Assembly: GCF_008831285.2 (NCBI RefSeq)
Contig: NC_045150.1
Coordinates: forward strand, 5,840,001-5,904,000
Direction of reading: 5' to 3'
Length of the DNA stretch: 64,000 nt
From: Nymphaea colorata
Lineage: Eukaryota; Streptophyta; Magnoliopsida; Nymphaeales; Nymphaeaceae
Shown here piece after piece: positions 1-64,000 of the stretch. The position numbers were made by a program, and so were the translations under genes. The notes beneath the pieces are model-generated. The model saw only the letters and a program-made list of their open reading frames with translations, made no database searches and was not told the origin of the DNA. How positions within the stretch are numbered: position 1 is the first letter of the stretch; each line of letters begins with the position of its first letter.

Positions 1-167
1 TTTTCTTCATCTTGGAAGTGTTCTAGGGATCTTCTTCACTAGCTTCCCTGAACATTTTGTGTAGATTAGGTCTCTCTGTCGTCAACATAAAGATGTCTAA
101 TGACCTACTAGACTTTGTCACCATCTGAATTTTATGACTTAATGAGCTCTGAACCAACTCATAATAA

Positions 168-384
168 GGGTGTCTTTGATCAGAAATCTGCGGTCATCTA
201 AGATCCTTTGGATCTCAACTCTGTGGATTTAATTTCAGGTCCCTTTCCCCACGGCCTTAAATCCATGGTTTTTAACATGTATAGCATGGATTTAAATTCC
301 ATGCTACCGAAACAAAGTAAAACAAAGTAAGGATCTCTAAAAAACACACTTTTTATGCAAGATCTAAGGCTATCAAACACAACC
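168..384 (-). mobile_element. Tourist-like (PIF/Harbinger) MITE, copy 1
   Basis: This is a 217-bp element flanked on both sides by the trinucleotide TAA (165-167 and 385-387). That is the target-site length of PIF/Harbinger elements. Its ends are inverted relatives: GGGTGTCTTTGAT on the left, and the complement of GGTTGTGTTTGAT on the right. A second copy of exactly the same length lies in the opposite orientation at 40104-40320. The two share internal blocks such as the region around GTAGCATGGA and AAACCATGGATTTAA. No transposase is encoded, so it is non-autonomous. The family assignment follows from TSD length and termini. Confidence 0.75.
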
Positions 385-392
385 TAAAGGAT

Positions 393-3300
393 CCAGAGCA
401 GAGGGCAAACCAATAATGTGGCTATAGAGCTTAGATGTATTATTTTACATATCTATTAGATTTTCATTTACAATCATGATCTCTAGGTTTCCCCAATGGG
501 CATAGGGGGGCGATGCATCTCCAGTTCAAAACCTGGTTATGCATCTTGTATCTTAAGGGGAGTGGGCCGTGGGCCGCGAGTGCAAGTTGAAGCATGCAAT
601 GAGCTCGCTGCCTGGTACCATCCACAACTCTGGATCCTGAGGTTAAGGGGATGAAGCAGGGCTTTATCTCTTGCCTGGGTGGTTTATATTATATTGATTT
701 TACTGCAAACTATTTCCACAGCAATTGTAATTGAGATTCAACTTTGTCATTATTGTTAAACAACTTTAATAATAAGTATTAATTGAATGCACTCTCTTCT
801 CTCTCTCTCTCTCTCCTACTCTCATCTTCCACCGGCGTCGGACCGGCTGCCGGCACCGACCGTCGGCGTCAGGTATGCTTCGTCTTTTTGTCCCTCGTTC
901 GCTCTCTATCTCCCTCTTTCTCTCTCCAAGGTCCACCAGCATAAAGACGCCAGAGTTAACTTTTGAGTAATAGCCATGAAGATCGTCTTCGGAATTTGAA
1001 GGGCATGAAATGCCAAGGAAAAGCAAACATTCTTCGCCATGAATTGGATCCGGCAACAACACCTTTATGATATGGCCGGTGCCGCCACAACAATGGAACC
1101 ATAGGACAGTGAATCAAATCTGGCGCGGGGCCAAGCTTTCTTTCCAACCAGCTGATGAACACGCTGGGGGACCTTCATATTATTGGAACCAACTTGCATA
1201 TTGTGTATATTTTGAGATGTATTCCGTATCCAGCGCAACCCTCGGGACACAATGCGCAGCCTTATTTATACAGTCTAAGTTGTTCTGTATTTTTCTACAA
1301 ATTTTATTTTATTTTTTAGGTCTTAAGATTAATGTATTATCTTGTGATTTCGGTTTTGCATTATATTTTTTATTGTGTTCAGATCCTTCAGGAATGAAGT
1401 TTGAATGCTTTGGAAGTGCTTCTCCGTGATGAAGTTATTGGAAAAGTGAATTATATGATTTACATTTAGAAGTTATTTGATATCAATAACAAATTGTTAC
1501 ACTTAACTAAAACTATTCAAAAAAATTAAGGTAGATTCATAAGACATTATGTCACAGGGCTTTATAAATCTAACCCAAATTTTGTGATGGAAGTATTCGA
1601 ATGTGGGCCAACGCATTAAGCACATATGTGTATATGTTTAGCTACAAATTTTTCATGAGTAGTCAAATCATAGTTTAAAAAATGTGATAGAAACCAAATT
1701 ATTATTTTTTAAAATTTTTATATAAGATAAATAATATGTAAAATTTTTATTTTTTATTTTTTTTGAAGAGGTGGGAAGTGGGTGTGGAGGATCCTGCCCG
1801 CTCTCCCTTGACTCCGCGCCTGAATGTGTCACTGCTCATGTGCTTAGAGCAAGTGTGCCTCTGTCACGTTATAACAAAGCATTTAACTATTTATTATGCT
1901 TATTCTTTCAGAATGCAACTCCCTTAAAAGGTGTATGCGGTATTGCAAAATTGAACCCGAATCCGGCAGCTCCAATTAAGAGGGCGACAAATTGGAAGAG
2001 ACCAAACAGATCGAATTTGAGTTGTTCATCTACTGTTATCATATCCGTTTTAGATATTTATATATTAAAAAATATATACCATACCTGAATTTGAAATCTG
2101 AATTCGTAATATAAATTTGATCCATCCGAGTCCAAATTCGACTTTTATATTGAATCCAAACCATTGTACAAACGTTGAGTAAGGATATCATTTATAACTA
2201 TATCCGATCCAAATCAGATCAACATTTACTTTGAATCCCAAGCCAAATTTCAATCCAATTGGATGTTATTTGTTATATCTGAATCCGATCCAAATGTCAA
2301 AATTTGTTCTATTGAGATAGCTAAGCGAGAGACCAATAACAAGTTGCCACATATTACACATTTTCTGTAAATGTTTTGTGTTTCAAAGAGACTATATATG
2401 ATGTCATCATTAATAACGGTCCACAAGAATCGAACAGCCTGCCCAATTCTGGTGCATTCGGCTGGTGCATTCGGCGCCAAGAATCTCGCGTTGTTTTGGA
2501 ATGGATCCTATTAGAACTGCACTCTCTCCTGTGCCTTCATATATTTCTTCTCGCATCCATTTCTTCAATCGAGCACGAATCTGCTTCATTATATAATTAA
2601 TTTCCCTTCAAGAAAATATGCCACGGCAGCTAATTCCTTTTCATCAGCTAATTCCTTTTCATTCTTGTGAAGTGTCTAAGCTTTTTCCAAACAAATGTCT
2701 CCAACTTGTTCTTCTCTTTAATTAAGAAAAAGAAGAAAAAGTGTAAACACGAAGAGATTTTTTAACGCCTCTACATTCCAACTTCTTAAGACGAAGGACA
2801 ACAAGAAACCAATAAGAAAGATATCTTAGCAGTTAAGAACATGATTCGCCTTTTCTGCAACAAATTTTCACAATAAACAATAGAAGAATTAATTAAATAG
2901 ACAGCTGTACCTTCCAATTTCAACAAATTATATATATATATATATATATCCACCGAAGGAAGCCTCTTGCTAAAAAGAAAGAACAAAATATTTACAAAGA
3001 ATTGGCAAGTAAATGAATTTCCAAATATGTCTCAACGTCAAAACAAGAAACCTATCAACCAGACAGATGTCCCAAAAGAAATTTTACACCGTGTAAGCGC
3101 TTTCAGGAGCGTCGCACGTGGAGGTGAGGTGGAGCAGTCCGCCTTTTCTTCTTTTTTGGCAGATGAAAAGCGAAACACGCATATGAACAGGACACCACCC
3201 AACTCATCAACTCTTATCTCCTTTTATCTCCCTCAGCCAGGTGCCCCATCGGATCTGGCTGCCCCCATCCAATCCCACCCAATCCATTCACCATCGTCAT

Positions 3301-3849
3301 TCTAAGCAAATCCAGGTCAACCAAGTCTGCCCCAAAACCCCTCAACCCGGACGTCACGCTGGGTGCGGGAAACGGAACACAAAAAGAAAAAAACAAAAGA
3401 GGAAACTTAGAAGAGAATTAATTCCACTGCTTCCTTTATAACATCTTCCACCATTTCATCACAAACTCATCAACCCAAAAACACCGGCAAAAAAACTCAA
3501 GAAATAAAACAAGAAAGTTTTCTTCAACTGTCGGGGAGGCTCTTCGTTCTCCTCACCCCTCATCCACACACTCAACTCAACACACGTTTCTTTAAATCAT
3601 TAGTACACCACCGTATATGTCTCGTACATTTATACGGCGAACAACCCCAGTATACCCCCAAGTATACGACCGTATACGTCTTCCTACATTCATACGGAAG
3701 GAAAAGGAAGCCATGTCCACCGTTCTCCTTTCCCCAATTTTCCTCCCTCCCCCTGTACAAATCAGCGGAAGGAGAAACCCTTGGTCTAAAATAAAGAAAT
3801 TGTCATCGTCCAGCCAATTAAAGAAACAACGAGCGAGAGGGCCCACAAG
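393..3849. other. Gene-free AT-rich repeat DNA
   Basis: No convincing coding region is seen. Around 490-660 there is a weak tRNA-like stretch with a B-box-like GTTCAAAACC near 523, possibly an old SINE, but no clear flanking duplication was found. 800-925 is CT-rich. 2085-2300 is a degenerate AATCCGATCCAAA-type dispersed repeat that recurs elsewhere in the window. An AT microsatellite lies near 2930-2950. 3460-3849 should include the 3' flank of the minus-strand gene that ends at 3850. Confidence 0.5.
3611..3677. repeat. Cluster of TATACG inverted repeats
   Basis: Two short perfect inverted repeats lie close together. CCGTATA (3611-3617) pairs with TATACGG (3631-3637). GTATACG (3662-3668) pairs with CGTATAC (3671-3677) across a 2-base loop. 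They sit about 170-240 bp beyond the stop codon of the minus-strand DUF7138-like gene, so they may lie in its 3' UTR or terminator region. No function is assigned. Confidence 0.5.
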
Positions 3850-4662
3850 CTACGCGGTCAACTCGATGCGGCCGGACTTCGGCGGCCTCTCGATCGGCCC
3901 GGCGGGCGACGGTCCGCGCGCCTCCTCGAGGATCTCGTCGTAGAGGCACGGGTGGAACGGCACCGACCGGCCGTCCTTCGCGCCAGAGCATATCTCGCAG
4001 ACCACGGCCGCCGCGCGCACCGCCCTCTCTGCGTGCAGACCGTACCCGTACGCATATGCGTTCTCGAACGCGTACATCGGGAGGCTCCTCGGGCCGTAGG
4101 ATCCGAAGCGCGGGACGTTGTCCTGAATCGCGCCGAGCAGCCCGTCCATTGCTGGAGAGTAGATCCGGCCGAGAGCCGCCAGATCCAGGAGTCCTCCGGC
4201 GGCTGGATCGCGACGGAGTAGCGTCTTCTCTGGAAAGGCAAGGCGATTCGCGTAGGGGTTGCTGGGCGGGGAGAGATCGTCCCTGGACGAGCCGGAGCCG
4301 TCGTCGTCGGCGGCGCTCCGGCGGCTCCTGCCCCGGCGCTCGCGGTCTCGGCGGGAGCGCCGCGCGGAGACGAGAAGGAAGCAGCTCTTGTCCTTGCGGG
4401 GATTGTGATGCGCGACGATGGCGGCGAAATTGGTGTTTTCGTTGATCGGAAGCTTCTTCTGGTGCTTCTCCGACGGCTTCCCTCCCTTCCGGCAGACGAG
4501 GACGACGGAGATCTGATTCGGCGAAAGCCCGGTTTTCTGGCTCAGGACGCTCTGGAGGGCCTTGAATTGGCTCCCGGGATGAATCCCGACGTGCCCGACG
4601 TCGAGGTGCTGCTCCCCGTCGAACAAGTAGACGGGGTACGGCGTCTCCCCTGGGCTCTCCAT
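3850..4662 (-). CDS. DUF7138-like plant protein, intronless, 270 aa
   Basis: A single uninterrupted frame runs from ATG at 4662 to TAG at 3850. Residues 1-100 resemble, from memory, the plant-specific family annotated DUF7138. They open with YPVYLFDGEQ, followed by a compact alpha/beta-looking segment ending in CFLLVSA. A basic Arg/Ser-rich stretch (about 101-117, RRSRRDRERRGRSRR) follows and could act as a nuclear localisation signal. A low-complexity linker comes next. The C-terminal part carries CEIC and FHPC about a dozen residues apart, which could bind a metal ion; this is inference. No catalytic motif is visible, and the family has no well-established biochemical role that I know of. 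The coding region is much more GC-rich than its flanks, which produces long spurious frames on both strands here. The gene is read away from the FSP1-like gene's 3' end and stands alone. Confidence 0.75.
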   Translation of the reverse strand: MESPGETPYPVYLFDGEQHLDVGHVGIHPGSQFKALQSVLSQKTGLSPNQISVVLVCRKGGKPSEKHQKKLPINENTNFAAIVAHHNPRKDKSCFLLVSARRSRRDRERRGRSRRSAADDDGSGSSRDDLSPPSNPYANRLAFPEKTLLRRDPAAGGLLDLAALGRIYSPAMDGLLGAIQDNVPRFGSYGPRSLPMYAFENAYAYGYGLHAERAVRAAAVVCEICSGAKDGRSVPFHPCLYDEILEEARGPSPAGPIERPPKSGRIELTA

Positions 4663-7600
4663 CTCCGGCGGACCGTATTCCGCTAGAAGAAGATCGCACG
4701 GGGTTTCTAGGGTTAGGGTTTAAGGGAGGACAACGGGGCAGCCACCATCGGCGCAGCAGAAGACAAGGCTAGCAGAGCTTGGAGTCGGGCCCCTTTTAAT
4801 GGAGAAAGAGGCGGTGGGGGTATTTTGGAGACAAAAAAGCCTTGAGGCGGTTTCGAAGAATGAAAAGTTAGGAGACGTGCTTAGCAAGCAATGCCAGTGG
4901 TCGACAAAATTACTGAAAAGGACAAGAAACTGTTGAACGTTTCCCTAAAATGTGCGTTGGATGATAATCCCATTTTCCTTCTTTTCCACTCCGCTCTCCT
5001 TCGGATAGGCACGGGCGCTGGGATTAGTTTGAACGCGAGTCTGAACCACCGGATAATTTCGGCTTCGGACCTGACCGACCCATGGAGCTTGGACCTTCGA
5101 CGAAACTCGGCTCGATCCAGCACGTAAACGGAAGCAGCGTCAAGGCAAAAGTGCGGGGCCATCTAAAACTCGCGTCAACGTTTAACAATGACTTGGGTAA
5201 ACTGATCGTGTAAGGAATGAGGTTGAGTTTTACGAGGAGGAAAAAAGAGGGTCCGTGGTCGCATAGACGTGCATTTAAGATATCTTCTGGAATGTATAGA
5301 AGTAATGGATGCACTGCTACAATTATTAAAAAATGAATCCGAGTGTATTATATCAAAAGATTCAGAACATGTATATATATATATAAATGGGGACGTGAAG
5401 CCGAACTGTGATGTTGTGGAAAATGACAGTAAGCATTGGCGACCATGACGAGGTCAAGATAAGATCACGTCTCAAACTGTTTTAACACACCCACTAACAC
5501 CATTTTCAGAATAGACAGAAGCATAAAGCTGATTGGCTACTTGCATGGAGAAGAAGGCGGGAGAATCTGACTGTTTCATCTCTATGACCTCTCCCAGATA
5601 TCTTAGGAGGGAAAATGGAGAAGTAGCCTAACTAACTCCATCTAGAAGCTGGAATATCAGCCGTTAATCTGGGTCAATATCTTACGGGAGAAGAATACAA
5701 CCCACTGTAAGCAGTGACGAAGGAAAAAGATTTTTTGGCTCCTGGTATTTTCAACAAATTATAAAGGGAATATAATTTCTTTTTTAAAAAGGTAAACAGT
5801 CACTTTATAAAATTATATATATCTCTCTCTCTCTCCCTCTTTGGCATGAAAAAGACATGAATTATGAAATGATAACATCAATTTGCGCTGTTGTACTCAT
5901 CATTGACACTGTACATGGTCTTCCTATACCTCATATTCATGTAATGAAGACCATGTCAAAAACGATGTGCTTTTGACATCAAAACAAGTACTTGTGGACT
6001 AGCTTTGATGTATAAATTAAACCAGTCGTTCTGTTACAACATCTTTCAGCAGACGTCACACATCACAAAATGGGTCGGCAATGGCGCCAGATCTTATTCA
6101 AAAATTGGATCGTAGGACGTACACAACAGCATCTTATTCTTATTCTTTTATTCGGGGTCAAACCGAGTCAATTTACGGGCATTTTTTTAGTTCCGATACG
6201 AGGTTCAAGGTGATTTGAGATCATTGGGAATCTTAATTCTGAATATATAACACAAAAAACTGATCTTCTAATTTTTTCTTCCTTCAACTTTTAACCATGA
6301 TGATGTGACTTGAAGTTGCATGTGTGGACGGATTTACTTGGATCTTGGGGAAGAAATAACTATTACTATTACAATTTCTTAGAAATTTCTTGACCTATGA
6401 ACTGATTTACTTGGATCTTGGGGATGAAATAACTATTACAATTTCCTAGAACTTTTGCTTACTCTTGATTTCTATAAAATTCCACGAAGAAGCCAAGGAA
6501 CTGGTCTACGGATTCAAATATGTAGACCAGAATGCAACAATTAATTTGGTCCCTACTGTATTCTTAAATTTTGAAGGATTACAAGACCCCACGCGGTTGG
6601 GAAGTCGTAGACAACGAAGAAAACACGCGTTTCAAGTTGTACTTCTGCCAAGTTGATGACCATAAATGCATCACGGAATCTAAAATAAGGCAGGACAACT
6701 TTTTTTTGTGTAATTCCGAAACGAGACCAATCTCTTTTGAGAAAAAATATCAGAAATGTTCATCTTATGATCTATTAAGGAGGCAAGTAGGGATGTTAAT
6801 GTTTATCCAATTTGAATCAAATCAGATATTCGATCAAACCGGTTCCAAAAAAAAAAAATTAGATATGCCAAAAAAAATATATATATTAAATTAAAAAATT
6901 AGATTGGATTCAGATTTAAAAAGTGACATTCGATTGTTGGGAGTTCATTAAACACAGTGCGCTTGGTTGAGTTTTCATCCAAGCTGATTGTAACTTGTCT
7001 CGCTTTGGGATCTGTTGATGTCATGTTAAGTGGTGACACATGGAACAGTTTCGTGGCTAAGTTATGAATGAGAGCTTGTTTCAATGGAACCACAATCATT
7101 TGATTCGAAGTTCCAAACTGCTTGAATCTCGTTTATTTTATGATAGGAAATGTCTCATGTTTGCTGACGACTTTTTGGTTTTTAGTGCAGCCACTCGGAA
7201 GTCATTGACCAGTGGTAAGCAGTACAACTTGATTGGTGATCAGTTCAGTTTAGTTTAACATCATGCGCAGTGGCGGAGCCACATGGTGATTGGTGTGACT
7301 AGTTGCCCACACAAGTTTTTTAAAATTTCTTTATTTTTAAATGAGCATCTTTAAACATTTATCCTAGTACACTTATATATATATATCTTATCGATATCTT
7401 CTCATTAGTTTGGTTACCATGGACCAACCTTACTTCCTTGATAAAAAAAACATACATGCAACCTCAAAAGACACTAATGTAAATATTGGGATTCGCTTGT
7501 TATTTGAGAAAAGGATCTGCGCTTTTGTTCTAAGATTAATGGTGAATCAAATATTCTCAATGACCACTTCCCATATTTGAGAGACTATCTTCACATTTGG

Positions 7601-9185
7601 GGATAGAAGAAAATGTCTGGTTCGAATTGTAGCATGTCATATCAGACGTGATAAATGGGATTTCATCTCACACTCCATTTTTTGATGGCATACATTTGAT
7701 TTTTTGTGCGACTTCTGATCTTCGTCTTCCATGTAGAGGACACTGCTGATCATCTTGGTCCATGCGGAGAACCAAAGGGCGTGTTTGATCTTCCCCTTCC
7801 CTATGGAGAGAAGCAAACCAATGGAAGAACCAAATAATGGTGTTGCTGTTGCTGTTTCCCTTAAAAAGCCAAATCTCCTCTACCTCAATCCACACATTTC
7901 TTGAGAAAAAAAAAACTGATCATTGCCACTATTGCTTCGGTATTATTCTCATTTTCTGAGATCGTCCTTATTTTAGACCTTTTCTCTATTTTGGATGTCA
8001 CATAATGAACACATTTGGTAAGAGAAACATTGTATCAGTGTTCCATGAATTTGACTAAAAATTGGAGCAGATTACGAGTCTCTACACTCCCCCTCTCAGC
8101 ATGATTCCATTTGGAGAAGAGAGACCGGCGCACGCAACAAACATACACTAAAAGAAAAAAAAAGGTTCAATTTTGAAATTATTCAAAAAAAATCTTTTTA
8201 ATTGTCTTTATAATTTTTTAGGGTATTTTTGTTATTTACTGTACTAACACACTAAATTTTCATGCACCATTATGGTGTATATAACTAGGTTGTTCCATTA
8301 AAACCTATAGGGTCCATAACATCCTGGAGAGTATTTATCAATGCCCTTTTTAGCAGCACATAAAGTTAATGTCTCAATAATTCGAAACAGAAACAGCCGC
8401 CTGCTAACCCCGCCCTATCCATCGGGCCAGTCCCTCGAGAATTAAAAAAAATGTTTTGATTAAAATAAGTTTTAGAAAAGAAAAAATCGTTCGTCTTTTC
8501 ACCATTTAAGTTTGTGTGATGTAAAAAGAACCGTTGTATTTCGGCTGCCGTAGATTAGACCTGGGCATGAAAACTACCTAAGTTTACTAGTAGTTTCAAT
8601 TTTAATGGAATTAGACATTCATACTTCAAAAAAGTTTAGCAGACTTAATTTGCGTGTACAACAATTTCTTATGAAATTGTCTGGATGTATGTGCGATGTG
8701 CCAGTTTTTCCCAGCACGTGTGACTGCGCTTGAAACTGTACCTTAGGTTCAGGAACTCTCCACAACATAAAACATTCATTGCAGAAACTTTCCAGAAAGT
8801 TTCATCATTCACGAGTGTCAGTCGGGATATGGACCGGCATATGATGGTAATACTGTGACAACCTTTAAGTTGAAGAATGCCATGTTGTCACCATCACATC
8901 GACCTTATCCCTACTTCATACAAATACATAATGAATACCACATAGCTATGAATTCTTCAGTGTATATATAGAAATTTGGCTCCCCCATCAGTGTCGACTG
9001 TGTAGCAACTTGAATGTGGAGAAGCGCGTGTAATGGGCAACAGTAGAACATTGGAATTGTCAAGAAGTAGGGTAGATGTCTTTCACGCGTGTGCATATTA
9101 ATAAACACAGTACATGCATGCACCACAATTCCTCCACATTTCTCCCGTTTGCCGATTGGCAAGAAAGGAAGAAAGCATCAAGTGG
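4663..9185. other. Intergenic region with decayed repeats
   Basis: No gene is recognised. 4663-4800 should hold the promoter and 5' leader of the minus-strand DUF7138-like gene. 6331-6450 contains a tandem duplication of about 73 bp. At 6789 the sequence TAGGGATGTTAAT followed by AATCAAATC-type words looks like one end of a hAT-type MITE. Near 7266 CAGTGGCGGAGCCACA resembles another hAT-type terminus. 8225-8300 resembles 60290-60360. Confidence 0.45.
6331..6450. repeat. Short tandem duplication, about 73-bp unit
   Basis: The block beginning GATTTACTTGGATCTTGGGG at 6331 is repeated at about 6404 and followed by a similar GAAATAACTATTAC sequence. The second copy lacks a few bases of the first. 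Confidence 0.7.
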
Positions 9186-11841
9186 TCATATACCATCAGG
9201 ATCTAACCCTAATTCTCTTCTCGTTTTCCCAATAAATAGGTCCTTCGATTTGAGCATTCCTGGTATGTGTCCAATGGCCGTAAAGAAAGGCAACTGGGCA
9301 ACTGCTTCTTTCCTCCCTAAACTGACAATGGCCATGGTCGAGGCAGGCTTGTAGCTTGACAGATGACTCTCTTTTCCTCCCTTGATCAACAACTTAATGT
9401 TCTTTGCCGTCAGAATTGCGTGTTTTTGAGCGATATACCCTTGCTTTGATTCCTGTTTATCACGCATTTATGTCAACATTCACAAGGTTCCTTTGTTTCT
9501 ATCAAGTCAATAATGCGCCATACACAAAAAGGAAAACCAAAGAAAAGCAGAAGCTCTGAGGCAAATTGAGCCTTTTTACACTTTTAGAAGGTCTTTGACG
9601 TACACCATGTAACACTTCCCTTACGCTAGTTATTTTATGGTAGACGAATCTTATAGTATAGATCAAGAAAAAAGCAGGTGAAACTATGGCTAATCTGAAA
9701 TTGAAAACATATTCTATTTAGGCTGCTCAATAGAAGCACAGGAAGGTGCAATTCCATGTGCAAATGAGGTTCCTATGGTTGGTATCACAGTGAACCTAAT
9801 TCACATTGGAAAGGACAAAGCTTATTGTTGGTTGAATCAAACTCAAAGCAGATTTTCCTTTTTAACAAAAACCAGAGCACATCTAACTAAAGCAAAGTAA
9901 TAGAGCAAAACGCTGAGCCTTGGAGTACTTTAAATGCGTGGGAGTTAAAATTTGCCAGGACCTACCAATTCCTCTTGGTGTGAGTGAATTTCCTAAACGC
10001 TAGTCAGATGCTTCAAAAGAAGGAAAGTAAAGAAAAAAAGATAAGGAAAACTTACTGCAGTGTCGTTGATGTCTCCAATGGCGAAAATGGTTTTGGTTCC
10101 TAGAACTCGCAAATGTTCATCGACCATCACCTGTCCTTGTTTGTTCACGCGGTCTTTCAAAATGCCCTCCCTTAACCACGAGGATCCGAGTTCCTTCCCA
10201 GTGCAGTTGAACCAACAATCCGCCTGAACTTTGGTACCTTCAGTTGTCACAAATTCAGTCTGCTTGCTGTTCAGTTGATCCACAGTTATCTCTTGGTTCA
10301 ACAGAACCTTCACGTTCTTAGAAGTTAACCACGAGAAGGTTTTCGCGGAAGCCTTTGAGCCGATGAACTCCACCAGTCTCAACCCTTTATGAACAAGGGT
10401 CACCTGCTTCGCAGGGAAGTCACTGGCAATCTCGCCGGCGAGTTCCACCCCGGTTGGCCCTCCTCCAATAATCAGAACAGAGTTGGCTGATTTCATTTGT
10501 TCATGGGCTGCCATAAAGTGCACAAGAAAAGGTTACAACTGAGCACAAATTTCGCACCGTTGCAATCCATGGAAAAGATGAGCAGCCATTGCTTCGATAC
10601 AATGCATACCCTCCTTGAACTGTTTCAGCCGTTCAGTTCGAGTTAACGGAACAGAGGTCGGGTGTCCGGTGGCAATGACGAGATAATCGTAGCTTATCCA
10701 CCGTCCATTTGCAGTTATGATCTCCCTCTCCGTTAAATCGACAGCGGTTGAGGTAACGAGCCTTGCATTGGTCAAGTACTCCTTGTGGTTGATCAGTGAT
10801 CTCTCGGCAAACTTGGGCTCCACTGCACACCTCAGTGCTGCCCAGGGAACTTCGAAATACTCCTTCCTGTGAACTCATTTAGGATGACCAATTAGCCGAG
10901 ATGCTCGTGCTATTCTGTCCCTTGGGCTGTCCCCTAGGGATTCCTATATCATGCTGTTGAGCAAACTCTCAAAAAAGGGGAGAAAGCAAAAGAACGTGTT
11001 GAAGAAATTTCAGAAAAGAAAATGGCAGCAAAAAGAAGCATTTTCCGCTAGTAATTGAATAGTTGATTTCTTAAAAGAAAATGTTGCATCAATTTGGAGA
11101 AAATGCCATTTTGTTTGAGATTTCCGAATTAGAGCTAATGTCCTTAATGTTGGCTAAAAAAAAAAAACTTAGCAAAGCTCACAAAATGACAAAAAGCTAA
11201 GAAAGAAATGTATACATGTAAACCCTATTGGCAACAGGAATTTTATTTCATGAATTTGTTCAAAAAATTAGGAAAATTTTATGAAATACTAATTGGAACA
11301 CAGTGTATGCCCCAACCCAACCTTAGAGAAAGATTCTTTCGTGTTGCCAATTCTTTCGTGTTGCCAATATTTTCGAAAAGAACAACAATAATTTTCATGA
11401 AGAACTTGATCATTTGGCATCTCAGTTATCAGAAAATTTCACTCATTAAATACGATAAAAAAAAATTACACAACGTCGCCTATCAAGGCTTCCAACGCTA
11501 TAATAACAACACGAGCATTTCTGGAAAAGTTTTTTCATTCAATCGCGTTTCGTTTATCTGATTCAAGCGGCCAAATTCAAATAATTGGGACATTGAGTTT
11601 TCTTCGTGTTATTCCTTCAAAAGCTGATCGTCGACATTTCAAAACAAAAAACGAATATAAAGCCAAAAAAATGAGGAAAATGCGAAGGAAAGGAAGATCG
11701 AAAGACTGAAGGGGGTGAGGGAGAAGCATACGGATCAATGAGGACGACGTCGGCGACGAACTGGAGAGTGCGGGCGATGAGGGAGCCGGCGGGACCACCT
11801 CCGATCACCACAACCCGGGTGCTCCGCCTGCTCCCTTCCAT
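9186..11841 (-). CDS. FSP1/AIFM2-like FAD-dependent NAD(P)H oxidoreductase, 4 exons
   Basis: Proposed exons on the minus strand are 11732-11841, 10610-10866, 10056-10507 and 9186-9452. All junctions are GT-AG with phases 2, 1 and 0, giving 361 aa and a TGA stop. The first dinucleotide-binding motif is at residues 14-19 (GGGPAG) and the second at about 137-142 (GGGPTGVELAGE). The flavin-contacting IFAIGDINDT precedes the exon 3/4 junction, and exon 4 begins ESKQGYIAQKHA. Length and motif order match the plant AIF-like group remembered as Arabidopsis At3g44190/At5g22140. That group is homologous to animal FSP1/AIFM2, which reduces ubiquinone-type lipids with NAD(P)H; substrate and membrane location here are inference. 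Residue 2 is Glu, not Gly, so the N-myristoylation signal of animal FSP1 is absent. The junctions restore conserved residues, for example PKEYFEVPWAALR. The gene is divergent from the PPR gene 1.3 kb away. Confidence 0.88.
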
Positions 11842-13121
11842 CAGGCCCCGCGCTCTCTCGCCTCCCCGGCGCCGGTTTTCCGAACAGGTGGCCTCCGAGG
11901 TCGGACGGGATCCGATATCGAACCTGTCCTTCCTGTTGGGGGCGAAACGGATGGATTTAAAAAGGGTGTGGACGGCGATCCAACAGGCTGGACCGCCAAC
12001 GAGACGAGCGCCCGTCTTCCCCTGGCCGTTTGCTGGCTGCCTCTGCCTTCGTTCTTCACCTTTGAACGGTTCGGGTCTGGTTCCTAATAACCGCTTTGAA
12101 AAAAAGTGGTAAAGCCCGAGGGGTAAAGGATCGGGTTGGAACTCTTATCTCTTCCTTTGACCGCTCCCCCTTAAATTAGATTACATAATACTCCAATAAC
12201 CCAATGGATGGGGCTCAGTAAAAATTCAACCAACTCGAGCTTGATTCGAACTCACTCGACAAAACAAATGAATTGTTAGAGCTTGAAATTAACTGAAAAC
12301 TCGAGTTTATCAACAAATTCAATTAGAGTTATACGAACTCGACTTGATTAAATTCAAGTAAGCCTCTTTAATTTAGGTTATGTTTAGACTGTCTTAGATA
12401 TTGGTGTTGTTTTTAGGTTATTTTTAGACTGTCTTAGATATTGGTATTGTTTGAATATAGCTTTTGGATTTTAGTTAGAATCGACCTTTAGGTAGTCTTT
12501 CATTCTTAGTGGTTGTTTGGCAACCATATCACACTGGACCACAGTTTGATCTGGACCTGATTTTGGATTGGGCCGTACTTCTTCTGACTATGTGAATCCG
12601 CTATATATGGTAAAAATTGAGTTTGAGAGTTATTTTCTTAAAAATTGTTTCGTTAATTTAGAATAATATTCAAGAATGAGGCCTTTGTGAAAATTTTGCC
12701 TCCTGAAATAACAAGTGTATAAAATAACAAATTGATATGAAATAATAAATATATATAAGACAATGTGGATGAATAACAAATATGTGTAAGAAAATAACAC
12801 AAAAAGTATGAGGTCATGCTAAATATAAACATGAATTAAGGGGTATGAAATAATCTTATAATGGAATTTATAAATGCATAAGATGACACAAAAAATGAGT
12901 AATAGATGATGTTTATAAGAATAAAATAATACAATCATGAAAAAAAAAAGTCAAGATAATTTTCTACTATTTAAAAATATATATTAATCACAATAACAAA
13001 ATTTTACTTTATCAAATTCTCAAATCTCTTTTTTTTTTATTGACAGTTTAAAATGACGCAACAAAATTTATAAAAGGCGGCATATATATAACCAGCTTCG
13101 CCTTTCACCCGACTTGACGCC
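11842..13121. other. Divergent intergenic region between the FSP1-like and PPR genes
   Basis: The first ~150 bp (GC-rich) should be the promoter and leader of the minus-strand oxidoreductase gene. 12230-12370 is a degenerate CTCGAG-type dispersed repeat. 12373-12455 holds a ~40-bp tandem duplication (TTAGACTGTCTTAGATATTG twice). 12600-13070 is very AT-rich with no recognisable gene. Confidence 0.5.
13083..13090 (+). promoter_or_regulatory. Candidate TATA box of the PPR gene
   Basis: TATATATA lies about 32-39 bases before the PPR start codon, which would leave a very short leader. The surrounding sequence (about 13055-13110) resembles a dispersed repeat also seen near 60315-60365 (shared ATATAACCAGCTT), so the proximal promoter may be repeat-derived. 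A more distal transcription start cannot be excluded. Confidence 0.35.
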
Positions 13122-14042
13122 ATGCCCAATCGTATCGACATCCCCACCTACTCTTCTCTTCTGGATTTCTGCTTGGGCACCAAGAATCTCCCCAAATTAC
13201 TGCAAACCCACGGCCGTCTCGTCGTCCATGGCATTTCTCACCATGATTTCCTCCGAGCCAAGCTTGCCGCGGCCTACGCCAGCTGCGGCCGGATGCAAGA
13301 AGCCGGCACCATCTTCTCCTGGACCAACAAGCAGAGCACCTTCCTCCACAACGCCATGATCAGGGGCTACACCAACCGCAAGGGGTTTCGCAGAGCATTC
13401 GAAGTCTACTGCCATCTTCTTTCCTCCGGCCGCAGACCGGACAACTCGACCTTCTCGGCGATCCTAAAAGCTTCTGCGAACTGGTCAGCTTTGCAGATAG
13501 GTCGACAGATTCATGGCGTCATCTTTGTTTGTGGAGTCGATTCAGATATTTTAGTTGGCAATACCCTCATCACCATGTATGGGAAATGTGGGTGCCTGGA
13601 GCGAGCGCGCCAAGTGTTCGATGAAATGTGTCATAGAAACTTGATTTCGTGGTCTTCGATGGTGGGAGCGTATGCGATGCATGGCCTGGGAAACGACGCT
13701 CTGAAGGTGTTCGAGGAGATGAGGGCTGCAGGAGAGGAGCCCGATGAGGTGGTGTTGACGTCCGTTTTGGCGGCATGCTGGCATTCAGGGATGGTGGAGA
13801 GGGGGTTGGAGTATTGGAAGAAGATGGAGGTCGACTGGGGGTTGAAGAGGAAATTGGAACATTACACTTGTGTGGTGGGATTGCTTGGTAGGGATGGTCT
13901 GTTTGAACAGGCAAGGAGGCTAGTTGAAGAGATGGAGTGGGAGCCTGATGGTGCTGTGTGGCGCGTGTTGTTAGGCATATGCAACATAAGGTCGAAGCCC
14001 ATCTTAAGGAAATTAGCATATCCTCAAACGTTTGATGAATGA
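13122..14042 (+). CDS. Short PLS-class pentatricopeptide repeat (PPR) protein, 306 aa
   Basis: One intronless frame runs from ATG 13122 to TGA 14040. Degenerate ~35-residue helical repeats fill residues ~8-270. Characteristic segments include FLHNAMIRGYTNRKGFRRAFEV, GRQIHGVIFVCG, NTLITMYGKCGCLERARQVF (about residues 147-166) and SWSSMVGAYAMHGLGNDALK. These are typical of PLS-class organelle RNA-binding proteins that guide RNA editing or processing. It ends with the start of an E-like motif (EPDGAVWRVLLGICN), after which the sequence becomes unrelated. There is no complete E/E+ or DYW domain. Full family members usually exceed 450 residues, so this looks C-terminally and perhaps internally truncated. 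No obvious transit peptide is seen. It may be a degenerate copy or a short functional member; a truncated relative lies immediately downstream. Confidence 0.7.
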   Translation: MPNRIDIPTYSSLLDFCLGTKNLPKLLQTHGRLVVHGISHHDFLRAKLAAAYASCGRMQEAGTIFSWTNKQSTFLHNAMIRGYTNRKGFRRAFEVYCHLLSSGRRPDNSTFSAILKASANWSALQIGRQIHGVIFVCGVDSDILVGNTLITMYGKCGCLERARQVFDEMCHRNLISWSSMVGAYAMHGLGNDALKVFEEMRAAGEEPDEVVLTSVLAACWHSGMVERGLEYWKKMEVDWGLKRKLEHYTCVVGLLGRDGLFEQARRLVEEMEWEPDGAVWRVLLGICNIRSKPILRKLAYPQTFDE

Positions 14043-14396
14043 TGCAATGGTCAGTAAACAATGTCATATTGTCCTTCCATGAGTAATTATTTAGAGATTT
14101 TTCATAATCTTCTGACTCGTATTCAGCTCTCTCTTTCTTGGGAAATCCTCTCTAAATAGGTGAATTTTCCATGTCCCTTTCCTTGTTGGATCTACCAATT
14201 TCATGGTGCAAGAAAAAAGAGAGAAGAGGGAACGAGACAAAAAAGAAGGTATATGTGTAAATTGAAATCAACAAGACTGCCAAGTATTACCGGATGACTC
14301 ATCGTTAAAAACACCATGCAATGATTTATGGTATAGTGTGGTTTTTCTAAGGATAGATTTAAATATTTAGCCATCGCAGCAACATCCGTTGTCCAC

Positions 14397-14690
14397 TCAC
14401 ATTCCCACTACTCTTCTCTTCTGGGTTTCTGCTTGGGCACCAAGAATCTCCCCAAATTACTACGAACCCACGCCCGTCTCATCGTTCGTGGCATCTCTCA
14501 CCATGATTTCCTCCGAGCCAAGCTTGCCGCCACCTTCGTCAACTGCGGCCGGATGCGAGAAGCCGGCACCATCTTCTCCTGGACCAACAAGCAGAGTACC
14601 TACCTGCACAACGCGATGATCAGGAGCTACACCGACCGAAAAGAGTTCCGGATAGCATTTGAAGTCTACTGCCATCTGCTTTCCTTAGAG
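14397..14690 (+). pseudogene. Truncated tandem copy of the PPR gene 5' end
   Basis: This ~290-bp block closely matches the first ~95 codons of the PPR gene at 13122, starting at the CCCACTACTCTTCTC segment and ending near CATCTGCTTTCC. The frame is still open through SSLLGFCLGTKNLPKLL and on to AFEVYCHLL. It has no in-frame ATG at the homologous position, and an in-frame stop lies upstream. After the homology breaks the frame continues into unrelated sequence to a stop at 14802. Many differences change amino acids (for example AAAYASCGRMQ to AATFVNCGRMR). I read it as a 5' fragment left by an incomplete tandem duplication. Confidence 0.75.
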
Positions 14691-15113
14691 ATTCCAGATT
14701 CAGGCTATCACGTCTTCAAACTGTCATATATAATTGGATCTGGTAGTGGTCACCCACAACGCTATACAGTAGATGAAGCGACGACTTTCCGAGCAAATTT
14801 ATAGCAAAGTCCAAACCTCTTATAAAATGGAGATGAGAAAAGGAAAGTCAGACTACCCTTTAGTATGTTTTGGCTCTATTTCGTTTCCTTATCTTTTGCT
14901 TAAAATTTCAACGGTTGCTTCATGTTTAAAAATGGCTCATGGAAAGAATTTGTGGAGGCCATGTCCAATATCCATACTCGATCGTATCTCCTTTTCGTCT
15001 AATATCCAGGAGACGATTCCTTCTTATTCTTCCTCGTCCTCCCTAGTTCGCTAGTTCCCAATTCAAGAGATATAGGAGGCCACTGAAGGACAGGTTCGAA
15101 GACAAGCCACCTG

Positions 15114-15902
15114 ATGAAGCAAGAGGCAAGCACTGATCAAGGTATTCCAATTATCTCTCCTCATTCATCATTAAACCAAAAGCCTCTCAGTTCCCATGAA
15201 AAACCCCATTATAACCACCACAGTTACATCCTCAGGACCTTATTTCTGCTTCTTCTTGTCTTCTTAATCCTCATCAACATATATGACCTCCTCACTTTGC
15301 TCGTTCTTAGGCCAACCATGTTGCAAGTTAGCTTACAAAAGGCATCATTAGTAGAATTCAGCCTTCGGCATAGAAGAATATTAAGTTACAATCTTACACT
15401 GGATGTCTCTGTGAGGAACCCCAACAAGAGAAGTGGGTTCTTCTATGAAAGGCTTCAAGCAATGGCCTTCTATGGTGAAGAGCAGTTTGCAGAGGTGTCG
15501 CTGCCATGTTTCTATCAGGCACCATTGAACGTTTCGATGCTTCGTCCTTCGTTCGCCGGACAATTACAGATGGATAACAGCTACGTTGTTGCAAGTGATT
15601 TTATCCTGCAAAGAGCCCAAGGTTGGTTTCAGTTTGATGTTAATTTCTTCGCTGAGGTGCGGTTGAAGCTTGGCCCTGTGAATGCGACTAGCTATAGCGC
15701 TGTGGTGACTTGTGGATTGGTGGTTCCCTTGGCTTCCACAAATTCATCACAAGATTTAAGCTTCAATTGGACAAAATGTGTTGCAGAGTTTCCATCGTTG
15801 GGTTTTGTCCCTCGGGCTGTGCTCTCAAGTTCTTATTGCATTGTTCCCTTCATATTGAGCTTGTTGTATTCGTCGGTTCTCATAGCTTTACGTTTTGTGT
15901 GA
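15114..15902 (+). CDS. NDR1/HIN1-like (LEA_2) membrane protein, 262 aa
   Basis: A single-exon frame runs from ATG 15114 to TGA 15900. A hydrophilic His/Ser-rich N terminus (1-38) is followed by a long hydrophobic segment (about 39-65, LFLLLLVFLILINIYDLL), a probable signal anchor. The LEA_2-type region follows: RRILSYNLTLDVSVRNPNKR (about 88-106) carries the NPN motif of the NHL family, then FYERLQAMAFYGEEQFAEV and FYQAPLNV. These features fit NDR1/HIN1-like proteins, plasma-membrane proteins often linked to defence and cell wall-membrane contact. The last ~25 residues are again hydrophobic after a small-residue SSS stretch. That resembles a GPI-attachment signal as described for NDR1, although a second membrane helix is also possible. 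Several N-x-S/T sites (for example NVS, NAT, NSS, NWT) suit an extracellular domain. It stands alone downstream of the PPR pair. Confidence 0.8.
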   Translation: MKQEASTDQGIPIISPHSSLNQKPLSSHEKPHYNHHSYILRTLFLLLLVFLILINIYDLLTLLVLRPTMLQVSLQKASLVEFSLRHRRILSYNLTLDVSVRNPNKRSGFFYERLQAMAFYGEEQFAEVSLPCFYQAPLNVSMLRPSFAGQLQMDNSYVVASDFILQRAQGWFQFDVNFFAEVRLKLGPVNATSYSAVVTCGLVVPLASTNSSQDLSFNWTKCVAEFPSLGFVPRAVLSSSYCIVPFILSLLYSSVLIALRFV

Positions 15903-16131
15903 TGGAGATCGGTTGTCAACGATGTTTGCATACCGTCATCTCTATTTGTAGGTAATCATATGCATTTATTCTCTATTTCAATGTTACATTTATCTCTCTC
16001 TCTTCCTCTCTCTCAAGTTGGGAGTCTTTGTTAGTAATGTTGAAATAATGTCACATTTATTTCTCATATCTCCTTCTTTCCTCATCCCTTTGTTCATCAT
16101 AAAATGTCAATGAAAGCAACAAGGCTAGCCG

Positions 16132-16169
<38 letters not shown>

Positions 16170-17625
16170 TGCTCACTTGAATATTAGTTAAAGGTAATTA
16201 CAATGGTTTGAAAGAATTACCGGCTCAATGATTGGGAGATTTACAAACAGCCGGTCAGCTTTTGAAGTATTATATTTGGTACTGGACGTTTCAAGATAAT
16301 TCTCAGATAGCTGCCTCAACCATGTAAGACCATACGAAATATTGAGTGGGATTTGAAATTACAAGTATACCCTTGTGTTATCATTCTTCATCCTTTTTCA
16401 ATGTTTATTTAGGAAAAACCACTTTAAGCGCAAAACTCTCAAGGTACCCTTATCCTTTCAAGGTTCAAAGTTTTGGCTTGCATTGAGATCTAAGTAGACC
16501 TATAATAAGTTTGAGGGTCGCATTTGTTATTGTTACAACTCGATCCATTTCTAAGTTCGGACTCTTGGTTCAGCGGATTTAAACTTGCCTCCTAGCAGTT
16601 TTGGTTTCAATCTTAAAGAGGATAGGAATTAGGACAACCATCTGTTTAATAACATCTTTTATAAGTTTTTGAAGATTCGAATCTTCAATACGAGATTAAA
16701 TTTTTAAAGTGTTACAAAGACAATATTTACGAAATTCAAATTGCTAACCCTTTGCAGCCACCTTACTGCGTGCTTGCGCTACGACACTTGAAGCTATCAT
16801 TTTTCATCTTACAACCATCGCTGCAAAAGGGATTTTGTCCACAACAACCAAGGAGTTACGATACAACATCATCCAATTCATGGGGGTTTGGGTAGCTTGA
16901 AATGAGCTTGGTTAAGCTCGAGCCAGGTTCTAGCTTGAGCCAAGCCGTTCATAAAATAGTACTTATTTAACCTGAATGGAAACGATCAGGTTCGGTTCAA
17001 ATTGCAAACTTGGTCCTTGCTAGCAAGGAGGAAACCATTGCAGCACCATTCCTTTTTTGTGATGGCAACATGACATGTCTTTCACATATTCTATTTCCAC
17101 AAGTTTAATCAAGTTTAGTGAGCTGGGCCTGTCTAGCTTGGGCTCAACTCAGTTTCTTAAAGAGTCACCTTTTAACTCGATCCTGACTCCTTTGACTCCT
17201 TTATCAAAGGAGTCAAGCTCCAGTCAAGTTCAAACAAGTAGGTTCAAGTCGGCTTGATGAGACATCACATAAGGTGAGCAATGGGGATCTGATTGAAGAG
17301 TTTTTTTGAGGGGCTCTAGCAAAGAAACTTGACCTCCCCAGATAACCACTAGCAGACTTCACCAGGTGGTGGACAAGGTTGGCCCTGTTTTGCAATCGAC
17401 CCATAAAACCTTGTCAAAGTTGTTGTGGACTCTCAGCGATGCCTCTGCTTCATCATCCCCTTTCTTAGCTTAGACGAGAATGACATTGCAAAAGACGTGC
17501 ATGATGGGACTAGGAGTAGGAAGTCTTCATACAATGGCCAATTCTGCAGGCATACATAAAGACAGGGACCTTCTTGTTGGAACCAGAGAGAGAGGAGTGA
17601 GGTAGAGGCCAACGGAGACACCAGT
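15903..17625. other. Repeat-rich intergenic DNA
   Basis: No gene is seen. An AT microsatellite lies at about 16137-16166. 16880-17010 and 17100-17260 are degenerate AGCTCGAGCC/AGCTTGAGCC-type words of the dispersed CTCGAG repeat family. The rest is unassigned. Confidence 0.45.
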
Positions 17626-17636
17626 AACTTGGCAAA

Positions 17637-17871
17637 CTATATCCCGAGGGGTGGTAGCATGCTAGATCACAAGGTGGTCCAGCTCTTCTAAGGACTCATG
17701 TTCGAGTCTTAGAGTGGTCACTGTCACGTCTCAGTGTACTCTACCTTTGGACATTAAAAGGTTCTGAAGCATGCTATGTGGAAACACTGGAAGGCGGGCA
17801 TAGGGGAGGAGGGCAGTAGCCTCTTTTAGGGGCAGTGGAATTAACCACTCACTCTTAAAAAAAAAAAGAAA
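17637..17871 (+). mobile_element. tRNA-derived SINE with 11-bp target duplication
   Basis: The body of about 235 bp starts with a Pol III-like A box (GGTGGTAGCATGCTAGA near 17650) and a B box (TGTTCGAGTCTTA near 17700), and ends in an A-rich tail (17857-17871). It is flanked by a perfect direct repeat AACTTGGCAAA at 17626-17636 and 17872-17882, as expected for LINE-mobilised insertion. Its 3' half is repeated in the downstream duplication. The SINE family was not identified. Confidence 0.8.
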
Positions 17872-18741
17872 AACTTGGCAAAGGATGAGTTCATCGGTGG
17901 TGACCTTATGCGATACCCCGATGCCTTGGAAAAAGATGGGAAAAAAAACTTTCCTTTACATATACTAAAGTAGAAGCTCTTGAATGTTAAGCAACCAATG
18001 GATGTGGACTGAAAAAATCAATCCTCCTTGATACCAGATAATTATTGGAGGATTAAAATTTAAAAGTTCGTTGCTAAAATGATCATAAGTTCTTGCCAAA
18101 GCCATGCAAAATCATAGCTGCAGCTTAAACCATTATTAATGTCAATATTGGTGTTTGTTTCTAGACTAACTAAAGATTTTTAAATTTTAGTGATCGATAA
18201 TATCTGATATCCAGCAAGATTGAATCATCCGACAGTGTACTCTACCTTTGGACATTAAAAGGTTCTGAAGCATGCTCTGTGGAAACACAGGGAGGCGGGC
18301 ATAGGAGAGGAGGGCAGTAGCCTCTTTTACTTTTAGGAGCGGTGGAATTAACCACTCACTCTTAAAAAAAAAAAAGGAAAACTTGGCAAAGGATGAGTTC
18401 ATGATGGTGACCTTATGCGATACGCCGATGCCTTGGAAAAAGATGGGAAAAAAAAACTTTCCTTTACATGTACTAAAGTAGAAGCTCTTGAATGTTAAGC
18501 AGCCAATGGATGTGGACTGAAAAAATCAATGCTCCTGGATACCAGATAATTACTGGAGGATTAAAATTTAAAAGTTCGTTGCTAAAATGATCATAAGTTC
18601 TTGCCAAAGCCATGCAAAATCATACCTGCAGCTTAAACCATTATTAATGTCAATATTGGTGTCTGTTTCTAGACTAACTAAAGATTTTTAAATTTTAGTC
18701 ATCGATAATATCTGATATCCAGCAAGATTGAATCATCCGAC
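17732..18741 (+). repeat. Tandem segmental duplication, units of about 501 and 508 bp
   Basis: 17732-18232 is repeated at 18233-18741 with only scattered differences. Each unit begins CAGTGTACTCTACCTTTGG inside the SINE and ends GATTGAATCATCCGA. The duplicated unit holds the SINE 3' half, its A tail, the right target duplication and ~350 bp of flank. The duplication therefore post-dates the SINE insertion. Confidence 0.9.
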
Positions 18742-19069
18742 ATCTATTTATCCTGATTTAAGAATCACAAGCAAGGAACTAAAAAAACAAAAGTGCAAAA
18801 CTTTTAGTGGCTGTGGGAGAAACCCTCCCACATCCACAGCTTCTCCAATTTTCTCTTATTTCTTATTGAACCAGTTACAAAACAAGTGTTTTTTATTCTC
18901 TTATATATATATGGAAATCGAATGCGACTGTAGCTTTCAGAGTTACCAAACAATATAATTAGGGTCATCCGATCTAACAGAATGCACCGTTAAAAGAAAA
19001 ACAAAGAAAAAGAGGCAAATGACATTTTAGTCATAATTTAGTATTAATTTGCAACTTTTTTTTTCTTAT

Positions 19070-19181
19070 TTTTTTTTCAACCATCTATCTACTTTAAATG
19101 AACAACCTTAGTTATATGGTTGAATAATTCTAAGTAGACAGAGTCATCATTAACTTAATATATATATATATATATATATTA
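19070..19181. mobile_element. Fragment of an AT-ended MITE
   Basis: Inverted relative of one half of the element at 23945-24149. Both share CAACCATCTA...CTACTTAAATG-type words, GGTTAGATGGTTG-type words and a terminal motif close to AGAGACATCGTTCACTCAATA. Both also run into an AT microsatellite (here about 19158-19181). The other half is missing or unrecognisable. Confidence 0.55.
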
Positions 19182-19549
19182 CAATTGATTGTCAACCTTC
19201 TTTATCGATTAACAAATCTTCCAACTTGCAAGGCCTTGTCAGATGTAAGCCTTTAATAGGGAATGTTTCAAGGCAGAAAATAAAACTGAAAAAATTTTAC
19301 AGGCTTTATGAGATCTTACGCTGATAGGATCTAATCTATCCTGACAGCTCACATATATCGATTTTTGCTCATCTGTTTATTGTTATCATCACGACCGCTA
19401 AAATGATCATGCTGCCTTCTTTGTTCTTGCATTTCCTTGATGCTCTGTAACCTACTACTTACTGACGTTCTTGTCATCAATGCTTGTGGTGACGTACTCC
19501 ACTTTTGCCTTGTGTGGTCATATGCTTTTTCTCTCGGCCTTGAACACTC

Positions 19550-20130
19550 TCACCATCTTATATTGGCTTGCGCAATAAAAAAAGATGGATTCGTGACTCT
19601 GAACTGAGGGATTAGAATGAAATCAGAACTTCGACAAGCCGACGCTGCTCTACTTTTACAGGAACGAGACGTGCGATTTACTTTGGCTGGCCCAGAGCGT
19701 GAACCTATAACTTGAAGAAAGTCTTTAAATTCAACCCTACAAAACACCGGAACATCATCTACAAATGTTAAAATAATGGAACATTATTATCCTATAGAAT
19801 ACACTCTGGAACCTGAACCCCAGACAAAAGCTCTCTCGTCTTCAACTCTAGCAGAAATCTCCATGGTTATAACGAAGAGGTAGGGTGACAAGGGATCGCT
19901 TTGTCTAAGCCCTCCCTTCATATCCCAAAAGTTCCCGACCGAACCATTAACTTGAGCAGCTATCCTATCTCTCGACCCACTGATCATTAAATCCAAAAAA
20001 TTTCATGGCATCTCTAAGAAATGACCAACAAATTCTGACATAGGCTTTAGTCATGTCCAACCTCTCAGCAACAAGATACTTAATTAGAAGCTTCCAAACA
20101 CTCAACTAACTTATGTGCTAAAAGGATGTA
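19550..20130 (-). mobile_element. L1-type LINE reverse-transcriptase remnant
   Basis: On the minus strand, conserved plant L1 reverse-transcriptase blocks appear in order in several frames. They are an AHKLVE-like segment near 20120, RLDMTKAYVR near 20060, and VNGSVGNFWDMKGGLRQSDP followed by LSPYLFVITMEI (about 19860-19960). A VFCRVEF-like block occurs near 19740. Stops and frameshifts between blocks show it is dead. Only part of the RT domain remains; no endonuclease or 3' tail was located. Confidence 0.8.
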
Positions 20131-22828
20131 TGAGCACTCATTCAATACCTTTAATTTTTTTGAGTCACTTACTTACATGTATGTATAACAGTCAAATATA
20201 TCAAAACATCACTATATCATGTGGCTACACCACTATTTAATGGCATAAGGGGAGTATGACGGGTAACACAAGGAGCTGCCCGGCTGCTGGCTAGGCCCCG
20301 GCAGTGTCGCTGCAGCCACCTAGGAGAGGCAACGGCCTCCCCACTGCAAAAAGAATTTGCAGTGGGAAGGGATACCACCTTCTCCCCTTTTGAATGGGGG
20401 ATCGCAGTCGCCCCCACCCCCCTCCACGGCATCGGGGATGGCGGCCGCCTTCCCTTTTCAATAAATATTTGCCCCTACTTAGGGCAGATTTTTTTTTTTT
20501 AAGGGAGGTTGTCTCATCCCCACAACTTAGTAGGGTTGCAACTGTGGCTCAATCTCTCTTTTATGTAACAGAATCCTTGGCTCTCTAAGAATGAGGCCAG
20601 ACCCAGTCCAGCCAAATGAGGTGCCCCTACACAGGCCTAGCTAGGTCGGCACGCCTGACTCGACCTTCTTTAGTTGATGAATGGTCCCTCAGTCTCCTGA
20701 CCCCGCCCTCAACCACGGACAAGAGCAGCTAGGGCCTCTTCAAACAGTCACTAATGCCTCTTAGCCAAATATTTCTAGCTTCACCATCGACATGCACAAT
20801 GATGTGAGCTAAGAATTCTGCTCCACTTGCCCACTGAAAGTGAACCAAGGATTAACTTAAGCAATAGATCACTTCCTTAAATCCAGAGCAATTCAGCTCG
20901 ATTAGTTGTAGATCGGCAAAAAAAATAGTGTTCTGTTTATTATTAAGGGACCAATAGAGAAATATACAAATTAATTAAGATGAAAAAAAAATCTTAGATA
21001 TATTTAAAATGATCGAAAATGGCACAAGATCCGGATGCAAATATTAAAGCAAAGAACATGTTTAAAAGGGGCTGCCTACCCGATGGGATCCAGCAGAAAT
21101 CTTGGCCATTATTGGCAGTGGCTTTTGGCTGGCTTCTAATAAACAAATTAACGGTTGAGAGCATATCTAAGCCTTGATGATTGGATGGAGGACCAAGATG
21201 GATGCCTGATTCAACTTTCTAAAAGAAGTCTAGCTATGCACGATGCTTATTTTCCTCAACATTGATAACAGAAAAGCAAAATCTAATTAAGCATTGGTGA
21301 AAAGGGAAGAGATAAAGAAGATTGTTGGCGTCGAAGTCTTCATGAAATTTGAAATCAATGGTAGTGTGACACTTTAGTTGATAGGTATACTACAAATCCA
21401 CCAAAATAAGGAGGACTTCGATCGACAGAAGATCTATCAGCCCTCTTGCCAAATTGCTTAATATCTAACATTCAGCGGTTGGCCACATCTCTAACCATTC
21501 TTTGACTTGGTGCCTCTTAAATATGAAAATACCAAATTATTAGCAGTTGTTGTTGTTGTTTTTATTTTTTTTAAAGTTTCTTAGATAGCCACTTTGTTTC
21601 CCGCACTTAATAATCCAAAGAACTGCCACCCCTCTAGAAAAGGACGGCTGAAGTTCAACAAATTTCAAATATAATTTCTTATATACTTATTAAAACTATC
21701 TTCCTTGTTGATTCTCTTCTTATCCTGATAAATAACAATATACATCTCGCTCTGGCTCTCTCTCTGACGAACACCGTGATTATATATATAAAAGATGAGC
21801 AAAACCACACAATACAATTTGAAGTCAAATTTTCAATTCTCTTTTCTTTCTTAAGCTCCACGACTCAAAGTGACGAGGGTAATTATGAGAAGAAAAACGA
21901 AGAGTGATAATCAAATCATACTTTGCCCCGGAAATTATTATGGCAATATCTAATTAGATAGACAATGGGTAGAAAGAGTCCTGTTTAAAGATTAATTTTT
22001 CAGTTCTCATGACCTCTTTATGATTCACGGTTACTTATGAAGTGACAAGAATGGTTGTGAAAAAGGAAAATTGAGAATATATATAGTCTTTTGAGTCTTT
22101 CAACGTTTTAAATTATAATTAATTTAAACATGAAATGCAACATATATTACATGTATCAGTAGAAAAGAGATGGTAAAAATTTTGTATAGAACAAATTTTA
22201 TGAAGGTAGAGAAAGAAAGATTGTGGTCGATTTCAAGACCGTCTAAAACATATTTTGAATATTTGATTCTTATAATTTTCTTGAATCTTATAAATTTCAT
22301 GATTTCACATTTAACCATATGGTAAATTTGTATGCACAAAGCCCTCAAACAATGAAGATGAAAATGAGAGTTATGAAGTACATTGGGATGCAATGAATCT
22401 CCCAAATCCATATTATGTGTTTATCGTGCATCTTGCCCATGTTTTTTGAGCTGCCGTAAAGCCTCGAGATGAGTTCAACGGTTTTAAATTTCCGAGAAAC
22501 TACCATACACATGAAATTCTAAGGCAATGATGGACTGAATCAGAAAGCCCAAAGCCCCCACCCCGACAGCGCGAGGGGAGTGGGAAAACGCGACCAAGTG
22601 GAATGGTCTTGGTCTTTCCTTCCATACGAAGGAACTCCTCCTCAACGAAGGCAGCGTAGAACATTGACGCGGCGACGTCGTCTGCTTGTTGAGGTACTGC
22701 AATTGGATCGTCTCATCCTTCTTCCCTCACCCAGACTTTTTCTTCAGAGTCGTGTCGCGAATTTTGTTGAGACAAGCTCTCCGGCGTGCTTCCTTCTGGT
22801 CAAAACTTAAGGGGCTCGCCGGCAGGAG
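20131..22828. other. Intergenic region upstream of VPS60
   Basis: 20217-20590 is an unidentified GC-richer block that contains a perfect hairpin. The rest to ~22500 is AT-rich and without recognisable genes; a small CT-rich stretch lies near 21750. About 22540-22828 is GC-rich and should contain the VPS60 promoter and 5' leader. No ATG-initiated upstream frame of note was identified. Confidence 0.45.
20340..20366. repeat. Perfect 11-bp stem hairpin in a GC-rich block
   Basis: CCCACTGCAAA (20340-20350) is exactly complementary to TTTGCAGTGGG (20356-20366) across a 5-base loop. It lies in an unidentified GC-rich block (20250-20460), probably a repeat fragment. Confidence 0.75.
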
Positions 22829-23906
22829 ATGAAGAGGATCTTCGGCGCGAAGAAGGACAAAGAGCCTCCGCCTTCCATCAATGATGCGTCTGATAGGGTG
22901 AGATCTTCGAATTCGGCTTATCTACTCGTATTGTGATATCCTTTATCTTCTTGCTGTTTGTTTTCTCTTCCCTTCTCTTATTTCCTTTTCCGTTTTGTTT
23001 TTGAAAATTGCGGTTAATTCTTGATGCTGTAATTTGAAGAATTTTTTGTAGGTTTAAGAGTGACGGTACCCTTTTTGGGTAGATGTGGTTAATCATGAAA
23101 ATCTTAGTGCGAAGCAAGATTAAGTAAATTGGGAGCGTCTCGTATAATGTCGCCGGTTGTTTTTGTCCGGTTTATTGGAAGCTGAATAAATTGGATTTGC
23201 TTTTACGCACAATTAATCCCTCCATTTGTTAACTGGTTTGCTTTTTCATCTTCTCATGCTGAATTGTTGCATCAAAAGAAGAAAATGATGGATTCATTTT
23301 CTGTGCGGGCTTAAAATGCTCAACTAGATCGAAATGTGAGGACAGTCTATCGCTTGTTTCACATGATGCGCGGGGGATGTACATTGGTATCGCTGGTCAT
23401 TCTCCCGTCGCATGCTTAAATCCGAGAAACTGATCCTAATTTCCTGATAAGGATGTGGAAACATAGTTTCGTCTTGGGGGGGAAAAGTCCTTGGCGTGAT
23501 TTTTGGCTGTTCTGATTCCTGTTACTAAGTTTGACCGTTCTTGTCCTCCTGCAGCCAATATCTTATGGCAAGAGATCTAGCATCGTTTGTTACTTGTTTG
23601 GTAGTATATTTGATCATGGGTGTTTGAACAAGTTGTCTAACTTATCCTTCACAAAACATCCGTTATGAAAATTGATATTCTGTATTTCCTTCGAAGCAGA
23701 AAGAAAATTATAGTCAATTGATATTCTGTATTTCCTTCGAAGCAGAAAGAAAATTATAGTCAAATTACACAGGCAAATTAATTAAAGGATCGGGAAAAAT
23801 GAAAATTTATAGTTTTACAAGCTAGGTCACATGGATGCAAGTACAATTCTAGTATGTGTACAGAGATATAGGTACAGACAAATTAACTCTAGAAAGGAGA
23901 TATGAC

Positions 23907-23949
<43 letters not shown>

Positions 23950-24942
23950 AGTGAACGATGTCTCTGTAGAGTCACCCAACCATCTAACCAAGGCCGTCCA
24001 TTTAAGTAGATGGGTGGTTGAGAGAAAAACAAAGAGAAAAAATGTGTAAACTAATATTAGATGACGAAAATGTGCATCATCTTTTTCTTCTTATTTTTCT
24101 CTTAACCAATGACTGAGTGACTCTAAAAAGCCAGAGACATCATTCAATATATATATGTGTGTGCGTGTGTGTAGAATAGCATAAAACTTCAAAAAACAGC
24201 ATTTAAATAACCAAGTGATACAAATAAAAACATTATATATTAATGAACAATAACTAAAAAAAAAAAGAATGAAAACTAAGTTAAAAAAAGTTGAATCAAG
24301 TTTAAGTAGTTTGGATCAGCATCGAGCTAGAAGTACCCAAGTGTATCGATATGGGTATGAAAACACAAGTATGTGGACCTTACTGAAGTACCCATGTGAC
24401 TTTGGATATAAGGGAGAATTTGATTTGATTTATTTTTCAAAGAAAATGGAAAAAACTGGAGAGAGGGAGGGAGATAGAGAGAGTGACAAAGAGGGGAGTA
24501 CATCAAGAGAGAAGAAGGGAGACAGAAAAGGAGGAAAGAAAAATGAAAACTATAATCAAGCTACACCGAAAAAAAAGGGATTTCATTCACAAAGACATTT
24601 GTAGTCAATAGTCATATAAGGGACTAATTGATTTCACTTATTTGTCAAAGAAAAATAAAAAAAGAGCCAGAGAAAGTGGGGAAGACGTAGAGGTAGTGAT
24701 AGAGAGAGGGAGGGAGGCAGGGGGAGTGAAGAGAAAGGGAGAAAGATTGGGAGGGAAGGAAGAGAGAAAAAGAAATGAAGACAACGAGGACAGGTAGAGG
24801 TAGAGAGACAAAGAGAAGAAGGGACATCAAGATAGAGAGGGAGAAAAAACGAGATAGAAAGGGGAGGGAAAATCATAGAGGAAGAGACAGAAAGAGGGAG
24901 ACAAAAGAGAGGGAGGAAGATAGAGAGAGAGGAAGAGAGGGA

Positions 24943-24978
<36 letters not shown>

Positions 24979-27900
24979 TTCTGGTGATGCCGGTGAAAGA
25001 GAGAGAGGTTGAACTTGACTTACTGGCATGTCAGAAAAAGTATCCAGCAACTATGCCATTGGTGAGAGACAGAGAAAGGTGAAGTAGCGACAGCCAAAGG
25101 AGGCCTCAAGGTTGCCATCTTGCTGGTGAGTCACTTGCATGCCTGTGATGTCATTAGATGGCAGTCATGGATCGTTGGGTGCTGATGGAAGGGGGAAACC
25201 TATTGGCAGGGGTGGTTTTATTTTCAGCTACCATCAAAAGAGGGTCCTGGCAGGTATTCCTCTTTAATTATAGAATTTAACTTTTATTATTTAATTTTAA
25301 AAGAAAATAGACTAAAAGACCTGGTCAAGGTTGACTGAGTCTATACAAAGGCAAAATTGACCACAGTAGACATGGCATTGACTCTGTTGGGGCCGAGTCC
25401 AGAGCCACACCTCTTTCTGCACCTGTGTCTGGTGTGTCAACATAGGTGCATCAACTTTTTTGCCTTGTCCATGTTACATACATGCCATGCCATGTCAACT
25501 TGTTTAGGGTACTGGGGGCATCTAGGTATGCAAGTTATTAGGGTTGTAGACCTTAAATTGCAGTTGAAGCGCATATTTACCGAACAAATACAATTGCCCC
25601 GATAAGATACTCCTTTCATTCTTCCTCTATGTTGTTTACGAAACCTGGTTCTTTTGGGGTTATAGTTGATGGTAGTGTCTCAATTCCATCTCTACTATAG
25701 AACCGGACATGAGAGTTTCTTCTCATCCAGCTCCTCGCGAATGAAACGATAAACAAACAATAAATAATATTAGGATTATTTAATGGATGAAATTTCGCGG
25801 GCGAATATTTACTCTTTTATATTTATCTGCTTTATTCGTAGGGTCACTCCATAACCTCTTCGAAGAAACCACTTCGTTCCTGGCGCGTTCCGCCATCCCG
25901 TCCAGTGAATCATTAGGATTCGTTTTCAATCGAATCCTCCGCAGTCGCAGGTTCCGTCGTTCCCATAGCTTCTCCTCCATTAATGTCGAGGTCTGAATTC
26001 TGCAATGGAGCTTCTAATTTAATCTGTCCCTGAGTCAATCTCCTCAGTCTCTATCGACTCAATGCTCTTTATTTTTTGAAATCTGTCTCAATTATAGATG
26101 AATTGAATTATATTATAGTATATGATGCCTTATCACTTTGCCCTTTCTGAGATGATTCATAGACCATACATATTGGAATAATATATCATTTCTTTTCCCC
26201 TTCTCTCCTTCTCTCATCCTTCCATTCATCCGCATCCCTCTATTTTGGTTTCACAACTTACACAATCAATCAAGATTAGACAATTTATTGATTCTGTTTT
26301 CCTAGTCAGCTGCATCCAACCTGAACTATGTATTCAAAGGTTATTCATTCTTAGTTAACTATATATCTTTGACATACTTTAGAGCTTTAATACATGATTC
26401 GGTGTTTAGTTAAACTGGGACATAATCTGGTGGAATCTTACATTTCTCATGAGCTTTTAATTTATATATCTCTTATCAAAACTGACTCAAAAGAAGGAAA
26501 ATGGAAAACAGTTGCTGTCTGGAACAAATTTGGTAGCATGGAACCATTTATAACGTTTTTTGTGTGATAAACCTTCATTTTTGTGATTCTTCTCATTATT
26601 GCTTGGAACCTTTGTCCTTATTATATTTTCTGGTGAAGTTTCAATTGTTTTCTTACATGTACATTGTTTTTTATGACAGATAAACAAAAGAGGGGAAAAT
26701 GTGGATGAAAAAATAAAAAAACTTGATGCAGAGCTTGCTAGATATAAGGAACAAATAAAAAAGACAAGGCCTGGTCCTGCTCAAGAGGCTGTCAAAGCTC
26801 GCGCCATGAGGGTTCTCAAGCAAAAGCGGATGTAAGTTTGCGCTGCACACTTTTACAAAAGCTTGTAACATCCTACCATGAAATAAGTGTGGTTGAAGTT
26901 CTTTTCCTTTTCCAAGTATCGATTTTCACTTCATTGTAAATTGTTTAAATGGTTAACGTTTATACTTGTTTCATCTGGCTTTGCATATTTGAATATGTAA
27001 CATTACATCATGGTAAATCGTGCCAGGATAGTCAACTGCAATTTTTGAGGTCCTTTAGGCTTCATCTTGTTAAACTCCATATACAAATTTAAACGAATCA
27101 ATTTTTTTGGAAGTCATACTTTACATTTTTGGTGCATCGGTGTTACATAGACCTAGTTTTATGTCAAGTTGTTAATATCTATTAGAAGTTTTTCACTAGA
27201 GACTGTCTTAGGTTCTCAACCAAATAGTTGGATTGCCATGACTCCTGGACACTTGTTAGAATGAACAAATCATGCAGTTTGGAAGATGGTTTTTGTGACA
27301 CATGCATTCATTTCAATTCAGCAAGTTCACTCTGTTTTCAAGCTATGACATATATAATCACTTCCAAAGGCCCGAGTTACAGAGCCCTTTTATAATCAAT
27401 TAAGGGCAAATTCTTGATTGGACCACCATGAAAGAAGTTAAAACACACGGGGATAACTTAAAAAATAAGTTGGAAAGAGATAGATAACAATGTCTGGCAG
27501 ATGCATGGACAAATTCATGGGCAAGAGGATTGATAATTTTCTTGTATATTGTTTAAAACGTATTATGTTTTAGAAGTTGCTGATTTGTCAGGTACTAATT
27601 ATTCATGTATTGTATCATATTTTTGATGATGTTGTGAAAGAGGTAAGCCTTGAAAAGTTTGTGTAGTTCATCACAAATATTGCAACAAATGATAGAGCTG
27701 GAAGCAAAATGGTTACTGCGATATAGGTCAACTATTAAACAATGCCGTGCATCTATAGTTATGTTTATGATGTTGAGTTTGATTAAAATATATACATATG
27801 GAGGTGAATTTAAATGTACTGTACATCCACATGCATATAAATGAAAAAGTCAAGGGAAATTGTAAAATATTGTATCAAACAATAAGTCCTGGGAATTGCA

Positions 27901-30900
27901 TGATGCCCTTGGTTAAAGTTCTAAGATGGGTTAGGCCTGCTGTGAGATATGTCTATGAAGTCATGAGGAAAGAAAAAAGGCAATCATAGAGCAGACCCAA
28001 AGAAAAGAAGAAATTTGTTGGTGTACTTTGGAGATTATAGATGGGAAGGTTGACTGGCCAACTTTGTCATGCTCTTCATGGTAGCCCCTTAATATACCCT
28101 TCAGTGAGATATTCAACAACAGTCCATATGTACAGAGAAGTGAATAAGAGGCTCTCAGATTGCATTGAGACATTAGTCCTTGAGCCTGACTTGTAGAAGC
28201 CGTTCATCTGTATACACAGATGAACACAAAATATACAAAAATATATGAATACAAAAATAATAAGAAACTGATATCTAAGTTGTAGTTTACAAACCAAAAA
28301 ATCTAACTGTTACACAGCTGTATAAGAATTTACACCATATGATTTTAATGATTCTTTTTTTAGTTGTATAAATTTGGGTATTTTTCCCCCATTTATACAA
28401 TTTGAAACTTGGAATTGTGAAAAACAACATTCCTCATACTGGAAAGCTGGGAGGTGCAAGGGACATATACAGGGGCAGATCTAGGATTCTTTGACATATA
28501 CAGGGGCAGATCTAGGATTCTTTGTTAGGTGACTGGATATGGTAAATGTTATGACTAAATGAAATTTATGGAAATTTTTCACATGTATGTTTTTCACATT
28601 TTTAGCAGGGGCCAAATTAGAATTTCTGAAAATTTTAAGAGCTAAAATATTATTTTTCAAAATCTTAGTGGGGTGCGGGGGGTGGGGTGTTGGTGGGGTG
28701 GGGTGTTGGTGGGGTGGGGAGCATGGCCAGCCAACCTCCCTTGGCTTTGGCACTGATAATATAAGCGTGAGAGGCTTGTTGGCTTGTCTCGTTCCATGTT
28801 ATATGGAAAATTTGGTGGATGAGAAATAAGTCTATTCATGAAGGTGAAATTGCCTAGGGAAGAGGTAGTATCATTAGTATGGTGTAGAATTGATGTAAAG
28901 ACACATCAAAGCAATAAGGTGGAAGGAAAAAGAAGGCTGATTTGGAGGATTTGTGGCTGAGGACGGGCTTGATGTGTAGCAAACAAAGGCACGGAGAGTG
29001 CAGTTGGCTGTTATTGGTTGTTCTTCAAGGGAGTAAGAAAGTTGTTGGCATCCTGGAGCATGCTGGGTATCAGGGAGAAGAACTGAGGGCTTTGAGTGTC
29101 ATGGACAGAAATGACGACACAGAGGTTAGCATCCTAAAATGGGAAGTGGAAGAAGGAGTTCTGGAGGGGTGCCACCTAAGTATATTCTCTAACAATAGGT
29201 CTTGGAAAAGGATGCTTAGGTCTTTATACATGGGAGACGTCATTGGCTCAAAGGTGGAAGGACATAGCTCAGAAGTGTAGTCATCTGCAGATTTCTAATG
29301 GGCCGGTGCCTTACTCTGCTAGAAGGAAGACCGTACAGTATAGAGATGGTGACTGTAGATACGAAGAGGGCTAACCACTTTTAGCTAGTGTTTTGGGGAT
29401 TCTTGGTTGAGTTTCCTGGGCTTTGTGTGCCATATGTTATCGCTTTGATGCTTAGCATTCCTTCTCAATTTTTCCTGTACGTTTATTTTTTTTTGGAATA
29501 ATATGGGCCTAAGTCCCTGCTAGGTTTCATTGGAAGCTGCTTCATTGCTAAAGTAATGTATCATAGATCTGGTATCTTGGTTTTGTGTCTGAGCAGACCT
29601 TTTATTTGCCCACTATATCTTTTCATTACCAATAGTAATGATTTTATCTGTGGTTCCATCACAAATTTGCATATGAAATAAAGCAGTTGTGGTAATACTT
29701 TGTTAAATACATGGTGCCGTGCTTTAGAAACTAGTTTCAATTAATATAAAAATTTCCACAGTAGAGAAGCTTTCCTCTTCCAAATACTTGTCTGGTAACA
29801 TATAAACGTGTTCTTCCAAATCACCATTCAAGAAGAGACCTTTTCATGTCCATGTGGTCTTTGGCTTACTAAAGCAATGATAATAAAAGCTTAGATGAAG
29901 TAACAGGCACTGGGCAATGGTCTCTTCTAATTTATGCTATATTTTTGAGCTTATTCTTTAACTACTAACCTTGGCTTATCCTTTTCTTAGACTTCTGCCG
30001 CTTTAGTTTATCCTTTAATTCTCATGTTTTACATTTTCACAAAACTTGTACGTCTGATTCATTACATTTATCGAATTAAAAATGATTTTTTGGTTTCATT
30101 TGTAACTGGTCAGTTTCTACAAGGAGATGACAAGATCTACATACAAGGGTTGAAATATTATAAGATACAATTTTTTAAGGTTAAAAATGATTTTTTGGTT
30201 TCATTTGTAACTGGTCAGTTTCTACAAGGAGATGACAAGATCTACATACAAGGGTTGAAATATTAAGATACAATTTTTTAAGGTTGTCTAATGGTTCCTT
30301 CGGATTTTCTAGGAAAGCTTCTGTGCTTCCAGTTTCCTCATTATTATGAGTGTCATCTCTAGTCCAATGGGTCAAGTTTTAGACTTTTAGTATCATTGTG
30401 AGCCTCTTCACAAATTAAGATGAGAGTCATTATTGTGAGAATCAATATTGTGATCATGAATACCAGGATAATTAAAAGAGCTCTTCTTTTGAGCGATATT
30501 GTCATCATTTGAAGATAATAAGCCAGGAAGAAAGAATATTCATTTTTGTCTTAGATTTACTCTTATGTTCTTGTTCTCAATAAAAATCATATTTTGGTGA
30601 AACAGAGTTTGTCAATTTTCATATGTAGCGTTTACATCTATTTTGATTTTGTGAATAACCAACAAATATACAAGAAATGACTGCAGTTTTATCAGTTTGA
30701 TTGTTTAAAACTAAAATATGACATTTACACTAGAAAGTTCCAAGTCCTGTACATCTTTTCAATTGAAAAAAAAAAAAAAAAACTATCCAATGAAAATGAA
30801 AATACCCTCTTCCTTAAATAGGTGGTGGCAAGAGCTTCTTGGGCCTAAAAGTTTTTGAAAAATCTTTGGAAAAGAGTGGGTCCTTAGTTCTTACTGATAT

Positions 30901-31638
30901 GGCGATGCTTTATTTTGGCTAGTCTATCGCTGTGTTGTTCCTAAACAAGATTTTTAGAAACAAGATTTTTGGTCAAGAATTTGATTTTTTCTATAAATTT
31001 TGAAGTCTAGATTGATTCTGGATCATTTTGTTAAAGGAAACACATTTGAAGGATTTGGATTTGAAAATTTAAGGAAAAATATCCAACCATATATTGTAAA
31101 TGCATCCACAAATAACTTTTTTCAAAAGACATTTTTCAGATGATAAGGGCAAATGATGTTCTTTTTTGTTGTTTGCCTGTTTAGCAAATAAGGAGGCTTG
31201 TGAGATTTGACATAGTGATCATGCCTCGTGACCACCAACACTCATTTTTTTTCTAATTTATCAACACATGCTCTTTCTTTACAAGCAGAGCAAGGACTTG
31301 ATAAGTAAGGGGGTTACTTCCTTTATAAAGAATAAGTTGTAGAAGTGTTCTTCGGCTTACTTTGGAAAGTTTGATACCTTTGGTGCTCTTCCTACTTTGG
31401 ATTAGAAAAAGGTAAAGTTCTCATCAAAGTTGAAAATGAGCTCCATAATATTTAAGAATCTTCTTATCTCATTGTCACATGTTGACCATCTTGTCTTGGA
31501 TATTTGATGTCCCTGAGTGTGAGCATCACCTTCAAGTGAACCCATGTTTTATGTGCTAAGTGACATTTGACTAAGTACTGTAGTTGTGGTAGTGCCTTGC
31601 TTAAGTTGTAGTATCTCATTAACCTTCATAATTCCAGG

Positions 31639-31680
<42 letters not shown>

Positions 31681-34600
31681 GTGATTATCAATGGGATCAG
31701 ACCCATTTAAGGGACCTGAGGTCCACACGAATGGTAATCTCCTACTTTCAAGTGTTGACATTTTAGTAACCGACTACCTGATATATTGAACCGACACTTT
31801 TAAGAGGCGAACACGTTGATTTGTGGTTTCTGACTTTTCATTTCTCTTACTTTTACGATATGCCAAATTGGCTTTGTTCTTCTCATCACTTTCAACCTCC
31901 TTTGCTTTGTCATCATGTTAGCAAGGGATCAGCAGTGAATCAGTGATTATGTTCCTTTTTGAAACCTTCAATGGATCTAAAAGTTGATAACAATGGCAAT
32001 GCTCCAGGGGAAGGTTGAAACACCCAATCATTGACTTATTGAGCATATTAGGTAAAACAAGTGCTCTGAGAAAGGAGTTGTATTTGCATGGTTTGGGTCA
32101 CTGCTGACTTGATGGTTTATTTATTTTTATTCATTTTATTTTCTTTCACATGGTCTCCCAATTAGTCCATGATAAGTTGTATACCAATTACTCAATTAGG
32201 CAAACACTGAAATTTAGTTTACAGTTATGTTTGCATTAGTCACATGCTTGCCACAGTCTTTTCCCTTTTTAGTCACTACCGTGTTCCTATCTTTCCTTAG
32301 GTATGAAGGACAACGTGACATGTTGTATAATCAAACATTTAACCTAGATCAGGTTGCTTTTGCTGCTGAAGGATTGAAGGATGCTCAACAAACTGTAAGA
32401 TTCTTATTTGATTGACAAGATGAATTAACCAAATCCTCTTGGGTTAGCTTTGTGATAATTGCTTTGTTTATTCTTCAGATGTCAGCACTTAAGTCTGCAA
32501 ACAAGGAGCTGAAGGGCATGATGAAGACAGTGAAGATTCAAGACATAGATGTACTCTTTCTGAAACATTCCCTCCTAAGATCTATCTTTTTTTGTGTCCG
32601 AGGGAGTCTGAGGAATATAAAGGATTAGATGCCTGAACAACCTCTTAGGTTCCTTGAATTGCTAAAAGCCAATCTGTGAATGCTTTTGCTCCAAAAATCA
32701 TCACGGGCAGTGGAGTTCAAACTCCGCCTAAGTCCTTGGTTCCTGCCCCAACTGCTGGCCTCCAAGTAGAGGCTGTTTCCATGATATGGAGCTATTGACT
32801 CCCAGATGTCAAATACTGTATTTGGAAATAACTAATTGTGCAATTTTGTCAAGTATGCCTTTTTCATTTTATTGGTATTGACATAGTCCTCTCTGCAGAG
32901 TTTGCAAGATGAGATGATGGATTTAATGGATGTGAGCTCAGAAATTCAAGAAACACTTGGTAGAAGCTATAATGTGCCTGATGACATTGATGAAGAAGAG
33001 CTTATGGGCGGTAATACTCAATAAATCCTCTCTTCCATCATAAAGTTGGTTTACTAATTGGGTGTTCAATAGTTATTAAACCTCGTAGCATGTGTTCTTT
33101 ATTCTGAAAATAAAACACAGAGCTGGATGCTTTGGAAGCTGATATGGACACTGAGGCTGATGGTGTGCCAACTTACCTTCAACCTGATAAGGAACCGGAT
33201 GTGGAAGCTGAACTCGACCTACCTGCTCCACCGTCAGGTCATGCAGCAGTGCCTCTCAGGCCAACCCCTCAGGTATAATTCATCATATTTTTGCTAAGCA
33301 GTTTGTGTGTGGCTCTTTAAACTTCTAACAGCTTGTCTTTTCATTCATGATATCGGACAACTATGAGCTACAAATGCTCTATGCTTAGGAGTTCGAAAGT
33401 GTGGCAACTTAAAACATTTTGATGATAAGAACCTTAAAGGCTTTATCTTGCTTATTATGCTATCGTAACAAGAAAATTTATTGGTATAAACTATAAACAT
33501 ACTTGGCAAAGGATGAAAAGGGATAATTCTTTAAAGCTTGGATGTCTTAATCCATCCTGTGTATTGTGCAAGTTGTTCTCAATAATTTGCAATATTTGAC
33601 AGTCTTTTGACAAGCCAAAATTTCAGAAGATAGAAGTGTTCCTTCATGCGACCTTCCCTAGTTTGCTTCCACTTCTGTGCGCTGCCCTTAGATGGAAAAG
33701 AACGTTGGGAAAAAAGTCAAACTTGATTGTGGAATATTTGAACTTTGGCGTCCTCAAAATCTTTCCAAATTGTTTCAGTCATTTAATTTATGAAGAGGTT
33801 TGATCAGCTTCCCTGAAGGGGGAGTCGCGTAGTTGATCAGGCCATGACTCTTACATGGATGGTCGAAGGTTCAATCCTTTTCGCTGACCAGCATAAGCTA
33901 AAGTAGCTTTTTACTTTTTACCCTTGGGGATGGGGAGAAGAGTTCTACATCATTCTTTGCACCTGGTCAAGCGACAATGTTCTTCGACCTAAGTTGTGGT
34001 TTCTGCATGTAAAGTCAGAGAAAAAAGAGGTCGGAAAAAAAAAAAAAAGAGGTTCTATCAGCCACGGGAACAAAACTAGGCTGGACTCAGGAGTTCACTT
34101 AGTGAAGATTAACTTATTGGGGGTGTTGTGGAAAGAAGCCGTCAAGTCACAGTTCTAGACGTATCAATGGTCAAAACACAGACCATGGTGTCAGTGATGG
34201 AGTTTCCTCTTATTAATGGTGGAGGCACCTTCATATCGAAAAATTTCTGTAACTGCAGTGGCCTTCTTGTTCTTTCTTGATGGTCTAACAATGACTACAT
34301 TCTTCCTTTTTCAATTTAAGATATCTTGTTCATATATCCTGGTTCTTTTCATTTTGCCATGAAACCATAGAGATTGCACTATGCTCCTCAGATTATGACA
34401 TTCTTGTAGTGGTTCCCTAAAAGCGTGTTTCTCATGATTTCGTGTATGTCATCCGTCTTCATGTACTATGCAGAAATATGTTTTCATTATATACCAAATC
34501 CCCATGGTTCAGTGGGGCTTATTTTACTAAAAGAATCTTTTAAGTCTTTTACTAATAAAGCAATGAAAAACGCTGAACATGAGATGTGGATCTCACTATC

Positions 34601-34829
34601 ATGCTGTCTATTTTGCTGTCAATGGCTTGTTTGGTCTGTGAAACCTTCTAGTTACTTTCCTGCAGTAATGTTTGATGCACTCAAATCAATATTGTCATCT
34701 ACTGCACCATCTCCTGAAGGTTTTCTGATTTAGCATATGATTTCTTAATGTTAACTACTTTCTGCAATTTGGCAGGCTGAAGACGAATTGGGTCTCCCTG
34801 CTGTACCTCGGGCTTCACTTCGTGGATGA
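22829..34829 (+). CDS. VPS60: VPS60 (CHMP5/Snf7 family), ESCRT-III-associated protein, 7 exons
   Basis: Exons are 22829-22897, 26680-26831, 32301-32394, 32479-32550, 32899-33010, 33121-33272 and 34776-34829. All introns are GT-AG, and the 705-base reading frame gives 234 aa. The protein opens [20 protein letters not shown] and has the basic coiled-coil Snf7 core ([60 protein letters not shown]). The acidic half contains [20 protein letters not shown], and the tail ends [13 protein letters not shown]. This matches, from memory, Arabidopsis VPS60 along essentially its whole length. The protein works with ESCRT-III and LIP5/VTA1 to regulate the SKD1/VPS4 ATPase in sorting membrane cargo to multivesicular bodies. 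The introns are unusually long: 3782, 5469, 84, 348, 110 and 1503 bases. Introns 1 and 6 contain MITE and SINE insertions, and intron 2 a tandem duplication. No coding damage is seen. Confidence 0.93.
23670..23762 (+). repeat. 46-bp tandem duplication in VPS60 intron 1
   Basis: AATTGATATTCTGTATTTCC at 23670 begins a unit that is repeated from 23716 with essentially no differences. Confidence 0.85.
23907..23947. repeat. AT microsatellite
   Basis: About 20 AT dinucleotides in VPS60 intron 1, directly abutting the left end of a MITE. A partner AT/GT run lies at its right end. Confidence 0.95.
23945..24149. mobile_element. AT-ended MITE in VPS60 intron 1
   Basis: About 205 bp with long imperfect terminal inverted repeats. 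The left end, TATTGAGTGAACGATGTCTC followed by TAGAGTCACCCA, matches the complement of the right end, which reads GAGTGACTCTAAAAAG then AGAGACATCATTCAATA. Both ends sit in AT dinucleotides, consistent with a TA target preference (mariner/Stowaway-like). The AT tracts prevent a firm target-site call. A related half element lies at 19070-19181. Confidence 0.6.
24405..25010 (+). repeat. Purine-rich tract with GA microsatellite in VPS60 intron 1
   Basis: About 550 bases of nearly pure A/G on the plus strand, ending in a GA run (about 24946-24974). A TTGATTTGATTTATTTTTC-like block near 24420 recurs as TTGATTTCACTTATTTGTC near 24628. This suggests an old ~205-bp tandem duplication of a segment that contains purine repeats. 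It produces long low-complexity frames on both strands that are not genes. Confidence 0.7.
28470..28760 (+). mobile_element. Possible hAT-like repeat fragment in VPS60 intron 2
   Basis: TACAGGGGCAGATCTAGGAT resembles a plant hAT-type terminus and occurs twice in a ~33-bp tandem duplication (about 28473-28530). Downstream is AGGGGCCAAATTAGAA and a GGTGGGGTGTTGGT tandem motif (28670-28720). No right terminus or target duplication was identified. Confidence 0.35.
30076..30290 (+). repeat. 105-bp tandem duplication in VPS60 intron 2
   Basis: The unit that begins TTAAAAATGATTTTTTGG at 30076 is repeated from 30181. Apart from a 3-base difference near the end (ATATTATAAG against ATATTAAG) the copies look identical, so the event is recent. 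Confidence 0.92.
31637..31677. repeat. AT microsatellite
   Basis: About 20 AT dinucleotides in VPS60 intron 2. Confidence 0.95.
33809..34046 (+). mobile_element. tRNA-derived SINE in VPS60 intron 6
   Basis: A ~238-bp insertion begins about 20 bases before an A-box-like CGTAGTTGATCAGGCC (near 33827). It has a B box GGTTCAATCC (near 33869) and ends in a run of A (about 34035-34048). The flanks form a 16-bp direct repeat with two mismatches (33793-33808 and 34047-34062, AAGAGGTTNNATCAGC). It does not resemble the SINE at 17637 beyond the promoter boxes, so it is a second family. It inserted in the sense orientation of VPS60. Confidence 0.8.
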
Positions 34830-36642
34830 TAGCATCTCGTCCTGTAATTATTTTCTGCTCCTTTCATCATGCTCAAGTTTTTATTCTTGTGGGAATGGTT
34901 TCCAGAAAAGGTGGAGTGAGAAGTGGAAATTTAGCATTAGGGGGGTTAAAGATTGGCTGTTTGTTCATGTATCAAATTACAACGATCTTTTGACCATATA
35001 GACTGGATATGTTCTCATAGCGTCTGTTCTGGGGTGCAATTTGTATAAAAAATGAAAAAGAAAAAAAAAAGAAGAGGCTTCGTTTGTGCTTGAGTGATCC
35101 CAGTTCCAGTACATTTCATGTCCCACACATTTCATGTCCCACATCTTGTGTGTTAAGAGGAACTCTTTTTAGTTGCCTCTCATCAGAACCAAAGTTTGTT
35201 TGAGGTGAACTTATTATTGTTCATTTAGCTTCACAAAATCATGAGAGTCGTTTGATTTAGTGACCCAGAGTGGTTATGTATGGAGGTGTTTAGCTACTAG
35301 ATATTTAACTCGATAGTTATCAGATCTCCTCACTCTCAGAAAGATGTCAGCAGCGAATGCTTTCAATGTACTTAAAAATTTTGGTTTACTCGGGGGAGCG
35401 TAACCATGAAGATGTTCTTAAAGAATACATGAATATCTGAGTAAGGGAAAATTATTTTTTTCGTATCATATTTTTAGATGACATAACGGTCGAAGGAGGT
35501 GATGTTTAAGAACTTTCTGTTATTATCGTCTCCGAAGCTCTCGTGACTACTATTTTTAGTCGTGTCTATACTTAATTAGACGGACCTTGGCTCTAATACC
35601 ATACCTCCCAACGAGCTTATTATGCTGTTATGCTTTACGCTGTTTTTAAGCAAATCTGTCCCTATAAATGCTTTCTACATGGCAAAAATACACAGAAATT
35701 TGAGTCTAGCAACCCAACGTCGTCTTTTATTAAATCAACTGTGTGAATCACATCAAAAGTCTTGTTTCAGCTGCAGCTTGCAACTACTATGTCTCAGGGC
35801 CTCGGGGGTGCTTGCAGATAAAGCCTCTGCCAACGCTTTTACTATAAGAACTAACATAATAAGGTTCTACACAACCAATGGTGAAAAGCACGACACCAGT
35901 AGAGGGTTGAGACCATTCATCTTAGATGTTATTTACATATTTAGCTGCATTGTAAACTGTAGTAAATAATGTCGGGGACATGCATGAATTCCAACGTAAT
36001 TTTAACATCCTCAAGACGGTCCCTCCATAAGCACATTTATATGAGCTTTAAGTAGTATGTGAGATGTCGACGTTTCACATTGAATTTATGTCTGATCTTT
36101 CACTCTTTTTTTTCAATCTTCTTTTTGACATGCATGACTTGGGATAAATCGAATGAAGGGACTTATCACTCCGGCCAGCAGTGTAAAATGCCGAGGATAA
36201 TCCTCCACCTCCAGGGGCTGGGTAAGTTTACTTTAGCTGTAGATTAAATAGACGGGTGAACATCCATGGGATTCCAACCAGCAACTCTCCGACCAGCTAT
36301 GTCAGAACCCTTAAAGCTAAAGTCAAATGCAGTGGTTTCTCTTAATGGATCAAAAATGGACTCAAAGCAGCCCAACCGACTATACTTATTAGGTGGCTGG
36401 ATCGACAAAATGAAATCACAATTTTATTCCAATATAACTCAAAGAGATCATGTTTAACAAAAACACTTGTAAGATGTGCTGCGTTCTTGATGCATTGTGG
36501 GGCCAAGTCGGTCACATATTCGATTCTAGCACAGAGGCTCGGGTCCCCACATCAAGGTCCAATTGCATGTGATATTATTTGAAACGGAAGCTCGACTGCC
36601 AGATGCCAGCCAGGCTCAAGTTTCCTTTGCTTAGGTCTTTTT
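34830..36642. other. Region downstream of VPS60
   Basis: The first few hundred bases should contain the VPS60 3' UTR. GGCTCTAATACCAT near 35590 looks like the complement of a degenerate initiator-Met-tRNA primer-binding site, so an LTR-element remnant is likely. No gene is recognised. Confidence 0.4.
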
Positions 36643-37021
36643 TGTTAGGAACAACACAGAAAACTTTCCTCTCACACTCTCAAGAGGGGGTTAGAAGCAA
36701 CAAGGAAGAAAACAACGATTTACGTGGTTCGGAGCAATAATCTCCTACGTCCACGGTCACACAGATCTCTTGTATTCTCTCTCTTAGAAGAACACACATA
36801 GACACTCTCAGCAGCGGCCATCCTCAAAACATAAGGATTAGGGCAAACCCGCATTTGTACAAAATGACCCATATGCCCTTACATGAAGAAAAAAATTTCC
36901 TGAGGGGGCTAACGCCCCCGAACCCCCAAGCAAGGGGGCGTTGCCCCCCTGCAACCCCCAGCCAACTTACCGCGGTATTGCAAATGAGTGTCCAGTATGG
37001 ATCAACTTCCATACACCAACA
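36643..37021. mobile_element. Solo LTR of an LTR retrotransposon
   Basis: A 379-bp unit begins TGTTAGGAAC and ends CACCAACA, with TG...CA termini. It is flanked by T-rich pentamers: TTTTT on the left and CTTTT on the right, or CTTTT on both sides if the start is moved one base. Internally it has the ACGTGGTTCGG and CTACGTCCACGG motifs that I associate with plant Copia LTRs. No second LTR, PBS or coding DNA adjoins it. A strong GC hairpin lies inside: AACGCCCCC at 36911-36919 pairs with GGGGGCGTT at 36934-36942. Confidence 0.65.
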
Positions 37022-38095
37022 CTTTTGAGCAACTAAGGGATAGAGGGAAACAATTATCTAATCATGGAAATTAACAATTTACTCGGCAGACACTTGGAGC
37101 AGTCAAACTTATCATCTGTAGTGATATACTCATATCAAGATCATAGAACCATGATTTACTTGGCTGAGATCGCAGACTTTTGTGATTTATCAGTTAGAAA
37201 TTGTCGGCCAATAATCTACTCAACTGGTAGGTGACGATGTATTTAGGTTGACAATTTAGGACTTTGTGATTGTTGTAAGTCCATACACAGAAAACACATA
37301 AAATCAGGTTCATCTTAAATTTTCAAAATATGGTAAACTAGACCCTATCTAGGAACCTGATTAGCCATGCTCATGGTGAGTATGGAAAAATCTTTTGCAA
37401 TGAAATGCATTATTAAGTTACATTTATATGGAAAATCAAGATTCTGGTGACACCCAGTCACTAAAAGATAAGATGGTTTCAAGATGCCTAAATCTTTCAA
37501 TTTAATTTGCAAAGAAAGAGAACTACTAATGAGCCATGAAAGTGCAAAGGAAAATCATTGTATTAACTAAAGGAGAAAGGTATGTACATATTCAAGGAAA
37601 TACAATGACATAACGAACAAGAGCTCATGTTATAGGTCTCACTCACTTCACCACACCATCTGCTTGTACGAGAACTACAAAGTTAGAATCGAAAATCAAG
37701 CCATATTCAAATACTCAATAGCTACATTAGGTACATATCACAACCCTTCGTTCTTTAGTACTCTCAAGGATAAGATTCATTCAGCATAGGATCCGGCAGC
37801 CTAACAGCTCGCCGTCACATATTGGAAAAGCCAATTTTGACTCGACCAGTATACGAAGCAATGTAGGTACACATGACAACAAAATAAAAAATCATATTGG
37901 TAGAAACATCTGAGGTTATTGTATTAAAACAAACAGAAACGATTTGTCTGCTCTCATTGAGGAAATAGTTGCTACTTATGTACCCTAAATATTCCTTTCT
38001 ATCTCGTGGAAGAAACTGAGCATTCGGAACAAGTCCACGTAAACCATGTTAAAAATTGCTCTGTTGTTTTACTTCCAATTAGTTTGAGTTCAACT
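37022..38095. other. AT-rich DNA, possibly including a decayed Copia LTR
   Basis: No gene is recognised. Because a primer-binding-site-like sequence follows at 38101, the bases just before it may be the 3' end of a decayed 5' LTR. Its boundaries could not be set. Confidence 0.35.
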
Positions 38096-38100
38096 TTCTA

Positions 38101-38880
38101 TGGTACCAGAGCTCGAAATCCTTCAACTGAAGGTGTGTTTTGTTGAATCATGGGCTCATGGCATCACCTAAAAATTGTGGAAGCAGTGGAAATACTAACT
38201 TAGAGTCGATCTCCTCTACTACGACTCCCCTAGGTCTGAAACTTCATATTCTGCCTGCCACTGCAAACTATTGGAGAGTCCATTGTTGCCTCTTCTTAAG
38301 AGCAAGAATGGATCCAAATCAAGACAAAGCATGATGAATAGCACCGTCTTGATCAATTTCTGTTAAGTTGGCTTTTCTCATTGTTAACACCTATTCACAG
38401 GCATGTTGTTGGCTATGGTACACCATGTGAGGTTTGGGCAGTGTTACATAAAATGTACACTGCCCTCTGTCGAAAGGGCCTTATTTCTCATATTTTGTCT
38501 ACGGCTTCCGAAGATTGATGTGAATACTTGTGTTGATCCTATTTACCCTTGAGGGCGTGTTTGGAATGCTACTTTCACATGAAGCACAAATGCCAATTGT
38601 TGGTGCAGCTGATCGTAGTACTGCAAGTCTTATGTTCAAGCCAAATCGAAATACTGGTAACTGCAGCAAAAAAAATGGAGGGAATCAAGGAGCAAGAAGT
38701 TCTGGTCGATCACAAAACAGAACTATGAACCGCATGGTATGTTGCAATCAAGGCCACATCTCTACTAATTAATTGTCTTACGACATGTCAAATTTGTGAA
38801 AAGCGAGGCACAATGCCTTCAAATGCAAGCGATTTCTATCCTCCGAGACTAAGAGTCGATTCCAGAAGCCTGTGAAGCTG
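38101..38880 (+). mobile_element. Copia-type gag remnant with primer-binding site
   Basis: TGGTACCAGAGC at 38101-38112 is a one-base variant of the initiator-Met-tRNA primer-binding site. Downstream, the plus strand retains a Copia-like gag C-terminal region. Near 38565 it reads MLLSHEAQM, then an Asn/Gly/Ser-rich stretch, then broken zinc-knuckle words (CCNQGH near 38740, CQICEKRG in another frame near 38790, AFKCKRF near 38820). Stops and frameshifts make it non-functional. No protease, integrase or RT follows. Confidence 0.6.
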
Positions 38881-39091
38881 CTTTAGATATCAAAGAGTGG
38901 CGGTTGACACATATACTGTAGGGCATTCTTCCATATTCCATCAAATATTAGTAGCATGGCAAGTCAAAGCACTTAGCATATGCAGTGATAATGGGAAACT
39001 GGGAAATGGATCTGACCTCCAAACAAAGGTATTAAAATGAGGCAACCCTTCTCATGGGCGCAAATGAGTAGGAACTTTACTTTACTGCTTG

Positions 39092-39405
39092 TAAGGATGT
39101 CAATGGATCTGATTTGAATAGGATATACTTTTAATCGTATCCACTTTTTTGGATAATTCACATATTCGGATTCAAATACAAACAAAAAAAATCCTGAATC
39201 CAATTTCATAATTTATATCTGATCCAAATCTCACTTTTACATTCATATCTAAATCTGAAACCAAATCTGATTGTGTACTTATGTATAACTGAATCTGACT
39301 CCAATCCGATTTCTTAATTGGATATTAATTTTTTTTTCTATGTTCATTTTTTTCGGAATAATTCAGTCAGATATTTGATTGAAATTGGATATACTAACAT
39401 CCTTA
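39092..39405. mobile_element. hAT-like MITE of the AATCCGA word family
   Basis: The left end, TAAGGATGTCAATGGATC, is the approximate inverse of the right end, GATATACTAACATCCTTA. The interior is built of degenerate AATCTGATCCAAATC words. No convincing 8-bp target duplication was found, so the boundaries are provisional. Related pieces lie at 2085-2300, 6789-6930, 45970-46350, 55620-56030 and 57060-57215. Confidence 0.5.
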
Positions 39406-39409
39406 GAGA

Positions 39410-40100
39410 GATACGAAACTTTGGGACTTTGGCTTTTGTGGGCGAAGTGTATCTTGGATTTTTGGCATCAACGAATGAGACACATCCTTCAAAATCACAA
39501 GACGAATAAGACATACATACTCAGCCATAGATGCTGCAATCAGTTCTTATTTGGTCGTATATTTGCATTTAGGATACCTAAATGAAGGCAGCCAATCTAC
39601 ATAAGCCTCCAATAGTCATTTACGATTCACTCAATCACAATTAACAGCATTGACAGCTAGAGGGTTTCTTTATCTTTTCCTTTCTAATCAAGAATAAGGC
39701 GCTAGTCAAATGAACAATCATGGCAACCTGCACATGGGGGCGTTCAAGCTGGTGATATGCAACATTTGGTGCACAAAAAATTGCATGTAGTATAATGACC
39801 AAAATACCCTTAATCAGTAAAAAAATCCCTACCCAAAAAGATAGCGAAAAAGTTAATAGTTCAAATAAATATATATATTTTTTAAAGATCCACAAAATAC
39901 CCCAACTTTCCCCTTCATTTCTTTTGGTCAAGGAACATGCACCAATGGATTTTAGGGTATTCTGGACATCTCTGAAAAAGAAATGGACTGTTTTCCTCAT
40001 TTAATTTACTTTTCCATGGCTTTGTCTTGGTGGGGATGGGAGACCTGCAGGGGTCAGATTCAGTGGTCAGCACGTTGTGTGATCTGTCAAACCATTTCCT
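39410..40100. other. Intergenic repeat DNA
   Basis: Holds short words that suggest a decayed element with near-inverted ends (ATGCAACATTTGGTGCAC near 39757 and ACATGCACCAATGGATTT near 39935). No gene is seen. Confidence 0.35.
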
Positions 40101-40103
40101 TTA

Positions 40104-40320
40104 GGTTGCGTTTGATATCCTTGGATCTAAGATCCGCTGCTGTGTAAAAAAGTGTGTTTTGAGAGATCCTCAATTTAAACAAACTGAGGTGGTAGCATGG
40201 ATTTTAAGTTCATGCTATATGCTATATGTTAAAAACCATGGATTTAAGGTCAGATGGGGGCTGGTTTGATCTTAAATCCATGGATCTGAGATCCACTACT
40301 GCAGTGAAACAAACACAACC
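40104..40320 (+). mobile_element. Tourist-like (PIF/Harbinger) MITE, copy 2
   Basis: A 217-bp element with TTA on both sides (40101-40103 and 40321-40323). Its terminal inverted repeats are GGTTGCGTTTG and CAAACACAACC. It has the same length as, and internal similarity to, the copy at 168-384 in the opposite orientation. No coding capacity is seen. Confidence 0.8.
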
Positions 40321-40323
40321 TTA

Positions 40324-41580
40324 AAGAGGTTATCTAAATCTATTCTATATACACTTTTCCTGATAATTGATCCATGACCACCACAATGAGACCTATGAAT
40401 GGCGCTTTACTAAAATAAAGCAGAAGCTCATAATATGTCTAAGAAAGAAACAAGCTGGTCACTGAAACACTTATATGGATGCTTAAGGGAGAGATCGATT
40501 CAACATATGGAAGGTCCTTTTTCGTAGAAGGAAATCACTAACACAGGCTGGTCGATTGGATTATGTAGAAGAAGATGGTTCATGACAAGCTTGAGTAGAA
40601 AATAGGCAACACAGATCAGAAGATCAACATTTATCATCATCATCAAATTGTTTGGATGGTTTGCATTTGTGAAGCCTGGATTCAGCCTTGTCAGTATCCC
40701 ATGAACTTGCAACTGCTTGTATTGTACTCTATCTGCTTTCCTTCATCAGCACTCTCATTGCACGATCTTTTGGTTCCCCACAAGAATTCCTATCGAAACT
40801 GTGGCTAGGTGACCGTCTGAAACTGGAAAAAGTTTATAGATAGGATCATCCAATCCTTGTCAGATGCATAGATGCCGCCAGATAACTAAAATTTAATAAT
40901 ATGTAGATAAAAATTTGTCACTATATGAGCATTAATTAGCGGCAGTTTATGATGCAATGACGATTTATGATGCTTTAACAATGTTTTAAGTTTCTTTTAG
41001 CGAACAATTTTTAAAATCTTTATCAATTCCACAACAATCTAGCATCTGCCAGCATTGGCTTTTTTTTTATATTACATAATATAGTGAACTATGAAATTCA
41101 CATGGTCATTCATCATTTGTCTGATGAAATTTATGAGAAGCTCACAGACGAAGCAAGACGGGTGGACAGCTGTGGAGATGTTGGCAGTTTACAGCTTGGC
41201 AAGCAATGAGGCTCACGAGGAATGGCATACTCTATCGCAGGAAATGATTGGATTTGAGAAGATTGATGTTGGAAATCTTATTTGATGTTTCAGTTTTGTA
41301 TCGGGGAAATAAATACGCCTACCCACGAAAGTTTGTTCTTAACCTTTGTTTTTAAAGCTTCACTTGATGTTTCGTGTTGTATAAGCTCTCTCTCTCTCTC
41401 TTTTGAAGTTCTACTTTCAAATTTTCTAACGGACATCACAACAACCATTGTGACAGCTTTTTGGCGCCACGATCTTATCTCTAATTTTACTCATCACATT
41501 TGCATCTGATAGTTTGTATGTTTTATGTCCATTGCTCTTTGATGTTTTTCGTTGAAATGAATTCGTTTTCAACTCTAGCT
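40324..41580. other. AT-rich intergenic DNA
   Basis: No gene, RNA gene or clear element is recognised. A CT-rich stretch lies at 41385-41402. Confidence 0.4.
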
Positions 41581-41585
41581 CTCTC

Positions 41586-42280
41586 TATAACACCCCAAAA
41601 GTTTAGTCCCGTATCGAAGATTGTTCTTCAAGGACTTATAAAGGGAGGCTTTAATGAGATGATTGTCTTGGTTCCTAGCCTTTTTGAGGTTGGATCCGAA
41701 ACTGCTAGGGGGCGGGTTGAGATCTGGGGGCCCGAGCCCGGGAGTGGATCGGGTTCTTATAGTGGTATCAGAGCCGGTTCAACACTCGGACCTGGGGTCC
41801 CACACGAGCGGACGCGTGTGCTTTAAGGGGGGTAGATTGTAACACCCCAGAAGTTTAGTTCCGTATCCAAGATTGTGAGGGATCTTCAAGGGCTTATAAA
41901 GGGAGGCTTTAATGAAATGATTGTCCTGGTTCCTAGCCTTTTTGAGGTTAGATCCGAAACTGCTAGGGGTCTGTCGAACCAAGGGCCCGAGCCCGGGAGT
42001 GGATCGGGTTCTTATAGTGGTATCAGAGCCGGTTCAACACTCGGACCTGGGGTCCCACACGCGCGGACGCGTGCTTTAAGGGGGGTAGATTGTAACACCC
42101 CAAAAGTTTAGTTCCGTATCCAAGATTGTGAGGGATCTTCAAGGGCTTACAAAGGGAGGCTTTAATGAAATGATTGTCCTGGTTCCTAGCCTTTTTGATA
42201 TTGGAACTGAAACTGCTAAGAGGCGGGTTGGGATCCGTCGAACCTTGGGCCCGAACCCGGGAGTGGGTCGGGTTGTTATA
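41586..42280 (+). mobile_element. Concatenated miniature LTR retroelement (TRIM-like), LTR-I-LTR-I-LTR
   Basis: Three similar LTRs (41586-41761, 41838-42016, 42091-42280; 176, 179 and 190 bp) are separated by two tiny internal domains of 76 and 74 bp. Each internal domain starts with the 18-base primer-binding site TGGTATCAGAGCCGGTTC (41763-41780 and 42018-42035), complementary in type to initiator Met-tRNA. Each ends with the polypurine tract AAGGGGGGTAGAT (41825-41837 and 42078-42090) directly before the next LTR's TGTAACACCCC. There is no coding sequence. CTCTC occurs at both outer borders (41581-41585 and 42281-42285) and may be the target duplication, although the site is CT-rich. The outer ends read TATAAC and GTTATA, probably decayed TG and CA. 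Confidence 0.85.
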
Positions 42281-42798
42281 CTCTCTCTCTCTCATAGTTT
42301 CCTTTTCTGACTAGCACGCAGTTCATTTTTAGGGTTTTCCTTAAATAATTACATGGATTCAATTTACATGCTTAAAAACCTACGTGTCAATGTTTTTTGA
42401 ACATGTAATATGAGTTTTAGAAGCCAAAAATGTTCATACTGCATGTAGAGGTTAAAATCTTAGCTGTACATTTTAAAATTTTCATTTTGCATTAATGTAT
42501 GATCTTTTTAATGTCAAGGTCAGGTCACAAGGTAAATTACAGAGAAAATGAGTAAAATATGTAAAAAACTAGGCATGTTTAAAGCCAGTCCAGAGCTATC
42601 CAAATCCTACAGAGACTGTCTGAGTTTTACATGTATTTTTTCAGTTGATAAAGGAGATAGACATAAGCAAAAGCCACCTCATTTAGAAGCGGAGCTTGAA
42701 AATTGTAGTTAAAGGGCAACAGATACAAAATTTTACATTTTTATGGGGCAACAATATGTAACTAAGAAAAATTGTTCAAAATGATTAATAAAAATAAG

Positions 42799-42845
<47 letters not shown>

Positions 42846-43490
42846 CGTGTAAGTAGTTGCTCACATGTAGCCCACACTATCTCCACCCTATTCCTCTTAC
42901 TTCCCCTTTGAAATCCATTTTCACTCCTCAATCTTCGAGGTTCAGGGCTGCTTCAGGACATCTGTGAGCATATGGTAATACATTTCATGCACATGCCATC
43001 ATTTAAGAGGAGTAACACCAATAAAAATCAAGAATCATTTACATATGCCTCAAACCAATCAGTTATGGTACGCCCCTTGAAGCAAGATGGATATAGACGA
43101 ACAAGTTAGAAGTGTAAGCATCGGTTGTCTGAATTTGGTATTACATATTCTATATTTGTAACATATATAAGGAAAAACAAAAAAAAAGTACTTTATATAA
43201 AGACTCAAACATAAATATGCCTTCAATGAGGTTTTATGATCTCTTTCTTGGAAGGATTTATCTTAACAGACAATTACGTTGTCAACAGGAGTTCATTTTC
43301 TTGTAGAGGGGACCATATTACTCGAGTGTCTTGCGAAGAACGCGAGCTCTGCTCGAGCTCTACCCGATTTCAAGTTCATTAGATCAAATTCGTCTCAGCC
43401 GGATTAAGCTCGAGCCGAGCTGAGCTGAGCTGAGCATTTCATTAAAAAAAGCAAGTTTTTAAAGAAATAGGAAGCATTGAGACTTGAACA
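42281..43490. other. Intergenic DNA with a long poly-T run
   Basis: No gene is seen. A run of about 39 T lies at 42803-42841. 43325-43440 belongs to the CTCGAG-type dispersed repeat family (GAGCTGAGCTGAGCTGAGC near 43417). Confidence 0.5.
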
Positions 43491-44390
43491 TGTTGGGATT
43501 TCTCCCCATAACGCATATACAAAATCAAACGTATATACCCTGCCGGCCATCACCTCTCCCTGCCGTCGCCTTCCCAGCCGTCTCCTTTTCGTTCTTCTTC
43601 CTCTTTCGTGTCTGCGACGAAGGCGCGGAGGGCACCCAACGGCGTGGGTGCCGCCGGCAGGAACGCGCCGGAGGCTTGCCGTTGGCCAACGGCAACCGAC
43701 GACCACCGATCCAGCGTCTTGTTCTCCGATCCTCTTGAGTCCACAGACGGCTGCAACGGAAGCCCGACGGCTTCCGTCGCACGCCCTCAACCAAATTTTT
43801 TTTTATTTTTTTTGAAAAACTTGCAGCCGAAGAACCAAATGGGGAACATCCGAGGGAAGAACGCACAAAAAAAAAAACCATCCAAAAGATCAACGATTCA
43901 ACAATGAGCATAGGCTCTGATACCAAATGTTGGGATTTCTCCCCATAACGCATATACAAAACCAAACGTTTATACCCTAAACAGGATCATGCTCTTGCTA
44001 AATCATTGAAATAAACGAAACTTTAAACTGAAGTGGAAGCGTACCTGAATCCATCTGATCTGGTGCACGAGAAGATCGCAGCAGGGTCTTCCAGGGTACG
44101 TGCGCGTGAGGTCTCTCTCAGATGGGGAAGAGAAAACCCTAGAAACCAAAAGCAACTGTTCGTACGACCCCAGGGACCACTACCATTATATAATGAGGAC
44201 AATTACGGATTCCACCCATCAAAGAGTCCGTAATTGCGTACTGGTATCTATACATTTTAAAATTACCCCATACCATCTAAAATGACGTAATATCCCGAAA
44301 TGTAATCACTTAAGCGGATATTTACATTAAGACAGCCATAATGTTTGAAATTCCTCATAGACATATGCCGGCCCACCAAATGATCTTACA
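43491..44390 (-). mobile_element. Non-autonomous LTR element with GC-rich internal segment
   Basis: A ~900-bp insertion is flanked by a perfect 5-bp direct repeat GAACA (43486-43490 and 44391-44395). Read on the minus strand, a complete 5' LTR of 463 bp (44390 down to 43928; TGTAAGATC to TCCCAACA) is followed two bases later by the primer-binding site TGGTATCAGAGC (43925-43914). A ~370-bp internal segment comes next, then only the last ~50 bp of a 3' LTR (43540-43491), which matches the end of the 5' LTR with few changes. The internal segment 43541-43800 is strongly GC-rich, unlike its surroundings. It does not resemble gag or pol and may be captured host DNA. The PPT and most of the 3' LTR are lost. 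Confidence 0.75.
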
Positions 44391-44395
44391 GAACA

Positions 44396-47246
44396 TGCAT
44401 ATCTAGTGGAACCATTTGTCAGGTGCATGTCCAGTGAAACCATATGTCTTTTGTGATAACTTTAGATGTGTATTTTATACTTTGTTTTGGGCTTAAGTGC
44501 ATTTAGCTCAGCTTATGCACTTGAGTTCATTTCTCAACTCGAACTCGACTCACTTAATAAACTGGTCGAGCTTGAGTGAAGTTTAATTGAGCGAGTTCGA
44601 GTCATCCTCGAGTTATCTGAACGAGAACCGAAGCTCTTTCGACTCGCTTAATAAAAAGGTCGAGCTTGAGTCAAGTTTAATTGAGCGAGTTCGAGTCATC
44701 CTCGAGTTATCTGAACGAGAACCGAAGCTCTTCTTTTTAAGTTGTCCACAAAGTCCATAGCTACGACAAAGCTAGGTGGTGGGACTGTTGCATGCTTCTA
44801 CTTGCATGTAGAACCTACCTATCTCCTTTTTTTTGTTAGTACAAGAACATAGACCTCACAGGTGGAATTGAAGACATTGCCACCCCACATGCTCCTAGCC
44901 CCTGGAAACCCCCTTGGAGTAAGTTGGTTAATTGTGAAAAGAAAAAGCAAAATGCTTCCTTATAACACTTAGTAAGAAAAAGCTTTTGAAAGTCCAAAAA
45001 AAATAACTTTTGCTTCTTGTCTTTTTGTTTTTTTTAAAGAAGATGCACCTAAGAGGCGAAGCTTCTCTCTCTTTTTCTCCTTGCCTCTTTTTCTCCTCGC
45101 CTGAGGTTCAATCAAGGCCTAAGTAAAAAGCAACAGTCCTATGAATTAAAGTATTGTACATCTACCATTTATAGTCTAGAAAAATAACATTCATTATCGA
45201 GATTGGCCAGCCCACCAGTTCCACCACCGACGGTGTGCCGGTCGGGACCATTTTTTAACTAATTTGACAAGTAAAGGTGGAAATTTTAACTTGACAGGCA
45301 GAAAAATTAAGAAAATGGTCCATGCACCGGAAAAAGGTAAAAACCGTCGTTATATCATGTCATTCAATTGCTGCGTGACATAAACCCAGCTGACTGAATT
45401 ATGGCTTTAATGTGCCAATCGATCAACACTTCTCATTCACGATCCACATGACAAATGCCACTGGTGCAAATATATGAGCAAATGTTGGGTGCCCAATTTA
45501 TAAGAGTTACAGACAGGTGCATTTATTTAGCGAAGTAGTTGAAATTTCACATCAGATTCAATTGCACTGTGGTAGATTGCTTCCAATCGTGTGTGAAGCA
45601 TTTTGCAGTGACATAAATATTTGTGCAGTCGTCGTTCGCCGACATACATAATGATCTGTACCTAACGGAGAAGTCATCAACTCTTGCACGGAGTTTATCT
45701 GACCTCGTTGAAATCAAGTGATATGAAGGGTGCAGATCAGAAACTTCATGTGGTATCGTTCTTTATCAGCGAGAAGAGAGATCCACTGCTCGGCTCGGTT
45801 AGGCAGTCGAAGCTCCCTCTCAACTCTTTGTTTTTATAGTTTTTATAAGGTACAGAGCCTATTTGTGGTGTTTTGGTATGCTGCTTCAACTGTGCTTCAA
45901 CTTGTAGCGGCTCTTCTTTTTTTATAAGACAAAAGATTGACATCCCTAACACTTGAAATCAAGACTGACCTAATGTCAACAGGTTGGATTTGAATCCAAT
46001 ATACTCTTAAACATTTTTTTTTAAATATTCACAAGTTCATATTCGAACAGAAAGAAAGAAATCTGATTTTAAAATCTGAATTCAATCAAAATCTGATTCT
46101 TACATTCATATCCGAATCCAAATCTAAATTTTGAACCGAAATTTAATCGATTTTCAAAATGTAAGGGCATTAGATATGGAATATTTTGCTTAGAAATAAA
46201 TTCGATCTGAATTAAATCAGGTTTTAGGTATATCCAAATCAAAATCTAGTCAGATCTCATTTCTTAAATTCGAATTCAATCTGATTTCTTAATCGGATAT
46301 TTTTTTCTTACATCCGAGATCTGATATTCGATCGAAATCGGATATATTGACATCCCCACTACCAGCCCGCACTACAAGCCATTGTGCCAGCCCCTCAAAA
46401 ACTCTCTACGGTTCCTTGTACACCAAAATCTGGATATCCTACTATGGACCAGAAAGTCCAGACCCCTGGATTAGAACAAAAACACTCCAGTTTCTATCAG
46501 CTGATGTAGATAAAAAGTTCAAGCACGTTGAAATGAGTTAAGAAAGAAGGAACTCCGAGGCATTATTAACTAAATATGGATTTAATAACGTGCATCTTTG
46601 GGGACCGTTCAGTACCCATATCTTAATTGATCACATACCTAATTAAATATTTGTCTCCGTTTCTGGATTTGTGTGATTACTGTTGTTCTTCTTCATCGAG
46701 GACCATATATATATATATACTAGAAGTAGTTGACATGGCGTCCTGTGAAATCATGCAAGTCCTTAGGAGGGTTAATGTAATGTTTGAATTGAGAGAGAGA
46801 ATGATAATTAGGCAGTAAGTGGATAATATTCAAGACCAGGAAGACCCTGCCTTACCCAATGAAGAGAAAGGTTGTTAGGATACCTAGATCGATCTTTAGA
46901 GTAGAAATAAGGAAATAGGACATTACAAAATGCCATAAATAAAAATAAATTGTTGCTAAATTTGAGAAAGATATTTATACAGTTGAGGTGTGATGAGGCT
47001 ATGCAGGTATCTAGCAACATATAAACTAAGGGGAACTCTCTCATGTAGAGATTAACCAAGGTTGGGAGAGAATAAGCATGTGGATGAAGATACATTACTG
47101 GGGGAAAATGAAGAAACCAAAGCACATAGCAATAATAGCTCGTAATTGAAATCTCTATTTTGGTCAAAGTGATGATTCGGCTTTGATTTTCTTAGTGCCA
47201 AGCTACAGTACGTGACAAATTGGTTCCTCATATTTTTTTGGGACAG
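44396..47246. other. Repeat-rich intergenic DNA
   Basis: 44515-44745 holds CTCGAG-type words in a ~94-bp tandem duplication. 45970-46350 is an AATCCGA-type MITE remnant ending ATTGACATCCCCA. No gene is recognised. Confidence 0.45.
44546..44735. repeat. 94-bp tandem duplication in a CTCGAG-type repeat
   Basis: The unit CGACTCACTTAATAAACTGG... at 44546 recurs from 44640 and ends each time at GAACCGAAGCTCTT. Only a handful of bases differ. Confidence 0.88.
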
Positions 47247-47254
47247 CACGTAGG

Positions 47255-47661
47255 TAGGGATGTGCAACGACTCAGGCTCGACTCGAACTTACTCGTGCAA
47301 GGTCGGGTTAAGTTCGACTCCTTTAATAAACGAGTCGAGCTCAAGTTTGAGTCAAAACTCAAGTTATAAGTGAGTCGAGTTCGAGTTACATGAGCTTGAC
47401 TCGTTTAAACTTGACTTAGCTTGTGCCTTCCCTGTTTGTTGTTTGTTAATCTTTAGGAGTAATGGTGATACTTTTTGATAAATTTGAACACCCTTTTTGT
47501 GGTTTTCATTTTCATTTAAAGAATATATATATGTGAATCAAATGGGTCATGCTCCAGCTCGCCCCACAAAGCTCGACTCCAGCTTGAGCCATGCAATATG
47601 TGACTCAAGCCGAGCTTGAGCTGGCTGAGCACCAGCTTGTTTTGCTCGTTGTACATTCCTA
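47255..47661. mobile_element. hAT-type MITE with 8-bp target duplication
   Basis: A 407-bp element with 16-bp terminal inverted repeats: TAGGGATGTGCAACGA (47255-47270) and TCGTTGTACATTCCTA (47646-47661), with two mismatches. The 8-bp flanks are CACGTAGG (47247-47254) and CACATAGG (47662-47669), one mismatch, the target length of hAT elements. The interior is degenerate GAGTCGAGCTCAAG-type sequence with no transposase. This is the best-preserved copy of the CTCGAG word family in the window and defines its ends. Confidence 0.78.
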
Positions 47662-47750
47662 CACATAGGTTTAGTTTTTGAAGCATGTTAAAACCTGTTT
47701 ATGCACCCAATTCCCCAAAACGAGAAGAGGCAAGGGTTATCTTTAAATTC

Positions 47751-47808
47751 GTCTCCTGCAGAGGCAACTGAAAATTTATGTCTCCAGCAGAGGCAACTGA
47801 AAATTTAT
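47751..47808 (+). repeat. 29-bp tandem duplication
   Basis: GTCTCCTGCAGAGGCAACTG at 47751 is repeated from 47780 with one change; both copies continue to AAAATTTAT. Confidence 0.85.
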
Positions 47809-47809
47809 C

Positions 47810-48758
47810 TTGACCAATTGGTAATCAGAAACTTCTTTTCTAATTTTATCTTGACCAACTGCTAATCAGCACTACTTTTCTAGATCTGCAAGTTTAAGAT
47901 AGACTTGGTCGTTCTTTAACATAAACTCATTCTTTTGTTATCCTGATCATGCTTAGCAGCTTGGCGTATTACGTTTCAGAAAAATTGATATTATATGCTC
48001 AAAGCATAACAAACTCTGGCAGCTAAGGACCTCCAAGATATTGTATTCTTGACAAGAACGTTTTTTTGTCCATTCAGCCTTCTCTTTGTAAGGACCAAGG
48101 ATGCTTGTGCTTTTCAAATCTGTTCACCGTTTTTCTTCAGTGTAATTTGGCATTATTTTCGAAAAAGATGCAATTCCATAGACTAAGATCTTTTAGGGTC
48201 TTCCGAATCACCAAACCGCGCCTTCAGAGCACATCAAGGTCTTAAATAAGCCGGAAACGAGCAGTCCTCGCACATGACGTAGTAAAAGACAGTGTCCCCA
48301 CACCACCGCTAAAACCAACCATTCCATGTGCTTCTCCTGCAAAGTTAGAGCCAAACAGTACCAGAGCAATTCATTCCTTCCAACTAATTACTGGAGATCA
48401 TACTCCTGTCGACCTGACTTAGGTACATGTCATCAAGAGAGTGGGAAAGAGAGAGAGAGAGAGAGATTCAATTAATTAAAACGACATATGATATAACACA
48501 GTACAAAGGTATAAACAACAAAGAGACATTGAGGGGAAGTAATTGTTCAAACAGCAAAGGAAAACCCAACAGAAATGGCTCAATGTGAAGAAGAATTTTT
48601 CAAAAACCAAAAAAGGAAAAGGATGCTAGGAACATTAGAATCACCAGGACTGAAGGACAAAGGGAACTAAGACCTTATTGTCTCTATGTACACCTAGCCC
48701 AACACTAATGTACCGAAGAAAGATGACTTAATCACCTTGGGTGAAAGAACATAAAAGT
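47810..48758. other. Region downstream of the TMK-like gene
   Basis: The part nearest 48758 should be the 3' UTR of the minus-strand receptor-kinase gene. A GA run lies at 48448-48466. Nothing else is recognised. Confidence 0.45.
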
Positions 48759-51700
48759 TCACCGGCCATCAGCAGAGGTGAAGGACTCTGCAAACCCAGC
48801 AGGCCTTGCCGGGATACTTCCCTTGCTGTCATCTGATGCTGTCAGACTATTCTCAGCACCCCCATCACTGGCTTGCCATACTTTCACCATTTGAAGTAAG
48901 GACTTGTCGTAAGTAATTCCTTCAAACTCGTCTTCGTCTTCATCTGTTGGTTTCCATTTCTCAACAAGCGGTGACAGTACGTTGACAGCATGGCTCATGT
49001 CTGGCCGCTGGTTTGGCTCCCTTGAGGTGCAATGCCTGGCAAGCTCTGCAACAATGCAAATGCTCTCGATGGTCTCTTCTGTGACATCTAATGCAGGGTC
49101 AATTGCAGCAAGAAGCGCTTCACGACTTGTCTTGATCTGCCAAAACCAAGAGACAAGATAACGGCTTTCCTCAGATCTGTCCTCATCCAATGCCATCAAT
49201 CCAGTCACGAGCTCCATAAGCACCACACCAAAGCTGAAGACGTCTGCCTTAGTGGTGACCTTTCCAGTAACTGGGTAACAAGAACAGATTATGTTGATGA
49301 GTTTTAACAGTTCCAGTGGCAATCTTGACGAGTTACTGTATATGAGATAAAATGAGTGACACTGCATCTGAACAGTGTCTGGCATATGATATGAAAGACA
49401 ATAAAGCAGCCAACCAATCAATTCGAGCATTATTCCAACACAGCAATCATTGAAATATCATGAATTTCAAAACTTGAAAGTTTGATTTACGGTGGAAATT
49501 TCATAATTCTTCTGAATGATTTGCAGGAACATCCAAGTACACATCCAAAATGTATCACTTATTCTTGGAAATAAACGTACAAGGAATCATGTACAGTTCA
49601 GCAACCATGTCAAGTGAGAGAAAAATCATGTAACAAAACAATTTGATCTGGAAACCATCAGGTTGGAGTATGTAGGCTCCAGCGTACTTCAAGGAAGAGA
49701 TGATCATCTCATCATCATTCTATATCTTTCAATAAGAAAACAAGCAAGAGACAGGTTCGCTTGTTGCAGCTAAAGGATTAAAACCTATATCACTCAATCA
49801 ACATGGGTGCCATATCGTGGAAGATGAAAACAAAAGTTTTTGAAATAGCTATAAGCAAAATATCACTAATTAATGGCTCAGCTTGCCAAATGCAACTTAA
49901 ACATTGATCTGAAAAAGTAACAAAAACAGAGGAGCAAGCATCCAAATTTGCATCATGTGCTCTGTACCATGTAGTAGATGCAAGCATGTGTGTGTGCCTA
50001 AATGATATGAGTGCTTGAGAGAGAGAGAGAGAGATTGTGGGGAAAGAATGACAATCGTTTCCTCATAGTCTTCTACCATAACCGTCTCTTTCATTCAATA
50101 AAACATGGGAGCTCAGGAAGATCCTACCTGCAATAACTTGGATGAAATCTGAAAAGTGCAATAAACCACCTCTCGTGCCACATGAACAGAAATGCAATCC
50201 GCTTACTGGAAAAGGCATTTCTAATTCAAGGGCATGTTAAATGATGCTCAAGGCACATAGAGAATAGAAAGGAGGCGATCAAGAACAGACAATCTCAAGA
50301 ATAATTAGACATTATGAGAAACCAAGTTTTGAATATAGCCTGTGAAACATAAGAAGGCATGTGTTTATCATCAAGACTCGTTCGCAGATAGGATCCATGG
50401 TTAAACAAAGACTGCAGAAAAGTACCTAAGATCATTTCAACAAGAAAGATTTTTCAATCATAAGCATATCTATTGTAAATTCAAGGTCATCCAACCTAAC
50501 TGCCACTGAAGGCAGAAAAGGAATCACAACCAAGGATCTCAACAGGTTGGACGAAGATGATATGCAAGCTGAAATTATTCACTGCAAGCCAATATCAGGT
50601 CCACATTTGGTTATAACTAGAATCGCTAATGGATATACCTGACCGTGTTAGCTCCAGAGAAGAGAAACAAAGAATTCGTAGAATGAGTTTGAAACTCTAC
50701 CTGCATATTCTGGAGCCAAGTAACCAAAGGTGCCGGCAAGTCTTGTAGCCACTGAACCCTTTTCGTCAGGTGCAAGCTTCACCAATCCAAAATCTGCAAC
50801 TTTTGCTCTGAAATCATCTCCAAGAAGAATATTAGATGACTTAAGATCTCTATGTATGAAGCTCTGGTGGGCCAAACTGTGGAGGTACTCGATCCCTCTA
50901 GCCACGTCGAGTGCAACGTTGAGCCTCCTCTTCCAAGACAAGGGCTGCAAGTTCAACTTTTGCCATTGGAAGATATGCTTGCTCAAGGCGCCCTGCGGCA
51001 TGTATTCGTAGACCAATAACCTTTCATTCCCTTCTATGCAGTACCCAAGTAGCGAAACCAAATGGCGATGCCGGACCTTCGAAAGCACAGCAATTTCCGA
51101 TTGGAATTCATCCAATGCCTTGTTGCTGACCACTGCAGCTTCCATTCTCTTCACTGCAATCATCGTTCCATCGTCCAGTACACCCTTGTAAACCACCCCA
51201 AATCCGCCCCTTCCGAGCTCGTTTTCGGGAGAGAAATTCCTCGTCACACCCCGGAGAACCTGAACCGAGATCAAGAGGTTCCCGGCCTCTATCACCTGTG
51301 CCTCACCAAGGATGCCCTTATTCTGGGTGCCGCTCACACTCATAGCAGACCTGGCAGCCTCCGAATTGTTGGCGACAACAATCTTAACTACATTATCAGG
51401 ATCCAGTTGAGATCTTGGATAAACCACAAAAGAGCTCGGTGTTTGATCCTTCTTCTTCTTCATAACGCAGAAAACAACGGACGGGACAAGGAAAACAAGC
51501 AAACCTGCAACGGCAACAACTGGTGCAACAATGGCGACTATTTTTTTTGATTTCCAACCAGATGTGATGGAATTACCAGCACCCCCAGCGGGGTTTCTCT
51601 GCGAACCATGAGAAGATGGAGTAGAACCACCGGTAGAAGGCGGCGAACCCCCAGAGGAAGGCGGCGAACTACCAGAAGTAGGCGGTAACGCGCCATCTCC

Positions 51701-53077
51701 ACCTCCGGTACTGTTTTTATCCAGACGTGGATTACCATCCGTGAGAACCAGAACCTTGTTCGAGAAAGACGGAATCGGAGGCTGAAAATTATTCGAACTA
51801 ACATCCAACTTGAGCAGCGATGGCAATTGTGCCAATCCTGGGGGAATCACCCCCCCCAAATTGTTTCGGGCGAGAAGAACATATTTCAAGGAACTGAGAT
51901 TCGTGATTGAAGGACTAATGGTGCCATTGAGATGATAATTTTGAAGGTTCAACACAGAGACGTTCTTGCTACCTGGATTGCAGGAAACCCCCAGCCACTC
52001 GCCGGAGCAAGGATCGTTTCCGGCCCACTTGGTCGCGAGATTCTCCGGGTAGAGCACCCCACCGAGAAAATCCAAAAGGGCAGCGACGTCAGGCGCGCAG
52101 GGTGTCCCGGGCTCGCTTTGGCAAAAGTAATTGCCATTGTAAGAAAAATTCCCAGTCTTCAACTTCGGAATCGGTCCAGTGAGCATATTGTTCCCGACGG
52201 ATAGAGTCCGAAGCGCCGGCATTGACGCCAATTCCGGAGGGATCGGGCCGACGAGCTTGTTGTCGTTGAGCTTCAGGTCCTGCAAGGACACGCAGATAGC
52301 GAGCGCGGCCGGAATGGTGCCGGAGAACTGGTTGCCGTGGATCCAGAGCTGCTCCAGCGAGGACATGGTGGCGAAGACGTCGATTGGGCCGGAGAGCCCC
52401 TGTCCGTTCTGGTTGTTGAGCCAGAACGTCTCTAGCTGCGAGCCGTTGAAGGTGGATGGAATGGGACCGGAAAGGCGGTTGTAGGCAAGCTCGAGGATGG
52501 AGAGGGAGGCCATACTACCAAGGAAGTCGGGAATCGGACCAGCGAGATTGCAGCCGGAGAGGAAAAGCTTCTGCAATTGGGCGGCGCTGCTGAGGGAGGA
52601 AGGAAGTGTCCAGCCATCAGTGTCATTGAGGGGGATATCCTCGAGGGAAAACTCAAGGAGGGAGGTGAGGCCTTCGAAGAAGTCGGCGGGAATGGAGTCG
52701 AACTGGTTGGTGCCAAGGTAGGCATATTGCAGCTTGGAAAGGCCGCTGAACGAAGGGAGTGGCCCAGTGAACTTGTTGCGCTGGAGACCGAGATTCACAA
52801 GCTCGGTCAGTTGGTTGAAATTAGGGGGAAGAGGGCCAACCAGGCCGAAATTCTGGACCTGGATCTGCGACACCCTGTTGCCGGAGCAGTAGACATTCGG
52901 CCACTTGGTCCCGCAGGGGTCACTGGAATCTGCGGGCCATTTGAGCAGCGACGGATTTTTCAGGCCCTTTTCAAAGGCCCGGAGTATGGCGACGTCGCCG
53001 GGGTCCGTCGTGGCCGACGCACGGAAGAAGAGGATGAAGAAGAACGGTAAAAGCATGTAGATTGTACAAGAAGCCAT
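48759..53077 (-). CDS. TMK: TMK-like leucine-rich-repeat receptor kinase, 2 exons, 962 aa
   Basis: Exon 1 is 53077-50701 and exon 2 is 49270-48759. The intervening GT-AG intron of 1430 bp splits a codon just after the kinase APEYA motif. The start ATG at 53077 begins a clear signal peptide (MASCTIYMLLPFFFILFF); the frame stays open upstream to 53134 but has no earlier ATG. Two LRR blocks follow, separated by a non-LRR island with Cys pairs (around CQSEPGTPCAP and NDPCSGEWLGVSC), the hallmark of TMK ectodomains. Next come a Ser/Gly/Pro-rich stalk and a membrane helix (about 514-540). The kinase domain starts near 614 with GRGGFGVVYKG, and has IAVKRM (Lys), HRDLKSSN near 742 and DFG. It is an RD kinase with all catalytic residues present. 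TMKs sit in the plasma membrane and act in auxin and cell-growth signalling upstream of ROP GTPases. Length and architecture match the family. Which TMK paralogue it is was not determined. Confidence 0.93.
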
Positions 53078-53350
53078 TCTGGCCGGGAATGGTGGTGATC
53101 TCGGTAAGGAGGAGGAGGAGGAGTCATTCTCCACCGTGCATTTGTGTTTGTTGCAGAGGGTGGCGGGAGCACAGATCCACCATTAGGGTTTCGAGGCGAG
53201 AGAAGTGACGGTGAGAGATAAAAAGGAAGGGACGGAGGAAGACGGAAGGCGTCTTTCTCTTCCCGCCGCTGGACACAGCAGCACGGGAGGGATGGGAAAG
53301 CACCGAACCAGCAGTTCAGGCACCGAATCAGATCGGTGTCTTACCCTTCA
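53078..53350 (-). promoter_or_regulatory. 5' leader and promoter-proximal region of the TMK-like gene
   Basis: GC-richer and purine-rich on the plus strand (pyrimidine-rich in the direction of transcription), a common plant 5' UTR signature. On the minus strand a TTTTTATC TATA-like word occurs at about 53217-53224. No transcription start can be fixed. Confidence 0.35.
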
Positions 53351-56300
53351 GTTGCGGGATTCTCCGTGAGAATCGTTTTTTTCTTTGATTACCGTCTCTT
53401 CCCAGCAAACTCAAACACGAAAGTTTTACTCAAAAATTAATGAGAGATTTTTTTTCCGGGAAAAACATGCTCTGATCATGGGGAGTTCCCACTATTTTCG
53501 GGAATCTCTCACTGCTTGCTTTTGTATGTAAAACAAGCTTATTTCATTTAAATTTTTTATTAAATTCAACTCGAGTCGGCTTGGACGGGCATTTGCAAAC
53601 CCCGTATCGAATCGGGTGGGTTCGAGAACCGGTTCTTTAAGGACTGGAGGACGGGAGCAAGGCGAGGGACCGAGTTGGAATTTTTTATTTTCTTTTTGAA
53701 CCTCCCTTTTTTCTCCTTTAATTTCTTTTCCTTTTTCTTTTTGTCCCTTTCTTTGGTTTTGCTTTGACGGGCATACCAGAGGGGGAGCCTTTACCAACTT
53801 ATCCGGATAAGCTGGGATAAAGTGGGATATTCGCAGAGGGGCCGGTGGTTCGGTTTTCGGGGTTGGTCCGGTTTATCTGGGTAAATGGGTGAACTGGGTC
53901 CAGACGCCAGCGAGGATTGAAGGGCTTTTTCTTTATTAGTTTGGGGAGCGAACCGACAGGCAATGTCGTTCTTTAACGCGGTGATCTCGCTTTCCGGCAA
54001 TCGGGTCGAATCGGATCTACTTCAGGTGGCTCCGGAACCAATTGGATCAATGGTGAACACGTGATTCGAAAGATCTCGCATTAAAGAGGCAGTAAAGTAC
54101 AAATTCAAAAATATCTGCGAAGGAGGAAAAAAAAAAATTAGAAAAAGAAAGTTGTGGTGGGTCCAAGTATCGAAAATTCGCCCTCATTGTAGGAAAACAC
54201 AAAGTGCAGTTTTTTATTTAATCTCTTTCCTTATAAGAAAATAGTTTTTTCTAAAAGTTTAATATCTCTTGAATTTATCTCTATCCTATTCTCCCCAATA
54301 TTCCTTTTTTGTGTGGCTTTTTGATTATTTGCAATTTCTTCTAAACAAGTACTTTTCTCCTTCCATTGATAGTTAAAATAATGAATATAGTGTATAAAAT
54401 TTCAAAATCTCAAATAATTTATATGTAGAGTTATTTAGACATATTCAATAAGGCCATAATTTATTATATGTGCAATAGTCAACAAAAGGATCACATCCCA
54501 AAATGAATTGAGAAAATTGGCTTCTTCTGTTGTATACTAAATATCTCTATCAATGTTTTATTTCTTCTTTTTGCATCTTCATTCTTATTCCTCTTTTGCT
54601 GTCATCTATCAAAGGTGTTGTTGTCTACCTCGATCAATTGTTCAAAGTTTCCTACTTATTTGAAATCAAATTAAATGATAGAATGCCTAATTGATTTAGT
54701 AAGAAGCTTCAAGGTATATCATCACTAAGCCTCAGCATCGGCCCCATTCGGCTCGGCTGGACACCTAAAATTTGGGCCTCGGTTTGGTTCGACACCTAAA
54801 ACTCGAGCCTCGAGCTCGGTTGATTAAATTAAAAAAATATATATATTAATATAAAATAATATATAAACATAATTAATTATAATAAAATATTATAATTAAT
54901 ATTAGTGTCCCCTACATTGGTGGCCACATTAATATTGAATATGATGAAAATTGAGTTATTTTTCCTTTATTAGACTTGTTAAATAATATATTGTAATAAG
55001 TGGTTTTAAATTTTAAATTAATATCCGGAAACAAAAAGGTAGAATCTTGTGGCAACGATGTCAGCCGACGAGCTTGATGCACATGAAATTCCACATCTAC
55101 GACATTGCTGCATGTGCCCTCGCCCATCACCGACAGCGTTTGGCGCGTTCCCCGCTTTGCCTCGTTTGCAGACAACGCACCAACCTCCGCCGGACCCATC
55201 GAGGTAGGCCGTCGTCTACCCAACAAGATCACCATGCAATAGTAATTAAAGTTTAAATTGTTAAGAGATAATTATATTGTAAATAATAAAAAATAATAAT
55301 ACGAGGTGTCAATATATAAATAAGGTCTCTGTGGTGGCAAGTGCCCACACCACCAGCTTTTTCCTTTTTTTTTGCTAATTAACAGCAGGAGAAATATTCA
55401 ATAAGGTTGATGAGTTTATTTTTGTGAACTGCGGTTTTTTCCCTTTTTACAAAATTGGTTTTTTTTTTTTAAATTTTCAATATTTATCGAAATTTTGAGC
55501 TATTCACCTGTTAAGTTTTTTTGAACTTACACATTCACGATGGTTTGGTGATTCACAAAAGCAATTCAAAAATAAAAAAATAAAAAATTCACCCGTCTAA
55601 GTTTTTATTCACTGTTAGAAATGTCAATAAATTTGTTTTAGATCTGATATCATACCGAACTACTTTTAAAAATATGTATATGAGAAAAAAATTAGCATTC
55701 AATTAAAAAGTTAGACTGGATTCAGATTTAAGAAATGACATGAGATCAGAATTAGGTTTAAATAAATATCCAATCATATTCGAATTTAGATGGAGTTCAG
55801 CTTTAAATAAATGTCTTATATCTAATGTCCATACTTGAAAGTTGGTTCTTAGCTTATCACAATGTGGTTTGGATTTAGTTCAACAGTCAGATTCAGATTT
55901 GGATATAATTTAAAAATCGAATTGGGACTATGAATTCAGATATTGTATCAAATTTTCTTCAATCTATTCAGTTCCAATTTCAAATTCAAATATTAAGACA
56001 TGAAAAAAAAAAAAACAGATATGATTAAGGGTACATCCAATTTGATTCGATTCGAGTGAAGTAGTGCAACCTGATTTAAGCTTAGTAAAAAAAACCCAGA
56101 TTTCTCGGTCGGGTCGGGTATTGGGCCCATATCCGTTGGCCCCAAGTGTCTGTCCTCATCAACTAATTTAAAATTATTTTTTACACAGAACTAAAAGAAA
56201 CATTTTCTTCTTATTATTTTATTTATATATTTGAGACGGATGCAAGCACCACATCTAACTGGCGAAACCACATGTGGGCTAGTGTAAAGTCACAGATTCA

Positions 56301-57290
56301 ATTATTCATAGTATTACTTAGGTAAGCCCTTAACTGTATTTACTATAAGATCTTTTTGAATTAAGGTGCGTTTGATTGCTTTGGAATTTTGATTCTGTAA
56401 GGAAAATTTCAAAATCAAAATTCCAATTCCATCTAATTGCATGTTTTCATTTGTGTTTCATACCTTATAATGATAATTCTAAACCAGAAAATTCCTTGTT
56501 TGATTAAAATGGAATGAACATTTAAAATAAACAAAAATCCTACACAAGAAATAACTAATGAGATCAAGATGTTCATCGTTCTAAAACAGCAAAAAAAAAA
56601 AACCTGGTTTTTTGTACAAGCGAGTGAAAAATCTAGTCTCCTTTGAATTATTAAAAATCAGATTTTGTATATATCACATAAATAAAAAAAAACAAAGTTT
56701 CGAAAACTCATTGATTTTCATAAAATATAGTTTTACGACACCCAAACGATCTCTAAATTTGCTTGAAAATTATTTAACGGCCTCCGTCCCGGTTCGCGTC
56801 ATTCCTCAAATCGGCCAAACTTTGGAAAGCGAAAGAGTCTGCCCCGGTTCAGACTTCACATCTGCTTTACTCTCTCTCTTGACCGTGGAGGAAAAGAGCA
56901 GCACGGGGATGGACGCCGGTGTCCCCGAGCTTCACGTGCCCTCCTTCTCCCTCCCGGCGCCACGTCGCCCGACGCGTGCCGGATCTTTCCAACCTTGCCG
57001 TAGCTGTACCGGAGGATGTGAATTATCATCCACTGCTTTTTTTTTTCTCATTATTTTCATTTATTCGGATTTAAATAGAAGAAAGTTTTATATCGTATCT
57101 GCCTTCACATTTAAATTTGAACTCACAATTAGAAATTGATTCATATTTAATTTTAATCACATCCAAATCCAAATCTGACTTTTAAACTGAATCCGAACCA
57201 CATTATAATATATCGAGAACTGGCTATCAAACCATATTCAATCTTCCTATGCTTTACATGGATACTTGAGCATAAGTTAACACACTTTAT
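53351..57290. other. AT-rich gene-free DNA
   Basis: 53560-53625 and 54720-54830 are CTCGAG-type repeat fragments. 55620-56030 and 57060-57215 are AATCCGA-type fragments. 56365-56740 looks MITE-like: it starts AGGTGCGTTTGATTG, contains an inverted GGAATTTTGATT/AAAATCAAAATTCC pair, and ends near CACCCAAACGATC. The GC-rich stretch 56780-57000 was not recognised as coding. Confidence 0.4.
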
Positions 57291-58620
57291 TTTAGCTAAA
57301 AGTAACGTCTGGTCGCATCAACAATACTTATGCATAGTCTAGCATCATCAAGATCAACGCTATCTCCCACATCTAACTTGTCTTTGGATGACATTAGCAT
57401 GGGACTTCGCTTGTAGATGTGCTTGTTAACAAGTTTGAGAATTTCCATAATATATTTCTGTCTACACGACCCCTCTTGGTATACATGAAACTTCAAGTCC
57501 AATGAAGTAATGCAGCTTTTCAAGATCCTCAAGAGCAAATCGTCGGCATTGTTGGAGCTGGAAGGATGAGTCTCCCAGCATCTTGACTAAGCATCTCCTG
57601 TAATAATAAGAATGTCATCGGCATATAATAAGAATGTCATCGGCATACACCAACATGTAAACAATTGAACTTTGATGATTGAGGGATCAGTTTTAGAGCT
57701 GGTGAAGCCAAACTTGACAAGTTCAGCAACTTAGATCTTGAAACCATGCCTATGGTGCTTGCTTTAATCTATACAACACCTGGTGAAGATGATACACATG
57801 TGGGGGATTGGCAATATCAATGGGGCTGATAGCAGACTTGACAACAGGACTGAAAGTTTTAAGAAAGGTGAAATCTCTTGGTGGCAACAAACCCTTGCTT
57901 TCTACCGTTCAAGGGAGCCGATTTGTAGAGCATCCCTTACCAGTTTCTTTCTTAGCATTAACCATCGAGCTGTCTCTGCAGCCTTTCAGGCACCCTGCCA
58001 CCCTGGTTTGTTCCTGAGTATGTGTGGACAAGAGCAACGACTCTTAATGGCCACTGACTCAAGATACGAGTCTATCGCTTTATATTCTTCACCTCCATCA
58101 AAGTATTTGATTTACTTTCCAATTTGAGGTTTTCAGGCTACAAGTTGCTGATTTTCTCATCTTCATCTGAACCACCAAAGGCTTCATGAGAGACAGATTT
58201 CCTTCCACTACAATAAATTCTTCCGGAGCGGAGCAGTTTGTATGCCATCAATAAATAAGGCCGTCCAAATCATAGGAGATCAAGAGGAGCTATCCTGAGA
58301 AGAGGGAATAGTTCTCTGACGTCAGTTTGATGGAGAGAAAGTGTTGGCAGGTGCTTGGTGTTGGCAAAGATGGAAACGAAGAATCCCTTGAATCATTCTT
58401 CTCCATGGTTGAACTCAATTGGCTCTGGTTACCATGTGCCAGAGTCTAATGCAGCGAGTGAGAGAGAGAGAGAACAAAATGCAAAGAGGAAGAAGAATCA
58501 ACGAGAAACAAGCGTATGCACATGCAGAATCTTTTGCGTGGTTCGGTCGTGAGACGCATGTCCATATATGGCGTCTCAACTCTTCACAGGAAGCTCGTTC
58601 GATGCCTCTCTAATGATGAT
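57290..58620 (-). mobile_element. Internally deleted, frameshifted Copia retrotransposon
   Basis: Minus-strand order: part of an LTR begins at 58435 (TGTGCC on the plus strand) and extends upward, with the ACGTGGTTCGG-like motif GCGTGGTTCGG near 58535. A primer-binding site TGGTAACCAGAGCC lies at 58434-58421. Gag N-terminal traces (LISYDL-like, near 58270) follow. A large deletion leads to integrase C-terminal traces (GGEEYKAIDSYLE and CSCPHT, about 58000-58110). RT traces come next (TFSPVVK-like in two frames, YRLKQAP near 57760, YADDIL near 57630). A downstream LKSCITSLDLKF/DDARLCISIVDATRR region lies at 57300-57530. A 22-bp tandem duplication (57604-57647) doubles the YADD-coding segment and breaks the frame. 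The element is dead. Confidence 0.75.
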
Positions 58621-61600
58621 AGCTTTTGCATCTCTGGATCAATATATTAGACAAGGAAGTTGCTTTAGCTGGAAAATAATCACAGTTAGAACATCTTTTT
58701 CTCTCTAAGAGAATATTTCTCTCCTTGAATCTTGGGGTTTCTGCTTTCCATTTGATCGGCCTTATCTGTTTGAGAGGTGGCTGACGGTAAGCTTCATTTG
58801 ACATCAACTTGGTGATACCATGGCATTTGTGACCACAGGAACTGCTTGAACTACCTGGAATGCCTCTTCTCAAGGCACGATCTAAAGCAAAAGCTCTTTG
58901 TTCAAGTTGAACAATGTGTAACAAAGGAAATGAAGTCCATATGCAAAAATGAGTTTGCAATTGCATGATCTTTCTTAAATCTTACTTTCAAATATCATAT
59001 ACGAATACATGATTAGCATTGAGAGTTAGTTTATCCACATTAGGGGAGGTCTTCTGAAAAGTGGGACGTGGCAAATAAGAGCCCATTCTTCAACTTTTCA
59101 GTTTTCTTTCCTTGCGATTGTTCTGCTTTTTTTTTCATTCTCAATCAATCTTGATAGCAGTCTTGCCTTGTTTATCTTTAAGTAAAGAGCAGACCACATT
59201 GCAGATATGTACTTCTCAATAAAAAACAATGGCCAATGTTCGAAAATGACATGGCGCTGTGTTCTACCAAGACTGCATTATGATTCTTCTGGAATATTAT
59301 GTGTTCACTTGTATTGTCTCATCATTGTCCCCAGACTGCAACATCAATTCAGTTCAGATTCAAGAATCTAATTGTTCATTTCTTGAAGATACATTTCAGA
59401 TTCAATCTCATTTCCCTGGAAATATAACTGCAAATCTGATTCCAATGTCAAGGTTAGGAAGTAAACCCCTTTTCCTGTCCACGAAGCAGATATGGTTCAG
59501 ATAGGTGCTTAGTCCAAATTCGATCAGATCTCTCTATTGATTAGGCTTCACTTGGCTTGGCTTAACATCATTCACTGGTCACTAATTTAATTAACTAGTC
59601 TACATTCCCATATTCATTTACACATAAGATACAAATATCAATTCGAGCACACGAGCCCATGCACAATTTGAAATTAGATTATAATGTTACCCAATTGACT
59701 GTTCAATCAGCTATTCATGCATGTTTCAAGTTTCCAAAATTGTATGAATACCTTTTACTAGTGAATGTATCATCTACACTTTCATGTGTACACTCCTTTT
59801 TTAGAATTCATCACATAAGCTCATCATGCTTAACTATACATATAGAAGTCTACATCTACAAATGAACCCAACTTCCTTACAGATACTTTTCAAATCAACA
59901 TACGTCAATCTTGTGAGGTTTGAAGCTTGAACTCATTGGAACTCTTAAATTGTGTCCCGACACTTCTTGAAGCTTGCTCTCAAATAATTCATAGTTACAT
60001 CTCCGTCTTATCTATCCAAGGGATAAAAAAGGGAGAGGAAGAGGTTTATTCTAATGGTGTCCCCTTAAGCCGACTTCAACGGTGTACTCACCACCAAACC
60101 TCTGGGCCCTGTTCCCGTAGTAAAGGTTGCGTGCGTGTGCCGGTTAAGTACGCAGTAAAAGAAGGGCGATGTTTTTGTAATTTATAAAATAATGTTTTTG
60201 TAATTTATAAAATAGACACGTTCTTTGTAGTTATTTCACTTTTTTTTATTTTCATTTTAAAACTTATTTTTTTTTATAAATAAAGAGTATTTTTATCATT
60301 AACCTTGACAGATAAAATTTCATGCACTAGTATAACACATATAACCAGCTTTGCTTTTCATGCCCTTACAGGCTATGCTACTCTAACATGCCGGTATGAG
60401 CTCAAGGAGTGCCCTATCTGAAATTTGTCCATTTTACCCTTGATGGAAGGGTTGATAGTCAAGGGCATTTTTGGTATTTCACTAAAAAAACTGTAACATT
60501 TCTCTCAGTTTCACCTTTTTTTTTCGTTTGAAAAAGAGGAACCTTGATAAGGACAAAATTGAAATGGTGAAAAAAATTAATTTTTGGTGAAAGACAAAAA
60601 TACCCTTACATGAAGCACATAATGCCCTCTACTAAAAGAAAAACATGCCGAGTAATACAAGGGCCTCATTGCACTACAAGAGGTGGTTATGTGCACCTAG
60701 ATACGCTGGTGCATGACATGTGTTCTTCTCACCCACTTTAGAGAGTGCATGTTATGTACATGAGCATGTACAGAGCAGATAAGTTCATAAGCCAGAACGT
60801 AGAACCTGCCTCGGATGGTACATGCTTCGAATAATAATGTTTATATTATACAACTATCTTTTGAAAATCTATGGACCGCATGAAAATTCATTTCATTTTT
60901 CAAACATATATCGGACTAGCTAGTTAACTGCTAGTCTGATATATGCTCAAACCTAAACCACCAGTCCTTTCGTGCACTTAAGGCCCAACTACAAATTGAA
61001 TTACAATCTTAGCTTAAGTTCAATTTTGTTCTCTCATGGCAAACCGGCAGCAAAATCTCCATATGAGGCTCACACTTCTTCTTCTAAATTGGGGACAGGA
61101 AAAAGTATAGTAATTCGAGCTCTAGAAAGATTATTTTATCGTATCGCTTAAAGCCGAAGCTGTCACCTTTCCCCCCATTCACTTAGGATACGAACTCTAC
61201 TTTTGGTGTCTTAGGATGATTTTCCACTATACTTCAACTTGCATATTGTGCCTTCCCATTTTTTGCACTACAAAAAAGTTGACAGCCCGAGTTTACGTAT
61301 CCCCTAACCTATCGGTTGCACCAACTCCTTCTCCATTTGCAAGGCCGGTTGATATTTTTGATGATGTGTGTGTAACTTAATTAAATTGCTTTAATGTCTA
61401 TTAGACATAATTTAATGTGTACAAATGTGCTTAATTAGATAGGCATGCAATGATCGATCAAGCATAATTAATATCCAAGCTTCCTTTCCTTATACACATA
61501 TATATATATATATATACACACACCATACCGCATGGGTAAGGAATGAAAACTAGACCTCTTATATTCATGTTAAAATGTGTTTTAAACAAAATATGGAATA

Positions 61601-64000
61601 TATGCTAATTTAACATAAATCATGCTTTAGTTTAACCATTTTTGTAAAAAAAGTGATCATTCTAATCAAAATTTTGATGTTATAAGAGACGTTTATTTTT
61701 TTATTATTAAAAAACATTATTTAGGTAAGAAAATGATTAAATTAATATATGTTTCTCACCATATCACTCTTAAGATCATATCCATAAGGGTTAGATCGTA
61801 AAAAAAAAAAAAATTAATAATTAATTTAACGGGACTGGTTTTTGCCTTTTGTCCAAATAATCCGGTTTTTACCAACTTATATAGATATATAATAGTGACA
61901 TTCAGTAAGTCAAATATTGCAGCGGGACGAGACTTCAAATTTCCGCAGACAAAATGGTTATGGACCCGACTCCTCTGAATTGCGTGAGTCTTTATTGAGT
62001 CTTTGCCTCCTTGACCCGACCCATCTAAGGTCCGGTCAGGGATACTCGCGGTCAAGCACACCGTAGCTGACCATGTCTTGTCTTGAAGCCACAATTAATT
62101 AATTGACAACAAAAGTCTTAAATTATTTCCGATAATCAATTTTGATGACCTTTGGATTTGTCCAAATTCATCCTCATCTCATTGCTCTTGACAAGCCGAT
62201 GCCTGCATTTTATGTAGGGCTTGAGAGTTTGAATCTATCACCTCAGAAATGTTTTTTGTTTGAAGAAGAACGTGATATAATGTCGTAGAATAATAAAAAC
62301 GGTGCGAACCCAATTCCTTGAAGCTCGTAGAGTTAAGTGGGCTACGCTCCGTTAAACTCGGTTAAGCTCGGGAAAGAAAATATATAACTTATCAAAAAAA
62401 GTAGATTGGTATGTGGGAGGTTTTATGTTCAAGTCTAGACATATGCCACCTCTTACTTTAAAAACATACATTTTCTTAATGGAATGTTTGGCTCGGTTCA
62501 AGCCAATGTTTGACTCGAGCATAATTGAGCCGAGTTCGAGCTAATGAAATCGAAGTTGAGCTCGAGCCGAGTTCGAGTTTTTTTCAAGACATGCAAGCCG
62601 AGTTCACTCAAACTCACTCATGAACAGCCCTAGGTGGGTCCCCACTGTATGGAGTCATCCTTACCCCTCTTTCTCTTTCTCTTTTTCACTAAGTGGAACC
62701 GGTTTGACTACATGGCATGTATTAACTATGCTATGGGTAACATTGAAGTGTGTTATTTTGATGGTATTGAATAATATTGATTTGAGATAAAAATTACCAT
62801 TCTCGAGGCTAATGTGGCTGGGTCATATATATAAAAATAAACATTTTTTTGGGGTTTGTACCCACAATTGCCCACACAGTGCCTACACCTACCTCCACCT
62901 CTGTGAACTTGGTTCCCATGTTTTGCAAAAAATTACATTTTTTACTTGATCAAATTAATTACATAAACCTAAGAGCAGCGGCCTGCCCACAAAATTCTAC
63001 TTTCTAAGAAATTTTGAACTTCCTGGGTCCAAGTAATGACGTCTATATATATATATATATATATACATTGTTCCGACTCTTCTTTCAAACGAAAATAAAC
63101 TGACTGAAAATGTATATTGCCTACCCCGCCGTCCACCCGGTGGGGACGTGAAATTTTCAAGTTTGAGTCAAATATTATGGAAACAGGTTCATATCTGAAT
63201 TAATGGGCTAGGTTACAACTAATCTGGGCGATGGGATTCATAAATTTTAGAATCTTTCCTATAATTAGCAACCTTCTAGGCTTCTGAAATCCACAAATTT
63301 TTGTTTAGTTCTATTAAAAAAGATCATGTCCATCCATAGAAAAAATTACCATCTTTCTTGGAGGAGAGCGCTCTAATTAATTAACAACAATTAATCACTA
63401 TAAGCTGCAGCATCAGGTTGAAATACGTATGGGTTGGTGATGACTCCGGTGCCCCTTAGTCAAAATATTGTGCACCACCTTCAACGTTGATGATGTTCAA
63501 TTGATCTTAAACTCAAGAAGAAAAACTCAACATTTCCTATAAGGCTACATTAATTAATAATCCACCAATTTTGCTGATATCTGAAACTATTTATATAGAG
63601 GCTGTTACTGTGATTTTGCATGTCCAATTTGACATGATCAATGGACCTTCAACGCCTCTGAAATGTATAAAAAAAAATTTATATCTATAAAAATGGCAAG
63701 ATTCAGTTATTTATAACTAGGACAATACATTTTTTTATAGAAAAAAATTTGTCAAGTCGATATAATGTTATCGGTCAACCATGATGATCAAATTTACATG
63801 GAGAGATCAGGTTAGACTACAATATGAAACATTGAGAAAAAGAATCCGACCAATTTACATCCTTTGAATTAGACATCCTCATGGAAAAGAATGACGACCT
63901 GAGCTTGAATATGAATACTGGATTCCACGATTAATAATGACTTGTTGAAAAGATGGACCCTTGAAAGGAAGAGTCTGGTCGACACAGCCATACACACATG
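58621..64000. other. AT-rich gene-free DNA to the window end
   Basis: No gene is recognised. The adjoining Copia LTR may extend into the first few hundred bases. 60183-60228 has a short tandem duplication (ATGTTTTTGTAATTTATAAA). 60290-60365 resembles the PPR promoter region. 62310-62633 is a CTCGAG-type repeat whose right end reads ATGAACAGCCCTA, a hAT-like terminus. AT microsatellites lie near 61497-61516 and 63042-63066. Confidence 0.4.

Follow-up and report, generated by a model that had tools for sequence, protein, structure and literature searches.

How does a tandem array of miniature LTR retrotransposons come about: by recombination after a single insertion, or through insertion of an already concatenated copy? 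The question is posed by positions 41586-42280 of the 64,000-nucleotide stretch analysed here (the window), and a 2025 paper still called the origin of tandem LTR structures, post-insertion recombination versus concatemer insertion, unresolved (PMC11899658). The element itself is ordinary, but an array whose outer LTRs had diverged before the duplication records the mechanism in its middle LTR.

On the plus strand the segment has the structure LTR-I-LTR-I-LTR (L3I2), in which, as an earlier note made from the sequence had described and repeat analysis confirmed, three LTRs alternate with internal domains of 76 and 74 bp (Table 1). Direct repeats run across 41588-42280 with a start-to-start spacing of 252-264 bp. 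Chance is excluded as the source of the array, because Tandem Repeats Finder (TRF) scores it at 1058 (period 253, 2.6 copies, 89% matches) and a BLASTN comparison of the array with the 64-kb window recovers its match to itself, offset by one unit, at E = 1.4e-165. Compared by eye over both sequences, the two internal domains differ by one substitution and one 2-bp indel. Each opens with a G followed by TGGTATCAGAGCC and closes with the polypurine stretch AAGGGGGGTAGAT immediately before the next LTR. The 13 contiguous bases of TGGTATCAGAGCC are presumably the complement of the 3' end of plant initiator tRNA-Met; a longer match requires a one-base gap, so that the initiator-tRNA primer-binding site (PBS) first proposed is retained, although its stated length of 18 bases is generous. 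Folding of the internal domains, run without shuffles, gave hairpins of -19.0 and -22.0 kcal/mol, from which no conclusion is drawn.

Table 1. Coordinates of the array, its flanks and its relative in the window; columns are those of the three-LTR alignment
Feature	Position	Strand	Description	Basis
5' flank, candidate target-site duplication	41581-41585	.	CTCTC, identical to 42281-42285	
LTR1	41586-41761	+	176 bp, TATAACACCCC...GGGTTCTTATA	alignment
Possible TATA box, LTR1	41637-41643	+	TATAAAG, column 58; presumed function	sequence
Internal domain 1	41762-41837	+	76 bp; PBS, then GC-rich spacer, then polypurine tract	
PBS-like site in internal domain 1	41763-41775	+	TGGTATCAGAGCC	presumed tRNA match
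LTR2	41838-42016	+	179 bp; mosaic, 5' part LTR3-like, 3' part LTR1-like	alignment
Possible TATA box, LTR2	41895-41901	+	TATAAAG; presumed function	alignment
Tract identical in LTR1 and LTR3	41927-41945	+	19 bp, columns 90-108; probable exchange point of LTR2	
Internal domain 2	42017-42090	+	74 bp	sequence
LTR3	42091-42280	+	190 bp, TGTAACACCCC...GGGTTGTTATA	alignment
Motif at the TATA-box position, LTR3	42148-42154	+	TACAAAG	alignment
3' flank, candidate target-site duplication	42281-42285	.	CTCTC, identical to 41581-41585	
Diverged solo-LTR-like relative	16531-16716	-	TGTAACAC...GTTGTAACA	BLASTN; ends from sequence

The segment is correctly classed as a TRIM tandem array, and in that respect it is not unusual. 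LTR lengths of 176, 179 and 190 bp lie within the approximately 100-250 bp given for the direct LTRs of TRIMs, and both internal domains are short, non-coding and carry a PBS and a polypurine tract (PPT), which supports the class and the L3I2 layout originally assigned. The suggestion that internal domains of this size approach the lower limit agrees with a nominal TRIM range of 100-300 bp, but not with the 72-bp domain of the maize element Wukong, described in the same source (PMC4528315). LTR1 begins with TATAAC, LTR2 and LTR3 with TGTAAC, and all three end in TTATA; the array therefore reads TRTAAC...TTATA instead of the TG...CA that is usual for LTR elements and that does not figure among the TRIM criteria in the available passages of the literature. 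These noncanonical ends may reflect decay or variation. The TATAAAG motifs of LTR1 and LTR2 could act as a TATA promoter.

For target-site duplications of TRIMs, 4-6 bp are expected, and CTCTC is present on either side of the array, in both cases within CT repeats, where it is only weakly diagnostic. CT runs adjoin the array at both ends; across the window, CT/GA runs of at least 8 bases amount to 288 of 64,000 bases in 24 runs. The flanks are compatible with insertion into a microsatellite, the 5-bp duplication by itself being weak evidence.

Two rival accounts of the array had been named by the earlier note as possible refutations. The array could be a non-mobile tandem satellite with chance PBS-like and purine-rich stretches, as might be suggested by the BLASTN result that the window contains a single array and lacks any intact stand-alone element. 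However, the array boundaries coincide with LTR ends, the flanks match, and PBS and PPT lie where they are expected. Moreover, a diverged, solo-LTR-like copy is found some distance away, near 16 kb (Table 1), and is the one dispersed copy within the window. Within 16535-16717, BLASTN matches it to the array at 73% over 139 columns (E 6.6e-18) and, in a second match, at 69.5% over 187 columns (E 2.3e-17). Its ends are TGTAAC...TAACA, and inspection by eye found no PBS after the LTR and no target-site duplication in its flanks. The missing duplication would suit a satellite, but this relative spans the LTR alone, and because of its position at 16531-16716 a purely local satellite origin of the array is unlikely; the satellite account as a whole is extremely improbable. 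It is also very unlikely, though less so, that the array is the terminal part, or an on-site deletion derivative, of a longer coding retrotransposon. Such elements are indeed regarded as the ancestors of TRIMs (PMC4717578), but the distance from PBS to PPT is 74-76 bp in either internal domain, which leaves no room for a gene, and the two domains are nearly identical. The array has discrete ends, and a BLASTN search of the window with the array found no longer element bearing its LTRs in the 64 kb.

At many positions the copy near 16 kb, which belongs to the same family, shows T or A in place of the C and G of the array. Closer to the array, the region 43490-43978 (minus strand) and the adjoining 44 kb may be what is left of another LTR retrotransposon. 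A direct repeat of 52 bp (96%) has the end ...GAGAAATCCCAACA on the minus strand, and one repeat copy is followed by a PBS-like TTTGGTATCAGAGCC, the other being seemingly cut to 52 bp. The segments 43327-43491 and 62425-62591 are inverted copies of a dispersed repeat (70.6% over 177 columns), and a 105-bp unit is duplicated in tandem at 30076-30285 (98% matches, TRF). Translations from 38131-38772 (plus strand) resemble, by eye, a decayed copia gag, and three translated pieces of it gave no Pfam match at E 0.01. Ten translated stretches of the window were scanned with Pfam and 6 gave matches, including an LRR receptor kinase, a PPR protein and DUF7138, which suggests a land plant genome. Rfam, also run on the whole window at gathering scores, marks pieces of plastid-type group II introns at 25659-26069 (minus strand; ndhA/ndhB D5 and rpl16 D1 models), perhaps organelle DNA in the nucleus.

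The history of the tandem is written in its middle LTR. The alignment of the three LTRs comprises 190 columns, 165 of them gap-free in all three; 145 of the latter are invariant, LTR1 stands alone at 6, LTR2 at 2 and LTR3 at 11, and one column is three-state. LTR1 differs alone at columns 2, 23, 31, 55, 79 and 89, and LTR3 at columns 60, 109, 110, 116, 118, 129, 131, 146, 165, 177 and 185. At the 18 gap-free columns that distinguish LTR1 from LTR3, LTR2 agrees with LTR3 at 6, with LTR1 at 11 and with neither at 1, the three-state column, which was left out of the breakpoint test. All six agreements with LTR3 fall in columns 2-89 and ten of the eleven agreements with LTR1 in columns 109-185. 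LTR2 is a mosaic, LTR3-like up to column 89 and LTR1-like from column 109. The exception at column 60 is a change in LTR3 only, since LTR1, LTR2 and the copy near 16 kb agree there.

With one breakpoint at its best position, 16 of the 17 columns are accounted for (exact P 17/12376, the breakpoint being free). The gain under a model of two segments is 9.98 log units, which was reached in 6 of 5000 rounds of shuffling the site patterns. Split by position, lone-LTR1 and lone-LTR3 columns are distributed 6:0 versus 1:10 (Fisher one-sided P 0.00057); the breakpoint was picked from the data, for which the exact and shuffle tests allow and the Fisher test does not, and the clustered columns 109, 110, 116 and 118 are perhaps non-independent, which would weaken all of these statistics. 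Against the decayed copy near 16 kb as outgroup, LTR2 and LTR3 are united by a non-outgroup state in 4 of the 6 columns belonging to the 5' part; for LTR1 and LTR2 the count is 6 of 10 columns in the 3' part. Indels add to this picture unevenly. GAGGGA, a 6-column indel within the 5' part, occurs in both LTR2 and LTR3 but not in LTR1, matching the mosaic expectation. In the 3' part, 11 columns are missing from LTR2 and 8 others from LTR1, both stretches being retained in LTR3 and in the copy near 16 kb. The three LTRs do differ, as had been remarked at the outset, but the "divergent segment" then singled out (41968-41980 compared with 42231-42245) consists mainly of two nearby indels.

Relative timing points in the same direction. 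The comparison of LTR-LTR divergence that the earlier note had proposed yields, at this locus, 19 differences in 176 positions for LTR1-LTR3, 9 in 165 for LTR1-LTR2 and 15 in 179 for LTR2-LTR3, the outer pair being the most different. Segments that would be duplicates of each other under a recombination model differ far less: 2/100 between LTR2 and LTR3 (columns 1-100), 2/71 between LTR1 and LTR2 (columns 101-190) and 1/74 between the internal domains (by eye), pooled 5/245 or 2.0% (Poisson interval 0.7-4.8%), against 10.8% for LTR1-LTR3 (Poisson interval 6.5-16.9%). Judged by 5/245 versus 19/176, and within broad limits, the age of the duplication would be roughly a fifth of that of the insertion. 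The view that the array is not the product of a very recent event is consistent with the insertion and less so with the tandem duplication, which is apparently much younger.

Taken together, the array is probably the outcome of one TRIM-type insertion, followed by divergence of its LTRs and then by duplication through unequal LTR-LTR exchange. The founder would have been a land-plant LTR retrotransposon of TRIM type, non-autonomous and present once as LTR-I-LTR (approximately 440-455 bp in total, with an internal domain of approximately 75 bp), which inserted into a CT microsatellite with reverse transcriptase and integrase presumably supplied in trans by another element. After insertion its two LTRs would have diverged, and the 3' LTR on one chromatid or homologue may then have paired out of register with the 5' LTR of the second. 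An exchange within the 19-bp identical mid-LTR tract would give LTR1, internal domain, hybrid LTR2, internal domain and LTR3, and the observed substitution pattern is the one that an exchange of a 3' LTR with the 5' LTR of a sister or homologue must leave. Short losses, one each in the 3' parts of LTR1 and LTR2, would have followed. Two such post-duplication deletions are required because the 3' indels are not common to LTR1 and LTR2 while LTR3 and the copy near 16 kb keep both stretches; this is a cost to the model, though the deletions are possible. The reading is drawn from one locus, with a target-site duplication in a simple repeat and LTR ends other than TG...CA.

Unshared 3' indels need no timing argument if a ready-made concatenated cDNA, made from read-through RNA or by template switching, had integrated as L3I2 and its LTRs had diverged later. 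In reverse transcription both outer LTRs take their U3 from the 3' end of the RNA and their R-U5 from its 5' end. Because of these common sources, the outer LTRs of a concatenated cDNA should be alike at insertion, whereas LTR1 and LTR3 are instead the most different pair; subsequent changes should also be spread evenly, whereas the lone LTR1 and LTR3 columns are split by position. Such an origin, which would fit the same 5-bp flank at both array ends and has been proposed for TRIM arrays in the literature (PMC7215508, PMC11899658), is therefore quite unlikely here. Between recombination and concatenated cDNA, left undecided in the earlier note, the mosaic middle LTR and the greatest distance between LTR1 and LTR3 favour the former. 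A mosaic of the same kind would also result if a cDNA of the same element, combining U3 of LTR3 with R-U5 of LTR1, e.g., as a one-LTR circle, had recombined into its own source copy. This would yield precisely the hybrid LTR2 seen, with the switch at columns 90-108 and a predicted start of R at columns 87-94, approximately 30 nt past the possible TATA box; the role of one-LTR circular DNA in retrotransposition is taken up in PMC11899658, where such circles figure as a source of tandem transcripts. However, the cDNA would have to derive from this very copy, the position of R is itself a prediction, and the switch tract is among the three longest tracts of LTR1/LTR3 identity (20, 18 and 19 bp), where ordinary exchange is expected. 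Recombination with a self-derived cDNA is accordingly improbable, but if true it would mean that TRIM arrays can grow through integrase-independent cDNA self-recombination.

The small internal domain, the tandem form and the recombination idea are all already known. Exact-pattern scans, with the PBS alone or an LTR end joined to it as the pattern, gave 0 matches for either of two patterns in viral contigs and 0 matches for one pattern in prokaryote genomes; neither result is informative on plants. A literature text search for strings of the element returned only papers unrelated by title. A limited literature search found no description of a mosaic middle LTR in the passages available, one further paper (PMC5333098) mentioning a recombinant LTR once, and no priority is claimed.

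Among the closest known elements by description is Wukong of maize, with 230-bp LTRs (176-190 bp in the array), the very short internal domain mentioned above (72 versus 76 and 74 bp) containing PBS and PPT, mostly 5-bp target-site duplications, and tandem forms (PMC4528315). Three LTRs were counted in eight of 89 intact Wukong elements and four LTRs in five, and two elements have six and seven; unequal crossing over or recombination between elements was already proposed by its authors (PMC4528315). Tandemly arrayed TRIMs are widespread, occurring in 129 subfamilies and in 35 of 43 genomes, and L3I2 accounts for 63 of 93 maize TRIM arrays (PMC4717578). These arrays resemble ours in layout; examples in a figure legend have 5-bp target-site duplications, and the available passages of that paper make no mention of mosaicism in the middle LTR. 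SMART (FRetro129), an LTR element that is likewise tiny and non-autonomous and contains PBS and PPT, has a 5-bp target-site duplication, but differs in its 85-bp LTRs, a 122-bp internal sequence and TGT...ACA ends (PMC3281118).

Cassandra also forms tandem LTR-internal-LTR arrays of TRIM type, but its LTRs contain a 5S rRNA sequence (PMC7215508). Rfam, applied to 41500-42400 with a cutoff of E up to 1, detected neither a 5S rRNA nor the hammerhead ribozyme that a retrozyme carries in its LTR, and on this ground the array was rejected as a Cassandra element and as a retrozyme; the run on the whole window at gathering scores likewise supports neither identification. The mechanism of tandem formation was left open both for Cassandra (PMC7215508) and for tandem LTR retrotransposons of rice (PMC11899658). 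LTR identity at the rice locus is 99%, and flanking SNPs left the mechanism undecided (PMC11899658), whereas the LTRs of the present array have diverged enough for the mechanism to be tested. The locus thereby offers a simple test for plant L3I2 arrays in general: whether LTR1 and LTR3 are the most different pair, and whether the middle LTR is a mosaic of a 5' part from LTR3 and a 3' part from LTR1.
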